The notes below the pieces were generated by a model that did no database searches, was not told the DNA's origin, and was given only the letters and a program-made list of their open reading frames with translations. From a virus, in IMG/VR virus record IMGVR_UViG_3300032047_000030, positions 1 to 45,284 of that record: a DNA stretch of 45,284 nucleotides; one strand, 5' to 3'. The stretch's first letter is position 1. The number at the start of each line of letters is the position of its first letter. The position numbers and the translations under genes were made by a program. Positions 1 through 45,284 of this stretch are shown in pieces.

Positions 1-945
1 TACCGGCTGTAACAGGTATCCCGCCTGACTCAAGATAAGCCATGTGCCGTGAGCCATGTCCAGTTCGTCCACGCTGTTGATCCGTCGAACCACGCCGGTT
101 TCTTCGCGAGGTTGGTACTTCTTTGGGAACCGATTTTGGATTCGACCCACTACCCGCTCTGCAAGGCTGTGGACAGTGCTTGGAATGCGGTAGCTCTGGG
201 TCAGCGTTTCTACCCCGCCATCCAGATTGATAAAATGATCAACATCCGCACCGGCCCATCTGTAAATCGCTTGGTCATCATCCCCGGCGCAGTACATCCG
301 CTCTGACTTATCATCTAGCAGATGGGCAATATCCCACTGTAAAGGACTGAGGTCCTGCGCCTCATCCAAAAAAGTTAATTTAAAATGTGGGCAGTACCTC
401 GCACCAGACTGCACAAACACGGCAAGCATGTCGGTAAAGTCGTACAGATTAAAACGGTGCTTATATTCGCGCAACGTCTTGTCAACGTAGTCCACCAGAC
501 TCCATTCCTCGTCAATGTCGCTGATGTTGTACTGTTCGCGCAGCGGCACCTTTCGTAGCCGTGCCAGATTGATAACCCCAAGAATCGGGTCAGCACTGCT
601 GTTAATAGACGGTAAGTCATCGTCCACCGTGGATTTTGTGCCGTTGAGCGTTACTCCACACACCTGAGATAATTCCCGGTAGTTTTCAGTCTGCATCACC
701 TGATCCCGTTTAATGTCGGTCAAGGTAAGGGCGAGACTATGCAGAGTCCTGAAGTTAGGCAGATCCTCTTTCGGACACAGATCAAAACGTTTCGCCGCCC
801 GTTCTTTGGCCTCGTTTGCTGCCTTGCGCGTAAAAGCCAGAAACGCAATATCCGTGGGCCGTGTGCCCTGCTCCAAGGCTTGGTCCACCATATCCAGCAA
901 TGTCGTGGTCTTACCCGTGCCGGGTGGACCAAAGATACGGAACAT
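1..945 (-). CDS. UvrD/Rep-like superfamily 1 helicase, C-terminus cut by window edge
   Basis: ATP-dependent DNA helicase, expected to unwind DNA during phage replication or recombination. The frame is open for 315 codons from an ATG at 945 to position 1 with no stop, so the C-terminal part lies outside the window. Visible SF1 motifs in order: Walker A GPPGTGKTTT (about residues 6-15, Lys12), motif Ia LAFTRKAANEAKER, a following FRTLHSLA, motif II DEAQDLS (from about residue 194), motif III GDDDQAIYRWAGAD, and motif IV-like LTQSYR. The Gln of DEAQ and GDDDQ are typical of the UvrD/PcrA group. The start overlaps the stop of the HTH gene (TGATG), implying coupled translation. The Walker A lies only five residues from the start, so the N-terminus is minimal. 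Family assignment is secure; the exact role is inferred. Confidence 0.9.
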   Translation of the reverse strand, partial: MFRIFGPPGTGKTTTLLDMVDQALEQGTRPTDIAFLAFTRKAANEAKERAAKRFDLCPKEDLPNFRTLHSLALTLTDIKRDQVMQTENYRELSQVCGVTLNGTKSTVDDDLPSINSSADPILGVINLARLRKVPLREQYNISDIDEEWSLVDYVDKTLREYKHRFNLYDFTDMLAVFVQSGARYCPHFKLTFLDEAQDLSPLQWDIAHLLDDKSERMYCAGDDDQAIYRWAGADVDHFINLDGGVETLTQSYRIPSTVHSLAERVVGRIQNRFPKKYQPREETGVVRRINSVDELDMAHGTWLILSQAGYLLQPV

Positions 946-1148
946 CAGTCTTCGCAGTTGGGGCAGCTACGTCGCGTGTAGTCCCCTTTTGCAAACCAAC
1001 TATCCTCGTTCTGGATTTTCATACGCTCGTAAACCTGACGAACACGTTCACGGGACAAACCCAAACGCTCACCAATAGCGGTGAACGTCATGTCCTCAAC
1101 GTGTCGCATTCGGTAGATTTCTGCATTTCTGTCTGATTTTTCTTCCAT
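945..1148 (-). CDS. Small sigma-70 region 4-like helix-turn-helix protein
   Basis: A 67-residue protein. Residues about 18-42 read as a helix-turn-helix close to sigma-70 region 4: FTAIGERLGLSRERVRQVYE matches the usual pattern of an Ile-Gly first helix, a short turn and a RERVRQ recognition helix. No other sigma domain is present, so it is a stand-alone region 4-like unit. The tail ends in a CPNC pair, which could hold a metal but lacks a visible partner pair. It sits between the primase and the UvrD-like helicase with one-base overlaps at both ends (TAATG and TGATG), so it is co-translated with replication genes. It may bind DNA, or the beta-flap of host RNA polymerase as region 4 does. It could equally be a plain HTH regulator; the function is inferred. 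Confidence 0.8.
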   Translation of the reverse strand: MEEKSDRNAEIYRMRHVEDMTFTAIGERLGLSRERVRQVYERMKIQNEDSWFAKGDYTRRSCPNCED

Positions 1149-2680
1149 TAGAACACTGCCTCTTTTGTTTCAAATTGTGGTGGATCAATTTCAATATTCA
1201 TTGCCTGAAAAGCGGGGATTACCCATACCCGCACACTTCTTCCTTTGATTTTCAATACTGTTGATTCGCCGTGAATATCTCGCAAACGCTGTGCGATCCG
1301 GTGACTCTTATATTCAAACCATTTGTTCTTCTTCAGGTAATTTTCAAAGTCCTTGAGCCTGAAATACGTCCTATTGATCTCTTCATCGGTCCACGGTCTG
1401 CGTAACAAAATCTCTTCTTTATCTTGCGCTTGCTGCATGTGGCGGCAAAATTCCTCAAGGTAGTCATAGAACTGACCGGCAATACTGGCATCCTGACTCA
1501 CCTCCACTATCGCACTCTCATTTTCTTTCATGTCCGTGAGCAGTGCGCTGATCCTGCTTTCCCACACCTGTTTACTAACAGAGCGCGGCATAAAGTTAAG
1601 TTGCTCCATACACGCTTTCTGGAAAGCACTCTGATTCATCAGACCCTCTGTATCCAGTTCTAACGGTTCGCTATTCACGTCCATAAACCAGACTGGCGGG
1701 GTGCTGTTGTATTTTCTCAGGTTGCCAATGCTTGCCCCCTGCACCGCTGACCCCACACCGAATTTGCGGGTGTGACAAAGCTCTCGATTGCAGTGCGCGT
1801 TGATGGGGGCATCACTGCATTTATAAGCGTAGTCTTTCCGCTGTACTTGCTTCGCTACAATGTTCACTTCATTGAGCGGCAACGGCGGATCTAAATACTG
1901 CATGTTGTAACTGAGGATCTCACTTTCCCAAGAATCAGGAAAAGCTTTCCGCAGGTAAACGCCAATGTTAAATAAACCATTGTTGCGACCACCCTCGCTG
2001 ATTTTGTCCGTGCAAAGAATCTGTAAACAAGGAGGGCCGTCTGCCAACAACTGCTTTTCCTTTACTTTAACGACCTGTAAAGCAATTACCTGCTCTGGGG
2101 TCTGCACATGTTCTTCGTAAAGCTCAAAGAACTCTTGTAACGTGGCGCTAGTACCATCATCCTGAATCGCGTACCGCAACCCCTCTTCCGCATTAAAATA
2201 CGGCAGATTAAGAAAGTTACCCACATCGCCGCGATCTAAATGCAGTTTGATCTGCTTTGGAAATATTTCGCTTTCTCCATAGCCTAATGCCGAAGCCATA
2301 CACTGCAACGCCTTCTGCATATCCTTGGCCTCGATATATTCTTTGGTAAAAAGAAAACAATGTGCGCCACCCGACTTGCTGCGACACACCACCAAAGGTA
2401 ATTTCATTTTGCGGATCTTCTGCACTAAAACCTTGTGATCGAGCGGGTATTGATCAACATCAATACACCCCCACTGGCACTCATCGTCCCGATTAATCGG
2501 GATGATTCCAATCCCCGTCTTGCCTTTTAGATGGTTCTCCCAGAGCACCGTGGTCCGTGATTCACGAATGACGGCAGCTTTGCCCTGCATTTTGCCTGTG
2601 GCACTCTCTTTTTCAATCTTGAAAGTGCCATACGCTTCTTGGAGTCCATCAAAAATATCAATAAATTTTTGAACGCTCAT
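1148..2680 (-). CDS. Archaeo-eukaryotic primase-polymerase (TOTE-type primase domain)
   Basis: A 510-residue protein resembling AEP-superfamily primases of the kind called TOTE conflict-system primase; it should prime or synthesise DNA at the phage fork. Visible signs: WGCIDVDQY with Asp74/Asp76 (catalytic DxD), CRSKSGGAHCFLF (about residues 99-111, the S-x-GG-x-H nucleotide-binding signature), EIFPKQ (138-143) and GNFLNLPYF (154-162). A C-terminal region has Cys288, Cys297 and Cys302 (C-x8-C-x4-C) plus an earlier GPPCLQILC, like the PriCT-type segment of phage primases; metal binding is inferred. I chose ATG 2680, which has GGAG six bases upstream. The GTG at 2692 lies inside that ribosome site and is unlikely. 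A hairpin terminator sits just upstream. The stop overlaps the next start. Confidence 0.85.
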   Translation of the reverse strand: MSVQKFIDIFDGLQEAYGTFKIEKESATGKMQGKAAVIRESRTTVLWENHLKGKTGIGIIPINRDDECQWGCIDVDQYPLDHKVLVQKIRKMKLPLVVCRSKSGGAHCFLFTKEYIEAKDMQKALQCMASALGYGESEIFPKQIKLHLDRGDVGNFLNLPYFNAEEGLRYAIQDDGTSATLQEFFELYEEHVQTPEQVIALQVVKVKEKQLLADGPPCLQILCTDKISEGGRNNGLFNIGVYLRKAFPDSWESEILSYNMQYLDPPLPLNEVNIVAKQVQRKDYAYKCSDAPINAHCNRELCHTRKFGVGSAVQGASIGNLRKYNSTPPVWFMDVNSEPLELDTEGLMNQSAFQKACMEQLNFMPRSVSKQVWESRISALLTDMKENESAIVEVSQDASIAGQFYDYLEEFCRHMQQAQDKEEILLRRPWTDEEINRTYFRLKDFENYLKKNKWFEYKSHRIAQRLRDIHGESTVLKIKGRSVRVWVIPAFQAMNIEIDPPQFETKEAVF

Positions 2681-2695
2681 GTAACACTCCACCCG

Positions 2696-2724
2696 AAAAA
2701 CAAAAAGGGCGACTCACGCCGCCC
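2696..2724 (-). terminator. Hairpin terminator or attenuator upstream of primase
   Basis: On the minus strand a GGGCG / CGCCC stem with an eight-base loop (2707-2724) is followed by TTTTTGTTTTT (2706-2696). It lies after the ssDNA-binding-like gene and directly before the ribosome site of the primase, so it probably lets only part of the transcription through, lowering primase expression. The stem is short (5 bp), so partial termination is more likely than a full stop. Confidence 0.6.
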
Positions 2725-2732
2725 CGCAGCAA

Positions 2733-3506
2733 TCAAAATACTTCTTTTGTTGCCTTTTGCTCTTCTTGCTCGTGTTTAACGAGAACATCACCCTCAGAGA
2801 TTGAATCGTGAAACTCTTTGGCCTTAACGTATAATCCCTTATCCGTGATCGGTCCCACACGGGACATCTCCCAACCGTGCCAAGACCCTTTGGAGTTCTC
2901 CTCCTTCACGGTTTTAAGCGCATAAATGTGAGAGTATCGCGGTGGATTGAACGGCCCGTTAGCGCCCATCATCTGAACGGACTGCATCATGCTGTTCCAC
3001 TTCCGGCTCTTTTTTAGCTGCGTCGATTTCATCGCAATCAGTGCCGTTTCCGCTGACCCATCCTCGTTGATAACGACGACGAAATGTTGATGGGTCTCTT
3101 CGATATATTCACCGCTACCGCCGACCACATACTCTTTGTTATCGTCAGGCGACCGCTCCGTTTTAGGCATTTCTTGACCCGGCTCATAAATCGCCTGTGG
3201 TGCTCCAGACCCCTCGCCACGAGGTGCCCAACAGATGAAACGTCGTTGGTAAGCGCAAGGGATCACGTTGATTCCCTCCGCACCCGCATAAACATTAGCC
3301 GTCACAGTGTTGTAGATGTCGCCTTTTCGAGCATCTGTATCTGCGTCATCCAAAACAGGATCGTTTCCAGAAAGAACCTTCAGAAAAGGTAACGCAAGAT
3401 CCTCTTGCCCCATGTCCTGCAAGCCAGAACCCGCGTCGTCCTCAAACAAATTCAAAACTTCCGTACTAACTTCCGTGCTTGCTTTTTCTTTTAATGCTTT
3501 TGCCAT
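2733..3506 (-). CDS. Conserved phage protein, ssDNA-binding-like
   Basis: A 257-residue acidic protein. The N-terminal pattern (LNLFEDDAGSGLQDMGQEDL then ALPFLKVLSGNDPVL), followed by GDIYNTVT and INVIPCAYQRRFICWAPR, is one I recall from phage proteins next to replication genes, sometimes labelled single-strand DNA-binding. No OB-fold motif can be proven by eye, so that role is inferred from memory and context. ATG 3506 was chosen because AGGAG lies nine bases upstream; a GTG at 3512 would be only three bases from it. The gene starts two bases after the stop of the coiled-coil gene and is followed by a terminator-like hairpin. It probably acts with the primase and helicases at the fork. Confidence 0.75.
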   Translation of the reverse strand: MAKALKEKASTEVSTEVLNLFEDDAGSGLQDMGQEDLALPFLKVLSGNDPVLDDADTDARKGDIYNTVTANVYAGAEGINVIPCAYQRRFICWAPRGEGSGAPQAIYEPGQEMPKTERSPDDNKEYVVGGSGEYIEETHQHFVVVINEDGSAETALIAMKSTQLKKSRKWNSMMQSVQMMGANGPFNPPRYSHIYALKTVKEENSKGSWHGWEMSRVGPITDKGLYVKAKEFHDSISEGDVLVKHEQEEQKATKEVF

Positions 3507-3508
3507 GA

Positions 3509-4087
3509 TCACTTGCTCCTCTTAATCGTAGCTCGTTGTCCAATAAACGCCCCGAACAAATCCATCGGGAACTCGTTTCCATTTGCGGTCTGCTCTTTTA
3601 TCCACGCTCGAAGCGTCTGCGGATGAACCGCAGTTTTTTGCTCTGGAACAAACCCTTTCTCTTCAGCCATTGTTGAAAAGGCAGCAGCCTGATCATCTTC
3701 ACCCCGCCCGAATTGACAGGTAACAGTGTTTTTGATGATGTCATCGTGACCGTGATCTCGCAACCAACTGTGCGCCTCTTCCTTATTCGCTTGGGTGATA
3801 CTGCCGCCAAACGTTTGTTTAACTACAACCTCTGAACCGTCATCGAGCGAGAACTTACTGATGCCCATTTCGTTGAGCATGGCAGGAAGTTCCTCGTCAG
3901 TAAGCGTCAGGAGTTTTTTCTTGTGGTCTTTGATCTGACGCTCCAGATCATCAATCGTGGTTTCTGTTGCTAAGATTTGTCGAGAAATAGCAGCGACAGA
4001 CGACAGCCCATCTTGATCTACTTTCTCTAGGGATGAGGCTTTTTTTGCCTCAAATTCAGATTCAAACATCTCATTCAAATCATTCAT
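3509..4087 (-). CDS. Coiled-coil phage protein in replication operon
   Basis: A 192-residue protein of unknown function and the first leftward gene of the replication block. Residues about 30-60 (ILATETTIDDLERQIKDHKK) form a likely coiled coil. The middle has a small fold around AMLNEMGISKFSLDDGSEV, followed by HSWLRDHGHDDIIKNT. I recall similar proteins in many phages as unnamed conserved proteins; nothing catalytic is visible. The start at 4087 has AGAGGA about six bases upstream. A longer reading back to 4168 would run through the promoter region and is rejected. It is transcribed from the leftward half of the symmetric promoter at 4127-4169 and ends TGA just before the next gene. Confidence 0.8.
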   Translation of the reverse strand: MNDLNEMFESEFEAKKASSLEKVDQDGLSSVAAISRQILATETTIDDLERQIKDHKKKLLTLTDEELPAMLNEMGISKFSLDDGSEVVVKQTFGGSITQANKEEAHSWLRDHGHDDIIKNTVTCQFGRGEDDQAAAFSTMAEEKGFVPEQKTAVHPQTLRAWIKEQTANGNEFPMDLFGAFIGQRATIKRSK

Positions 4088-4127
4088 CGTGTTTCCTCTA
4101 TCGTGGTTAGAAGGCACCGTTTGGGCC

Positions 4128-4155
4128 TTGACAATTACCCATATTATTCTATAGT
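4128..4155 (+). promoter_or_regulatory. Rightward sigma70-like promoter for the SNF2 helicase
   Basis: TTGACA at 4128-4133 is a perfect -35 box. After 16 bases, TATAGT at 4150-4155 matches the -10 consensus at five of six positions. Transcription would start near 4162 and reach the helicase ATG at 4182. A ribosome site AAGAGGA (4167-4173) sits eight bases before that ATG. Confidence 0.75.
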
Positions 4156-4168
4156 AGGAGAATGTCAA
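4141..4168 (-). promoter_or_regulatory. Leftward promoter overlapping the rightward one
   Basis: On the minus strand TTGACA occupies 4168-4163, and after 16 bases TAATAT (4146-4141) is a four-of-six -10 box. It would drive the leftward replication operon starting at 4087. It shares its DNA with the rightward promoter in mirror-image fashion: CTTGACA (4127-4133) and TGTCAAG (4163-4169) form an exact inverted repeat. Confidence 0.55.
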
Positions 4169-4181
4169 GAGGAATAATCAG

Positions 4182-5627
4182 ATGAACTTTAATTTTAAAA
4201 CTGAGCCGTATGAGCACCAGTTAACAGCCCTAGAAGACTCGTGGGCCGCGCCTCATTATGCGTTGCTCATGGAGATGGGCACCGGTAAAACAAAAGTCGC
4301 GCTTGATACGATGGTCAAGCTGTGGGAAGAAAGAAAGATTTCTGCCGCGTTAGTTATTGCCCCAAAGGGGGTGTATGACAACTGGATAAAAAACGAAATC
4401 CCGACTCACGTTCCCACCGAAATCGAACCTTTAATATTACGTTGGCAACCAAACATTAGCAAGAAATATGAAGATGAAGTGTCCCGGTTTCTGTTTGACC
4501 AGACAGGGGCGTTAAAAATTTTTGTGATGAACGTCGAAGCTTTCTCTACGCCAAAAGGCACAAAGGTGGCGAACACGTTTTGCAAACATCACCCAGACAA
4601 TCTGGTGATTGTGGACGAAAGCACCACGATTAAAAACCGCAAGGCGCAGCGCACCAAAAACATCGTATCGCTCAATAAAGTCAGTAAATATCGTCGCATT
4701 CTGACAGGTTCACCCATTACAAAATCACCAATGGATTTGTTCAGCCAATGTTTGTTTCTGGACAAAAAGGCCTTGGGATTTGAGAATTATTTCGCGTTCC
4801 AAGCGCGTTACAGCATCCTTGCCCGCCGTGTCATCAACAACCGCAGCTTTCAGGAAGTTACAGGGTATCGCAGACTGGACGAACTGACTGAAAAGTTAGA
4901 GCACTTTTCCAACAGAGTATTGAAGAAAGATTGCCTTGATCTGCCTGATAAAATTTATATGCGGCGCGATGTGGACCTGACCGACGAACAGGTTAAACTG
5001 TACCGACAAATGCAGAAGCTGGCACTTGCCAAACTAGAAAATGGTGAGCTTGCAACGACCCAAAGTGTGCTTACCCAAATCATGCGTTTACAACAGATTT
5101 GTTGTGGTTTCCTGCAGCCAGACGAGGGTGACCTGCAACCTATCCCCAGTAAGCGTATGAGCGCCCTCAGAGAGATTGTGGACGAGGCGGATGGTAAGGT
5201 CATTATCTGGGCAACGTACCGTCACGACATTGCTAGGATCTCTGAGATGCTGCAAAAAGAGTTCGGTCCAAGATCCGTGGCTTCATATTTTGGAGACACG
5301 CCACAGAATGAGCGGCAGGAGATCGTGAATCGGTTTCAAGACCCCCTTTGCGATTTACGGTTTTTTGTCGCTCAACCCAAAACAGGCGGCTACGGTATTA
5401 CGCTCACGGAAGCAAGCACCGTAGTGTACTACAGCAACAGTTACGATTTGGAGATCCGCCTCCAGAGCGAGGACCGCGCACACCGGATCGGGCAGAAAAA
5501 CGCCGTTACCTATATTGATCTGGTATCGCCAAACACCATCGATGAAAAAATCCTGAAAGCATTACGCAGTAAAATTAACATTGCGAGTGAGGTCTTGAAC
5601 GAGGACGTAGCATCTTGGCTCAGTTAA
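4182..5627 (+). CDS. SNF2-type superfamily 2 helicase
   Basis: A 481-residue DNA-dependent ATPase and the only gene on the plus strand. Motifs in order: a Q-motif-like YEHQLTAL near residue 12, Walker A MEMGTGKTK (Lys36), motif Ia VIAPKGVYDNW, motif II DEST (145-148) with TTIKNRKAQRTK, motif III ILTGSPITKSP. The C-terminal lobe has VIIWATYRHDI, GYGITLTEA and motif VI QSEDRAHRIGQ (428-438), which is typical of SWI2/SNF2. In phages such proteins accompany replication or recombination; the substrate is not evident. It has its own promoter and ribosome site. Its stop overlaps the convergent small gene at 5624, and no strong terminator follows, so opposing transcripts may collide there. Confidence 0.92.
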   Translation: MNFNFKTEPYEHQLTALEDSWAAPHYALLMEMGTGKTKVALDTMVKLWEERKISAALVIAPKGVYDNWIKNEIPTHVPTEIEPLILRWQPNISKKYEDEVSRFLFDQTGALKIFVMNVEAFSTPKGTKVANTFCKHHPDNLVIVDESTTIKNRKAQRTKNIVSLNKVSKYRRILTGSPITKSPMDLFSQCLFLDKKALGFENYFAFQARYSILARRVINNRSFQEVTGYRRLDELTEKLEHFSNRVLKKDCLDLPDKIYMRRDVDLTDEQVKLYRQMQKLALAKLENGELATTQSVLTQIMRLQQICCGFLQPDEGDLQPIPSKRMSALREIVDEADGKVIIWATYRHDIARISEMLQKEFGPRSVASYFGDTPQNERQEIVNRFQDPLCDLRFFVAQPKTGGYGITLTEASTVVYYSNSYDLEIRLQSEDRAHRIGQKNAVTYIDLVSPNTIDEKILKALRSKINIASEVLNEDVASWLS

Positions 5628-5839
5628 TCGTAAAACACCTCTGTTTTTTGAACCCTGCGGGGCACACAGTAACAGGTGATCTTTTGCTGCGGATGGTATC
5701 GTTTGTCCCGAAAACGGGTCTTACCTGACTCTATCGCTGTAGCAAACGTGTTGCAGCGATAAATGTCACGAAATAACATTTTGTTATCTGACACAACATT
5801 ATTATCTACAATTACCACTAACAAAAACGCCATTAACAT
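5624..5839 (-). CDS. Small hypothetical protein with hydrophobic N-terminus
   Basis: A 71-codon frame of unknown function. It starts with about ten hydrophobic residues (MLMAFLLVVIV), then becomes basic with a CYCVPRRVQK stretch near the end. The first segment could be a short signal or anchor, but it lacks the usual preceding basic residues. The start overlaps the end of the upstream gene by seven bases, and the end overlaps the tail of the convergent SNF2 gene by four bases. The upstream ribosome site is weak (TAGG). It fits the packed leftward gene order but may be spurious. Confidence 0.45.
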   Translation of the reverse strand: MLMAFLLVVIVDNNVVSDNKMLFRDIYRCNTFATAIESGKTRFRDKRYHPQQKITCYCVPRRVQKTEVFYD

Positions 5840-6384
5840 TTTTGCCTACCACATTCACGGATGTTTTTAAGTATTCGTCTATTATTTTTTAGTTTTTGTT
5901 TGGCCTGATGCAGTTCATATTGCTCGTATAATACTTTAGAGCCATAACCAGTAACAACCAGCGTTATTGTGAAGGTAACGATAAGCGCAACCACCATCAC
6001 CGCTCTGACTTTCCGTTGTCTTTCTTTTCTTCTGAGATGTACAGTTTTTAAATATTTTTCATGCTCCCGTTGGCTTTGGACACGAATGCGTTGAGCATCC
6101 TGCCATATATCGATGCATCCGCTCATTAAGCAGACATCTTTAATTTGTGTTTCTACGTTTTTAATTTTGCGACGGTGGATACTTAGATCCATCGCCTCTT
6201 TCTGAGTTAGTGGGCGCTTACGTTTGGTCTTCTTTTCCCACTTATCTAGCTTCTCTGAAGTCTCACTGAAGCGTCCTAAAAGCCTAGCAGCATCCTGTGC
6301 GTTGGCCTTCGTTTCTTTATAACTAGATACGGCACTGTTAATAGCACTGAGGGCACTTCCTATTGCTGCTAACTCCGCGAACAT
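5833..6384 (-). CDS. Hypothetical protein with coiled-coil and one membrane segment
   Basis: A 183-residue protein. The N-terminus (AAIGSALSAINSAVSSYKET) is a small-residue helix of the sort seen in phage virion proteins. Residues about 22-125 are highly charged and likely helical. One clear membrane segment lies at about 128-148 (VMVVALIVTFTITLVV), preceded by the basic run RRKERQRKVR, and the tail is again basic. It is the penultimate gene of the leftward structural block, following the large ejection-type proteins, so it could be a membrane-associated virion or host-envelope protein. No family is recognised. The upstream CAGG is a moderate ribosome site. Confidence 0.7.
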   Translation of the reverse strand: MFAELAAIGSALSAINSAVSSYKETKANAQDAARLLGRFSETSEKLDKWEKKTKRKRPLTQKEAMDLSIHRRKIKNVETQIKDVCLMSGCIDIWQDAQRIRVQSQREHEKYLKTVHLRRKERQRKVRAVMVVALIVTFTITLVVTGYGSKVLYEQYELHQAKQKLKNNRRILKNIRECGRQKC

Positions 6385-6404
6385 ATTTTAGCCTGTTTTT
6401 GGGT

Positions 6405-6659
6405 TTATGAGCTAGGCTTTTGGTTTTCTAAAAGAGTTTGGTAAGCTTCCGTTAAAATGTAAATGACATCTTCAATTTCTGAAGAATCTAACCACATTTT
6501 TACAGACTTGTTTTTTTCAACCTGTTCCAACAACACACCGGGCACCTGACCCGACGTATTTTTTACATATACTTTTGCTCGATATTTAACAAATTTATTC
6601 TGCCTTATCTTGTGAAGATATTCGTCCATGTGCGTAACGTTGTTTTTTAACTTCTGCAC
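6405..6659 (-). CDS. Small hypothetical protein
   Basis: An 84-residue protein with no recognised family, mixed charge and no membrane segment; residues about 60-78 (EIEDVIYILTEAYQTLLENQ) look helical. The frame begins at a GTG two bases after the stop of the 1279-residue gene, which suggests coupled translation. An internal ATG at 6629 would give a 74-residue product but has no ribosome site. It lies in the same leftward series as its neighbours. The start is uncertain. Confidence 0.6.
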   Translation of the reverse strand: MQKLKNNVTHMDEYLHKIRQNKFVKYRAKVYVKNTSGQVPGVLLEQVEKNKSVKMWLDSSEIEDVIYILTEAYQTLLENQKPSS

Positions 6660-6661
6660 AA

Positions 6662-9600
6662 TTAGCCCATCAAGGAGCCAATTCCTTGATCTTGGGACCG
6701 AATCAAACCAGAAGCAATATCAGAGGGGAACAAGGCCGCGTACTGAGACCGGTTCACCGGTCCCGTGGGAGCCGGTGCCGGTGCAGCAGGGGGCTGAGAC
6801 ATGGTGGGAGGGGTCTCTGCTCCTTGAAGTTGGCGTGATTCGCGGTCCATGAACTTTGGCACGGGTTGTAACGAAGCTTGCGGCGGGGGAACCGCTTCTT
6901 CAGGCACCACCGGTGCAGCTTCTACGGGAGAAATTTCTTGTCCTTCAAGACCTTTGTCCCTAGCAAAAGTTTCTTGTATGGCTTCACCACCTATTCGTCT
7001 TAACGGCATAATTACGTAGTTTTGAATAGCTTTTTCTGCAAACTGCGCCGCTAAAGCGTTTTTTTCGCGTTGAGTTTTTCCTTTGCGAAGGGCTTGTTTA
7101 AGCAAGTCTTCGTTTTCCAAAACCATTTGAACTCTGTTGGCTTGTAAAGACTGGGGCAATTCCGCAAAATAACGTTGGGCCATGTCTTGACCAAATTTAG
7201 CAAAACGTCCTGCAAAGATAATTTCACCCGCGCCACTGTTTAATCCAATTTTGCTTCTAATACTAGAACCCACGGCAGAACCACCCATTGCAGCAACAAG
7301 TTTAAAACCTTCACCAAGGTCTTTGTAAAACTCATCAGTTTGACCGGGTTTCGCTTTCATCGTAAACGCTTCAATTTCGGCCATCTTCTGCAAAAACTGT
7401 TTTGTGTCTTTTAATTGATCCTTACCAACTAATTCGTTTTTTAACATCCAATCAGCAACAGATACGCCGTTACCATTCGGGTGTGCAACAAACATTTTGT
7501 TGAAAGCGGCTGCGGGACTAAAACGTTGACCGTTTGCCGTTACTTGAAAAATACTATCGTAAATAGCACTACGCATACCATTTCTTAAATTGTCTTGAGT
7601 CCACGTTTGACCTGAATTTGGGCTTACAAAGCGTTGGTCACCGCTTTTACTTGGCAAAATTGTAAAACCATCTTTGCCAACGTTGTCAATCATTTGCATG
7701 TAACGATTTAAAATAGCAAACGGTCTGTTTTGGTTATTTGAAAGTGCAGATGTAACCGCCGTAGTGGCATTAGAGGTTTTATCCGGTAAAAGAGCAGACA
7801 AACCTATTTGATCATTAGCATTTTTAAGATCAAACTTGTTTTGTTGTTGAGTTTGTGTGATTAAATTAGAAGCTTTACTAACATCTTGAAGATCGTCTTT
7901 CATACCGGGGAACAATTCTAACAACCGTTTGTTGTTTTCGTTGTTCATCCAATTAGATAAAGCTCCAGTATTTAAGGTTCCGTCTGGGTTGAGAGTGTTA
8001 GCTCTTAATGTTCGTAGCAAGGTTTCTTCACTAGCACGAATATCATTAGCCGTGTTTATTGCCGAAACAATACGTCCATCTAAATTAGGAATAGTTTGAA
8101 TAAGCTCTTGGTTACGTGAATACCACTTACGCATTTCTGGAAGATTTATAACGCCCGTCACCGGATCATATTGTTCTTGAAGGTCAGCCATCAACCGTTG
8201 GCCTTGATCCGCGAACTGTCCACCAGTTTCTGATTCCAAAAGGTTTGTTAACGCTTGACCTGCTTGAAATTGAGCTACGCCATCTAATGCTGCGGCCTTC
8301 ATAAAAGCTGCGTCACCTTTCATCAAGTTATTAGCAAGAATTTCAATCGGCACTTTAGGGGCACCATTTTTTAAAGTCCCCAGAACTTCTCCTGCATAAG
8401 CTTTAGTAAATACGTCGTTAAAGGCTGCTGAAAAACTTCTGGCCGTGTCATAAGCTTGGTTTTGTCCCAAAGGCATACTGTTCATATCAGCCAACAAAGC
8501 GTCGGAAAACTCAAAAGCAATACGAGCGGCATCATTGCGGCTTTCGGCAAGCATTCTTGTACCAATAGCTGAAGAAGCACTTCGTGCTCTGTTTAAATCC
8601 CCTATTGTCACGCCTGTATCAAACGGCCCGTCAGCAGCATCTTTACCTATGCCTAAATCATCAGATTTTCGACTTACCAATTGTTTTAAAATTTTTAAAC
8701 TACCACCTTCAAAATCGTTTTTAACTTCTTCTAAAAGATCCCCCATGTTTTCGTTGTAGTTAGTAATAAAATTAGGGATGTCTTGAGCGGTTCCTGTTTT
8801 ATCAATAAATTGATTGACCTCTAAATTGTCAGGTATTTTTTTCCATAAAACAGTTTCTTCTGCACGACCAGCTTTGTATTGTGATCTTAAAGTGTCAAAA
8901 ATGTTTTGAGCAGCCTGAATATCAGCATTTTTGGAGTCCCCTCTCACTTTTTTCATGGCTTCAATAGTGTTGTTTGTAGCCAGTGCTAATTTAGAGTCTA
9001 AGACACCCTCAAATAAAGCCGTTTGTATGATGGCAGCGTCTTGCAAAGCTTCTGAAGAACCATCTGCATAAAGGGCTAGTAATCCACGACGTAAAGCATC
9101 TATAGAAGAGTTCATGCGACTTGTCGCATCCGCTCCTATAGAGGGGTTAGCTGATGCAAATTGGTTTTGCAAGCCTAGCAACGTCACACTAGCGGCTCTT
9201 GTAGCCGGGTCCAATACTATCTGACGTTCTTCTCCGTCTGGGCCTTTGGTGTACATGAACCGGTCAAACCGTGGGTCGTTAAGCGTTTCAAGAATAGCTA
9301 AAGGGTTTTCTTGATTTTTTTCTAGTTGTTGCGTTATAAACGTTGCAACAGATTCCATGTCCCCTTCAGAGATACCATACTGTTGCTGTAACTGGTCTGG
9401 CGTTTTATTAAAAATACGGTTATATAAGTTTTTAGCACCACGGTACGTCCACGCTGTTAAAGCAGGGACTCTGTTTGCAGCTAAGTCTGTAAGTATAGCA
9501 CCACTTAAACCACCAGTAGTTTCAAATCCGAAACGCACCCAAGGGTTTCCGGGGGCTATGTCTTCTGCTTTACCTGCCAACAACGTAGTGCCAATAAGTG

Positions 9601-10501
9601 CTCCGCCCTCGACTGCCGCTGTTGCATAAGGGTTTTCACGAGCTAATCGACCCATCCCGCCGCTAATTTTTTCAACCCCACTAACAAAACGAGCAGAAAG
9701 GGGTGACCGGGTTTGTCCCTTCATAATAGGACCAATAAAGTTTTGTGCTTGGTTTAACGCTTGTTGTCCACCAAGGCTAAACCCCTTTGCAGGTACGGCC
9801 CACGGTGTAAGCACAAACGGTAAGGTATCCGCAAACGTTTTACCGGCTTCGTATGAACTAGCCCCCGGAAGCACTATAGGCTCTGAACCCATCAAAACAT
9901 CCGTTGCTTTTTCCCCGGCAAACGACGCGGCTACTCCGCCAGCAGTCCCTGTAAAAATAGGAACGCCTATACGCAATGCTGCGGTCCACGGTGTTACGGG
10001 AGGCACCCCCGCCACGAGAACGTTACCCCCTTGTGCGCCTTTAGCAAAACCCGCAGCAAAACCCAAACCGGGCAGAGCACGTCTTTTTACGCCTTGAAAA
10101 AAACCGGGGTCAGCTTCAATATCGCGACCTTGATCGTCTTGAGAAAACAACTCTATTATTTGTTTATCGGTTAGCGCCTGACCTTCTAAGCCTAATTCGG
10201 ACAAAATAGGGGCTTCGCCGGTTCGTAGTAAATTGTAATCAACCTTATCACTAAGATAAGGGTCGTATTTTAAGCTTTCTACTAAGCTAGAAGCAAAACC
10301 TTGTTCAGCGGAACGAAACTGAGAGTTTGGCTTTGAAGCGTCTTCCGCAAAAGTGTCATATAAATTTACAAACTCTTGAGGCGTAAAACTAAAACGAAAA
10401 AGCCCCGTGTTTTCTGGCGCAACAGTCTCTACCTCAATTTCTGGCGCAACAGTCTCTACTTTAATTTCTGGGGTTATTTCAATTTCTTCTTCAGCCATCA
10501 T
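6662..10501 (-). CDS. Very large putative internal virion (ejection) protein
   Basis: A 1279-residue protein, the largest product in the window. The N-terminus is acidic with a duplicated segment (VETVAPEI). Residues about 150-205 and 290-310 are rich in Gly, Ala and hydrophobic residues and could insert in membranes (AAVEGGALIGTTLLAG). Most of the rest is predicted by eye to be helical and charged, and the C-terminal 80 residues are rich in Pro and Ala. No catalytic motif such as a transglycosylase Glu signature was found. Size, composition and position after the tail genes match internal virion proteins of podoviruses, which are ejected to form a channel across the envelope; this is inference. 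The start overlaps the upstream stop (TAATG). Confidence 0.8.
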   Translation of the reverse strand: MMAEEEIEITPEIKVETVAPEIEVETVAPENTGLFRFSFTPQEFVNLYDTFAEDASKPNSQFRSAEQGFASSLVESLKYDPYLSDKVDYNLLRTGEAPILSELGLEGQALTDKQIIELFSQDDQGRDIEADPGFFQGVKRRALPGLGFAAGFAKGAQGGNVLVAGVPPVTPWTAALRIGVPIFTGTAGGVAASFAGEKATDVLMGSEPIVLPGASSYEAGKTFADTLPFVLTPWAVPAKGFSLGGQQALNQAQNFIGPIMKGQTRSPLSARFVSGVEKISGGMGRLARENPYATAAVEGGALIGTTLLAGKAEDIAPGNPWVRFGFETTGGLSGAILTDLAANRVPALTAWTYRGAKNLYNRIFNKTPDQLQQQYGISEGDMESVATFITQQLEKNQENPLAILETLNDPRFDRFMYTKGPDGEERQIVLDPATRAASVTLLGLQNQFASANPSIGADATSRMNSSIDALRRGLLALYADGSSEALQDAAIIQTALFEGVLDSKLALATNNTIEAMKKVRGDSKNADIQAAQNIFDTLRSQYKAGRAEETVLWKKIPDNLEVNQFIDKTGTAQDIPNFITNYNENMGDLLEEVKNDFEGGSLKILKQLVSRKSDDLGIGKDAADGPFDTGVTIGDLNRARSASSAIGTRMLAESRNDAARIAFEFSDALLADMNSMPLGQNQAYDTARSFSAAFNDVFTKAYAGEVLGTLKNGAPKVPIEILANNLMKGDAAFMKAAALDGVAQFQAGQALTNLLESETGGQFADQGQRLMADLQEQYDPVTGVINLPEMRKWYSRNQELIQTIPNLDGRIVSAINTANDIRASEETLLRTLRANTLNPDGTLNTGALSNWMNNENNKRLLELFPGMKDDLQDVSKASNLITQTQQQNKFDLKNANDQIGLSALLPDKTSNATTAVTSALSNNQNRPFAILNRYMQMIDNVGKDGFTILPSKSGDQRFVSPNSGQTWTQDNLRNGMRSAIYDSIFQVTANGQRFSPAAAFNKMFVAHPNGNGVSVADWMLKNELVGKDQLKDTKQFLQKMAEIEAFTMKAKPGQTDEFYKDLGEGFKLVAAMGGSAVGSSIRSKIGLNSGAGEIIFAGRFAKFGQDMAQRYFAELPQSLQANRVQMVLENEDLLKQALRKGKTQREKNALAAQFAEKAIQNYVIMPLRRIGGEAIQETFARDKGLEGQEISPVEAAPVVPEEAVPPPQASLQPVPKFMDRESRQLQGAETPPTMSQPPAAPAPAPTGPVNRSQYAALFPSDIASGLIRSQDQGIGSLMG
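10411..10459. repeat. 22-bp direct repeat inside the large virion gene
   Basis: The same 22 bases occur at 10411-10432 and 10438-10459, offset by 27 bp. They encode a duplicated nine-residue unit around VETVAPEI in the acidic N-terminus. The spacing is a multiple of three, so copy-number change would stay in frame. Confidence 0.9.
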
Positions 10502-13281
10502 TAACGGCCCCCCATAACTTGATTGTTCAGAAAGTTTTTCGCCGCCGACAAGTCTGTTGCAGAAGCTGTCGATGCCATTCTAGCAACAGGTCCAAGGAGG
10601 TTTTTCAGTCGCCCAATCTCGCCTAATTTTTGTTCAGCCGTTGCAAGAACCGCAGAATCTACGGGTGAGTCAGAAGCTCTCAGTCGTTGTAGACGTATTT
10701 CTTCAGTGTTTAATGCGTCTACTAAGCTAATAATCTTGTTTGCTTCTGTAACCGGATTAGCAAAGAAAGTGTCAGGGTTTGGAAACAACTGACCTGTAGT
10801 TTCTAAATCCGCGACCGCAAACCGTGGTGAAGCAGCCAACGCAGACCGGCCTAACACGTACACCAGCTTAGTAAACTGGCGACCTTCTTCCGTTTCCTTA
10901 AATAGTTCAGAAAAAGTTTCAGGGGCGATAACAGCGCCTACTGTGGCGTTTACACCCGCAAAGATACTAGACCAAACACCGGTACCCGCACGTACTTGAG
11001 ACAAGGCATCTCTAACGAGTTTCTTATCTTCCTTGGTAATTGCGGTTTGAGTACCTTCTTCATTTCTAAAACCCATACCCGCTTCTAGGGCTGTATCGTT
11101 TGCACTCAAAAACGCTTTAGCGTCGTTGCGTACTTTTTCACGACTGTAAACATCGTAGGCAACCTGATCTCCAACGGGAACTACATCACTAGGTAACGCT
11201 CTTGGAAGACCGTCCTCCCCAATATAGGTTTTTCCACCGTCATAAGACATTCGCAATGCTGCGCCACCGCCGGGTGTACTATTAGGCACCAAGAAAGCAG
11301 ACAACCGCATACTTTCCGTACCAATCTTCTGCATAGCAGCCGCACCGGGTTGAGTCTTATTGATATCGTTAACTTGTTTAAGTAAAGCTTGTCCTTCTGG
11401 CGTACTAATGTCTGCAATAGTAGATGTGACAACACCTTCAGCATTCGGAATAGTAATTTTAAATAATTCAGGGTCTTGCACAATATCGTCAGAGTAAATG
11501 CTAACTCCTTTAGAGTCTGGATCATTTAAATCAAATCTAACAATGTCTATCTTCTCGCCGTTATCAATTCTTTCAAATCTGTACTCAGGTTCAATACCTA
11601 ACAACCTCTGTCGATTATTTGGGGTTAGAGTAAGGAAATCGTTTTTATCCATACCAAATTTTTGGAAATACATTTGATCGTTTATTACCGGCAAGCCTTG
11701 TAAGTATTGTTGATCAGCCGTTGATAGAGCCTTAAACGTTTCTTCAGTCATACCATATTTGGAGAAGAAATCTTTTTCGCTTACCGGAGCTACATACGCA
11801 GTAAGCACGTCGTTACCAAAACTTTGCGTTAAGCTTGCAGCTTCCAAGTCACTAAAGTAAGGAGAAGAACCCTCCGCATATGTGGTATCACCAATAGTTA
11901 CGGGTTTAGTTAAAGTGTACTGCTTACGTGTGGTGACAGCACTTGCCGATACATCAGCCGCAGACACAGCACCCTTCTCTATTAAAAGGCTGTATCTGGG
12001 CGTTCCGGGGACTGCCGAAACAATCCCTCCGTTCCATACAAAATTTTCTGCTTTAGATTCCGCCGTCGGTTTGAATATTTTTTTTATGTCAACGTTTTCT
12101 GGTCCGTATATTTTAAGCAATTCCTCTTGCTGACCCACAGTTACCCCACGATTTGTTGTGGTTACACTACCGTCTTCATTTGTAATTGTGACGGCATAAA
12201 CATCCGAAAGGGGTTTATCTTCTCTTGCTATTTCAGACGCACGTTCTGCACCATATAATTGACTAGCACTTTGCAAAGCCATTTGGTCTAACTGACGACC
12301 TTCTGCTTGTTGCGCTTGTTTAAATTTACCAAATTCACCGGCACGTTTGCCAATGTTACCCAAAACAGGTGTAAATGTTTGTGCCAGCCTTTCCGCTGGA
12401 CTTACGTTTCTTTCTCCAGCCGTCGCAAACCCCAAAGCGCCTTGTGCTATATCAAACAGCATTTGCGATTGTGTCAAACGTCGTTGTTCTTCTAAGTCTT
12501 TTGCTTGCTGCTTCGGATCAACCAATTGATCGAAAAGAGTTTGTTGTTGGCTAAATAGCTCTTGTTGTCTTTGAAGCGCAGGGTCAATCACGGGGGCATT
12601 AAGAACAGCAACACGTTGCGGATTTTCATCAGCAAAATACTGTACGGCACCCCCTTGGTTAAAATTTACAGGGGGCTGACTACCAACCTCCATCATTGGG
12701 GCTTCGGCTGGCATCTCAGGAGCCATATTGACGGTGGACATAATGCCCTCTGCCATCGGACCTTCGACCGGAGTTTCCATCATTTCGTCTGCGGCTAAAC
12801 TGCCAATACCCTGATCAATACCGGCAAGTTGCATTACTGGTTGCACTAGAGCTAACACAGAGTCCGGCGTTTGTTGTGCATCATCAGGACCTACATATTC
12901 TGCAAGCTCTGCTCGTCGGACTTCGACCGGTTGCACATCTCCGCGAACCGCGTTCATCATTTCTTCCAGATCGTCAGAATCTTCAAGAGTATCCATTTGC
13001 CCTTGCATTTGCTCAAAAATTTGAACAAAGCCTTCGGGAGAAGCTTGTCCTTCTGGGGGCATCATCATGGGATCTTGCGGCATCATTGCTGGTCCTTGAC
13101 CCGCGTTCATCATTTCTTCCATCATCATGGGAGTTTGCGGAACCATGCCACCCTCTTGTTTTTCGATTACGCCGCGCCCCATCAAGATGTCTTTTTGTGT
13201 TACTTTTCCGTCACCACTCAAATCAGGGAAAGCTGCACCTCCCATCTTGAACATCTGACGGTTCATTAAATCTTTGTTCAT
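10501..13281 (-). CDS. Large virion-associated protein, Met-rich N-terminus with EF-hand-like loop
   Basis: A 926-residue protein of unknown function. Residues 20-31 (DLSGDGKVTQKD) match the 12-residue calcium loop pattern D-x-[DNS]-x-[DNS]-G-x-hydrophobic...D seen in EF-hands and dockerins. The next 60 residues are strikingly rich in Met and Pro (PMMMEEMMNAGQGPAMMPQ), followed by an acidic, low-complexity stretch to about residue 200, then NFNQGGAVQYF. The rest looks mixed with many EKY/EEF segments and no recognised enzyme motif. Placement among tail and ejection-type genes suggests a virion protein. It overlaps the previous gene by four bases (ATGA), so the two are translationally coupled. 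Confidence 0.8.
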   Translation of the reverse strand: MNKDLMNRQMFKMGGAAFPDLSGDGKVTQKDILMGRGVIEKQEGGMVPQTPMMMEEMMNAGQGPAMMPQDPMMMPPEGQASPEGFVQIFEQMQGQMDTLEDSDDLEEMMNAVRGDVQPVEVRRAELAEYVGPDDAQQTPDSVLALVQPVMQLAGIDQGIGSLAADEMMETPVEGPMAEGIMSTVNMAPEMPAEAPMMEVGSQPPVNFNQGGAVQYFADENPQRVAVLNAPVIDPALQRQQELFSQQQTLFDQLVDPKQQAKDLEEQRRLTQSQMLFDIAQGALGFATAGERNVSPAERLAQTFTPVLGNIGKRAGEFGKFKQAQQAEGRQLDQMALQSASQLYGAERASEIAREDKPLSDVYAVTITNEDGSVTTTNRGVTVGQQEELLKIYGPENVDIKKIFKPTAESKAENFVWNGGIVSAVPGTPRYSLLIEKGAVSAADVSASAVTTRKQYTLTKPVTIGDTTYAEGSSPYFSDLEAASLTQSFGNDVLTAYVAPVSEKDFFSKYGMTEETFKALSTADQQYLQGLPVINDQMYFQKFGMDKNDFLTLTPNNRQRLLGIEPEYRFERIDNGEKIDIVRFDLNDPDSKGVSIYSDDIVQDPELFKITIPNAEGVVTSTIADISTPEGQALLKQVNDINKTQPGAAAMQKIGTESMRLSAFLVPNSTPGGGAALRMSYDGGKTYIGEDGLPRALPSDVVPVGDQVAYDVYSREKVRNDAKAFLSANDTALEAGMGFRNEEGTQTAITKEDKKLVRDALSQVRAGTGVWSSIFAGVNATVGAVIAPETFSELFKETEEGRQFTKLVYVLGRSALAASPRFAVADLETTGQLFPNPDTFFANPVTEANKIISLVDALNTEEIRLQRLRASDSPVDSAVLATAEQKLGEIGRLKNLLGPVARMASTASATDLSAAKNFLNNQVMGGR

Positions 13282-14951
13282 CCGAATAACCCCGCGTTTC
13301 TAGCCCCTGCCGCAGCAGACAAACCTGCTACGCCCAAGCCAAGGAATGTTTGTGCTGGTGACACATTAGGTGAAGATTGTGAAGTTGCTGACATTTGTGT
13401 CGTTGGAGCACCTTTATAAATGTCAGACACAAAGCCCAATCGTTGATAAGGCTCGTAAATCTGCGCCATTTGGTTTGCCCGTTGCGCTTCCAGAACTGCT
13501 TGATTTTGAGCTTGCTCGTTCTTACCAATATCAAACAGGAACCCTTGTTCACGTTGTCCTAAATTCTGCCCAAGTTCACCAAGACTTGCTTGCTGTAAAC
13601 CTAGAGTGCCCAACTGTTTGCCCTGCTCAAGCCCTAATCTGGCAACATCACTGCCAAGTGCCGCGATCCCTTTGCCTATATCCGCTTGCATACCCAAGCC
13701 TTGTAGTCCTAGTTGACCCGACGCTTGTGCTCCCTGCATACCCATTTGAGCCATGTTTTGACCTAATCTACCAGCTAAATCGGCAGCACTCAAACCCGTC
13801 TGGGCGGCAGCTTGTTCCAGACTTAATCCTGTTGATGCTAACGATTGCGCGTTTGCTGATGCAAATTGTTCTGCCGATAAGCCTAACCTACCTGCGGCTT
13901 CCGCTGCACCTGCTGCGGCCTGAGAACCTTGAGCACCTAGGGTGCCAGTTAACTGAGCCGCTTGTTGTTGACGACCCTGCTGTTGTTCAAAAGCTTGTTG
14001 TGATCTTTGTGCGGCGCTTTCAAACCCTGCTTGACGTAATTGTGCCGCCGCTTTTGCTTGCTGCTCCAGAACGTTTCTACCCAATTCGCTTTCCATAATG
14101 CCACTTCGGGAACCGCCAAAAGCTCCTGCTGACGTGGCTTGTGCTCTTTGTTGTTGGCGTTGAATATCGCCCTGCCTAGCAATGTCAGAAAGCGTCTGAT
14201 CAACAACCTGTTGTTCAAAAGGGTTCATAAAACGTTGGGTAGAAGTCGGATCAAATTCTCTTGTGGAACCAAACAAATCAGCAATACCACGCGCCGCAGT
14301 TCCCATGCCAAAGTTACCGGCTCTTCCTAAAGTTCCCGCAGCTTGTCCTGCAAAAGCCCTACCCCTTTCGGAAGCAGGTGCTAAATCAGTGCCTAATTGT
14401 CCAACAATTTCTCTGCCCCTTGTTCCAAGGCCCGTGGCTGCTTGTGCGGCTGCCGCTTGTGCGGCACGAGTATCCCCAAGACCCGCCCCCAAAGCACCGG
14501 TAATTCCTTGTTGTGCCCCAGAAACCTGTGTACCTATCCCTTGACCGGCAGAATCTAAATAGTTTGCTGCTCTGGTTTGATAGGGCTGCGCTTGTGCGGT
14601 TGCGCCAGTAGTAGCCGCTTGTGCTTGGCCTAGTGTGCTAGTAGCGCCTTGTAAGTAAGGTTGAAACCCTCCAATACCTCCAGCAGCTTGTGCCAAAGCT
14701 TCTCTTTGCAGAGGTGTCATTCCAGCAATTTGTTGCCGTGGAAGCTGTAATAAAGGTCTTGCTTCCTGTATGACTTCCCCTGTTTCTGGGTCGGTCACCG
14801 CTGGCTCCATGATCATGTTGCCGTCAGCGTCGTACTGCGGCACACCCACGGGTTGTTGTGCTAGGGATAAAGCATCTCGTAAAAGTCCTACCTTATAAGC
14901 TTCAATATCCGGTGCTTCACGGACAATTTGTTCTGTAGTATCAACAGCCAT
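13278..14951 (-). CDS. Ala/Gln/Gly-rich helical virion protein
   Basis: A 557-residue protein dominated by Ala, Gln, Gly and Leu, with many quasi-repeats such as AQTGLSAADLAGRLGQ and the related LGLSAEQFA and AGRLGL segments. The N-terminus holds a short ordered part (VGVPQYDADGNMIMEPA and TPLQREALAQAAGG). I recall similar Gln-rich proteins in the tail region of marine phages, without a known role; a long helical, tape-measure-like or internal protein is a reasonable guess. The ATG at 14951 overlaps the preceding stop (TAATG), and its end overlaps the next start. The repetitive DNA creates long open frames on the opposite strand that are not genes. Confidence 0.8.
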   Translation of the reverse strand: MAVDTTEQIVREAPDIEAYKVGLLRDALSLAQQPVGVPQYDADGNMIMEPAVTDPETGEVIQEARPLLQLPRQQIAGMTPLQREALAQAAGGIGGFQPYLQGATSTLGQAQAATTGATAQAQPYQTRAANYLDSAGQGIGTQVSGAQQGITGALGAGLGDTRAAQAAAAQAATGLGTRGREIVGQLGTDLAPASERGRAFAGQAAGTLGRAGNFGMGTAARGIADLFGSTREFDPTSTQRFMNPFEQQVVDQTLSDIARQGDIQRQQQRAQATSAGAFGGSRSGIMESELGRNVLEQQAKAAAQLRQAGFESAAQRSQQAFEQQQGRQQQAAQLTGTLGAQGSQAAAGAAEAAGRLGLSAEQFASANAQSLASTGLSLEQAAAQTGLSAADLAGRLGQNMAQMGMQGAQASGQLGLQGLGMQADIGKGIAALGSDVARLGLEQGKQLGTLGLQQASLGELGQNLGQREQGFLFDIGKNEQAQNQAVLEAQRANQMAQIYEPYQRLGFVSDIYKGAPTTQMSATSQSSPNVSPAQTFLGLGVAGLSAAAGARNAGLFG

Positions 14952-16747
14952 TAGGACACAGCCCTCCCTCGTGATTCTAAGTTACGCATCACCGAATACA
15001 TATTATTGATGCCTTTTTTAAGGTCCCCGTCACCTGCTCCACGAACCGCCGTTGTTGTCATTACAAACTCACCGGGCATCAACATTGCTTTAACGCTATC
15101 TTCATTGGGAATTCCCTCATCAGGCATAATACCACCTGTTCTACGTGGAAATATTTCTCCCCCTTCAGCCGCCATTTGCGTTTGGTAAGGGACCAACGGA
15201 TTCGGCAAGGGACGATAAGTGGGTTGGAAGCCTGTTGGAAAAACACGGTATTTGAAGGGGTCTGCATCAACATAATCTGAGCCAGTGCGTAGCTTGCCGT
15301 CTTCGTCACGCTCTAGTAGACCGGCTTCTTCCTGCGGAGGTGCCTCAAAAAATCCCGTTGGTGCCGCAGCAAGAGACAAACCCGCCGCTGCCGGTCCATA
15401 ACGTCTTAGAAAACCGGGAGCTAAACCAGCATCTGCCAATGCTCTTTTCGCTGCTTCTTCTTGAAGTTTAGTAGCAGTTGCCTTAGTTACCCCTTCTGGC
15501 AAAAATTTTGCGTAATCACCAGTTGTTGGAAAAAACAAATCTTTACCTGCTTCAAAAAATCCTTTCTTACTATCACCCAGACCAAAATCAAACATTTCTT
15601 TAAGGTTTTCTAAGGTCGAACCAGAGGGGGCTTTAGTGAGCGTTTCGAGTCCTGTAGCCACATTTGCTTTGTCAACCGCAATAGGTAAACCATCACCCAA
15701 CCCAGCGGCTTTAAGATCGTCTGCTCTAAAAGATCTTTCGTTGATAATCTCATCAGGCGTTGCTTCTGGAAGTGTAATTTGTTGTCCCTTACTTTGGTTT
15801 GCAAGGGCTTCAGCAGCTTTTCGTTTAGCAGCTTCTTCAGCAGCTTTTTTAGCAGCAAGGGCTTTAGCAGCTTCTTGTTCAGCAGCATCAGCAGCAAGGG
15901 CTTCAGCAGTTGGTGCCCCCGTAAAACCTTGGTCTATAAAAACTTTCGCTAGATCGTCTTTAGGAACTAAATTAGGATTAAAATCTCTTCCCAAAGTTTT
16001 AAAAAATCCGGGTCCTTCTTTACCTATACCAGTAAAAGCATCTGAAAAAGCACTACCTGTTTGAGCAAAACGAGCACCGGGATTTGCCAAAGACTCTCCT
16101 ATACCTCCCGTAAACGTTCCTCCTTTAGCAACACTTGAAATGCCTTTAAAAACTCCAGCCGTCGCTCCACCTATCAGACCCGCTTTTAAGGCATCTTTTA
16201 TATTGCCACCCTGTATAAGCGTCCCTATTCCAGACCCCAACGCGGCACCATAAATAGCTCCAAGACCGGTCCCTGCCAAAGCAACACTTAAAATAATAGG
16301 TGCAACTTTTTTAAGAGCCTTACCTATCTTCTTGAATCCTTTTTTAATTTTTTTAAATAGGTCGGAAAAAAAACCAAACTCCATCAAACCAGTTTCAGGG
16401 TTAATGCTGTTTTTTGCAGTGCCCACAACGTAACGCTCTGGGTCTTCAATACCAGCTTCGCGTAAATGTTGGAAGATAGAATTTTTTAGTTCAGGGCTTT
16501 GATCAATAAGTTGTCGTGGAACAATTAACTCGCCAGTTTCAACGTGCGCTACCTGATCATCACCAAAACGACCATAAGCAGCAATTCTCACAGCAGTGTC
16601 TTCAAACCGGGCTATGCCCTCAGTGCCATATTCTTCTGCTGCGTTTTGCCGTTCAAGAACCCGAAAGTCCTCTTCAGACATAACAAAATCACCGATACCG
16701 CCGGACGGCACCTCTTCGATTTCAATTTTTTCTGCGGTTTGTGCCAT
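14951..16747 (-). CDS. Putative ejection/tail protein with cationic amphipathic helix
   Basis: A 598-residue protein. Residues about 64-116 contain VAHVETGELIVPRQLI and a GIEDPERYVVGTAKN segment that I recall from many marine phage tail regions. Then comes a Lys-rich amphipathic helix (about 127-148, FSDLFKKIKKGFKKIGKALK) running straight into a hydrophobic Gly/Ala stretch (149-178, APIILSVALAGTGLGAIYGA), which could enter a membrane. An Ala/Lys helix lies near 285-320, encoded by low-complexity DNA. The C-terminus holds PGEFVMTTTAVRGAG, another motif seen in such proteins. ATG 16747 has GGAG six bases upstream; the TTG at 16759 lies inside that ribosome site. A role in DNA ejection is inferred. 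Confidence 0.8.
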   Translation of the reverse strand: MAQTAEKIEIEEVPSGGIGDFVMSEEDFRVLERQNAAEEYGTEGIARFEDTAVRIAAYGRFGDDQVAHVETGELIVPRQLIDQSPELKNSIFQHLREAGIEDPERYVVGTAKNSINPETGLMEFGFFSDLFKKIKKGFKKIGKALKKVAPIILSVALAGTGLGAIYGAALGSGIGTLIQGGNIKDALKAGLIGGATAGVFKGISSVAKGGTFTGGIGESLANPGARFAQTGSAFSDAFTGIGKEGPGFFKTLGRDFNPNLVPKDDLAKVFIDQGFTGAPTAEALAADAAEQEAAKALAAKKAAEEAAKRKAAEALANQSKGQQITLPEATPDEIINERSFRADDLKAAGLGDGLPIAVDKANVATGLETLTKAPSGSTLENLKEMFDFGLGDSKKGFFEAGKDLFFPTTGDYAKFLPEGVTKATATKLQEEAAKRALADAGLAPGFLRRYGPAAAGLSLAAAPTGFFEAPPQEEAGLLERDEDGKLRTGSDYVDADPFKYRVFPTGFQPTYRPLPNPLVPYQTQMAAEGGEIFPRRTGGIMPDEGIPNEDSVKAMLMPGEFVMTTTAVRGAGDGDLKKGINNMYSVMRNLESRGRAVS

Positions 16748-16802
16748 TTTATGCTCCAACAGAGACTTGTTGTGGCAAATAAGCCATCATTCTACTACGT
16801 TT

Positions 16803-17099
16803 TTATGTTGTTGTAACAGTAACCGAACCTAAACCGGTAGTTCCTGTCACTCCCGCAGGGTTTGGCAAATTAGCTAAACTAATTCGTAAAAAACCCTCTT
16901 TCTGAAACAAGGCCCCTACTTCAAGACCTGCATCGTTTGTTTGTAAATTTGTAAGCGTCATATCCGTTGCTCTCCACGGCCCCGGATTATTCACCTGCTG
17001 CAAAAACACAGAGAACGCTCGTACCACTTCTGCCATAAAAACAGGGTCGTAGTCCGTGGGCGGATTAGGAAATAACGGTTGTACCAGTCCTCGACTCAT
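16803..17099 (-). CDS. Small tail-associated protein
   Basis: A 98-residue protein beginning MSRGLVQPLFPNPPTDYDP and ending in a Thr/Val-rich beta strand (SVTVTTT). No family name is known to me. The start overlaps the stop of the gp10-like gene by four bases (ATGA), so it is very likely made in step with that tail protein. An internal or accessory tail role is inferred from this coupling only. Confidence 0.75.
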   Translation of the reverse strand: MSRGLVQPLFPNPPTDYDPVFMAEVVRAFSVFLQQVNNPGPWRATDMTLTNLQTNDAGLEVGALFQKEGFLRISLANLPNPAGVTGTTGLGSVTVTTT

Positions 17100-19015
17100 C
17101 GTCTTCCATCCTGTCTTACATCAACACGGGGCACACCCAAACGCCATTTGACTCCGGCTGCTGTAGACTCCACACGTAACGCGAAAGACCTACCTCGAAG
17201 GCGCACATCTTTTTCTGTCGTAAACTGTTCGACGGGTACTGTTGCAGATCGTGTAATTGCCTCAGTAGTCGTTTGATCGTAAGTTGAACCGGGGAAACGT
17301 CGCGTTTTTATTGTAAAATTAGCGGAGGGTGCAGATGCCGTAGAGCCATCAAACGTAAGATCCGGTATTAAACGCCGTAAAAACACAAAATTGTTACCAT
17401 CACCAATCGAAACCTGACTGCTTTCAACATAGGCTGTAATCGCTGTTGCGGGGTCCGTGCTCCCATCGTCATCATCCACTTCGTGGAGAAACAAACGTTT
17501 TGTCGTGCTGGCAGCTAACGGGTTATCGTTAATCCCGCGATCAATCCAAGCTGTTCTTGATAACGTGCCAAAGTACCACAGTTTGGTCTCATAGTTATAA
17601 ATGACGTATCGATCAATTTCATCTGCCGTAGCAGAACAATAAAACCACCATACTTCAGAAAAGCTGCTGTTTAGCGCAGCAAACACTTTTTCGCTTTGAG
17701 CATCGTTAAAATCATTGAACACATACGCTTTGACCGAACACGGTAGCTTCTGGACCTGACCAGAATAAACATAGAAATCGTCTTTGCCCATCCAGAATAC
17801 AAAATCATCAACAGCTTTCGCGGCTAACGGACCCTGTATCGTAATGTTCTCTGATAATTGTGAAATACCAAACGTAAAAGGTGGTCCAATAAATTGCATG
17901 GCGTGTAGAGACACATCAGTGAATACTAGGATTTGTTGTCGTGTTTCAACTGCAACAACAATCTCCGAACCCGAACCAATGCGTAATTCACCTGCGGTGT
18001 TAGTAGCCTCTGTTTTCCACGTAGTTAAACTCTCTTGACTACTAAAACGAATAAGCAGGGGGTCTTGCGTACCAATTGAGGTTTCACCATCACAACCAAA
18101 AAGGATGACGTGTCGATCACGATCTGAAACCATTACTTGTTTGGCTATTGTTGGGGTCGTTGCGTCTGAGCTTAGACTTGCAAGACTCACGGCCCGTGTG
18201 CCAACGCCGACGCTGGTATCCCAAAAGAAAATATCACCGTTGCGTATGTTGAGAAGTAAATCTTCGCCAAAGCTATCGTGGGTCCAAATTCTTAGTTGAG
18301 CACCAGCCGCCGCAATAGAGGCCGCAGACCCCCAAGTGCTTCGGCCCCAAGTGCTTGCACCCCACCCTGTTCCCAAGATAGTAGTGTCTAGCCCTGAGTT
18401 AACTTGGTACCTACCAATAATAGATCCTCCCCCGTTTCCAGAATCTGATCCGGTAGCGGTTACGAGGGTGGGACTTAACGCCCCGTTTACAGTAATTTCT
18501 GAAATGGTGCTTACTGTTCGTGCTTGAATCTTGTAAACATTGTCACTGACAATTTCAAATATTTCATATTCTTGGTTAAGTACGTCTGCGGTTATATTAC
18601 CGCCTAAAGAAGCTGCGCCGCTAAAAGTTACAAAATCATTAGCAATTGCGCCATGCGAACTGTCCGTGACGGTTATAGTAGAAGATCCGTTGGACGCGGC
18701 AAAAGTAACATCTCCCGCAGCGGTTGTTGCCCTTATCGGCGTAACATCATTGTAAGCGCCACCTTCCTCAATATAATATTTGACGGTTGTGCCAACCCCC
18801 GTAAAAACACTACCGGTCAACGAAACAAAAGCATGTAGCGCACGGGAAGTGCCCAAAAAACTGGTTAGGGCGCTTTTTTGTACCCAGCCGCCAATTTTTT
18901 CGGGTACAGGTCCTCTAAACCGAATTTTGTCGCAGTCAAACCACCCACCCTCATTTGCGTAAGAAGTGGTTTCACGGTTAATTCCGGGGTTAAAAGATAG
19001 TTTCGTAAGCGGCAT
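17096..19015 (-). CDS. P22 gp10-like tail nozzle / DNA stabilization protein
   Basis: A 639-residue protein. The N-terminus (NPGINRETTSYANEGGWFDC then DKIRFRGPVPEKIGGW) is the pattern I associate with packaged-DNA-stabilization or tail-hub proteins of marine podoviruses related to P22 gp10. The body has repeated beta-rich segments with aromatic pairs (WSTWGSAASI-like, VWWFYCSATADEIDRYVIYN), consistent with a beta-propeller. It would close the tail below the adaptors and hold the DNA in. It starts two bases after the fibre gene stop and overlaps the next small gene. Confidence is good for a structural tail protein and moderate for the exact homology. Confidence 0.78.
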   Translation of the reverse strand: MPLTKLSFNPGINRETTSYANEGGWFDCDKIRFRGPVPEKIGGWVQKSALTSFLGTSRALHAFVSLTGSVFTGVGTTVKYYIEEGGAYNDVTPIRATTAAGDVTFAASNGSSTITVTDSSHGAIANDFVTFSGAASLGGNITADVLNQEYEIFEIVSDNVYKIQARTVSTISEITVNGALSPTLVTATGSDSGNGGGSIIGRYQVNSGLDTTILGTGWGASTWGRSTWGSAASIAAAGAQLRIWTHDSFGEDLLLNIRNGDIFFWDTSVGVGTRAVSLASLSSDATTPTIAKQVMVSDRDRHVILFGCDGETSIGTQDPLLIRFSSQESLTTWKTEATNTAGELRIGSGSEIVVAVETRQQILVFTDVSLHAMQFIGPPFTFGISQLSENITIQGPLAAKAVDDFVFWMGKDDFYVYSGQVQKLPCSVKAYVFNDFNDAQSEKVFAALNSSFSEVWWFYCSATADEIDRYVIYNYETKLWYFGTLSRTAWIDRGINDNPLAASTTKRLFLHEVDDDDGSTDPATAITAYVESSQVSIGDGNNFVFLRRLIPDLTFDGSTASAPSANFTIKTRRFPGSTYDQTTTEAITRSATVPVEQFTTEKDVRLRGRSFALRVESTAAGVKWRLGVPRVDVRQDGRR

Positions 19016-19016
19016 T

Positions 19017-20390
19017 TTATTTGTAACAAGTCCACATTATTTTGCAAGTCGTGCCATACAAAACAGTACTTGCAGTTAAGGTAAACCCGTCAGTGCCTAT
19101 TGCAGAAACATATCCAGCGTTCATGTTCCCTACATAATTATTGATCCACCAAGCGTAATTATTAATTTGAGTTACGGCTAGGTAGCTAGGTGTATTAATA
19201 GCATTTCTTATATATGAAATTAAAACTTTGTTATCACTACTATTAGTAGAAGAAGTTCCAACTGAACGTCCTACACTTGTGGCAAAAAATGGATTACCAC
19301 CTTGTCCAGCCCCGCCACCGGGCGTTCCTACTACATCCCCTCCAAACGCTTGAAGGACAATTAGACTTGGGGTAAATCCAACGCCTGTAACCGCATACGT
19401 TGCGTCTATTGAATCTGATATTGCTAGAAAACCCGAAACCGGCGTGGTTTCGGAAGCAATGGTCGAAAAAGACAACACCCCCGAACCATTCGTTGTAAGC
19501 GTCTGCCCACTTGAGCCGTCTGCGGCAGGTAATTGCAACGTGTAGCTAGAACCTATGGTAGCAGGAGCTTCTAAAGCAACATATTCTCCTCCAGAAGCAT
19601 CTTGTAACCGTAAATCCCCCTCTGCCAAAATGTCTACTTGATCCGTGGTGACGCTACCATCAAAATAAGCGTCTTTGAACTTTTTGCTTGCAGAGCCTAG
19701 ATCAACATCATTAGTAGTTTCTGGTGCTATCAACCCGTCAGAAAAATTAACTTGTGCAGTGCCACCGGCTGTAAACGAAAGCGTATCTGCGGCAGAGAAA
19801 AACAAACCACAGTTTGTATCGCCCGTATTGGTAATTGACGGCGCACCGGCTGACCCATCAGCAACACTGACAATACCACTGACTGTCACGTTGGCCGTGG
19901 TCACTGTTCCACTAGCGGTTACATTTACTGCTGTAGTGGTGCCTGTCAAATCAAGACCCGCTAAACCGTCTTCTACGATGGCGGTACTACCCCCACCATC
20001 TAAGAAAACAAGTTTGACAGCGCCGGTTGGGATGGTGACAGCGGCCCCGCCTCCAGAGCCTTGTTTGATCGTAATTGATTGCGACCCGGTGGTGGCGTTC
20101 TCTATCAGCATGACACGAGAAATAGTGTCAGGTGCGATACTTAATTGTCTTGTGGTAGTAAGCGTTGCGCCGCTCGTTACCTTGTAATACATGGCACGGG
20201 CAGCATCGTCTGCTCCGTCAGCCACGGTCGTGGTTGCATTAGCATCCGAACCAAAAGCCGCTTCTGTTGCATAACCCAGAGCTTTACCAATAAGACTTAG
20301 GTTAGTATTGGTTTTTGTACCCCAAGTACCTGACGCTTCTCCCGTTCCAATCTCTTCCAAGCGCAAGTTGTTAATATATGTTGATGCCAT
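19017..20390 (-). CDS. Tail fibre protein
   Basis: A 457-residue fibre. The N-terminal 150 residues (STYINNLRLEEIGTGEASGT, SLIGKALGYATEA, MLIENATTGSQSITIKQGSG) match the N-terminus of the second fibre at 25045-26343, so they probably dock both to the same virion site. The middle is Thr/Ala/Gly-rich beta repeats with YTLQLPAADGSSGQ and LTTNGSGVLSF, also found in the 22422-23507 protein. The C-terminal 120 residues are unique and likely contact the receptor. A good ribosome site (AGGACAGGACT) precedes the ATG. It lies next to two tail-assembly-chaperone-like genes, which supports the fibre call. Confidence 0.85.
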   Translation of the reverse strand: MASTYINNLRLEEIGTGEASGTWGTKTNTNLSLIGKALGYATEAAFGSDANATTTVADGADDAARAMYYKVTSGATLTTTRQLSIAPDTISRVMLIENATTGSQSITIKQGSGGGAAVTIPTGAVKLVFLDGGGSTAIVEDGLAGLDLTGTTTAVNVTASGTVTTANVTVSGIVSVADGSAGAPSITNTGDTNCGLFFSAADTLSFTAGGTAQVNFSDGLIAPETTNDVDLGSASKKFKDAYFDGSVTTDQVDILAEGDLRLQDASGGEYVALEAPATIGSSYTLQLPAADGSSGQTLTTNGSGVLSFSTIASETTPVSGFLAISDSIDATYAVTGVGFTPSLIVLQAFGGDVVGTPGGGAGQGGNPFFATSVGRSVGTSSTNSSDNKVLISYIRNAINTPSYLAVTQINNYAWWINNYVGNMNAGYVSAIGTDGFTLTASTVLYGTTCKIMWTCYK

Positions 20391-20399
20391 AGTCCTGTC

Positions 20400-20894
20400 C
20401 TACGTTGGTTTTACGGGCCAATCATTATTACCTGAACCGTAAACTTCAGGCGTTTTTAAATGCGGCCAGTTTGCATGTTGTGGTAAATCTCGTAACGCTT
20501 GCCTATACGTTTTCCAATCATCAGCGAGTGTAGCACCTGTTTCGGTAGCTTTCAGAACCATCCAATCGGTTTCTGCTAAAAGGGTATCTCTTTGTGCTCT
20601 ATTTGCTGCGGCTACAGCACCATTGGAATCGGTCTTGATAACGGTCTTTTGACTTTCTGTTAGGCTTTCTATTTTTGTTGTGTAGGCAACCCCTGCACTG
20701 ACATAAGGAATAACAGAAACACTTTTTTGTGTTAAAGGATCATAAGTCTGTGAAGTAACTGCTGGTACAACATTATTAGCTGCCATCCAATCGGTCGTAG
20801 GGCCGCTCTCTGGGAAAGAAACATCAGGAAAAAGATATTGATGTTCGTTGATGGCTAAAACTATGTCATTGCTATCCAACATTGCTATTTTCAT
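20400..20894 (-). CDS. Tail-fibre assembly chaperone-like protein
   Basis: A 164-residue protein. The C-terminal part has RDTLLAETDWMVLKATETG followed by WKTYRQALRDLPQHANWP, the pattern of the phage tail assembly chaperone family (R..LL..TDW ... Y RQALRDLP). The N-terminus (MKIAMLDSNDIVLAINEH) is probably the fibre-specific part. Such proteins help fold or trimerise fibres and are often found directly beside them, as here between two fibres. ATG 20894, 11 bases after the upstream stop and with an AAGAGA ribosome site, is preferred to an earlier start at 20957 that would overlap the upstream gene. Confidence 0.8.
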   Translation of the reverse strand: MKIAMLDSNDIVLAINEHQYLFPDVSFPESGPTTDWMAANNVVPAVTSQTYDPLTQKSVSVIPYVSAGVAYTTKIESLTESQKTVIKTDSNGAVAAANRAQRDTLLAETDWMVLKATETGATLADDWKTYRQALRDLPQHANWPHLKTPEVYGSGNNDWPVKPT

Positions 20895-20905
20895 TTTATA
20901 TTCTC

Positions 20906-21205
20906 TTAGCTTCCTAAAGTTGGCTTTGTGTCTGGGAATTCTGAGGTACTGGGCCAATCCCTTAATGCTGTTCTATACGCTGCAATTTCAGTTTTTTGTG
21001 GATGGTCTGTTAACACAGATAACGCATCAGTTCTTACTAACTCGCTATCCCGCCACTGTCTTGCAGTTATCAGTTTAATTTCGTTCACTTGTGGATCAAC
21101 CCAAAGTTCATAACTGCTAAAATTATCTTTAACAAAATCTTCTGAACCAACTACAAAATTTATCTGGTTGCCATCAGCATCTTTAATAATATATTTATTA
21201 GACAT
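20906..21205 (-). CDS. Second tail-fibre assembly chaperone-like protein
   Basis: A 99-residue protein with the same C-terminal signature as its neighbour: RQWRDSELVRTDALS and AYRTALRDWPSTSEFP. The N-terminus (MSNKYIIKDADGNQINFVVG) is different and short. Two such genes in a row, between a fibre and a Gly-rich adhesin, suggest each may serve a different fibre. The family is inferred from the R...TD...Y R.ALRD.P pattern. Confidence 0.75.
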   Translation of the reverse strand: MSNKYIIKDADGNQINFVVGSEDFVKDNFSSYELWVDPQVNEIKLITARQWRDSELVRTDALSVLTDHPQKTEIAAYRTALRDWPSTSEFPDTKPTLGS

Positions 21206-21214
21206 CTTTTTTCC

Positions 21215-22411
21215 TTAACCGTAGGCCAGATAGTGAACTATAACGACCCCATTGCCACCGTCGCCACTAAACATTCCTTCGTTCCCTGCGCAAGCTGCCG
21301 CACCTCCACCGCCACCCAAAGGGCCGCCGTTGCCTTTCAGCGCAGCAGTATTGCCATCACTAGAGTCTGCACACAAGGCTCCACCACCTCCAAATATGCC
21401 GCCTGTAGCATCGGCATACTCGTTATAATTTCCCGCAGAAGCACCTCCTCCAGCACCCGCACCGCCTGTAGAACGTGGCCCCACCTCGTAGGTTCCTCCT
21501 ACGCCTGTCCCGCCATCACCAAACACATTAAGAATGTTTGAGGGAAACGCTGCCCCTTCGGACGTACCAAATAACCCATCACTACTGGCACGTTTCTGAG
21601 AGGCATTAGTTGTTAGCTCCGAAAAGTTCATGCCACCGGATGCCCCAGCTAGAGAAAGCGCACCTCCCTGCCTGATGCCCCCTGTGATTGGATAACCAAC
21701 TGCACTAGAATTCTGTGTAGCACTGACGCTAGCTGCTGGCCCACCAGAACCACCGCCTGAAGTTCCCACTGCGCCAGCCGTTGTACCTGTGCAAGCACCT
21801 CCAGCACCTCCAATACCGCCACCCCCTGTTGCTCGTTCTTGTGAGGCTATAGCGGCAGGAATTGCTCCACCTGCGTGACCAACAGCAGATCGTATTGCTA
21901 CTGCACCACCACCCGTTGCTGCACTACCATTATTCGCACCAGCCCCAATTGCACCCCCTGCGCCGCCAACACGATTACTTGTACCGCCACTAGCTGTTCC
22001 TCCAGCACCACCAGCCACTGCTGATGTGGACGAATATACTGCAGCCCCGCCTGTGCCTCCGTTTCCATTCAAATCAACGGTTGTTCCTGACGCAGTGACA
22101 AAACGACTGTTGCCACCGTTGCTTCCTGCAACAGCGTTAGCGCCTGTTGCCCAGTTTGATTGTGAACTAGCCCCGCCAGCGCCGATTGTGACGGTGTAGG
22201 TATCGCCTTCTTTTACCGATATGATCTGCTCCGACAAGCCTCCAGCACCACCTCCCGTGGCTATCCCGTTAGGAGCACTTGCCGCCCCAGAGCCGCCACC
22301 GCCAATTACAATGACCCGGATGACACCTGTTCTGCCAACAGTCCATGTTTGGCTGTTAGTGAGCAAAATTTGCTCAAGCATAGATTGATTGTCGCTTCCT
22401 AAAACTGCCAT
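21215..22411 (-). CDS. Glycine-rich tail adhesin
   Basis: A 398-residue protein. After an N-terminal strand region (VGRTGVIRVIVIGGGGSGAA) it is made of many GGAGG, GGTG and GGGG blocks out to the end (LAYG), with short loops between. The opening IRVIVIGGGGSG with TYTVTIGAGG is the signature of Gly-rich fibre-tip proteins. Such repeats can form polyglycine II helices, as in T-even adhesins that recognise host surface proteins; the loops would decide specificity. The two chaperone-like genes downstream fit this role. Receptor binding is inferred. Repetitive composition makes it prone to loop exchange. Confidence 0.8.
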   Translation of the reverse strand: MAVLGSDNQSMLEQILLTNSQTWTVGRTGVIRVIVIGGGGSGAASAPNGIATGGGAGGLSEQIISVKEGDTYTVTIGAGGASSQSNWATGANAVAGSNGGNSRFVTASGTTVDLNGNGGTGGAAVYSSTSAVAGGAGGTASGGTSNRVGGAGGAIGAGANNGSAATGGGAVAIRSAVGHAGGAIPAAIASQERATGGGGIGGAGGACTGTTAGAVGTSGGGSGGPAASVSATQNSSAVGYPITGGIRQGGALSLAGASGGMNFSELTTNASQKRASSDGLFGTSEGAAFPSNILNVFGDGGTGVGGTYEVGPRSTGGAGAGGGASAGNYNEYADATGGIFGGGGALCADSSDGNTAALKGNGGPLGGGGGAAACAGNEGMFSGDGGNGVVIVHYLAYG

Positions 22412-22421
22412 CTATAATCTC

Positions 22422-23507
22422 CTAGATTGCAAACCAGCCAATAGTGTCATCAACGTAGACTAGTTGAACGCTTGCGCCCTGAATCAGTGTGCCATTTTCA
22501 GCAGAGCTATTAATTTTCTGACTTCCATTTCTCCCAACAGTTATCAACGCTGCTCCTGCATTTGCAATTATCACAGTATCGTTGGCAGAACCTGCTGGCA
22601 GAGTGATTGTGAACGCCGTACTTGCGTGGTTGCACACTAGTTGATCGCCAGCACTTGCTGTGTAGTTAGTTGTCTTGATTGCCCAAGCTGTATAAGCTCC
22701 CCCGGCTGAAGCAAAACTTAACACTCCACTACCATTCGTCTGCAAAAATTGGTCTGCATCGCCATCACTAGAAGGGAGCGTGAGCGTTATATCTGCTGTA
22801 GCAGCAGGGCCGATAAGCGTTACTTTGTTGGTACCGTTATCGGAATCTTCAAAAAACTCTATGAATCCTGCGCTCGTAGCTCCGTTTTTTAACTGCAAAC
22901 CTGCATTGACCACAGGTGTTGTGATCGTAGGAGTAGTTAACGTCTTGTTAGTCAGCGTATCTGTTGTACCCGTGCCTACTAGCGTAGTAGTTGCCGTAGG
23001 CATACTAATCAGGGCTTCTGTGTGATTGATTACATTAGAAGCAGGTACAAGTGCATAGTTGCCCATGTAAGCATGAGAAGAACACTGATAATACAAAATG
23101 CTGGGGGTGTCTTCATCTACGTCAATCTGCGTATACGCTCCCGCGCTTCCTGCCGTACCATTAGTCGTTACTCCTGATGTATACGCGGTGGTCTTATCCG
23201 CATCTAGGTAAAAACGTAACGGGTGGGTGGAGTTCGTGCTGTCGGATTGATCGAAACGGTAGTAATACCCCGAATCAGAAGTCACATTGTCGGCACCATT
23301 GAGTTGTAGCGCAGGGGCTTCGATACCATCTAAAAAGTAAGCCAAACTACTACCATCCCCGTTGTACGGATGCGCGGCTGTTTTCGTGCCTACCGTGACA
23401 GCAATGCTAATTGGTGCAGAAGAACTACCGTATTTACCACCAATCGAATCGACTGCAAATACAGTATCTGTATTAAAAAGTTCTTTTGATACTTTGGTTA
23501 ACGCCAT
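22422..23507 (-). CDS. Tail fibre protein
   Basis: A 361-residue fibre-type protein. The N-terminus (MALTKVSKELFNTDTVFAVD) is unlike that of the other two fibres, so it may attach elsewhere or to another fibre. The middle has a Thr-rich repeat (TLTNKTLTTPTITTPVV) typical of phage fibres and ITLTLPSSDGDADQFLQTNG, related to the fibre at 19017. The last 90 residues (ITLPAGSANDTVIIANAGA to DTIGWFAI) look like a beta-helical tip domain ending in an aromatic residue. One-base overlap with the upstream gene. Confidence 0.8.
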   Translation of the reverse strand: MALTKVSKELFNTDTVFAVDSIGGKYGSSSAPISIAVTVGTKTAAHPYNGDGSSLAYFLDGIEAPALQLNGADNVTSDSGYYYRFDQSDSTNSTHPLRFYLDADKTTAYTSGVTTNGTAGSAGAYTQIDVDEDTPSILYYQCSSHAYMGNYALVPASNVINHTEALISMPTATTTLVGTGTTDTLTNKTLTTPTITTPVVNAGLQLKNGATSAGFIEFFEDSDNGTNKVTLIGPAATADITLTLPSSDGDADQFLQTNGSGVLSFASAGGAYTAWAIKTTNYTASAGDQLVCNHASTAFTITLPAGSANDTVIIANAGAALITVGRNGSQKINSSAENGTLIQGASVQLVYVDDTIGWFAI

Positions 23508-23779
23508 TAGCGTCTTATCCCACGCTTAAATTCAGCTACTCTGTCGTTGGTAAAGATGTCTTCAGCAATACAAGCTGTCATCACATCATTAAATCGTGTG
23601 CTTTCAACATTGACTTCCCCATCGCGGTGGGTCATTAACAGTGCGGTATCAGCGATAATTTGTGTGCTGCTTCTGAACAATGCACACGCCTCCGTTTCTG
23701 TTAAAAGATCAAGCCAAACAGAGGAAGAGAACGACAACTGTCCTAATTGACCTACTTCTACATAGCTATAAGATTCCAT
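23507..23779 (-). CDS. Small hypothetical protein in fibre region
   Basis: A 90-residue protein of unknown function with mixed composition, mostly helical by eye (WLDLLTETEACALFRSSTQI, RFNDVMTACIAEDIF). It overlaps the upstream gene by 14 bases and the downstream fibre by one base, so its translation is tied to both. It is too short and plain for a fibre and may be a fibre-linked accessory protein. Confidence 0.65.
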   Translation of the reverse strand: MESYSYVEVGQLGQLSFSSSVWLDLLTETEACALFRSSTQIIADTALLMTHRDGEVNVESTRFNDVMTACIAEDIFTNDRVAEFKRGIRR

Positions 23780-24737
23780 AATACACCGCCATTTCGTCTA
23801 CCCAGTTATGGACATCAGCCTCCAAGTAAGGGGCATTTGATTTACCGTAAATACTACTGCGATTAGGGAAAAAATATCTTCCTCGCCATCTTGCCGTATT
23901 AATTGCACTAGCACCCCACGGCATTTCATTCGCTATCCCAAACAAAGCGTAAGCAACAAATTTACCAGTAGAAGTATTTATTAGTTGCCCATTTTGCCCT
24001 GCGGAGGGATTAGCAGTTACCTGTGGAAAATAAGTTATCCAGATAATGTTATTTGCTGTCGGCCCCACCAAGCCATATCCATACAGGACTTGTTGCGTAG
24101 TAGAAAAAGTAGACCCTAATAAATTTGAATACGTTAAACTGCCATTTGAAAGAGATACAGTAATTTTAACACCGCGATACGGTACTCCAGACGCAGCATT
24201 GCCCCCTGCTGACTGTACATTGGTAAGCACTATGTCCCCTGACCCATCTCCTCCTGCTCTGGACATAGAAGGGCCATAGACTCCAAAGTAGTCTAGGCTG
24301 TTAAAACTAGCATTTCCAAGCTGAGCATTTCCTATCTCAGTAACAGTACCGGCCTCGTTAACAGATGACGTATATATTGTGTTTGGACTCGTCCCTGTAT
24401 CTTGCGTCACAATATAAAGTTTGTTGTCAGCATCGTCCATGAAGAAGTTAACCCACTTATCCGTTTCACCATAACCAGAGGCTTCGTCTATTGTCATACC
24501 GCCATTCCAAACGCCATCTGTCACTTCTGATCCATCTGCGTTGTACTGGTAAACATTAGCCGTGGTGCTGCTGTACTGAACCCTAATTGATCTTCCAGCA
24601 GTTCCTCCTGAAAATCCGGGGAAGAAATAGTAGGCTCCTATTCCATTTCCCATGCCCGACCAAAAGCCCAAAGAAGTATCGGGTTGTGGAAAAAGAGGAG
24701 CTTTCTTTGGGTCTTTTAATCTAGTTAAGCCAGCCAT
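23766..24737 (-). CDS. Putative receptor-binding or fibre-linked protein
   Basis: A 323-residue protein rich in Gly, Ser, Tyr and Trp, with no recognised family. It alternates short strands and aromatic patches (AYYFFPGFSGG, WVNFFMDDADNKLYIVTQDT, ARWRGRYFFPNRSS) that fit a beta-rich, propeller-like or lectin-like module. Its place inside the fibre cluster makes a surface or receptor role plausible; this is inferred. One-base overlap with the upstream gene. Confidence 0.65.
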   Translation of the reverse strand: MAGLTRLKDPKKAPLFPQPDTSLGFWSGMGNGIGAYYFFPGFSGGTAGRSIRVQYSSTTANVYQYNADGSEVTDGVWNGGMTIDEASGYGETDKWVNFFMDDADNKLYIVTQDTGTSPNTIYTSSVNEAGTVTEIGNAQLGNASFNSLDYFGVYGPSMSRAGGDGSGDIVLTNVQSAGGNAASGVPYRGVKITVSLSNGSLTYSNLLGSTFSTTQQVLYGYGLVGPTANNIIWITYFPQVTANPSAGQNGQLINTSTGKFVAYALFGIANEMPWGASAINTARWRGRYFFPNRSSIYGKSNAPYLEADVHNWVDEMAVYYGIL

Positions 24738-25045
24738 TATTCATCAAACCCCATCATAACCATGTTTACACTAGCGACTGTGCTTCTACCAATAACATAG
24801 TCACTAGCCCCTGCTACTACCGGAGAAAAACTTATACTCTCATCTGGTCCAATCTGCGTGTTCTCTAAAAGCTTTTGAGCGTTGGCAAACGTGGCAGAGG
24901 AATCTCCTACACCTAATTGCACAAACGCTGAAGTTGAACTGCGATTGAGTATGTGAACAGTATAAGTACCTCCACTGGAGCCAGCCTGTCCAATATTTGC
25001 TGTAGTATTTGCTGATAGGTCTACACCTGATATTTTAACTGCCAT
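24737..25045 (-). CDS. Small beta-rich structural protein in fibre region
   Basis: A 102-residue protein with alternating strands (YTVHILNRSSTSAFVQLGVG, ESISFSPVVAGASDYVIG), resembling small jelly-roll head or tail decoration proteins. No family is assigned. It overlaps both neighbours by one base (stop-start coupling), so it is made with the fibre at 25045-26343 and probably belongs to the same structure. Confidence 0.65.
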   Translation of the reverse strand: MAVKISGVDLSANTTANIGQAGSSGGTYTVHILNRSSTSAFVQLGVGDSSATFANAQKLLENTQIGPDESISFSPVVAGASDYVIGRSTVASVNMVMMGFDE

Positions 25046-26343
25046 TATAATTGTCCCATGAAAAATGCTTTACCGACACTTGGGCCGCTTGCTGGTGCAT
25101 CAGAAAATGTTGGAGGCGCACCTGCTCCAGCAGACGTTAAAAGTTGCCCTGCACTACCTGTTGCCACAGCTACAGGATTACCTGACGCATCGTAGCTAAT
25201 TAAATTTCCATCAGTTCCAGTTGCCATCTTAGCAAGAGTCACGGCATCGTCCACTATAGACGCTGTAACTACCGCACTGGCGGCCAACTGATCTGCTCCC
25301 ACAGCATCATCGGCTATTTTTGCTTGGGTGACGTTATCATCAACGATAGAGGCTGTGACAACCGCACTGGCGGCTAACTGGTCTGCACCTACCGCATCAT
25401 CTGCGATCTTAGCTTGGGTCACATTATCATCAACAATAGAAGCCGTGACGACAGCACTGGCGGCTAACTGGTCTGCACCTACCGCGTCATCGGCTATTTT
25501 TGCTTGTGTCACTGCATCAGTGGCTAACTTTGCAGTGGTGACTGTGCCATCACCGGGCGTTCCTACGGAAGACTCTGAAAACCCTGTTACCTCCACACTG
25601 CTTCCATTCGGAGGAGCCGTGCTGAAAGTTAAAGTCGTTCCAGAAACAGCGTAGGTGCCTTTTTCTTGGTAGACACCATCAATAAATACTTGGGTATTGT
25701 TCTCTGACCCCGGTGCGGTGGTTAACGTAAATGCCGTGGTGCTGCCGTTCCCTGTCGCTTCCGTAAGCGATACACTGGTTGCACCCGAACCACCAATATC
25801 GCCCCAAGCGTCAGTATACCCTTCAAAAGCTCCTGTCGTACTGTTGTAACGAAAAGCTCCTGCAACACCCGTTGGTCTGTTCCCTGTCGAACCTGATGGC
25901 ACATAGAAAGCTTGTGAGCCAAAAGCGGCAGCGGTGACATCGACTACGGCTGCGCCAGATCCTGCCCCGTCCAAATACACAATGCGTTTTGTGCCATTGG
26001 TTATCGTAACTGTCGCACCAGAGCCTTGTTTTATGATTATTGATTGACTGCCGCTGGTGGCATTTTCAATGATTTGCACCCGCTTTAATGTATTTGGGGC
26101 AAGCGAAATCGTACAAGCAGAATCCAAAGTGCCTGTATATTTTAGATGGAGTGCTCTTGCTGGATCAGTAGCCCCGTCAGCTATAGTAGAAGTATGCGTA
26201 TCGGCATTGGTTGTAATGCCTTCTTCTCCAATACCAAGAGCTTCACCAATCAACTCTAAGGAGGCATTTGTCGTAGTCCCCCAATCAGCATCGCCATCTG
26301 CGGGTTCCGCTACTCTTAAATTATTTACATAAGTTGCTGCCAT
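25045..26343 (-). CDS. Tail fibre protein with 30-residue tandem repeats
   Basis: A 432-residue fibre. The N-terminal 140 residues (ATYVNNLRVAEPADGDADWG, LELIGEALGIGEEG, VQIIENATSGSQSIIIKQGS) are paralogous to the fibre at 19017-20390. A middle domain has FTLTTAPGSENNTQVFIDGVY, a fibre-like strand module. The C-terminal part carries three copies of a 30-residue unit (TQAKIADDAVGAD then QLAASAVVTASIVDD), each made of two half-repeats of about 15 residues; this fits a trimeric fibre shaft. The remaining 45 residues are short, so the shaft may end in a small tip or need a partner protein. Confidence 0.85.
   Translation of the reverse strand: MAATYVNNLRVAEPADGDADWGTTTNASLELIGEALGIGEEGITTNADTHTSTIADGATDPARALHLKYTGTLDSACTISLAPNTLKRVQIIENATSGSQSIIIKQGSGATVTITNGTKRIVYLDGAGSGAAVVDVTAAAFGSQAFYVPSGSTGNRPTGVAGAFRYNSTTGAFEGYTDAWGDIGGSGATSVSLTEATGNGSTTAFTLTTAPGSENNTQVFIDGVYQEKGTYAVSGTTLTFSTAPPNGSSVEVTGFSESSVGTPGDGTVTTAKLATDAVTQAKIADDAVGADQLAASAVVTASIVDDNVTQAKIADDAVGADQLAASAVVTASIVDDNVTQAKIADDAVGADQLAASAVVTASIVDDAVTLAKMATGTDGNLISYDASGNPVAVATGSAGQLLTSAGAGAPPTFSDAPASGPSVGKAFFMGQL
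25280..25514. repeat. 90-bp tandem repeat encoding the fibre shaft
   Basis: Two complete 90-bp units (25280-25369, 25370-25459) and a partial third unit from 25460 lie in tandem. The units differ at scattered, mostly third-position sites, so the protein repeat is conserved while the DNA has drifted. The repeat length keeps frame, so shaft length could change by unit gain or loss. Confidence 0.85.
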
Positions 26344-26346
26344 AAT

Positions 26347-26694
26347 CTACGCCGCTATTTCTGTCCAATTTGGAGATTGTGAGGGAGTTTCGTTGGTCCA
26401 ATCAGGTGTTTGATCTGGGTTTATTGAACTCCAAATATTAACCGAACCAAGACCACTTGTTGCAGCAATGCCCGTCAATGCTATGGTGGCACCAGACCCG
26501 TTTACAATTGTTACAGACCCTTCTGAAGTTACTGCCGCTACACCAGATACTGAAACAAACACTCCTGCTAAAGCTGTCGCCGTGCCAAGCGCACTGGTCA
26601 AAGCGGTAAAAGCTACATCGGATTCATAGCCCCCCTCGTTGTAACCTTGGGTTATGCTGTTATAACCCGAAAAGAAAATAGTAACGTTTGACAT
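26347..26694 (-). CDS. Small virion protein
   Basis: A 115-residue protein of beta-rich, Ser/Thr/Ala/Val-rich composition (VTIFFSGYNSITQGYNEGGY, TSEGSVTIVNGSGATIALTG) ending in two copies of a P-x-W-T/N-E motif (DQTPDWTNETPSQSPNWTEI). No family name is recognised. ATG 26694 overlaps the upstream stop (TGATG) and has AGGA seven bases upstream; a GTG at 26697 is three bases earlier. The conserved tail motif suggests a docking role in the virion. Confidence 0.7.
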   Translation of the reverse strand: MSNVTIFFSGYNSITQGYNEGGYESDVAFTALTSALGTATALAGVFVSVSGVAAVTSEGSVTIVNGSGATIALTGIAATSGLGSVNIWSSINPDQTPDWTNETPSQSPNWTEIAA

Positions 26695-27164
26695 CACGCA
26701 ATCCTGATTATTGCACTGCTTGAATCTGCGGTCGGAAATTGAATTGTAAAATCTCCTGAAGAAGACGTTTTATCTGATCCAAAGTCTAATATTAAAATTG
26801 CTCTATTAGCGGAACCGGCTGTTGTGCTGGAGTTGTAGATCATGGCCCCTCTAGCGGTAATAGAAGAGCTTCCAAACGTTAAATCAGCAAAATCTGTCAA
26901 AGCTGTTGTGCTGGACGTTGTTGGGGTTACGTTAGTCAACGCTCCGCCTCCAGAGCTATATCCGGTGCCAGAAGCTTCGTTACTAGCGGTAAAAGCGGTA
27001 GTCGAGGCACTCAAGGTCGCACTACTGGTATATAGAGCTAATTTAAAAGCGTTACCGGTACCCGTAGAGGTTGTAGTACCGCCGCCGCTACCGTTCGTAA
27101 AATTGTGTACACCTTGTAACAGTTCTTGTTTAAAAGAAGTACACATTGCTTGTGTAATAGCCAT
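26694..27164 (-). CDS. Virion structural protein, Ser/Thr-rich
   Basis: A 156-residue protein with SFKQELLQGVHNFTNGSGGG, KLALYTSSATLSAST and RGAMIYNSSTTAGSANRAIL, a pattern I recall from small phage structural proteins between adaptors and fibres. It is predicted by eye to be a beta-sandwich. Its neighbours include two adaptor-like proteins. One-base overlaps tie it to both neighbouring genes. The specific position in the virion is unknown. Confidence 0.7.
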   Translation of the reverse strand: MAITQAMCTSFKQELLQGVHNFTNGSGGGTTTSTGTGNAFKLALYTSSATLSASTTAFTASNEASGTGYSSGGGALTNVTPTTSSTTALTDFADLTFGSSSITARGAMIYNSSTTAGSANRAILILDFGSDKTSSSGDFTIQFPTADSSSAIIRIA

Positions 27165-27454
27165 TATAATTTCCTCAAGATGTTTGCCAGTTCAATTTGG
27201 CCTTGTTTTTCTGCTTGGTTTGCAAGCGTCGTGCGATCACTTAATATTGCTTGTCTTGCGGTATGCACAATTACCCAAAACATTCTTTCTTGAAAAGCAA
27301 GCGCCTGTGCTTTCAACACAGGGTCTGTGTCGTCAGAAATTTCAATTATTTTTTTTACAGCAAAAGACGCTAATTCTTCTGGTGTGTGTCCTCTGTTTTC
27401 AGTAGTTTTCACTTCAACAGAGCCAACTTGATTATCTAAATTTACTGCAAACAT
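27164..27454 (-). CDS. Small conserved phage protein
   Basis: A 96-residue, mostly helical protein (GHTPEELASFAVKKIIEISD, LAFQERMFWVIVHTARQAIL). The pattern of an N-terminal strand followed by three helices recalls a small chaperone or connector-associated protein, but no family is assigned. It overlaps the SU10-adaptor-like gene by one base at its start, suggesting stoichiometric expression with the head-tail connector. Confidence 0.7.
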   Translation of the reverse strand: MFAVNLDNQVGSVEVKTTENRGHTPEELASFAVKKIIEISDDTDPVLKAQALAFQERMFWVIVHTARQAILSDRTTLANQAEKQGQIELANILRKL

Positions 27455-28104
27455 TATTGTTTCTGCCTTATTACTTTACCAGTCATGTATTCATCGGTTA
27501 CTTCTTTTGCTTCACCAAACATTTTAAGAGCGTTTAGAGCTTCCAAAAAACGTTTATCATACAAAGAAATTAAATCTGCTTCTCCCTTCATGTAAATATA
27601 CGCCTCCAATAAACAACCATAAAGCAACGCAACATCCGCGTTTGTGCTCAACCATGTTGTGCCACCCTCTGCCCCTGCTGTCAAACTAGCCGGTCGATAA
27701 AGATAATGCAATTCTGCATTAAAATTACCGTTTGGAGTAGGTCCTATAATAAAGTTGTCTACGTCAAATTGTGCATAAAATCTAGGCGACCCTGTGGTAG
27801 AAGAATCAGGGTTAATTGTTTGTATAAAACTTGGGTCTTTAAACTCTAAAAAAACATGCTCACTTGATGAATTTATAAAAGATAACGAATAGGGAGCTAA
27901 AAAATCTGTGGGACAATTTAAATATTTGTTGCCTGAAGACAAAAGACCCGTTGCGTTTTTTCTAAAAAAACTTAATTGAACATTTTTAAGAATGCGTTCT
28001 TCGGCTTGACGTATAAAAATTGGCAAATTAGTAACAAAACCAGACTCATCGTATTCAGTGTAATCTTGAATAGCTGTTTTTAGTTGGGCGTATGTAAAGC
28101 TCAT
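27454..28104 (-). CDS. Head-tail adaptor protein (SU10 adaptor-like)
   Basis: A 216-residue protein. The N-terminus (MSFTYAQLKTAIQDYTEYDE, FIRQAEERILKNVQLSFFRK) matches the pattern I recall for podovirus adaptor proteins such as that of phage SU10: a helical base that binds the portal and an upper beta region. It would link the portal to the tail tube. The C-terminal helices (LLYGCLLEAYIYMKGEADLI) are also typical of connector proteins. It overlaps its upstream neighbour by four bases. A second adaptor-type gene follows upstream at 28408, as expected for a P22-like layered connector. Confidence 0.8.
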   Translation of the reverse strand: MSFTYAQLKTAIQDYTEYDESGFVTNLPIFIRQAEERILKNVQLSFFRKNATGLLSSGNKYLNCPTDFLAPYSLSFINSSSEHVFLEFKDPSFIQTINPDSSTTGSPRFYAQFDVDNFIIGPTPNGNFNAELHYLYRPASLTAGAEGGTTWLSTNADVALLYGCLLEAYIYMKGEADLISLYDKRFLEALNALKMFGEAKEVTDEYMTGKVIRQKQ

Positions 28105-28406
28105 GTGGTAATCACCGTTACTTCTCCTACAACAGCATTTGCAATAAGTAAAACAGGGCTTGGATCAGGCACAGTGCTGACTCCTACAAACACTTTTAAA
28201 GGCTCCGTGCGATCTGGTCTTGCATCTCGCAAAGCTTGAGGGTCTACATCAGAGCGAAAAGGTCCTAATTGTGGTTGTTTTGGTTCGTATTCATCTTTGC
28301 CAACCAACATGCCCGTCCACTCTTTACGCATATCTTTGTACCGATATCGAAATCCAGATCGGTCAGATATAGCGTAAGCGTGTTTTCCTGAAGCATACTT
28401 TGCCAT
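28101..28406 (-). CDS. Small conserved virion-region protein
   Basis: A 101-residue protein. The segment SGKHAYAISDRSGFRYRYKD and KEWTGMLVGKDEYEPKQPQL is strongly conserved in marine phages as I recall, always near the connector genes, with no known role. The C-terminal 30 residues are hydrophobic beta strands (VFVGVSTVPDPSPVLLIANA). It sits between the two adaptor genes and overlaps one of them, so it is probably part of the connector or an assembly factor. Confidence 0.75.
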   Translation of the reverse strand: MAKYASGKHAYAISDRSGFRYRYKDMRKEWTGMLVGKDEYEPKQPQLGPFRSDVDPQALRDARPDRTEPLKVFVGVSTVPDPSPVLLIANAVVGEVTVITT

Positions 28407-28407
28407 T

Positions 28408-29073
28408 TTAAGTCCTAAAGTACATATAGTTTGGCGTTATGTTGAAAGAAGCTCTATCTCTATCTTCATTCGCCGCCCTATCAAACTCTTCCTCATAAAT
28501 TGTTTTTAACAATTGTGTTCTTTGAGGAGCTTTTTTAACCGATATATAATAAGCCAAACCCGCTGCAAGACAAGGAAAAAACCTGAAGGGCATGTCTACG
28601 GTGTTAGTATAATTACCTGCGTCATCTATGCGGGTTAAAGCATCATATACAACCACATCTGTACTGTTTTCTGGCGTAGGCCAAAGATTTAAAACAGGGG
28701 TAACTTGTCTATTAAGGAAAAACTGATTAGGTCTTGCTTGCGTAGTTTTGTTAGGTATGTTCAAAAACTCACTACGGCTTAATCTTGCCGCAGAAATATC
28801 GGTGTTATCCCGTCTTACTACTACGGATAAAATATCTATAATATCCGTTCCAAGATTGTAAGACGCAGTACCTGCGGTTACTGCTTGTGTGCGTTGGGTA
28901 ATAGTCCATTGGTTCAAACCTCTATTTGCCCAATCTGCAAAAAGAATATTTAAAGACCTTCTGGCTGATTTTAAATCGTAGCCTGTCCGGGCCTCTAAGC
29001 CGCAACGCTCATACGCCTCTTCGATGTAATCATTTACATCTAGTTCAAAAGCTGTGGTCCCAGAAGTAGCCAT
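28408..29073 (-). CDS. Head-tail connector protein (P22 gp4-like tail accessory)
   Basis: A 221-residue protein. The N-terminal helical part (FELDVNDYIEEAYERCGLEA, YDLKSARRSLNILFADWANR) followed by a strand region (ASYNLGTDIIDILSVVVRRD) and C-terminal helices (FFPCLAAGLAYYISVKKAPQ) is the shape and pattern of P22 gp4 / tail tubular A type connector proteins. It would bind below the portal and extend the DNA channel. The adjacent gene order, two adaptor-like genes then a gp10-like gene further along, supports a P22-like tail. Sequence-family assignment is from pattern memory. Confidence 0.82.
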   Translation of the reverse strand: MATSGTTAFELDVNDYIEEAYERCGLEARTGYDLKSARRSLNILFADWANRGLNQWTITQRTQAVTAGTASYNLGTDIIDILSVVVRRDNTDISAARLSRSEFLNIPNKTTQARPNQFFLNRQVTPVLNLWPTPENSTDVVVYDALTRIDDAGNYTNTVDMPFRFFPCLAAGLAYYISVKKAPQRTQLLKTIYEEEFDRAANEDRDRASFNITPNYMYFRT

Positions 29074-29082
29074 TTCCGCATC

Positions 29083-29772
29083 CTATTCGTCTTCTGTCTC
29101 ATTATCGTGATAAAGGTTGTCAAATACAATGGATGGGTCCATATAGCTTTCATGCCCCTCTGCGGAATGTGTGGTCTGGCTAGGGCGAAAATCAGGTGCT
29201 CCCTCTCCAGTAGCCCATAAAGCAGGGCTTGTAGCCCTTACTCTATTATTTGGCAAAGCCACAATATTACCGTACCAAGCTCCCGGCTCTGTAATATACA
29301 TAACATGGCTTTGTTTATGTTGGGCAGGATCATCCGCAATATCATGGTCCGTATAATCGACGGTAAACATATATCTGGCAGAGTAAAATTCGTGATCAAT
29401 TTTTGCAACCCAAGGACTACTACTTACACGATCCATCACAACTATGCCATGATTTCTCGACTCGCAATCCCACGGTTGTGCTAAATGATCTATCATTCTT
29501 TCGGGCCATTCATCCATTACTATATCCGCAACAAGTGCCTGTATGGGCATTCTTGCCCACATTGCCCCACCATGCAGGTTTGGTTCGTCATCGTCCGAAT
29601 CTATTTCACATCCGGTAAAAACCACCTGAAAACTTAAACTTCTATCGGGTATTGTGTTTACAGCAATCGCCATTGCATGAAGATAATCTCCATGATGCCG
29701 CATGTGATTACACGTAAACTCTCTTCTAACCCAACAATTAAAATGCGGTATATTGCTTATTAAATACGGCAT
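29083..29772 (-). CDS. His/Asp-rich protein of unknown function
   Basis: A 229-residue protein of unknown function. It is notable for many His, Asp, Trp and Cys residues (HFNCWVRREFTCNHMRHHGD, DHEFYSARYMFTVDYTDHDI). The N-terminal 130 residues look beta-rich, and an acidic tail ends NETEDE. No catalytic family can be named. The His and acidic content could bind metal ions, which is speculation. It lies just upstream of the connector gene and after the small Lys/Gly-rich proteins. Confidence 0.75.
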   Translation of the reverse strand: MPYLISNIPHFNCWVRREFTCNHMRHHGDYLHAMAIAVNTIPDRSLSFQVVFTGCEIDSDDDEPNLHGGAMWARMPIQALVADIVMDEWPERMIDHLAQPWDCESRNHGIVVMDRVSSSPWVAKIDHEFYSARYMFTVDYTDHDIADDPAQHKQSHVMYITEPGAWYGNIVALPNNRVRATSPALWATGEGAPDFRPSQTTHSAEGHESYMDPSIVFDNLYHDNETEDE

Positions 29773-29773
29773 T

Positions 29774-29977
29774 CTAAGAAGTTTTAGTTACAGAATACCC
29801 TTTGCCTTTCAAAAACGCTCGTGCTTTAGCAACAGTCATTGCTCCACCTTTTGAGCCGTTTTTGCTTTTCTTTACAGCGCCACCTTTTTTCATACCTTTC
29901 GGATAAGACGCACCGCCTTTACGCATCATCTTAGGTGCGCCACCTTTTCTCATCATCTTAGGTTTTTTTCCAGCCAT
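29774..29977 (-). CDS. Very basic Lys/Met/Gly-rich small protein
   Basis: A 67-residue protein with repeated KMMRKGGA-type units (twice exactly, then GMKKGGAV) and many lysines, ending AKARAFLKGKGYSVTKTS. Such a composition suits binding nucleic acid or an acidic surface; a DNA-condensing virion protein is possible but unproven. ATG 29977 was chosen because GAGG lies eight bases upstream; a GTG at 29986 is inside the ribosome site. It starts ten bases after the previous stop. Confidence 0.7.
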   Translation of the reverse strand: MAGKKPKMMRKGGAPKMMRKGGASYPKGMKKGGAVKKSKNGSKGGAMTVAKARAFLKGKGYSVTKTS

Positions 29978-29987
29978 TTTTTCCACC

Positions 29988-30305
29988 TCACACTCTTGAA
30001 ACTGAACCCGTAGTTACTTTCCTACGATTTGGCAAAATTGCACCACAACCCCTTGCAACTAAGCCCCCTTTTCTCATGTTCTCAACTTTTGCCGCTTTTG
30101 TATTAGAAACTACTTTTTGTTTAGATTTCTTTTTCTTTTTAGCGGTTGCCGCTCTTTCTGCTTTCGTTAAAGATTCTGCTTTGGATCGAGGCAAACATCT
30201 ATCTGGTCGTTTTTTGTTCTTAGAAGTCCCACAAGGCCCTTTGATAGAACCATCTGTTCCAATTCGGACCCAATCTTGATCAAGCCATTTTTTTAACTCG
30301 CCCAC
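29988..30305 (-). CDS. Small basic protein with Cys residues (DUF5872-like pattern)
   Basis: A 105-residue protein. The N-terminal LKKWLDQDWVRIGTDGSIKG then PCGTSKNKKRPDRCLPRSKA resembles the small DUF5872-type domain as I recall it, with a paired Cys arrangement. A Lys-rich linker follows (ATAKKKKKSKQK), then NMRKGGLVARGCGA near the end. It starts with GTG (GGAAG nine bases upstream). It belongs to a run of small Lys/Gly-rich genes sharing the RKGG motif; a role in DNA or virion packing is possible. Confidence 0.7.
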   Translation of the reverse strand: MGELKKWLDQDWVRIGTDGSIKGPCGTSKNKKRPDRCLPRSKAESLTKAERAATAKKKKKSKQKVVSNTKAAKVENMRKGGLVARGCGAILPNRRKVTTGSVSRV

Positions 30306-30311
30306 AACAAT

Positions 30312-30458
30312 TTACTTCCGTTTACGTCGCGAGGCTTGCTTCTCTTTTGCTTGATCTTTTTTCATCTTTTCTAAAACCTTGGCTTGACCTAAATGAAGTT
30401 TTGAGGCTTTTTTCAAACCTGCAATCACTTTATTTAAGTCTTTTGTATATTGTGCCAT
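30312..30458 (-). CDS. 48-residue basic helical protein
   Basis: A short gene of 49 codons found by reading the gap between its neighbours. The product starts MAQYTKDLNKVIAGLKKASK, continues as a lysine-rich helix (LEKMKKDQAKEKQAS) and ends RRKRK. A good ribosome site (AAAGGAAAG) lies about seven bases before the ATG at 30458, and the frame fills the gap between two real genes with no wasted space. The function is unknown; the charge pattern fits a nucleic-acid or virion packing role like that proposed for its neighbours. Confidence 0.7.
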   Translation of the reverse strand: MAQYTKDLNKVIAGLKKASKLHLGQAKVLEKMKKDQAKEKQASRRKRK

Positions 30459-30459
30459 T

Positions 30460-30699
30460 TTACTTTCCTTTACGTTTACCACCTTTTGCTTTTTTTGCGT
30501 AATTAGGGTCCTTGCAATACTTGGAGGCCGCTAAATTTGCATAAGCAGAAGGATAAGTATCAAAAGTTCTTTTAGCCCACGCTTTACCTTCAGGGCAAAT
30601 TTTACTGCCTTTTGATTTAGAAGAAACCTTTCCCCCTTTGCGAAAGTAAGTAACCTTCGGGGTTTTTGGTTTCGGACCTATTTTTACGGTACGTTCCAT
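30460..30699 (-). CDS. Small basic Cys/Lys protein
   Basis: A 79-residue protein with ICPEGKAWAKRTFDTYPSAY followed by ANLAASKYCKDPNYAKKAKG, a pattern I recall from marine phages as a conserved small domain of unknown function. It also has the RKGG motif (YFRKGGKV). Two Cys residues could pair or bind metal. The ATG at 30699 overlaps the upstream stop; the next gene starts one base after this gene's stop. It belongs to the tiny-protein run at 29774-30699. Confidence 0.75.
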   Translation of the reverse strand: MERTVKIGPKPKTPKVTYFRKGGKVSSKSKGSKICPEGKAWAKRTFDTYPSAYANLAASKYCKDPNYAKKAKGGKRKGK

Positions 30700-31313
30700 T
30701 AAGCATGGAAAGCGGTAATAGTAGTAAAAGTAGCTACGGTGTACTGAATATACACCCCGTCCGTAAACAAAATCCCCTCTTCAGGGATATGCACATCTCG
30801 TGTAACGGTAGCACTAGCAACAGTGCCCAGCTTCATTACAGAGGTGCCTGTTGGCGACGTTGTTAAAAAATCCAAAGTACCGTCTGTACCAGAATTAACA
30901 ATATAAGCACCTTTTAAGCGCGATCTTCCCGCAAAAATAACATCTGCTGCTCCCGCCGCCATTCCAATAGAAACATTAGCCGCAGGTTGCGACGAAGCCG
31001 CCGCCGCAGTTATGGTCTTAAAATATTTCGTACCGGAGTGAGCAGTAGCTGCTCCAGAAAGCGTAATGACTTCTGTTTGGGAATCGCCGTTTACGTCCGT
31101 GCCTGTCAAAGTAACAGTTTTACCATTATCACCTGTCCCGGCTGTCGTACAGGTAATTAGCCGTCCTGCGGCAAAAGTAGCTACCCCACCATCGGTGTCC
31201 GTGCCATCTATTGTAAAATCAGTATTGGGACGGGCGGCGGCTGCTACAGAAGCAGCGTCCACTGCATTTGTGTCAGCAGTTATAAAAACTGCTTTTACGT
31301 CTGAACCTGCCAT
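30699..31313 (-). CDS. Virion structural protein, Ala/Thr-rich
   Basis: A 204-residue, beta-rich protein (TVTLTGTDVNGDSQTEVITL, YIQYTVATFTTITAFHA) of low charge, consistent with a capsid or tail decoration protein. No family is named. It overlaps the tiny basic gene downstream by one base and follows the 47-residue gene upstream with a three-base gap. It may assemble on the surface of the head, but this is inferred from composition and position. Confidence 0.7.
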   Translation of the reverse strand: MAGSDVKAVFITADTNAVDAASVAAAARPNTDFTIDGTDTDGGVATFAAGRLITCTTAGTGDNGKTVTLTGTDVNGDSQTEVITLSGAATAHSGTKYFKTITAAAASSQPAANVSIGMAAGAADVIFAGRSRLKGAYIVNSGTDGTLDFLTTSPTGTSVMKLGTVASATVTRDVHIPEEGILFTDGVYIQYTVATFTTITAFHA

Positions 31314-31316
31314 CGG

Positions 31317-31460
31317 TTATTCCTCTATTTCTCCACGTAAAATCATAGCTTTACGAGCAGCACTACCCTCTGGGGGAAGTGCTACCGTAGAACTTGTTTT
31401 AGCTTTAGCTTTAGCTTTCGGCTTGGTTGTTTTCTTAGTTTCACTAGATTTTGCAACCAT
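31317..31460 (-). CDS. 47-residue basic protein with Lys-Ala repeats
   Basis: A short gene of 48 codons found by reading the gap. The product has a Lys/Thr/Ala N-terminal half (SSETKKTTKPKAKAKAKTSS), partly encoded by a four-fold six-base repeat, and a helical C-terminus (GSAARKAMILRGEIEE). The ATG at 31460 has an excellent ribosome site (GAGGTGA, six bases). It fits exactly between the two neighbouring structural genes. Function unknown; the basic tail suggests a nucleic-acid or capsid-binding peptide. Confidence 0.7.
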   Translation of the reverse strand: MVAKSSETKKTTKPKAKAKAKTSSTVALPPEGSAARKAMILRGEIEE

Positions 31461-31471
31461 CACTAATCACC

Positions 31472-32188
31472 TCAACGATTTTGTGCTGTATATAAATAAT
31501 CAACAGTCATGGATTTAGTTCCAGTCGCAGACCCAGACAATTCCATAGCCCCGATTGTTAAATTCTCATCATCGGGAAGATTAGCTGTGTGCGTGGCTAC
31601 AAGGTTTCTGTTTACAAAAAATTCAACTGAACCTGTGCCTTTTACGTGGAAACCAAGCGTAACGTAAGTACCGCTTACTATATCCACTCCAGAGTCTGTT
31701 GTGGTTGCGGTGCCGTCTTTTTCTGTTACACAGTCAATATTACTGTCGCCATCATCAATTTGGAAAACAATTCTGTCGGCTGCGGTTAACATGGCTTCTG
31801 GATTAGTAGCAAAATTAACGGTCAGACCAACACAAACGTCCATCGCATCGCCTTCTGCATCTGTAATGAACAGTTTTGTTTCAAACCAAATATCTCTTGA
31901 CGAGGACAAAGCATATATTTCGTTGCCTTGTAGGGAAGCTCCATCGTTATCAGTTGTGGCTTGAGAAGTCAGAACCACGGTGCCATTTAGTAAATCTGCT
32001 CCAATAGCAGCAGTGGCACTAGAATCTTTCACTACAGTCCAATCATTAGTAGTGTCTAAAGTAACACCAGTAAAGTCGTCCATGTAGACTAAGTAATCGG
32101 GGTTTTTGTCAACGGGCAGGTTTTCAAACCATTTACGGTCTCCGTTTTTACCTGCAAAAAGGATAGGTCCGGTAAAATGAACAGCCAT
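31472..32188 (-). CDS. Lectin-like (jelly-roll) virion protein
   Basis: A 238-residue protein of alternating strands (DIWFETKLFITDAEGDAMDV, GTYVTLGFHVKGTGSVEFFV), with a final TKSMTVDYLYTAQNR, a pattern typical of concanavalin-A-like beta-sandwich domains. It may decorate the head or bind glycans. It starts after the capsid terminator with ribosome site AGGAG. Any sugar-binding role is inferred from the fold guess only. No promoter is evident, so some read-through from the capsid transcript is likely. Confidence 0.7.
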   Translation of the reverse strand: MAVHFTGPILFAGKNGDRKWFENLPVDKNPDYLVYMDDFTGVTLDTTNDWTVVKDSSATAAIGADLLNGTVVLTSQATTDNDGASLQGNEIYALSSSRDIWFETKLFITDAEGDAMDVCVGLTVNFATNPEAMLTAADRIVFQIDDGDSNIDCVTEKDGTATTTDSGVDIVSGTYVTLGFHVKGTGSVEFFVNRNLVATHTANLPDDENLTIGAMELSGSATGTKSMTVDYLYTAQNR

Positions 32189-32213
32189 TTGTAGCTCCTG
32201 TCTTGGCTTTAGT

Positions 32214-32230
32214 CAGCCCCCAATGGGCTG
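32214..32230. other. Small inverted repeat after capsid terminator
   Basis: CAGCCC (32214-32219) and GGGCTG (32225-32230) form an exact 6-bp stem with a five-base loop between the capsid terminator and the ribosome site of the next gene. It may be an mRNA 5' stabiliser or processing site for read-through transcripts. Confidence 0.4.
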
Positions 32231-32257
32231 TCAGGAAATCAAACTATAACGCAAAAT

Positions 32258-32285
32258 AAAAAAGGCGGCAAGCGCCGCCTTTTTC
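32258..32285 (-). terminator. Strong terminator after the major capsid gene
   Basis: GGCGGC (32264-32269) and GCCGCC (32274-32279) form a 6-bp GC stem with a four-base loop. It is extended by A/T pairs, with a T-run on the minus strand side and another on the plus side, so it should work in both directions. It closes the capsid gene, which is the usual place for a termination or partial read-through signal. Confidence 0.85.
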
Positions 32286-32298
32286 AATAGAGAGCAAA

Positions 32299-33210
32299 TT
32301 AAGCTCCCGGTGTACCGATCACTGATCTCCAATCGGAAACGCCGAACGAGTAACGCTCACGGGCTTTGAAACGCATGTTGCCAGTATCAAAGTCTCCTTC
32401 CATTGCCGTTTTAATAGGCGAACGGTTGAAGTATTTGAAACCATTTGGCGCATCAGTTTTAATGAAGAATGCGTCTGTGTCAGTGAGGAAGTGATTAACT
32501 ACCGCACCTTCAGGAAGCATACCCATTGCCTTGTTTGCGTTAATGTCATTGTCAGCAGTTCCGGGTCGCAGATTAGAATTAATAATTCTTTCTGCAATGA
32601 ACTGGAGTTCTTTAGGAATAATAAGTTTCATTCCACGAACTGCGATCTTGAGGCCACGCTCGTCGGTAAAACCAGCAATATCGATCAACATTTGCTCAAG
32701 CGAAGTCTCGTTGAGATCCGCAGAAATTGTTAATACGTTACGTTGATTACCTGACAAGGAAGGGTGAGAAGCAGAGCATAAAGCCGCGCCATCACCTAAA
32801 GCAAAGCCATCACTGGTAGAAAAAGCGTTGTTAAGAATAGCAGCCGCTTTTATTTGCTTTGTAGTAGCCATTGATCGTGCCAATGCCTTTGTATACCTTG
32901 AAGCAAGACGATCATAAAGATTATCTTCAATAGCTTCCTCAGTAATTGAGAAAGCAAGAGCGATAGTCTCATGCGTATATCTTGCAGTGTAGGTTTCTTG
33001 CGCGTCGTCAAAGCTAATTGTTCCACCTTCACTTTTAACGGGTGCGGTTGCGAAACCACCTAACATAACTTCTTCTTCAAAGGCTCTGTCCGAAGACTCC
33101 TCTTCAAAGATTTCAGAATGCTCATTTTCGTAGCGATCATACTCTAAACCGAACAGCGCATTGAGGCCGGGTTCTAGCTCTTTCGCTAATTGCGATCTTG
33201 AAATTGCCAT
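32299..33210 (-). CDS. Major capsid protein
   Basis: A 303-residue protein with strand and helix patterns of a phage major capsid protein: an N-terminal helix (SQLAKELEPGLNALFGLEYD), an acidic loop, FATAPVKSEGGTISFDDAQE, YTARYTHETIALAFSITEEA and a C-terminal MRFKARERYSFGVSDWRSVI. It resembles the Mu gpT-type capsid family as I recall it; HK97 fold is inferred. It would form the icosahedral shell. Support comes from position: after scaffold and the decoration-like gene, with a perfect ribosome site and a strong terminator, both expected for the most abundant virion protein. Confidence 0.9.
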   Translation of the reverse strand: MAISRSQLAKELEPGLNALFGLEYDRYENEHSEIFEEESSDRAFEEEVMLGGFATAPVKSEGGTISFDDAQETYTARYTHETIALAFSITEEAIEDNLYDRLASRYTKALARSMATTKQIKAAAILNNAFSTSDGFALGDGAALCSASHPSLSGNQRNVLTISADLNETSLEQMLIDIAGFTDERGLKIAVRGMKLIIPKELQFIAERIINSNLRPGTADNDINANKAMGMLPEGAVVNHFLTDTDAFFIKTDAPNGFKYFNRSPIKTAMEGDFDTGNMRFKARERYSFGVSDWRSVIGTPGA

Positions 33211-33217
33211 TAGTCAG

Positions 33218-33225
33218 CCTCCTTA
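33218..33225 (-). promoter_or_regulatory. Full-consensus ribosome binding site of capsid gene
   Basis: TAAGGAGG, the full complement of the 16S anti-Shine-Dalgarno core, lies seven bases before the capsid ATG and includes the TAA stop of the upstream gene. It is the best ribosome site noticed in the window and fits the need for very high capsid synthesis. Confidence 0.85.
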
Positions 33226-33873
33226 AATGCCCGTCGATGTCGCAGTGGTTTGCGAATCGAAACGGCTCGTGGATGAATTAAAATGAGCGTTAAGACGAAC
33301 CAATACAGGGATACCCGCAGCCGCAAAATCGCGGTTTGCAGCCTCATCAGCTATGCCGACAATTCTTAAGGGTAAAGTTGCAGTAGTTGCTATTGTGCTC
33401 ACGCCAAGTGCAGAGTTTGAAACGCCTGTGTTATCACTTCCAGTTCTTGCAGAAGTTCCTAAAGAAGCATTAGCGAAAACAGCCGCTTGCGCGGTTGATC
33501 TGTCTGTTAAAGACGCATCGCTTGCTACTTTAAAAATTTGCATCGGGTCATCTGCTACAAACGCTTTTACAGGGAAATTTGTATCAACGCTTACCGATCC
33601 AGAACCGGGCCAGTAGTTAAGCCAAACAGGTTTTTTTTGTACAGAATCTTGGTACTGTACGCCCATCAGAACACCCAATGCTTGCGTCGTTCCGCCATCG
33701 GTAGCTCCTGCATGGGCTATTACACCCGCAGCAAGAGGTACACAAATACCGTATTGATATATAGCATTGGTATTGTTAGAGGCAATCTCATACTCAGTTA
33801 CTCCAGTAGAGTTTACGCCACTTCCAACAATTCCGACAGGACGAAGACCAAAGGCAGTGTTGCTATTAGCCAT
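33223..33873 (-). CDS. Putative head decoration or stabilising protein
   Basis: A 216-residue protein beginning MANSNTAFGLRPVGIVGSGV, a pattern I recall directly upstream of capsid genes in marine phages. It is beta-rich and nearly neutral (YQYGICVPLAAGVIAHAGAT, VWLNYWPGSGSVSVDTNFPV). Its stop is part of the capsid ribosome site, so the two are co-expressed. A head decoration or cement role is likely from position; it is not a protease, since no catalytic triad pattern is visible. Confidence 0.78.
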   Translation of the reverse strand: MANSNTAFGLRPVGIVGSGVNSTGVTEYEIASNNTNAIYQYGICVPLAAGVIAHAGATDGGTTQALGVLMGVQYQDSVQKKPVWLNYWPGSGSVSVDTNFPVKAFVADDPMQIFKVASDASLTDRSTAQAAVFANASLGTSARTGSDNTGVSNSALGVSTIATTATLPLRIVGIADEAANRDFAAAGIPVLVRLNAHFNSSTSRFDSQTTATSTGI

Positions 33874-33900
33874 TTTACTTCCTCCAATAAATAACGGTCA

Positions 33901-34389
33901 TCACGACTTACGTGGACCGCCAAAAGTTACACGAGATTGACGATCTGGTTTTGAAATCGTCATAGTTGAGTGTGAATTTTCTCGCAGCATGTCTGAATCT
34001 ACAGCTTCCATTTGATCTGCATTTTTTGAATTAAAATATGCAGTTCTTTCAGCTATTGTTTCTAAAGGCATTCTTGCAAGAAGCAACCCACCTACTCCAA
34101 ACACACCTTGGTATCTACCTGATTCGACAACAGGGGCTTCAAAGTCTGGATATTCGTCAGAACGAACTAACTCCCAGCCCTCTCTCAATCTTGCACTGAT
34201 GTTCTTGGTATCATTAAAACCACGGACTTCATCACGAATCCAGCGGTGTTTATACCCATCAGGCGCAGGTGGTGCATCTAACATAGATGGTGGACTCCAA
34301 GGCTTACGCATAGCCTTTTTGTCTCTAGTATTATTAGCGCGAGAAGTTCTTTTGATAGGCGCATCAACTGTATTGTTTTCTTCACTCAT
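33901..34389 (-). CDS. Conserved phage protein between scaffold and capsid genes
   Basis: A 162-residue protein. The N-terminus is disordered and basic (IKRTSRANNTRDKKAMRK), followed by PWSPPSMLDAPPAPDGYKHR and EVRGFNDTKNISARLREGWE, which I recall from many marine phages at this locus. The final part (MTISKPDRQSRVTFGGPRKS) is basic. The position suggests an assembly or minor head protein; no enzymatic motif is visible. It starts four bases after the scaffold stop. Confidence 0.72.
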   Translation of the reverse strand: MSEENNTVDAPIKRTSRANNTRDKKAMRKPWSPPSMLDAPPAPDGYKHRWIRDEVRGFNDTKNISARLREGWELVRSDEYPDFEAPVVESGRYQGVFGVGGLLLARMPLETIAERTAYFNSKNADQMEAVDSDMLRENSHSTMTISKPDRQSRVTFGGPRKS

Positions 34390-34393
34390 ATCC

Positions 34394-35275
34394 TTACTCC
34401 TTCACGTATTTCGCGTATTCTTCAAGCGGCACACCCAATTTTTTTGCTATTGCAATTTGGCTAGGGGTGAGTCTAACCTGTCTTTTCCCACTGCGCCCTG
34501 TTGTTTGTCTACTAGCAGAAGCCACTGTCTGGGCTGGACGGCGGTTCTGGTCTTTAAACTTATGCGGAAACTCTTCTGTGACTCTCCGATCTAATTCATT
34601 ATAGTAATCATCTGTCTGCGGGTCAAACCCCTCTTCTTCGACTAACTTTTTGTGTATACCAAAAGCCGCATACGTCATAGCTTCATCTTGACCAAACCAA
34701 TCGTTTTTTACGGCCCATTGTTCTGCTTTAGGGTCGGGCCTTTTTGGTTGAGGTTGTTGTTGAGGCATTGGTTGATTAACTTGCGCCTGTTGTTGGGCTT
34801 CAAGTTGTTTCTGATATCTTTCTTGTTGGACTTTAGCTTGTTGAGCGCGATCATTTTCAATAGCCAGAGAAGTTATGTGCCGTTGAGCTTCTACCGCCGC
34901 TTTTGTATCGCCAACATCCAAAGCACGTTGCATGGCTTCTTCAGCTTGCTGTTGTTGAGTGGTTACTCTATTACTAAACTCGTTAACATAATGACTATCC
35001 AAACTGTTCATACGAGTTTTTATTTGTTGAGACTCTTCTTGAACTTGTTTGGCATAGTTTAGTGCTTCAGCTTCGCGGCGCTCTGCCTCACGCATTTTTT
35101 TAGTCAAACGGTTTATCCGTTTTTGCGTGGCTGTATCAGCCTTATCAAATTGATCTTCTGTAGTTCCTTCAAAACTTTCTTCAGTACCTTCTTCGTCAGT
35201 AGAGGCTACTTCAACTACAGCTTCTTGATCGTCTAGTTCTAGTTCTACTTGTTGGTTTGTATTTTCAACACTCAT
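34394..35275 (-). CDS. Head scaffolding protein
   Basis: A 293-residue protein with an acidic N-terminus (EVASTDEEGTEESFEGTTED), a long charged coiled coil (about residues 50-150, rich in Gln and Glu), a Gln/Pro linker and a helical C-terminus ending in RQVRLTPSQIAIAKKLGVPL. This is the composition of phage scaffolds, which bind capsid protein through a basic C-terminal helix and leave or are degraded after prohead assembly. Its position two genes upstream of the decoration and capsid genes supports it. No protease domain is fused to it. Confidence 0.85.
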   Translation of the reverse strand: MSVENTNQQVELELDDQEAVVEVASTDEEGTEESFEGTTEDQFDKADTATQKRINRLTKKMREAERREAEALNYAKQVQEESQQIKTRMNSLDSHYVNEFSNRVTTQQQQAEEAMQRALDVGDTKAAVEAQRHITSLAIENDRAQQAKVQQERYQKQLEAQQQAQVNQPMPQQQPQPKRPDPKAEQWAVKNDWFGQDEAMTYAAFGIHKKLVEEEGFDPQTDDYYNELDRRVTEEFPHKFKDQNRRPAQTVASASRQTTGRSGKRQVRLTPSQIAIAKKLGVPLEEYAKYVKE

Positions 35276-35284
35276 AAGTCACCT

Positions 35285-35749
35285 CTAATAATGTTTGACA
35301 TCTTCTGGGTCTGAAATTCTTGCAAGAATTTCATCATCATTTAAAATTCTTACCTCTCCCCCATCGATAGAAAACCTTGACCCGGCATAACGGGCAAACA
35401 TCACCCAATCTTTTTCTTTACACCACGGACCTACAGGAAACTTTTCGGGATCTTTGTAAGCTAAATCACCGACTTTCAAAACATATCCTACTTGCGTGGA
35501 AACGTGTTGTTGTTCGACAGATTCTTTAGGTAAAGCAATTCCCCCAGATGTCTTGCCCACCCCTCTATACGGAAGAATTAATATTCTCCATCCAGTAGGT
35601 GAGGGCAACCTTTCCAACAAGGTTTCACCTATATTTTCAGGTCTTAGATAAGGGCTTTCTTGATAAACGTCTTCCAACGTTTTTGCTTCACTTTTTATTT
35701 GAAAGTTTGCGCTTGGGGCCGCAGAAAGGTCTATTTCTGACTTACTCAT
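35285..35749 (-). CDS. GroES-like co-chaperonin
   Basis: A 154-residue protein with a GroES fold signature from about residue 50: PTGWRILILPYRGVGKTSGG then IALPKE. The flexible loop ends in GG-IAL (residues 71-73), matching the GG-IVL tripeptide by which GroES contacts GroEL. After it come STQVGYVLKVGDLAYKD and FARYAGSRFSIDGGEVRILN, the GroES beta-barrel pattern. The first 49 residues are an extra N-terminal extension. It probably replaces host GroES to fold the capsid protein, as T4 gp31 does; no GroEL gene is present, so it would use the host chaperonin. Confidence 0.9.
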   Translation of the reverse strand: MSKSEIDLSAAPSANFQIKSEAKTLEDVYQESPYLRPENIGETLLERLPSPTGWRILILPYRGVGKTSGGIALPKESVEQQHVSTQVGYVLKVGDLAYKDPEKFPVGPWCKEKDWVMFARYAGSRFSIDGGEVRILNDDEILARISDPEDVKHY

Positions 35750-35939
35750 GGTCTTGCTCCTGTTTTTCTAGCAGGGCTTTTAACTCCTGATCCACATGAT
35801 TTAGGGTTTGTAAATTACCCATAAGCTCACGATATTGCTCCATAGATTTTACGTTTCCGTAAATTAACAAATCAATAACAGCTTGCCTACGATCTCTAGT
35901 TATTGAAAAGACTGCCGAAGCAGCATCTATCTCATTCAT
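35742..35939 (-). CDS. Small helical phage protein
   Basis: A 65-residue helical protein (RDRRQAVIDLLIYGNVKSME, LNHVDQELKALLEKQEQDHE) whose 'YGNVKSMEQYRELMGNLQTL' stretch I recall as conserved in marine phages. It overlaps the GroES-like gene by eight bases and starts the head-assembly block. No function is known; a small helical protein beside a co-chaperonin could be an assembly partner. Confidence 0.7.
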   Translation of the reverse strand: MNEIDAASAVFSITRDRRQAVIDLLIYGNVKSMEQYRELMGNLQTLNHVDQELKALLEKQEQDHE

Positions 35940-35969
35940 TCTTATATTTACACATATAATCTTGGATCG

Positions 35970-35984
35970 TCAGATTTTATCTGA
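35970..35984. promoter_or_regulatory. Inverted repeat between lysis and head modules
   Basis: TCAGAT (35970-35975) and ATCTGA (35979-35984) form an exact 6-bp inverted repeat in the 68-base gap between the endolysin and the small gene at 35742. The gap is AT-rich and also has weak promoter-like boxes, so a regulator site or processing hairpin is possible. No strong promoter can be assigned. Confidence 0.4.
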
Positions 35985-36007
35985 TCAAATCCTATATGTA
36001 CAATAAC

Positions 36008-36460
36008 TTATACTGTGGTCCAGTCCTCTCCTTGCCACAACAAAGCTTCTGCCTCTCTTCTTCGCACCAGCCCATCTAAAACTTTACCACTTGCGCGGTT
36101 CCAACGTTTTATCTGGTAAGGAATATCAGCCCTGCTAGTATCACTATCGTCGTTAATACGCTTGAGCAAAGTAGACTCCCGTAAGTTAGTTCCACCAAGA
36201 TTGTAGACCCAAGAAACGAGCGCATCAAATTCATTTTGTTTGAGAGGTATGTCAACAAGTCTTGCGATTGTGCTTTCAAACTCTTCGAGATCGTCCTGTA
36301 AAAAACTCTCAGCTTCGTCTTTTGTACAGGTATGTCCTTCTTCCACACCTGAAGTGTGTCCAAAACCAATCGTCCATACGGACGCGCTGCATTGATAAGC
36401 CTGAAGTTCACATCCTTCAAATTTTTTAATAAGAGCAATCCCTTCTGCACTGGTTTTCAT
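36008..36460 (-). CDS. Endolysin, GH24 muramidase
   Basis: A 150-residue lysozyme that cuts the glycan chain of peptidoglycan at the end of infection. The catalytic region is KKFEGCELQAYQCSASVWTI followed by GFGHT. Glu15, Cys24 and Thr30 occupy the E-x8-D/C-x5-T positions of the GH24 family (T4 lysozyme E11-D20-T26); here Cys stands in place of Asp, as in phage P1 Lyz. Later conserved parts are QNEFDALVSWVYNLG and DGLVRRREAEALLWQG. There is no signal peptide, so export depends on the nearby holin. ATG 36460 has GGAG five bases upstream. Confidence 0.92.
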   Translation of the reverse strand: MKTSAEGIALIKKFEGCELQAYQCSASVWTIGFGHTSGVEEGHTCTKDEAESFLQDDLEEFESTIARLVDIPLKQNEFDALVSWVYNLGGTNLRESTLLKRINDDSDTSRADIPYQIKRWNRASGKVLDGLVRRREAEALLWQGEDWTTV

Positions 36461-36502
36461 CCCATCTCCAAAAAATATAAGATAAAGGCTACCATACTTT
36501 CT

Positions 36503-36670
36503 TCATTTTTTCTCAGATGTTTCACGTGGAACTTTTACAAAAGCTTCGTTAACATCGGGAGTTGATTCATCGTCCCCAACAAAACGACCTTGGTCATCTC
36601 TGGCTCGAACTAAATCAAATTCTTTCTTAGGGAATAATTTTAAACCTATGTTTTTAAACCACTGGATCAT
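36503..36670 (-). CDS. Small hypothetical protein in lysis region
   Basis: A 55-residue protein starting MIQWFKNIGLKLFPKKEFDL, amphipathic and basic at first, with a charged tail (RARDDQGRFVGDDESTPDVN). ATG 36670 follows the holin stop by one base; a longer frame to 36718 overlaps the holin gene. The amphipathic N-terminus could associate with membranes. A spanin is unlikely, because no lipobox or signal is seen. Confidence 0.55.
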   Translation of the reverse strand: MIQWFKNIGLKLFPKKEFDLVRARDDQGRFVGDDESTPDVNEAFVKVPRETSEKK

Positions 36671-36671
36671 T

Positions 36672-37064
36672 TTATTTTGACACTCCTTTATACTTTTCAA
36701 AACTGCGTAAAGACCCAAGTCCTAGTAATCCGCCCAAAACGGTAAGAAGAGAAGACATATCAAAGTCTGGTAGATCCGGTATTTCCTGACCTGCATAGCT
36801 TAGTATAAATATTAAAAGAGGTTGAAAAACAAAGTGCCATCCGAAAGCAATTGCACAAACCCAACCGACTAAGGGCCTCCAAGATGATTGAAACCAGTTA
36901 CCTTGGGCCTCAAGCTTATTTACCTCTATTTGAGCTAATGCAGCGTCGTGCGCCTGTTTTTCCGCCATCGTAGCAATTTCGTGCGCCAAAGCGTTTTTCT
37001 GGTCTTTGTCTTCTACAAACTTATCTAACAATCCGGTGACGGGGCCAATCAGTTTGTCCAACAT
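36672..37064 (-). CDS. Holin, 3-TM GTA-type
   Basis: A 130-residue membrane protein. The first 57 residues are helical and charged. Hydrophobic stretches follow at about 62-90 (WRPLVGWVCAIAFGWHFVFQ, PLLIFILSYAG) and 103-119 (MSSLLTVLGGLLGLGSL), giving two or three membrane segments. The QSSWRPLVGW signature is the one I associate with the 3-TM holin family also found in gene transfer agents. It would open the inner membrane to let the endolysin out. It lies two genes upstream of the endolysin, with the EF-hand membrane gene upstream of it. Confidence 0.82.
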   Translation of the reverse strand: MLDKLIGPVTGLLDKFVEDKDQKNALAHEIATMAEKQAHDAALAQIEVNKLEAQGNWFQSSWRPLVGWVCAIAFGWHFVFQPLLIFILSYAGQEIPDLPDFDMSSLLTVLGGLLGLGSLRSFEKYKGVSK

Positions 37065-37074
37065 AGCAGGTTCC

Positions 37075-37392
37075 TTATCGTCTACTCATAAAAGCCGTGG
37101 CTCCAAAATAAGCAGCCACAATTGAAGCCTGTGCAATATAGAACAGACCTAGTAAATCAGAAAGTGCTTGCACCCTTGAATCAGGCATTGCTGGAAGCAT
37201 TAGAAAAACAGAAAATAACACCATGCTAATCATAGCAACCCAAGCCATTTGTTTTTGGCTGTCAGCTTTTTCTTCTCGTAATTCCAGTTCCACAAATTGT
37301 TGATGGCGTTCCAGTTCTTCGTCAGTTATCTCACCATCACCATCTAAATCATATTTTTCATATTTGCTGGTTGGTTGTAGTTTTTTTGCCAT
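37075..37392 (-). CDS. EF-hand membrane protein in lysis region
   Basis: A 105-residue protein with a canonical 12-residue EF-hand loop at residues 15-26 (DLDGDGEITDEE: Asp15, Asp17, Asp19, Gly20, Ile22, Glu26), an acidic helix to about residue 45, and two membrane segments at about 49-68 and 80-101. A lone loop usually pairs with another to bind calcium well, so binding here is inferred. Placed next to a holin, it may tune holin opening or act as a second holin or antiholin. Start and neighbours are clear, with short gaps. Confidence 0.82.
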   Translation of the reverse strand: MAKKLQPTSKYEKYDLDGDGEITDEELERHQQFVELELREEKADSQKQMAWVAMISMVLFSVFLMLPAMPDSRVQALSDLLGLFYIAQASIVAAYFGATAFMSRR

Positions 37393-37398
37393 GTTAAA

Positions 37399-37581
37399 TT
37401 ACATCCATTTAAAAACAGCTACTACTGTAATGATAAAAGGGTAAACCCCCCACAACATTAATTCCAACTTATCAAATTTTTTTGATCCAGACTCTAAGCG
37501 TTGTTCAATGTTTTGGTAGCGCAATGAACATTCTTTTTCGTGGCTATTAATACGAGATATGGCTTCATCTACAGGAGGCAT
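37399..37581 (-). CDS. Small single-TM coiled-coil protein (XhlA/spanin-like)
   Basis: A 60-residue protein: residues 1-38 form a charged helix (ISRINSHEKECSLRYQNIEQ), then a C-terminal membrane segment at about 40-59 (LMLWGVYPFIITVVAVFKWM). This layout resembles XhlA-type lysis accessory proteins. It could help holin insertion. No catalytic part is present. It is flanked by short gaps to both neighbours, consistent with one lysis operon. Confidence 0.7.
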   Translation of the reverse strand: MPPVDEAISRINSHEKECSLRYQNIEQRLESGSKKFDKLELMLWGVYPFIITVVAVFKWM

Positions 37582-37587
37582 TTTTAA

Positions 37588-37875
37588 TCACCACTTTACC
37601 TTGTGTGACCAATACCGTGCTGAAAGCTTTGATGGATTCGGATCTTGGGCGTTGTGCCTTGCGTAATATGATTTTCTTCTTGCCTTATCTTTTTTTGACT
37701 TTGGGTTCTTACCTGCTCCTCGCACACCCTGTTGACCAAAACGGATGGTTTTTACTTTATCTCCTACTTTTGCCACGACAACATGACTTTTTGTCGGATG
37801 GTTAGGAGTACGTTTCGGCTTGTTGTACCCGGTCACCCCTGCTCGTTTCAGTCTTGAGTCTTTTTCTTTAGCCAT
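37588..37875 (-). CDS. Small basic conserved phage protein (DUF6321-like)
   Basis: A 95-residue, very basic protein with RAGVTGYNKPKRTPNHPTKS, VVVAKVGDKVKTIRFGQQGV and SKLSARYWSHKVKW, a pattern strongly conserved among marine phages and matching what I recall as DUF6321. No role is established; a nucleic-acid or virion contact is suggested by the charge. It overlaps the stop of the next upstream gene (37875) by one base. It is not a membrane protein, so it may not belong to lysis despite its position. Confidence 0.72.
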   Translation of the reverse strand: MAKEKDSRLKRAGVTGYNKPKRTPNHPTKSHVVVAKVGDKVKTIRFGQQGVRGAGKNPKSKKDKARRKSYYARHNAQDPNPSKLSARYWSHKVKW

Positions 37876-38729
37876 TAGTCACGTACGACGATACTTCCAA
37901 ATTTTCTGGGGTCATATGCGGGTGCGTTCTTCGGTCGGTATATTTGAGTGTCTACTACATCCATAAAATTGTCTGGGCGGTCCATCTGCACCAATTCAGG
38001 CCGACCTGTATTAAAATCTATTAGTTGAGGTTGCGGTTGACCAGCACTTGTCATTACTTGTTGCGGGTTGGGTTGCGACATATCGAGAACATAACTTTCA
38101 CCAATCGAACCTATGCCTTGTTGCAGCGGAGAATAAGGCTCAAATGGCGCTGGCATAAAAGGCGGATTTATACCGTAATCAGGAGGCTCTGGACTCAAAG
38201 GACTTGTTGGCGGAGCCTGAACAGGATCAACTGGCGTAGGAAACGGGTTCATTGGGGGAGCACTAACCATATCGTAAGACGGGAATACCGGGTCGCGTAC
38301 AACGGGGTCAACTACACTAGGGTAGATTTCATTGAGTGGTAAAGGAGTGGTTTGCATCGGCAATTGACCCCCGCCTCCACTTATTCCTTGGTTTGGATCA
38401 ACGCTAGTTGAAGGCTGGTAGCCGCCCTCACCAAATATAGAAGGAATTGGTACATCTCCATACGATACACTGGGATCTTCTACAACGGTTACTGGTACTG
38501 GTTGTAAAGGCATTGTCCCCGATACGTTGCCCTGAGAGTCAAACGTATTACCGGAGCCGCCGTAAGTGGTCCCTTCATAAGTGATGGGAACTTCCATATC
38601 ACCAAAAGGCCCAGAAATTGTTTTAGGAGGAAGCCCCCGAAAAGGATCTCCAGCATAAGGACGAGCCTGTGTGTAGTTGTCCGGGTTAAATAAAGAACCT
38701 ACACCCTGATTTGCTCTAGCAACCGCCAT
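37875..38729 (-). CDS. Pro-rich hypothetical protein
   Basis: A 284-residue protein rich in Pro, Gly and Ser with long disordered stretches (PFPTPVDPVQAPPTSPLSPE) and a few short ordered parts (ISGPFGDMEVPITYEGTTYG, at the end AYDPRKFGSIVVRD). No domain is recognised. It lies between the portal and the lysis genes. A flexible virion linker or assembly factor is possible. Confidence 0.65.
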   Translation of the reverse strand: MAVARANQGVGSLFNPDNYTQARPYAGDPFRGLPPKTISGPFGDMEVPITYEGTTYGGSGNTFDSQGNVSGTMPLQPVPVTVVEDPSVSYGDVPIPSIFGEGGYQPSTSVDPNQGISGGGGQLPMQTTPLPLNEIYPSVVDPVVRDPVFPSYDMVSAPPMNPFPTPVDPVQAPPTSPLSPEPPDYGINPPFMPAPFEPYSPLQQGIGSIGESYVLDMSQPNPQQVMTSAGQPQPQLIDFNTGRPELVQMDRPDNFMDVVDTQIYRPKNAPAYDPRKFGSIVVRD

Positions 38730-38738
38730 AATAAGACC

Positions 38739-38936
38739 TTATGAGTAACCCATGTAGCCACCACCTTTTACAGCAGCGCCCATACCTCTAGCAGTCATTT
38801 TCTTCATAGTTTTCGGAATTGCAACATCTTTTGCAGTGCCGTAAGGAATCCTACCTTGACCCTTAATATCCGCATACGGAACAGCGGCAGGAGAGTTGGT
38901 AGGGGTGTTCGTTACTATTTTTACTGTTCTAGCCAT
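38739..38936 (-). CDS. Small basic protein after portal gene
   Basis: A 65-residue protein (ARTVKIVTNTPTNSPAAVPY then KKMTARGMGAAVKGGGYMGYS) with a basic, Gly-rich C-terminus related in style to the RKGG proteins at 29774-30699. It starts one base after the portal stop. Function unknown; a virion or DNA-binding peptide is possible. Confidence 0.65.
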   Translation of the reverse strand: MARTVKIVTNTPTNSPAAVPYADIKGQGRIPYGTAKDVAIPKTMKKMTARGMGAAVKGGGYMGYS

Positions 38937-38937
38937 A

Positions 38938-41382
38938 TTAACGCCCTTGTTGTTTCAGAAGTTCACGTTCTCTTGCTGCTGCTATTCTAGCCGCAGTTTG
39001 CGCTTCTTGCGAATCCAAACGCTGATTAAATTGTCGATCCCGCATAGCGATAGTCTCTGCATCAAGCTGAACCTTAGATTGATCTATCTGAGCATCGGCC
39101 TGATCACGCTGCGCTCGTAGCTGTAATTCCTGCTCTTTCAGTGCAATCAACGGATCGGGACCTTGTTGACCTGCCCCTGACAACTGCTGAGAAAGTTGTT
39201 GAACCTGTTGCATACCCTCTGCAACAAACTGCGCGGTCAACGCCTCTACTTGAAGCATTTCTTCTGGAGTCATTGGTTGACCCTCGCGTTCCGTCACTTT
39301 CTGCATGTACGCAACTGCCGCTCTTTCACGAGCCGCCAGCTTAACATGCTCCATGACGTGTTTCTGTAGCTGTATAGCAACTGCCGGTAAGTTCGCCACC
39401 ATTGGAGAACTACCAAAAATCAAATGCGCGGTAATGTGTGCCTGATGATCCTGACCCTCAAATGCTTTCAACTCCAGCATGTTCAGTGCGTTGATGTTTT
39501 CTTGTGCAGGGTCCGTGGGCCGTGGGTCGGGAATAGCCTTCATAATCCGATCAATATCGGTTACACCCAACGCCTCATACATATCACGGTATACTTCGTG
39601 AAGGTTATGCAAATCAGGCGCAGCCGTTGCAAGCTGCAACTTACTTTGTGCCAAAGCAATCCGTTGTGCCTGACTAAACGTATTCGGATTACTGACCGGA
39701 ATCACATCAATGCGGTCATCAAAATCCTCTGCCATAATACTACGATCTGCCCCGGCTACCGCATAAGGGTACTCAGGAGGCAAACTTTCGCCCATGACCC
39801 GCGCCAGAATCCTAAATTCAATCCGCATGGCGTAATGTAAGCGTTTATGAACAGCACTCATCACCCTAGAGCCTTGCTCAATCATCGCCATCGTTGTACC
39901 AACAGCCGCTGATTGATTACCCTCACCAATTTTCATGTCGGTAATGGTGGCAAATCGCTGACCAGCCTGAACTACAAAGCCTAATAGCTGAAACAGGGTG
40001 GGATCGGGTCCCTTGAAGGGCAACGGCATCAAACTATCGCGAATAGCACCGCCGGGAGCGTCTACATCCCTGAATTCACCGGGCTGGAGGGGATCATCGT
40101 CGTCCCTGATCCGTAGGCCACGGGCCTTGAACCCTGCTGGCAGATTACTAAGCGTACCTGCGTCAATTAGTTGCCGTAAAGCCGCTGTTGCCGTGCGAGA
40201 AAGACCGCCAATCGTGTGAATGAGTCCCAAGCCATAAAAGCCAAAGCCCGGAAGGAACTTATAATGCACAAAATATTGTATTTTCTTCTTTAATTCGTCA
40301 TCTTCAGCGTAATTTCTACGAATTGACAGGATTTGACCGTTATCTTCCGATATTGTCACAATATAGGGTATTTTAATGCCAGTAGGTTCCCCGTCTTCGT
40401 CTACATCTTCGTATCCTTCGAGGTCTAGATTGGCATGAACCTCTAAAACCGTGCAATCATAGTCATAATTACTGGGTTCAACCCCATCAACGTAGTCAAT
40501 TTCCTTACGAACCTCGTCAATTGAGCCTTGTGCCGGTAATACCTCGATATCACGGTACTGTCCAGCAAGCTGTTTCTTCTTTAGATCGTTCAAAGACATG
40601 CGAACAACCTGCGTAATGTTCTCGCAAGTGTCTAAATCCGACGTTTCGTAGGGCACAACAAGGTTTTCTGCCGGTACAAATTTGCTAACACAACGGCCCA
40701 TTGCCTCATCGTAATAAATCTTCTTGAAGGTACTACCTGCAAGCGGCAAATAGAACAACATCTGGTCCATGTCGGGGGTGTAATCCTCCATGACAGACGT
40801 AATGTAATAATTCATAAACTGCTGGACTCGACGTGCTTGGTCTTTTTTGTCCAGTGTTTCTTCGCCCATGACCTCTGTTTTTACAGGGCCACGAGAAGGT
40901 AGTAATTCATTGAAAGCCTGTGCCTGAAACTGCGTTGCAGCCTCCGCTAACAGGGGATGAGTCACCCCGCTGGAGCCTCGAAACGGTTGTTCGCGCTCTT
41001 CGTAATTAAAACCAAGAAGTTCCAATCCGTTAGCGTACGCATCTTCCCAATCTTGGCGACCAGCTTTGTTGGCATCAAACTGTTCCAGCATGTTGCTGGC
41101 AATCGCTCCCAGATCCCTGTCTGGTATTTCTTCGGCTAGGTTGGCATAGAAATCGTCGCTGGTGCCGCGATCATCGGTCGGGTCAAAATCGACTGTGACC
41201 CCACCATCTTCTTCCATAATAATTTCAATCGCAGGTTCCCCTTCAATCTCACTTAGGTTCACCAAGGGTGTTTGAGAATCCGGTACCTCTATCTCTAATT
41301 CTGCTTCTAAGTCTGCTTCATCCAGTTGGGATGGAACATTGTTGTCCATCAACGAGCCACGGCCTCTTTCTTCTTCTGCCAT
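38938..41382 (-). CDS. Portal protein
   Basis: An 814-residue P22-like portal: an acidic N-terminal leader (to about residue 80), then ANMLEQFDANKAGRQDWEDA-like helices and an extended GFNYEEREQPFRGSSGVTHP, followed by MDQMLFYLPLAGSTFKKIYY and FYGLGLIHTIGGLSRTATAA. The C-terminal 150 residues are a Gln-rich helix (QLSQQLSGAGQQGPDPLIAL) expected to form a barrel or crown. It would form the ring at the packaging vertex that takes DNA from the terminase and joins the adaptors at 27454 and 28408. Position near the terminase and length support the call. Confidence 0.9.
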   Translation of the reverse strand: MAEEERGRGSLMDNNVPSQLDEADLEAELEIEVPDSQTPLVNLSEIEGEPAIEIIMEEDGGVTVDFDPTDDRGTSDDFYANLAEEIPDRDLGAIASNMLEQFDANKAGRQDWEDAYANGLELLGFNYEEREQPFRGSSGVTHPLLAEAATQFQAQAFNELLPSRGPVKTEVMGEETLDKKDQARRVQQFMNYYITSVMEDYTPDMDQMLFYLPLAGSTFKKIYYDEAMGRCVSKFVPAENLVVPYETSDLDTCENITQVVRMSLNDLKKKQLAGQYRDIEVLPAQGSIDEVRKEIDYVDGVEPSNYDYDCTVLEVHANLDLEGYEDVDEDGEPTGIKIPYIVTISEDNGQILSIRRNYAEDDELKKKIQYFVHYKFLPGFGFYGLGLIHTIGGLSRTATAALRQLIDAGTLSNLPAGFKARGLRIRDDDDPLQPGEFRDVDAPGGAIRDSLMPLPFKGPDPTLFQLLGFVVQAGQRFATITDMKIGEGNQSAAVGTTMAMIEQGSRVMSAVHKRLHYAMRIEFRILARVMGESLPPEYPYAVAGADRSIMAEDFDDRIDVIPVSNPNTFSQAQRIALAQSKLQLATAAPDLHNLHEVYRDMYEALGVTDIDRIMKAIPDPRPTDPAQENINALNMLELKAFEGQDHQAHITAHLIFGSSPMVANLPAVAIQLQKHVMEHVKLAARERAAVAYMQKVTEREGQPMTPEEMLQVEALTAQFVAEGMQQVQQLSQQLSGAGQQGPDPLIALKEQELQLRAQRDQADAQIDQSKVQLDAETIAMRDRQFNQRLDSQEAQTAARIAAARERELLKQQGR

Positions 41383-41385
41383 ACA

Positions 41386-42291
41386 TCACCCCTCTGGGTC
41401 TGTGCGATCAAGTATTATATCAAGTTGCTCTTTTATTTCAGGTTCAATGTCGGCGGCATCTTCAATAGAGTTGACCGGCAACCCCGCATCTCTCATTTGT
41501 TTGCTTAACGCAGCGTCTTTTCTTTCAGTATTTTTATCTTTCATGGTTAGTGTGCCTTTGTCCGTGGGTAACGTTTCTATACCTGTGGCATCGGGATCTT
41601 GAAGAAGCTTATATTCAGGGTCTTGCAATAAAATATTTTGTTGTTGTTCATATCGCGCTCTTCTTGGGGCTTTTTCATACCTTATTGCAGCAGCTTCTTC
41701 TGGAGTAATACGCCCCTGATCCAACAGGGATTGTACTTTGTTACTATTAAAAGCCTCTACAGGCGCTTGAAGATAAGGGCTTTTCTTTAAATCCTCTGCG
41801 GATTGGATATTCAACGGTATTAAAGACTTATCCTGACCTTCCTCCGCGATACGCGAAACTGCGTTTTCTGCTAAATTTTTCTGATCTTCATCAAAAAACT
41901 GACCAGACAGGTATTTAACACGTTCTTGATATTCTTTTTGGTTATATAAAGAGGGGTCCCCTAATGCTTTTTCTGCTCTTCTTACACGAGAAATTGTTTT
42001 TATTGGCAGACCAACCACAGGGATAGCCCCTGCTGCCTGTAACCCTGCATCAAGATAGTTTTCTTCGCGCAAATTCTGTAAAAAGGACGGGTTGCGATTA
42101 CCACTTTGCACCATTTCCATCATAGTGGTGCCTTTTTCCGGCATCTCCGGCATCATGCCAGCCATGTCCAAAAGACCACCAATGCCCGTCATCTGTGAAG
42201 CAACTTGCGTCATTTGAGCAGGGCTGGGCATGGGACCTCTGCCTATACGAGCAAAATCTTGCATTAAATTTTGAATGTACGGATCAGCCAT
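41386..42291 (-). CDS. Helical hypothetical protein between terminase and portal
   Basis: A 301-residue, mostly helical protein with no recognised family. The start is Met- and Pro-rich (GPMPSPAQMTQVASQMTGIG, GMMPEMPEKGTTMMEM); a mildly hydrophobic stretch follows (AGAIPVVGLPIKTISRVRRA), and the rest is charged helices. It has Met-rich style in common with the 926-residue virion gene. The position between terminase and portal suggests a packaging or portal-linked role; this is inference. Confidence 0.65.
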   Translation of the reverse strand: MADPYIQNLMQDFARIGRGPMPSPAQMTQVASQMTGIGGLLDMAGMMPEMPEKGTTMMEMVQSGNRNPSFLQNLREENYLDAGLQAAGAIPVVGLPIKTISRVRRAEKALGDPSLYNQKEYQERVKYLSGQFFDEDQKNLAENAVSRIAEEGQDKSLIPLNIQSAEDLKKSPYLQAPVEAFNSNKVQSLLDQGRITPEEAAAIRYEKAPRRARYEQQQNILLQDPEYKLLQDPDATGIETLPTDKGTLTMKDKNTERKDAALSKQMRDAGLPVNSIEDAADIEPEIKEQLDIILDRTDPEG

Positions 42292-42292
42292 A

Positions 42293-43741
42293 TCAGTAAT
42301 ACATTTTCATTTTTATAGACTCCGCTCCTTCATCCCAATCATCACTTGGTAACCGAACAAAATTACCCTGCCGATAGCGCATCAGCGCCTGAGTCATGCT
42401 ATCAACCAAATCGTCATGCTCTCCGTTGGGAAACGCCGCAACTTCTTCAATTAATTCTTCTGCAAAAGTGGTATCGGGACACCATACCATACCCGCCTCA
42501 AATAAGGGAGACACAGAATGAACCCTTGTGATCTTATCATTACCCCTAGATGGCGTAAAGTTTACCACCGGTATTCCCATCTGCCGCATTTCTTGCGTCA
42601 ACGGCGTACCACTGGCCTTGGCCTCAACAATTACGGTGTCGGGGTCCCAAAACTTATACTCATCAAATGCCATTTGTTTAAGCTCTGGAAAATCCCATCG
42701 ACCTTTTTTACTATCCAGTAAAATTAATCCGGGGGTCCCTGACTCGTTTGGGTAAAAAACACCCCATGTCGTAATCGCACTATAGTCTGCTGTCTCCCGC
42801 TTACTGAACGCCGTATCATAACTCTGGATCACGTATTGCAGATTGGGAACATCATCGTTCTCCCACAACTGCCACCACTCGCGTTTGATAATCGCACTCT
42901 CTTCGCCAGTCGGATTCTGCTGATACTGCGCGTTCCATTTGTTCAACGGTATTGATGCGCGAACCGCGTTCAAATCATCAAGACTCCAGAACTCAGGCCA
43001 ACACGGGGTATCATCCTCAAAAATAGCCGGTAACTCCACAATTTCCCACTGATCGGCCATCGGATCTTTTGCCATCGCACGTAACAACTGCCCGGTCATA
43101 TCCTTCTCCGACCAGCGCGTTTGCACCAGCACAATCGAACCACCGGGCTGTAACCGCTGCCGGGGACCACCCGTATACCAATCCCACGCATCATCAAACC
43201 CAGAAGCCGACATCGCCGTTTGCTCCGAATGCGGATCGTCAATAATAATCAGATCACCACCACGACCCGCGAGGTTAGAACCAACGCCCACGGCATAGTA
43301 CATACCACCAGAACTCGTGTCCCACCGACCAGATGCTTTACTGTCAGCCGCTAACTTTACTTCTGAAAAAATTTCTTTGTACTCGTCCGAATCCAAAAGG
43401 TTCTTAGTCTTACGACCAAAGTTAACCGCAAGCTCCGTCGTATGCGTTGCCTGAATGATCTTCATGCGCGGATTACGGCCCATCATCCAAGCCGGAAAAA
43501 GAAAAGACGCAAACTCACTTTTCGTGTGCCGTGGAGCCATGTTAATAATTAAACGCTTCAACTCACCACGGGCCACGCGCTCCAACTTTTCAGCAATAAT
43601 CTGATGGTGACGACCCGCAATAAAGTCAGGCCACATATTTTTTACAAAAATTAAAAACTCGTTTTTACACGCCTCGTTCTTCTCAAGTTGTGCCAAACGC
43701 AGTTGCAATTTGAGTTCTTGCTCACTGACCTCTACATCCAT
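42293..43741 (-). CDS. Terminase large subunit
   Basis: A 482-residue packaging motor with ATPase and nuclease. ATPase signs: Walker A-like MAPRHTKSE (Lys74), Walker B LIIIDD (164-169) and a following coupling region (VLVQTRWSEKDMTGQLL). Nuclease signs in the RNase H-like fold: Asp309 in QSYDTAFSKRETADYSAITT, Glu373 in VIVEAKASG and Asp443/Asp444 in GEHDDLVDSM. It cuts and pumps DNA into the prohead through the portal. The small terminase was not found in the window. The ATG at 43741 has only a weak ribosome site (AGGG). A promoter-like pair lies upstream at 43773-43801. Confidence 0.93.
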   Translation of the reverse strand: MDVEVSEQELKLQLRLAQLEKNEACKNEFLIFVKNMWPDFIAGRHHQIIAEKLERVARGELKRLIINMAPRHTKSEFASFLFPAWMMGRNPRMKIIQATHTTELAVNFGRKTKNLLDSDEYKEIFSEVKLAADSKASGRWDTSSGGMYYAVGVGSNLAGRGGDLIIIDDPHSEQTAMSASGFDDAWDWYTGGPRQRLQPGGSIVLVQTRWSEKDMTGQLLRAMAKDPMADQWEIVELPAIFEDDTPCWPEFWSLDDLNAVRASIPLNKWNAQYQQNPTGEESAIIKREWWQLWENDDVPNLQYVIQSYDTAFSKRETADYSAITTWGVFYPNESGTPGLILLDSKKGRWDFPELKQMAFDEYKFWDPDTVIVEAKASGTPLTQEMRQMGIPVVNFTPSRGNDKITRVHSVSPLFEAGMVWCPDTTFAEELIEEVAAFPNGEHDDLVDSMTQALMRYRQGNFVRLPSDDWDEGAESIKMKMYY

Positions 43742-43751
43742 CGGGGGACCC

Positions 43752-43768
43752 TAAAGTATGCGACTTTA
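43752..43768. promoter_or_regulatory. Inverted repeat just upstream of terminase start
   Basis: TAAAGT (43752-43757) and ACTTTA (43763-43768) form an exact 6-bp inverted repeat with a five-base centre. It lies between the possible -10 box (43773-43778) and the terminase ribosome site, where a repressor or RNA hairpin could control the packaging operon. Confidence 0.5.
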
Positions 43769-43772
43769 CACG

Positions 43773-43801
43773 ATTTAATAAGATAGTTAATCGCGGGTCA
43801 A
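43773..43801 (-). promoter_or_regulatory. Possible promoter for the terminase operon
   Basis: On the minus strand TTGACC (43801-43796) is followed after 17 bases by TTAAAT (43778-43773), a five-of-six and a four-of-six match to the sigma70 boxes. It would start the long leftward morphogenesis transcript. The -10 box is imperfect, so a phage-specific late promoter remains possible. Confidence 0.4.
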
Positions 43802-43953
43802 GGACCATATCATTTTTCTGGTGATTATTTGCGAAAAACATGGCCCTTGTACTCGCTTGGCGACGGCGGGTCGGCGTGGCGAAAATTGCGGATTTTGGCG
43901 ATTTGCTCGTGGTCGAATAGCCTCGATTGTCGGGGGACCCGACGGGAATTTAA

Positions 43954-44072
43954 GACCAAGGACCAACCCGAACGGCGAACGGTTCACGGTTCACGGTCCA
44001 GTAACTACGAACCACGGACCACGGACCACGGACCCGCGTCCATGTTTTAAGGTCCATAGGTTTCGGGCATCG
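43954..44072. repeat. Phased degenerate heptanucleotide repeat array
   Basis: Cutting this stretch every seven bases from 43954 gives a run of related words: GACCAAG, GACCAAC, CCGAACG, GCGAACG, GTTCACG twice, GTCCAGT, AACTACG, AACCACG, GACCACG twice, GACCCGC, GTCCATG. The phase appears to persist less clearly to about 44072. The typical form is G-[AT]-[CT]-C-A-C-G. Exact neighbours (GTTCACG x2, GACCACG x2) suggest recent duplications within an older array. Confidence 0.8.
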
Positions 44073-44118
44073 GGCGGGCGGCGGCGGGCCGCCGGTTTAA
44101 CTGCTAAAAACAACGGGC

Positions 44119-44144
44119 AAAAAAAAGCCCGCACGGCGGCGGGC
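44119..44144 (-). terminator. Terminator after Gp88-like gene
   Basis: On the minus strand a GCCCGC / GCGGGC stem (44144-44139 with 44132-44127) and a six-base loop are followed by eight T (44126-44119). It separates the Gp88-like gene from the terminase region and is very similar in sequence to the terminator at 44938-44961. Confidence 0.88.
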
Positions 44145-44162
44145 CTAAGAGATCGGAAGCGA

Positions 44163-44864
44163 CTAAGCGGCGCGAACTATAAAGCGGCTGCTATCTATGT
44201 CCGACTGGTCAGCATCCGTTATTTTGTACTTTAGTCCGACGATGACCGGTCCCGCTTGCACGTTCAATAAGTCGGACTGATCGCCGTCTATAATTTCACG
44301 ATCTAAAAACGTTTCGCCAATTGGCACCTGATCAAACACCACGGCCAACGGTACATCGGTTCTTAATGCCTTGCGTACACTGGCTTGATATTTTGGTTCC
44401 GCGCTGTAGCTAAACATAAGTGCGTAATTATCCGGCGTTTTACCTAGACGATGCGCCGTTTTCGTATAGTCATACATAAATAGATCGGGGAATTCTTGCG
44501 GGATCTCGTGGCGTTCAAATGCTACGTCGCTCAAAACATTTAACCGCGCCACCGGTTGGACATTGTCGCGCTTGCAAACCTTGATGAAGTTAAATAGTTC
44601 ACGGCGTAGTTGATCGAGGAACATTTCCGGCGCAGCGTGGTAATAATCTTTTTTCGCTATTCTTGCGTCTTTCACATTCTCAAAACGTCCACGCCCCGCA
44701 CTTTTTAGGCAAAGGTTGCGACAGTTCGCAACGTTTGACCACGGGCACAAAATATCATCGGGATACATAGAAAGGCCGGCGATACGAACCGCACCATTCA
44801 GTTTTTGGGTTTTCTTAATTTTCAAGTTTCCCGCGTTAGTATCGAGTAATTTTTTAGGGTACAT
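44163..44864 (-). CDS. Gp88-like phage protein of unknown function
   Basis: A 233-residue protein resembling the 'gene product 88' family as I recall it, found in phages and plasmids with no established role. Typical parts: GLSMYPDDILCPWSNVANCR then NLCLKSAGRGRF, with Cys40, Cys48 and Cys52 (C-x7-C-x3-C), RLNVLSDVAFERHEIP, FPDLFMYDYTKTAHRL, and VVFDQVPIGETFLDREIIDG with a final VGLKYKITDAD. The Cys pattern could hold a metal or Fe-S cluster, which is inferred. It has its own promoter (44895-44923) and terminator and behaves like a stand-alone accessory (moron) gene. AAGG lies upstream of the ATG. Confidence 0.8.
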   Translation of the reverse strand: MYPKKLLDTNAGNLKIKKTQKLNGAVRIAGLSMYPDDILCPWSNVANCRNLCLKSAGRGRFENVKDARIAKKDYYHAAPEMFLDQLRRELFNFIKVCKRDNVQPVARLNVLSDVAFERHEIPQEFPDLFMYDYTKTAHRLGKTPDNYALMFSYSAEPKYQASVRKALRTDVPLAVVFDQVPIGETFLDREIIDGDQSDLLNVQAGPVIVGLKYKITDADQSDIDSSRFIVRAA

Positions 44865-44894
44865 ATAAAGCCTTTTTTCGTTAGTTGAAGTTAT

Positions 44895-44923
44895 ATTATA
44901 GAGAAGTATGGGATTATTGCCAG
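44895..44923 (-). promoter_or_regulatory. Sigma70-like promoter for the Gp88-like gene
   Basis: TATAAT, the full -10 consensus, at 44900-44895 and CTGGCA (four of six) at 44923-44918, separated by 17 bases. It directly precedes the Gp88-like gene and lies just after the terminator of the gene upstream, so this gene is transcribed independently. Confidence 0.75.
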
Positions 44924-44937
44924 TTTAATAAATAAGC

Positions 44938-44961
44938 AAAAAAAAACCCGCACGTGGCGGG
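44938..44961 (-). terminator. Terminator after acidic small gene
   Basis: On the minus strand CCCGC (44961-44957) pairs with GCGGG (44951-44947) around a five-base loop, followed by nine T (44946-44938). Nearly the same sequence as the terminator at 44119-44144, including the CCCGCACG core. Confidence 0.85.
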
Positions 44962-44981
44962 CTTTAAATAGTGGCGCGTTT

Positions 44982-45284
44982 TCAATAGGAGATTTCGGTT
45001 ACTAGCTCAATGCCCCTAATGGATTCATCAATCATTTCTTGTATCGAATCCGTGGCGATAGTCTGCGCTTCTTCTTTAGCTTCATCAATCGAAAACTCAA
45101 TTAAACTTTCAATTTCGCTTTGGCTTATCAAATCCGAATCGCCAATAAACTCCTCAATCGAGTTATCAACATCCTGTTGATCCAGATAATCTTCGGATCT
45201 CAACTTCAGAACATCTTCGGCGATGGACTCTACCCAGTCGAGCAAGAAGGGCATCTTCCCAAATGCGGCGAAGGCTTCTTCGCG
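44982..45284 (-). CDS. Acidic hypothetical protein, probably cut at its N-terminus by window edge
   Basis: A strongly acidic, helical protein (LLDWVESIAEDVLKLRSEDY, ISQSEIESLIEFSIDEAKEE) with no recognised family. An ATG at 45254 would give 90 residues, but it has its only purine-rich stretch directly against it and no proper spacing, and the frame stays open for ten more codons to the edge (EEAFAAFGK before that Met). So the real start is probably beyond the window. It is followed by its own terminator and seems to be an independent accessory gene. Its acidic nature would suit a DNA-mimic or partner-binding role, but nothing shows it. Confidence 0.5.
   Translation of the reverse strand, partial: REEAFAAFGKMPFLLDWVESIAEDVLKLRSEDYLDQQDVDNSIEEFIGDSDLISQSEIESLIEFSIDEAKEEAQTIATDSIQEMIDESIRGIELVTEISY

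Follow-up and report, generated by a model that had tools for sequence, protein, structure and literature searches.

The window analysed here, the whole 45,284-nt stretch of the IMG/VR virus record IMGVR_UViG_3300032047_000030, contains a 421-nt gap between terL, the gene for the large terminase subunit, and a GP88-family gene, and within this gap sits an array of degenerate seven-base units. The features of the locus, all on the minus strand, are collected in Table 1. The palindrome GGGTCCCCCG, which lies immediately next to the start codon of terL, where no ribosome-binding site is evident, is also found before terL in most relatives. Elsewhere in the window, a 90-nt tandem repeat of 2.9 copies (25256-25512) lies within the ORF at 25045-26343 and, being in frame, is probably a repeated protein segment, and a gene for an SNF2-type helicase (4182-5627) is found on the strand opposite to most of the genome.

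Table 1. Features of the terL locus, by position in the window
Feature	Coordinates	Strand	Remarks
terL, large terminase subunit	42293..43741	(-)	phrog_38, E 8e-109; PF17289; 61.5% identity to HTVC027P TerL
Second GGGTCCCCCG	43742..43751	(-)	Immediately precedes the start codon of terL; not part of the repeat
Right edge block, GGGCC followed by ATGTTTTTCGCAAATA	43826..43846	(-)	Predicted repeat ends after GGGCC (43842); family consensus, 168 loci
Predicted direct terminal repeat (DTR), 251 bp	43842..44092	(-)	terL strand runs from 44092 down to 43842; edges homologous to the G004 and G032 repeats
Conserved core GGGTCCCCCGACAATCGAGGCT inside the repeat	43919..43940	(-)	Family form GGGKCCC...ATCGGGTCA; kept in relatives
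Degenerate heptamer array	43954..44072	(-)	terL-strand grammar ~GGNCCGY; hypervariable between strains; lag-7 test
Left edge	44060..44102	(-)	AGTTAAAC (44095-44102) just outside; predicted repeat start 44092, which on the terL strand is 29 nt ahead of the conserved AAAC (44060-44063); consensus, 103 loci
Terminator-like hairpin and T run after the GP88-family gene	44114..44146	(-)	CCCGCCGCCGTGCGGGCTTTTTTTT on the terL strand; relatives have a similar element
GP88-family gene, other side of the repeat	44163..44864	(-)	PF17338, E 2e-28; phrog_1617

The first-pass annotation of the window described at least twelve consecutive heptamers in strict phase, with two exact doublets and a G-N-Y-C-A-C-G-like pattern, and all of this is present when the sequence is read in steps of seven from 43954 (GACCAAG, GACCAAC, CCGAACG, GCGAACG, GTTCACG, GTTCACG, GTCCAGT, AACTACG, AACCACG, GACCACG, GACCACG, GACCCGC, GTCCATG). 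The period also stands well above shuffled sequence: the lag-7 self-match of 43954-44072 was 0.60, compared with 0.256 ± 0.042 in 5,000 dinucleotide shuffles, in which the maximum was 0.42 at this lag and 0.46 across lags 3-15, and harmonics appeared at lags 14, 21 and 28 (0.50, 0.44 and 0.44, respectively). The array is the sole spot of this kind in the whole window, with 63 of 100 positions matching at lag 7 against 41 of 100 in the best 100-nt stretch outside it. Tandem Repeats Finder picked up just the two parts with the cleanest repetition (43979-43997 and 44007-44034). The coordinates 43954-44072 are slightly conservative, as the periodic tract occupies most of the larger unit at 43842-44092. 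That the array encodes nothing convincing and is not a tRNA, as had been judged from the letters alone, agrees with our searches: a coding role was set aside, the overlapping ORFs matching no PHROG family and the zone being hypervariable, and a tRNA search of the stretch returned none. A BLAST search of the terL gap against phages gave only chance terminator-like matches.

At least 599 candidate stretches in IMG/VR encode relatives of this TerL, and with the conserved block GGGCCATGTTTYTCKCAAATA beside the gap as an anchor we obtained 107 distinct loci and 76 dereplicated upstream regions. Across these 76 relatives the mean autocorrelation peaked only at lags 7, 14, 21, 28 and 35, with a mean z of 3.3 at lag 7 and z > 3 in 39 of the regions. 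A cyclic seven-state model trained on half of the loci gained 54 nats per held-out locus, as against 17-22 nats for models of periods 5, 6 and 8-11. On the terL strand the consensus reads C-G-Y-G-G-N-C, that is, GGNCCGY, which nearly equals its own reverse complement; successive GGNCC words were spaced by 7 nt (92 times), 14 (27), 21 (22), 28 (9), 42 (11) or 49 (12), with few cases at neighbouring values, and their density in the zone was 4.4 times that in the remainder of the relatives' loci. Seven-base arrays thus do occur next to terL in related phages, in the matching gap, and they are built there from different words (e.g., GGTTCGT, GGCCCAA, GGTTCCC, GATCCAC, GGCAACC and CAGCTCC).

Strong lag-7 clusters numbered 16 in 821 kb of loci, all of them no more than ~500 nt upstream of the anchor. 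The 15-mer CACGGACCACGGACC had at least 120 hits in 2.9 million viral contigs; among the 120 matches listed, 34 carry this terL family, and in 11 of these 34 the word lies at most 400 nt upstream of terL. The array had also been proposed to be a slippage-prone element taken from a host genome, and this does not agree with the confinement of strong arrays to one locus of a phage family, on which ground we ruled out a host-derived simple repeat; nor are the arrays scattered at random over unrelated contigs. Some TerL relatives come from MAGs binned as Verrucomicrobiota (three), Rhodobacteraceae and Maricaulis (L314, L315, L316, L317 and L318), which may reflect hosts or binning errors. Tandem arrays with other periods take the place of the seven-base one in this zone in two relatives, namely of 10 (left end of L489) and 22 (end of G017, L498).

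The array is very probably the interior of a direct terminal repeat (DTR) in the genome of a tailed marine phage akin to the HTVC023P group of pelagiphages. The identity of this repeat and the position of both its ends are strongly supported by the contig termini of relatives, and for the window they are predicted by alignment. Identical sequence at both ends is found in two relatives whose contigs are close to genome length: a 57,546-bp contig (G004) has an exact 301-bp terminal repeat which corresponds to the array zone and ends with GGCAAGGGCC just before ATGTTT, and a 58,588-bp contig (G032) has an exact 520-bp terminal repeat of the same zone, with edges homologous to those of G004. Furthermore, the ends are fixed in independent genomes. 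The right edge is common to G004, G032 (1 nt short) and L337, the last of which stops at the base matching 43842. The left edge is common to seven contigs within 1 nt: five contigs (L001, L008, L070, L450 and L454) have their first base exactly 29 nt ahead of the conserved AAAC, the left end of G004 lies 28 nt before it, and L068 has a ten-N scaffold gap exactly at this edge. These two positions account for 7 of 26 nearby contig ends, and L001, with terL DNA identical to that of the window, starts at the base matching 44092. Upstream contig ends within 400 nt of the anchor are in excess (30 of 120, with ~6.4 expected), downstream ends being at expectation. The predicted repeat has a median length of 326 bp across 103 loci. 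In the window it would span 251 bp and is present in one copy only, probably because the assembler merged two identical ends. Terminal overlaps of ~107-127 bp in four other contigs (G002, G003, G005 and G018) were set aside as assembler artefacts since they are located at unrelated places.

As our computations show, the seven-base period is concentrated inside the DTR. In 121 loci spanning both edges, the periodic state had a posterior of 0.84-0.90 inside the repeat, as against 0.26 and 0.08 in the 200 nt flanking it on the left and on the right, respectively. GC content was 0.64 inside compared with 0.51 on the left and 0.36 on the right, and since this contrast boosts the difference in posterior at the edges, the raw lag-7 match is the fairer number: set against neighbouring lags, it was 0.366 vs 0.263 in the array zone, 0.236 vs 0.262 outside on the left and 0.270 vs 0.245 outside on the right, the excess thus being largest inside the repeat. 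The repeat of G032 has little seven-base signal, which indicates that the period is common in the family and not essential in every member.

While the rhythm is kept, the letters change quickly: strains near-identical in terL can share only about half of the array sequence. Between the window and L001, terL is identical over 1,446 nt, as is the stretch between the repeat and terL, and identity is 99% between the core and the right edge and falls to 50% within the array. We also compared 54 pairs that are 95% or more identical over 500 nt on the terL side. Immediately to the right of the repeat their median identity was 0.99; within the repeat it was 0.92 in the right-hand portion and 0.69 in the array. 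In the same pairs it was also 0.69 in the genes to the left of the repeat, which are often swapped. A pair in which both flanks are conserved (L034/L210, 0.97 and 1.00) has an array identity of 0.49. Computation across the family thus shows a common GGNCCGY grammar together with rapid turnover of sequence.

A separate observation concerns bacterial partition sites. Of 101 relatives, 42 carry the canonical parS sequence TGTTYCACGTGRAACA, often twice, at set distances beyond the right edge of the DTR, for instance ~43-116 nt past this edge in L009, L051, L055, L076, L314 and others (e.g., L314:1759-1774). Elsewhere in 821 kb of loci there are only two copies, and the window itself has none. As ParB_N was found in 0 of 11 genomes tested, some of them incomplete, a host ParB may be meant.

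Taken together, the data strongly support a DTR in which both edges and a core (GGGKCCC...TCGGGTCA) are conserved. Its making can be pictured as follows. The terminase would cut the concatemer at two conserved boundary elements, between AGTTAAAC.. and G on one side and between GGGCC and ATGTTT on the other, and the intervening segment would be duplicated at each packaging event, such that every virion genome would begin and end with the repeat. Before cutting, the small terminase (Terminase_2) may assemble on the heptad array, with the conserved core and the edge blocks supplying the sequence-specific signal. The first-pass annotation had found the small terminase missing, which is true of the window only: a Terminase_2 (PF03592) gene is present in all 10 long relatives tested, in most of them ~3.5-6 kb upstream of terL, a position that lies beyond the contig end in the window. 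Absence of the gene from the family is hence ruled out, and the terS gene that a docking role presupposes is present in relatives. In these phages the Terminase_2 gene overlaps a VRR-NUC nuclease gene directly downstream (L514:1178-1843 and L514:1704-2168). We tentatively put forward the heptad grammar as a candidate degenerate docking track for the small terminase. A more specific idea, possible though rather doubtful, is that the repeat is a putative phase-coded element, in which a protein, most likely the small terminase ring, would read the 7-bp spacing of loose GGNCC-like contacts. If this is true, the site could change nearly all of its letters between strains yet still work.

The docking track, though not the identity of the DTR, has a competitor in which the heptad is a mutational by-product. 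With every round of packaging a DTR would be copied again or recombined, and slippage along such a GC-rich and self-similar tract could keep regenerating seven-base arrays, leaving a period without function. Such an origin would suit the far faster turnover of the array compared with its flanks, the pure runs that occur (e.g., CAGCTCC repeated in L314) and the other tandem periods seen now and then (10 in L489, 22 in G017). Indel lengths speak on both sides: clean close pairs differ by 7 and 14 nt (L003/L004), 21 nt (L299/L041) and 14 nt (L063/L044), but clean pairs also differ by 13 and 37, and overall the indels that separate close relatives show no excess of multiples of seven (40 of 254 vs 36 expected, from poor alignments). 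We thus did not retain indel sizes as proof of slippage, and this result, to the extent that the alignments allow, weakens a purely slippage-driven origin. Moreover, degenerate units that stay phase-locked over at least 49 nt, under one family-wide grammar, are not predicted by neutral slippage alone. We regard a by-product without function as possible but on the whole unlikely.

Other readings concern the zone as a whole and are less probable. The first-pass annotation proposed a packaging start (pac) site; its direction, towards packaging, holds, while a headful pac site does not, since the evidence is for a DTR with fixed ends. With headful packaging, the process would start here, later cuts would be independent of sequence and the ends would be permuted. 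The site does adjoin terL, and two relatives, 023Pt_psg01 and DSL-LC04, are deposited as circular records, but collapse of a DTR would give the same outcome. Headful cutting would not produce a precise second edge, whereas contig ends mark two: the 301- and 520-bp repeats are exact and homologous at both edges, and the ends of independent contigs coincide with these two bases, which makes this reading improbable. We give still less credence to a replication origin or partition locus with iterons, to which the iteron-like repetition and the parS sites beside the repeat in nearly half of the relatives might point. The window has no parS, however, in relatives these sites lie outside the DTR, the tested genomes gave no ParB_N match, and the letters of the array are not conserved, unlike in usual iterons. 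Least probable of all is that the zone acts through RNA or single-strand structure, for example as a hairpin end while concatemers are processed: the consensus comes close to being self-complementary and the whole gap of the window folds with a z of -2.9, but in 40 relatives the array zone had a mean fold z of -0.96, with only 15% of them below -2, and did not fold better than the stretch beside it, and on this weak signal we rejected structured RNA or a hairpin as a general property.

To our knowledge, the choice of site by the small terminase is known for few phages. More than 100 natural versions of a single terminal repeat are available in the family, in which the edges and the core are fixed and the interior runs free but stays phase-locked, and these could be used as a ready-made mutational scan of the requirements of packaging ends. 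Additionally, strains with identical terL and arrays that are about half identical provide a fast-evolving strain marker and raise the question of how DTRs are copied. Overall, fast-changing letters combined with a kept seven-base rhythm offer a new starting point for studying how such ends are produced and packaged.

Homologous terL genes (55-61% identity) are found in HTVC023P, HTVC027P, 023Pt_psg01 and DSL-LC04, and GGGNCCC-like palindromes precede terL in several of the HTVC023P-type pelagiphages and DSL-LC04. The gap of DSL-LC04 holds GNNCCGT-type words, while HTVC023P, HTVC027P and 023Pt_psg01 differ in having AT-rich terL gaps with no comparable seven-base array. The paper on the HTVC023P group, in which the genomes were circularised, mentions no such array in its passages on terminase, repeats, noncoding regions and packaging (PMC9599517). 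Literature searches gave no relevant report of heptamer arrays, or of 7-bp repeats, at the ends of phage genomes. Among cellular sequences, the cyanobacterial STRR repeats and the heptanucleotide repeats of the Nostoc tRNA-Leu intron are likewise degenerate tandem heptamers with quick turnover, but they are dispersed or lie within an intron and not at genome termini.

The closest parallel comes from T7: as in the window family, its DTR is non-coding, and a seven-base word recurs in many imperfect copies both inside and next to the repeat. These short-repeat arrays, SRL and SRR, were reportedly named and first described by Dunn and Studier, and although they have long been known, we are aware of no agreed role for them. 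In the T7 record, the repeat measures 160 bp and 11 CCTAAAG words fall within the first 420 nt; they are ~13 nt apart (50 of 70 matches at lag 13, with no lag-7 signal), consist of one fixed word and lie partly outside the repeat, whereas the units of the window family run head to tail with a period of 7, inside the repeat, and differ between strains. CCTAAAG-like heptamers spaced by 12-13 nt, as in SRL and SRR, are thus not what the window holds, its period being 7 and its words others. SP6 similarly has a period-12 array near its left end (45 of 70 matches) and T3 has repeated CTTAAAG and CCTAAAG words at its left end; both differ in the type of terminase and in having no seven-base periodicity, and the left ends of T3, gh-1, phiKMV, N4 and Syn5 gave no comparable seven-base signal. 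Short repeats at DTRs are therefore seen again, with a different period, in a further group of phages: the array is of the same kind as those of T7 and SP6, and what is new is its head-to-tail period of 7, its place inside the repeat and its hypervariability.
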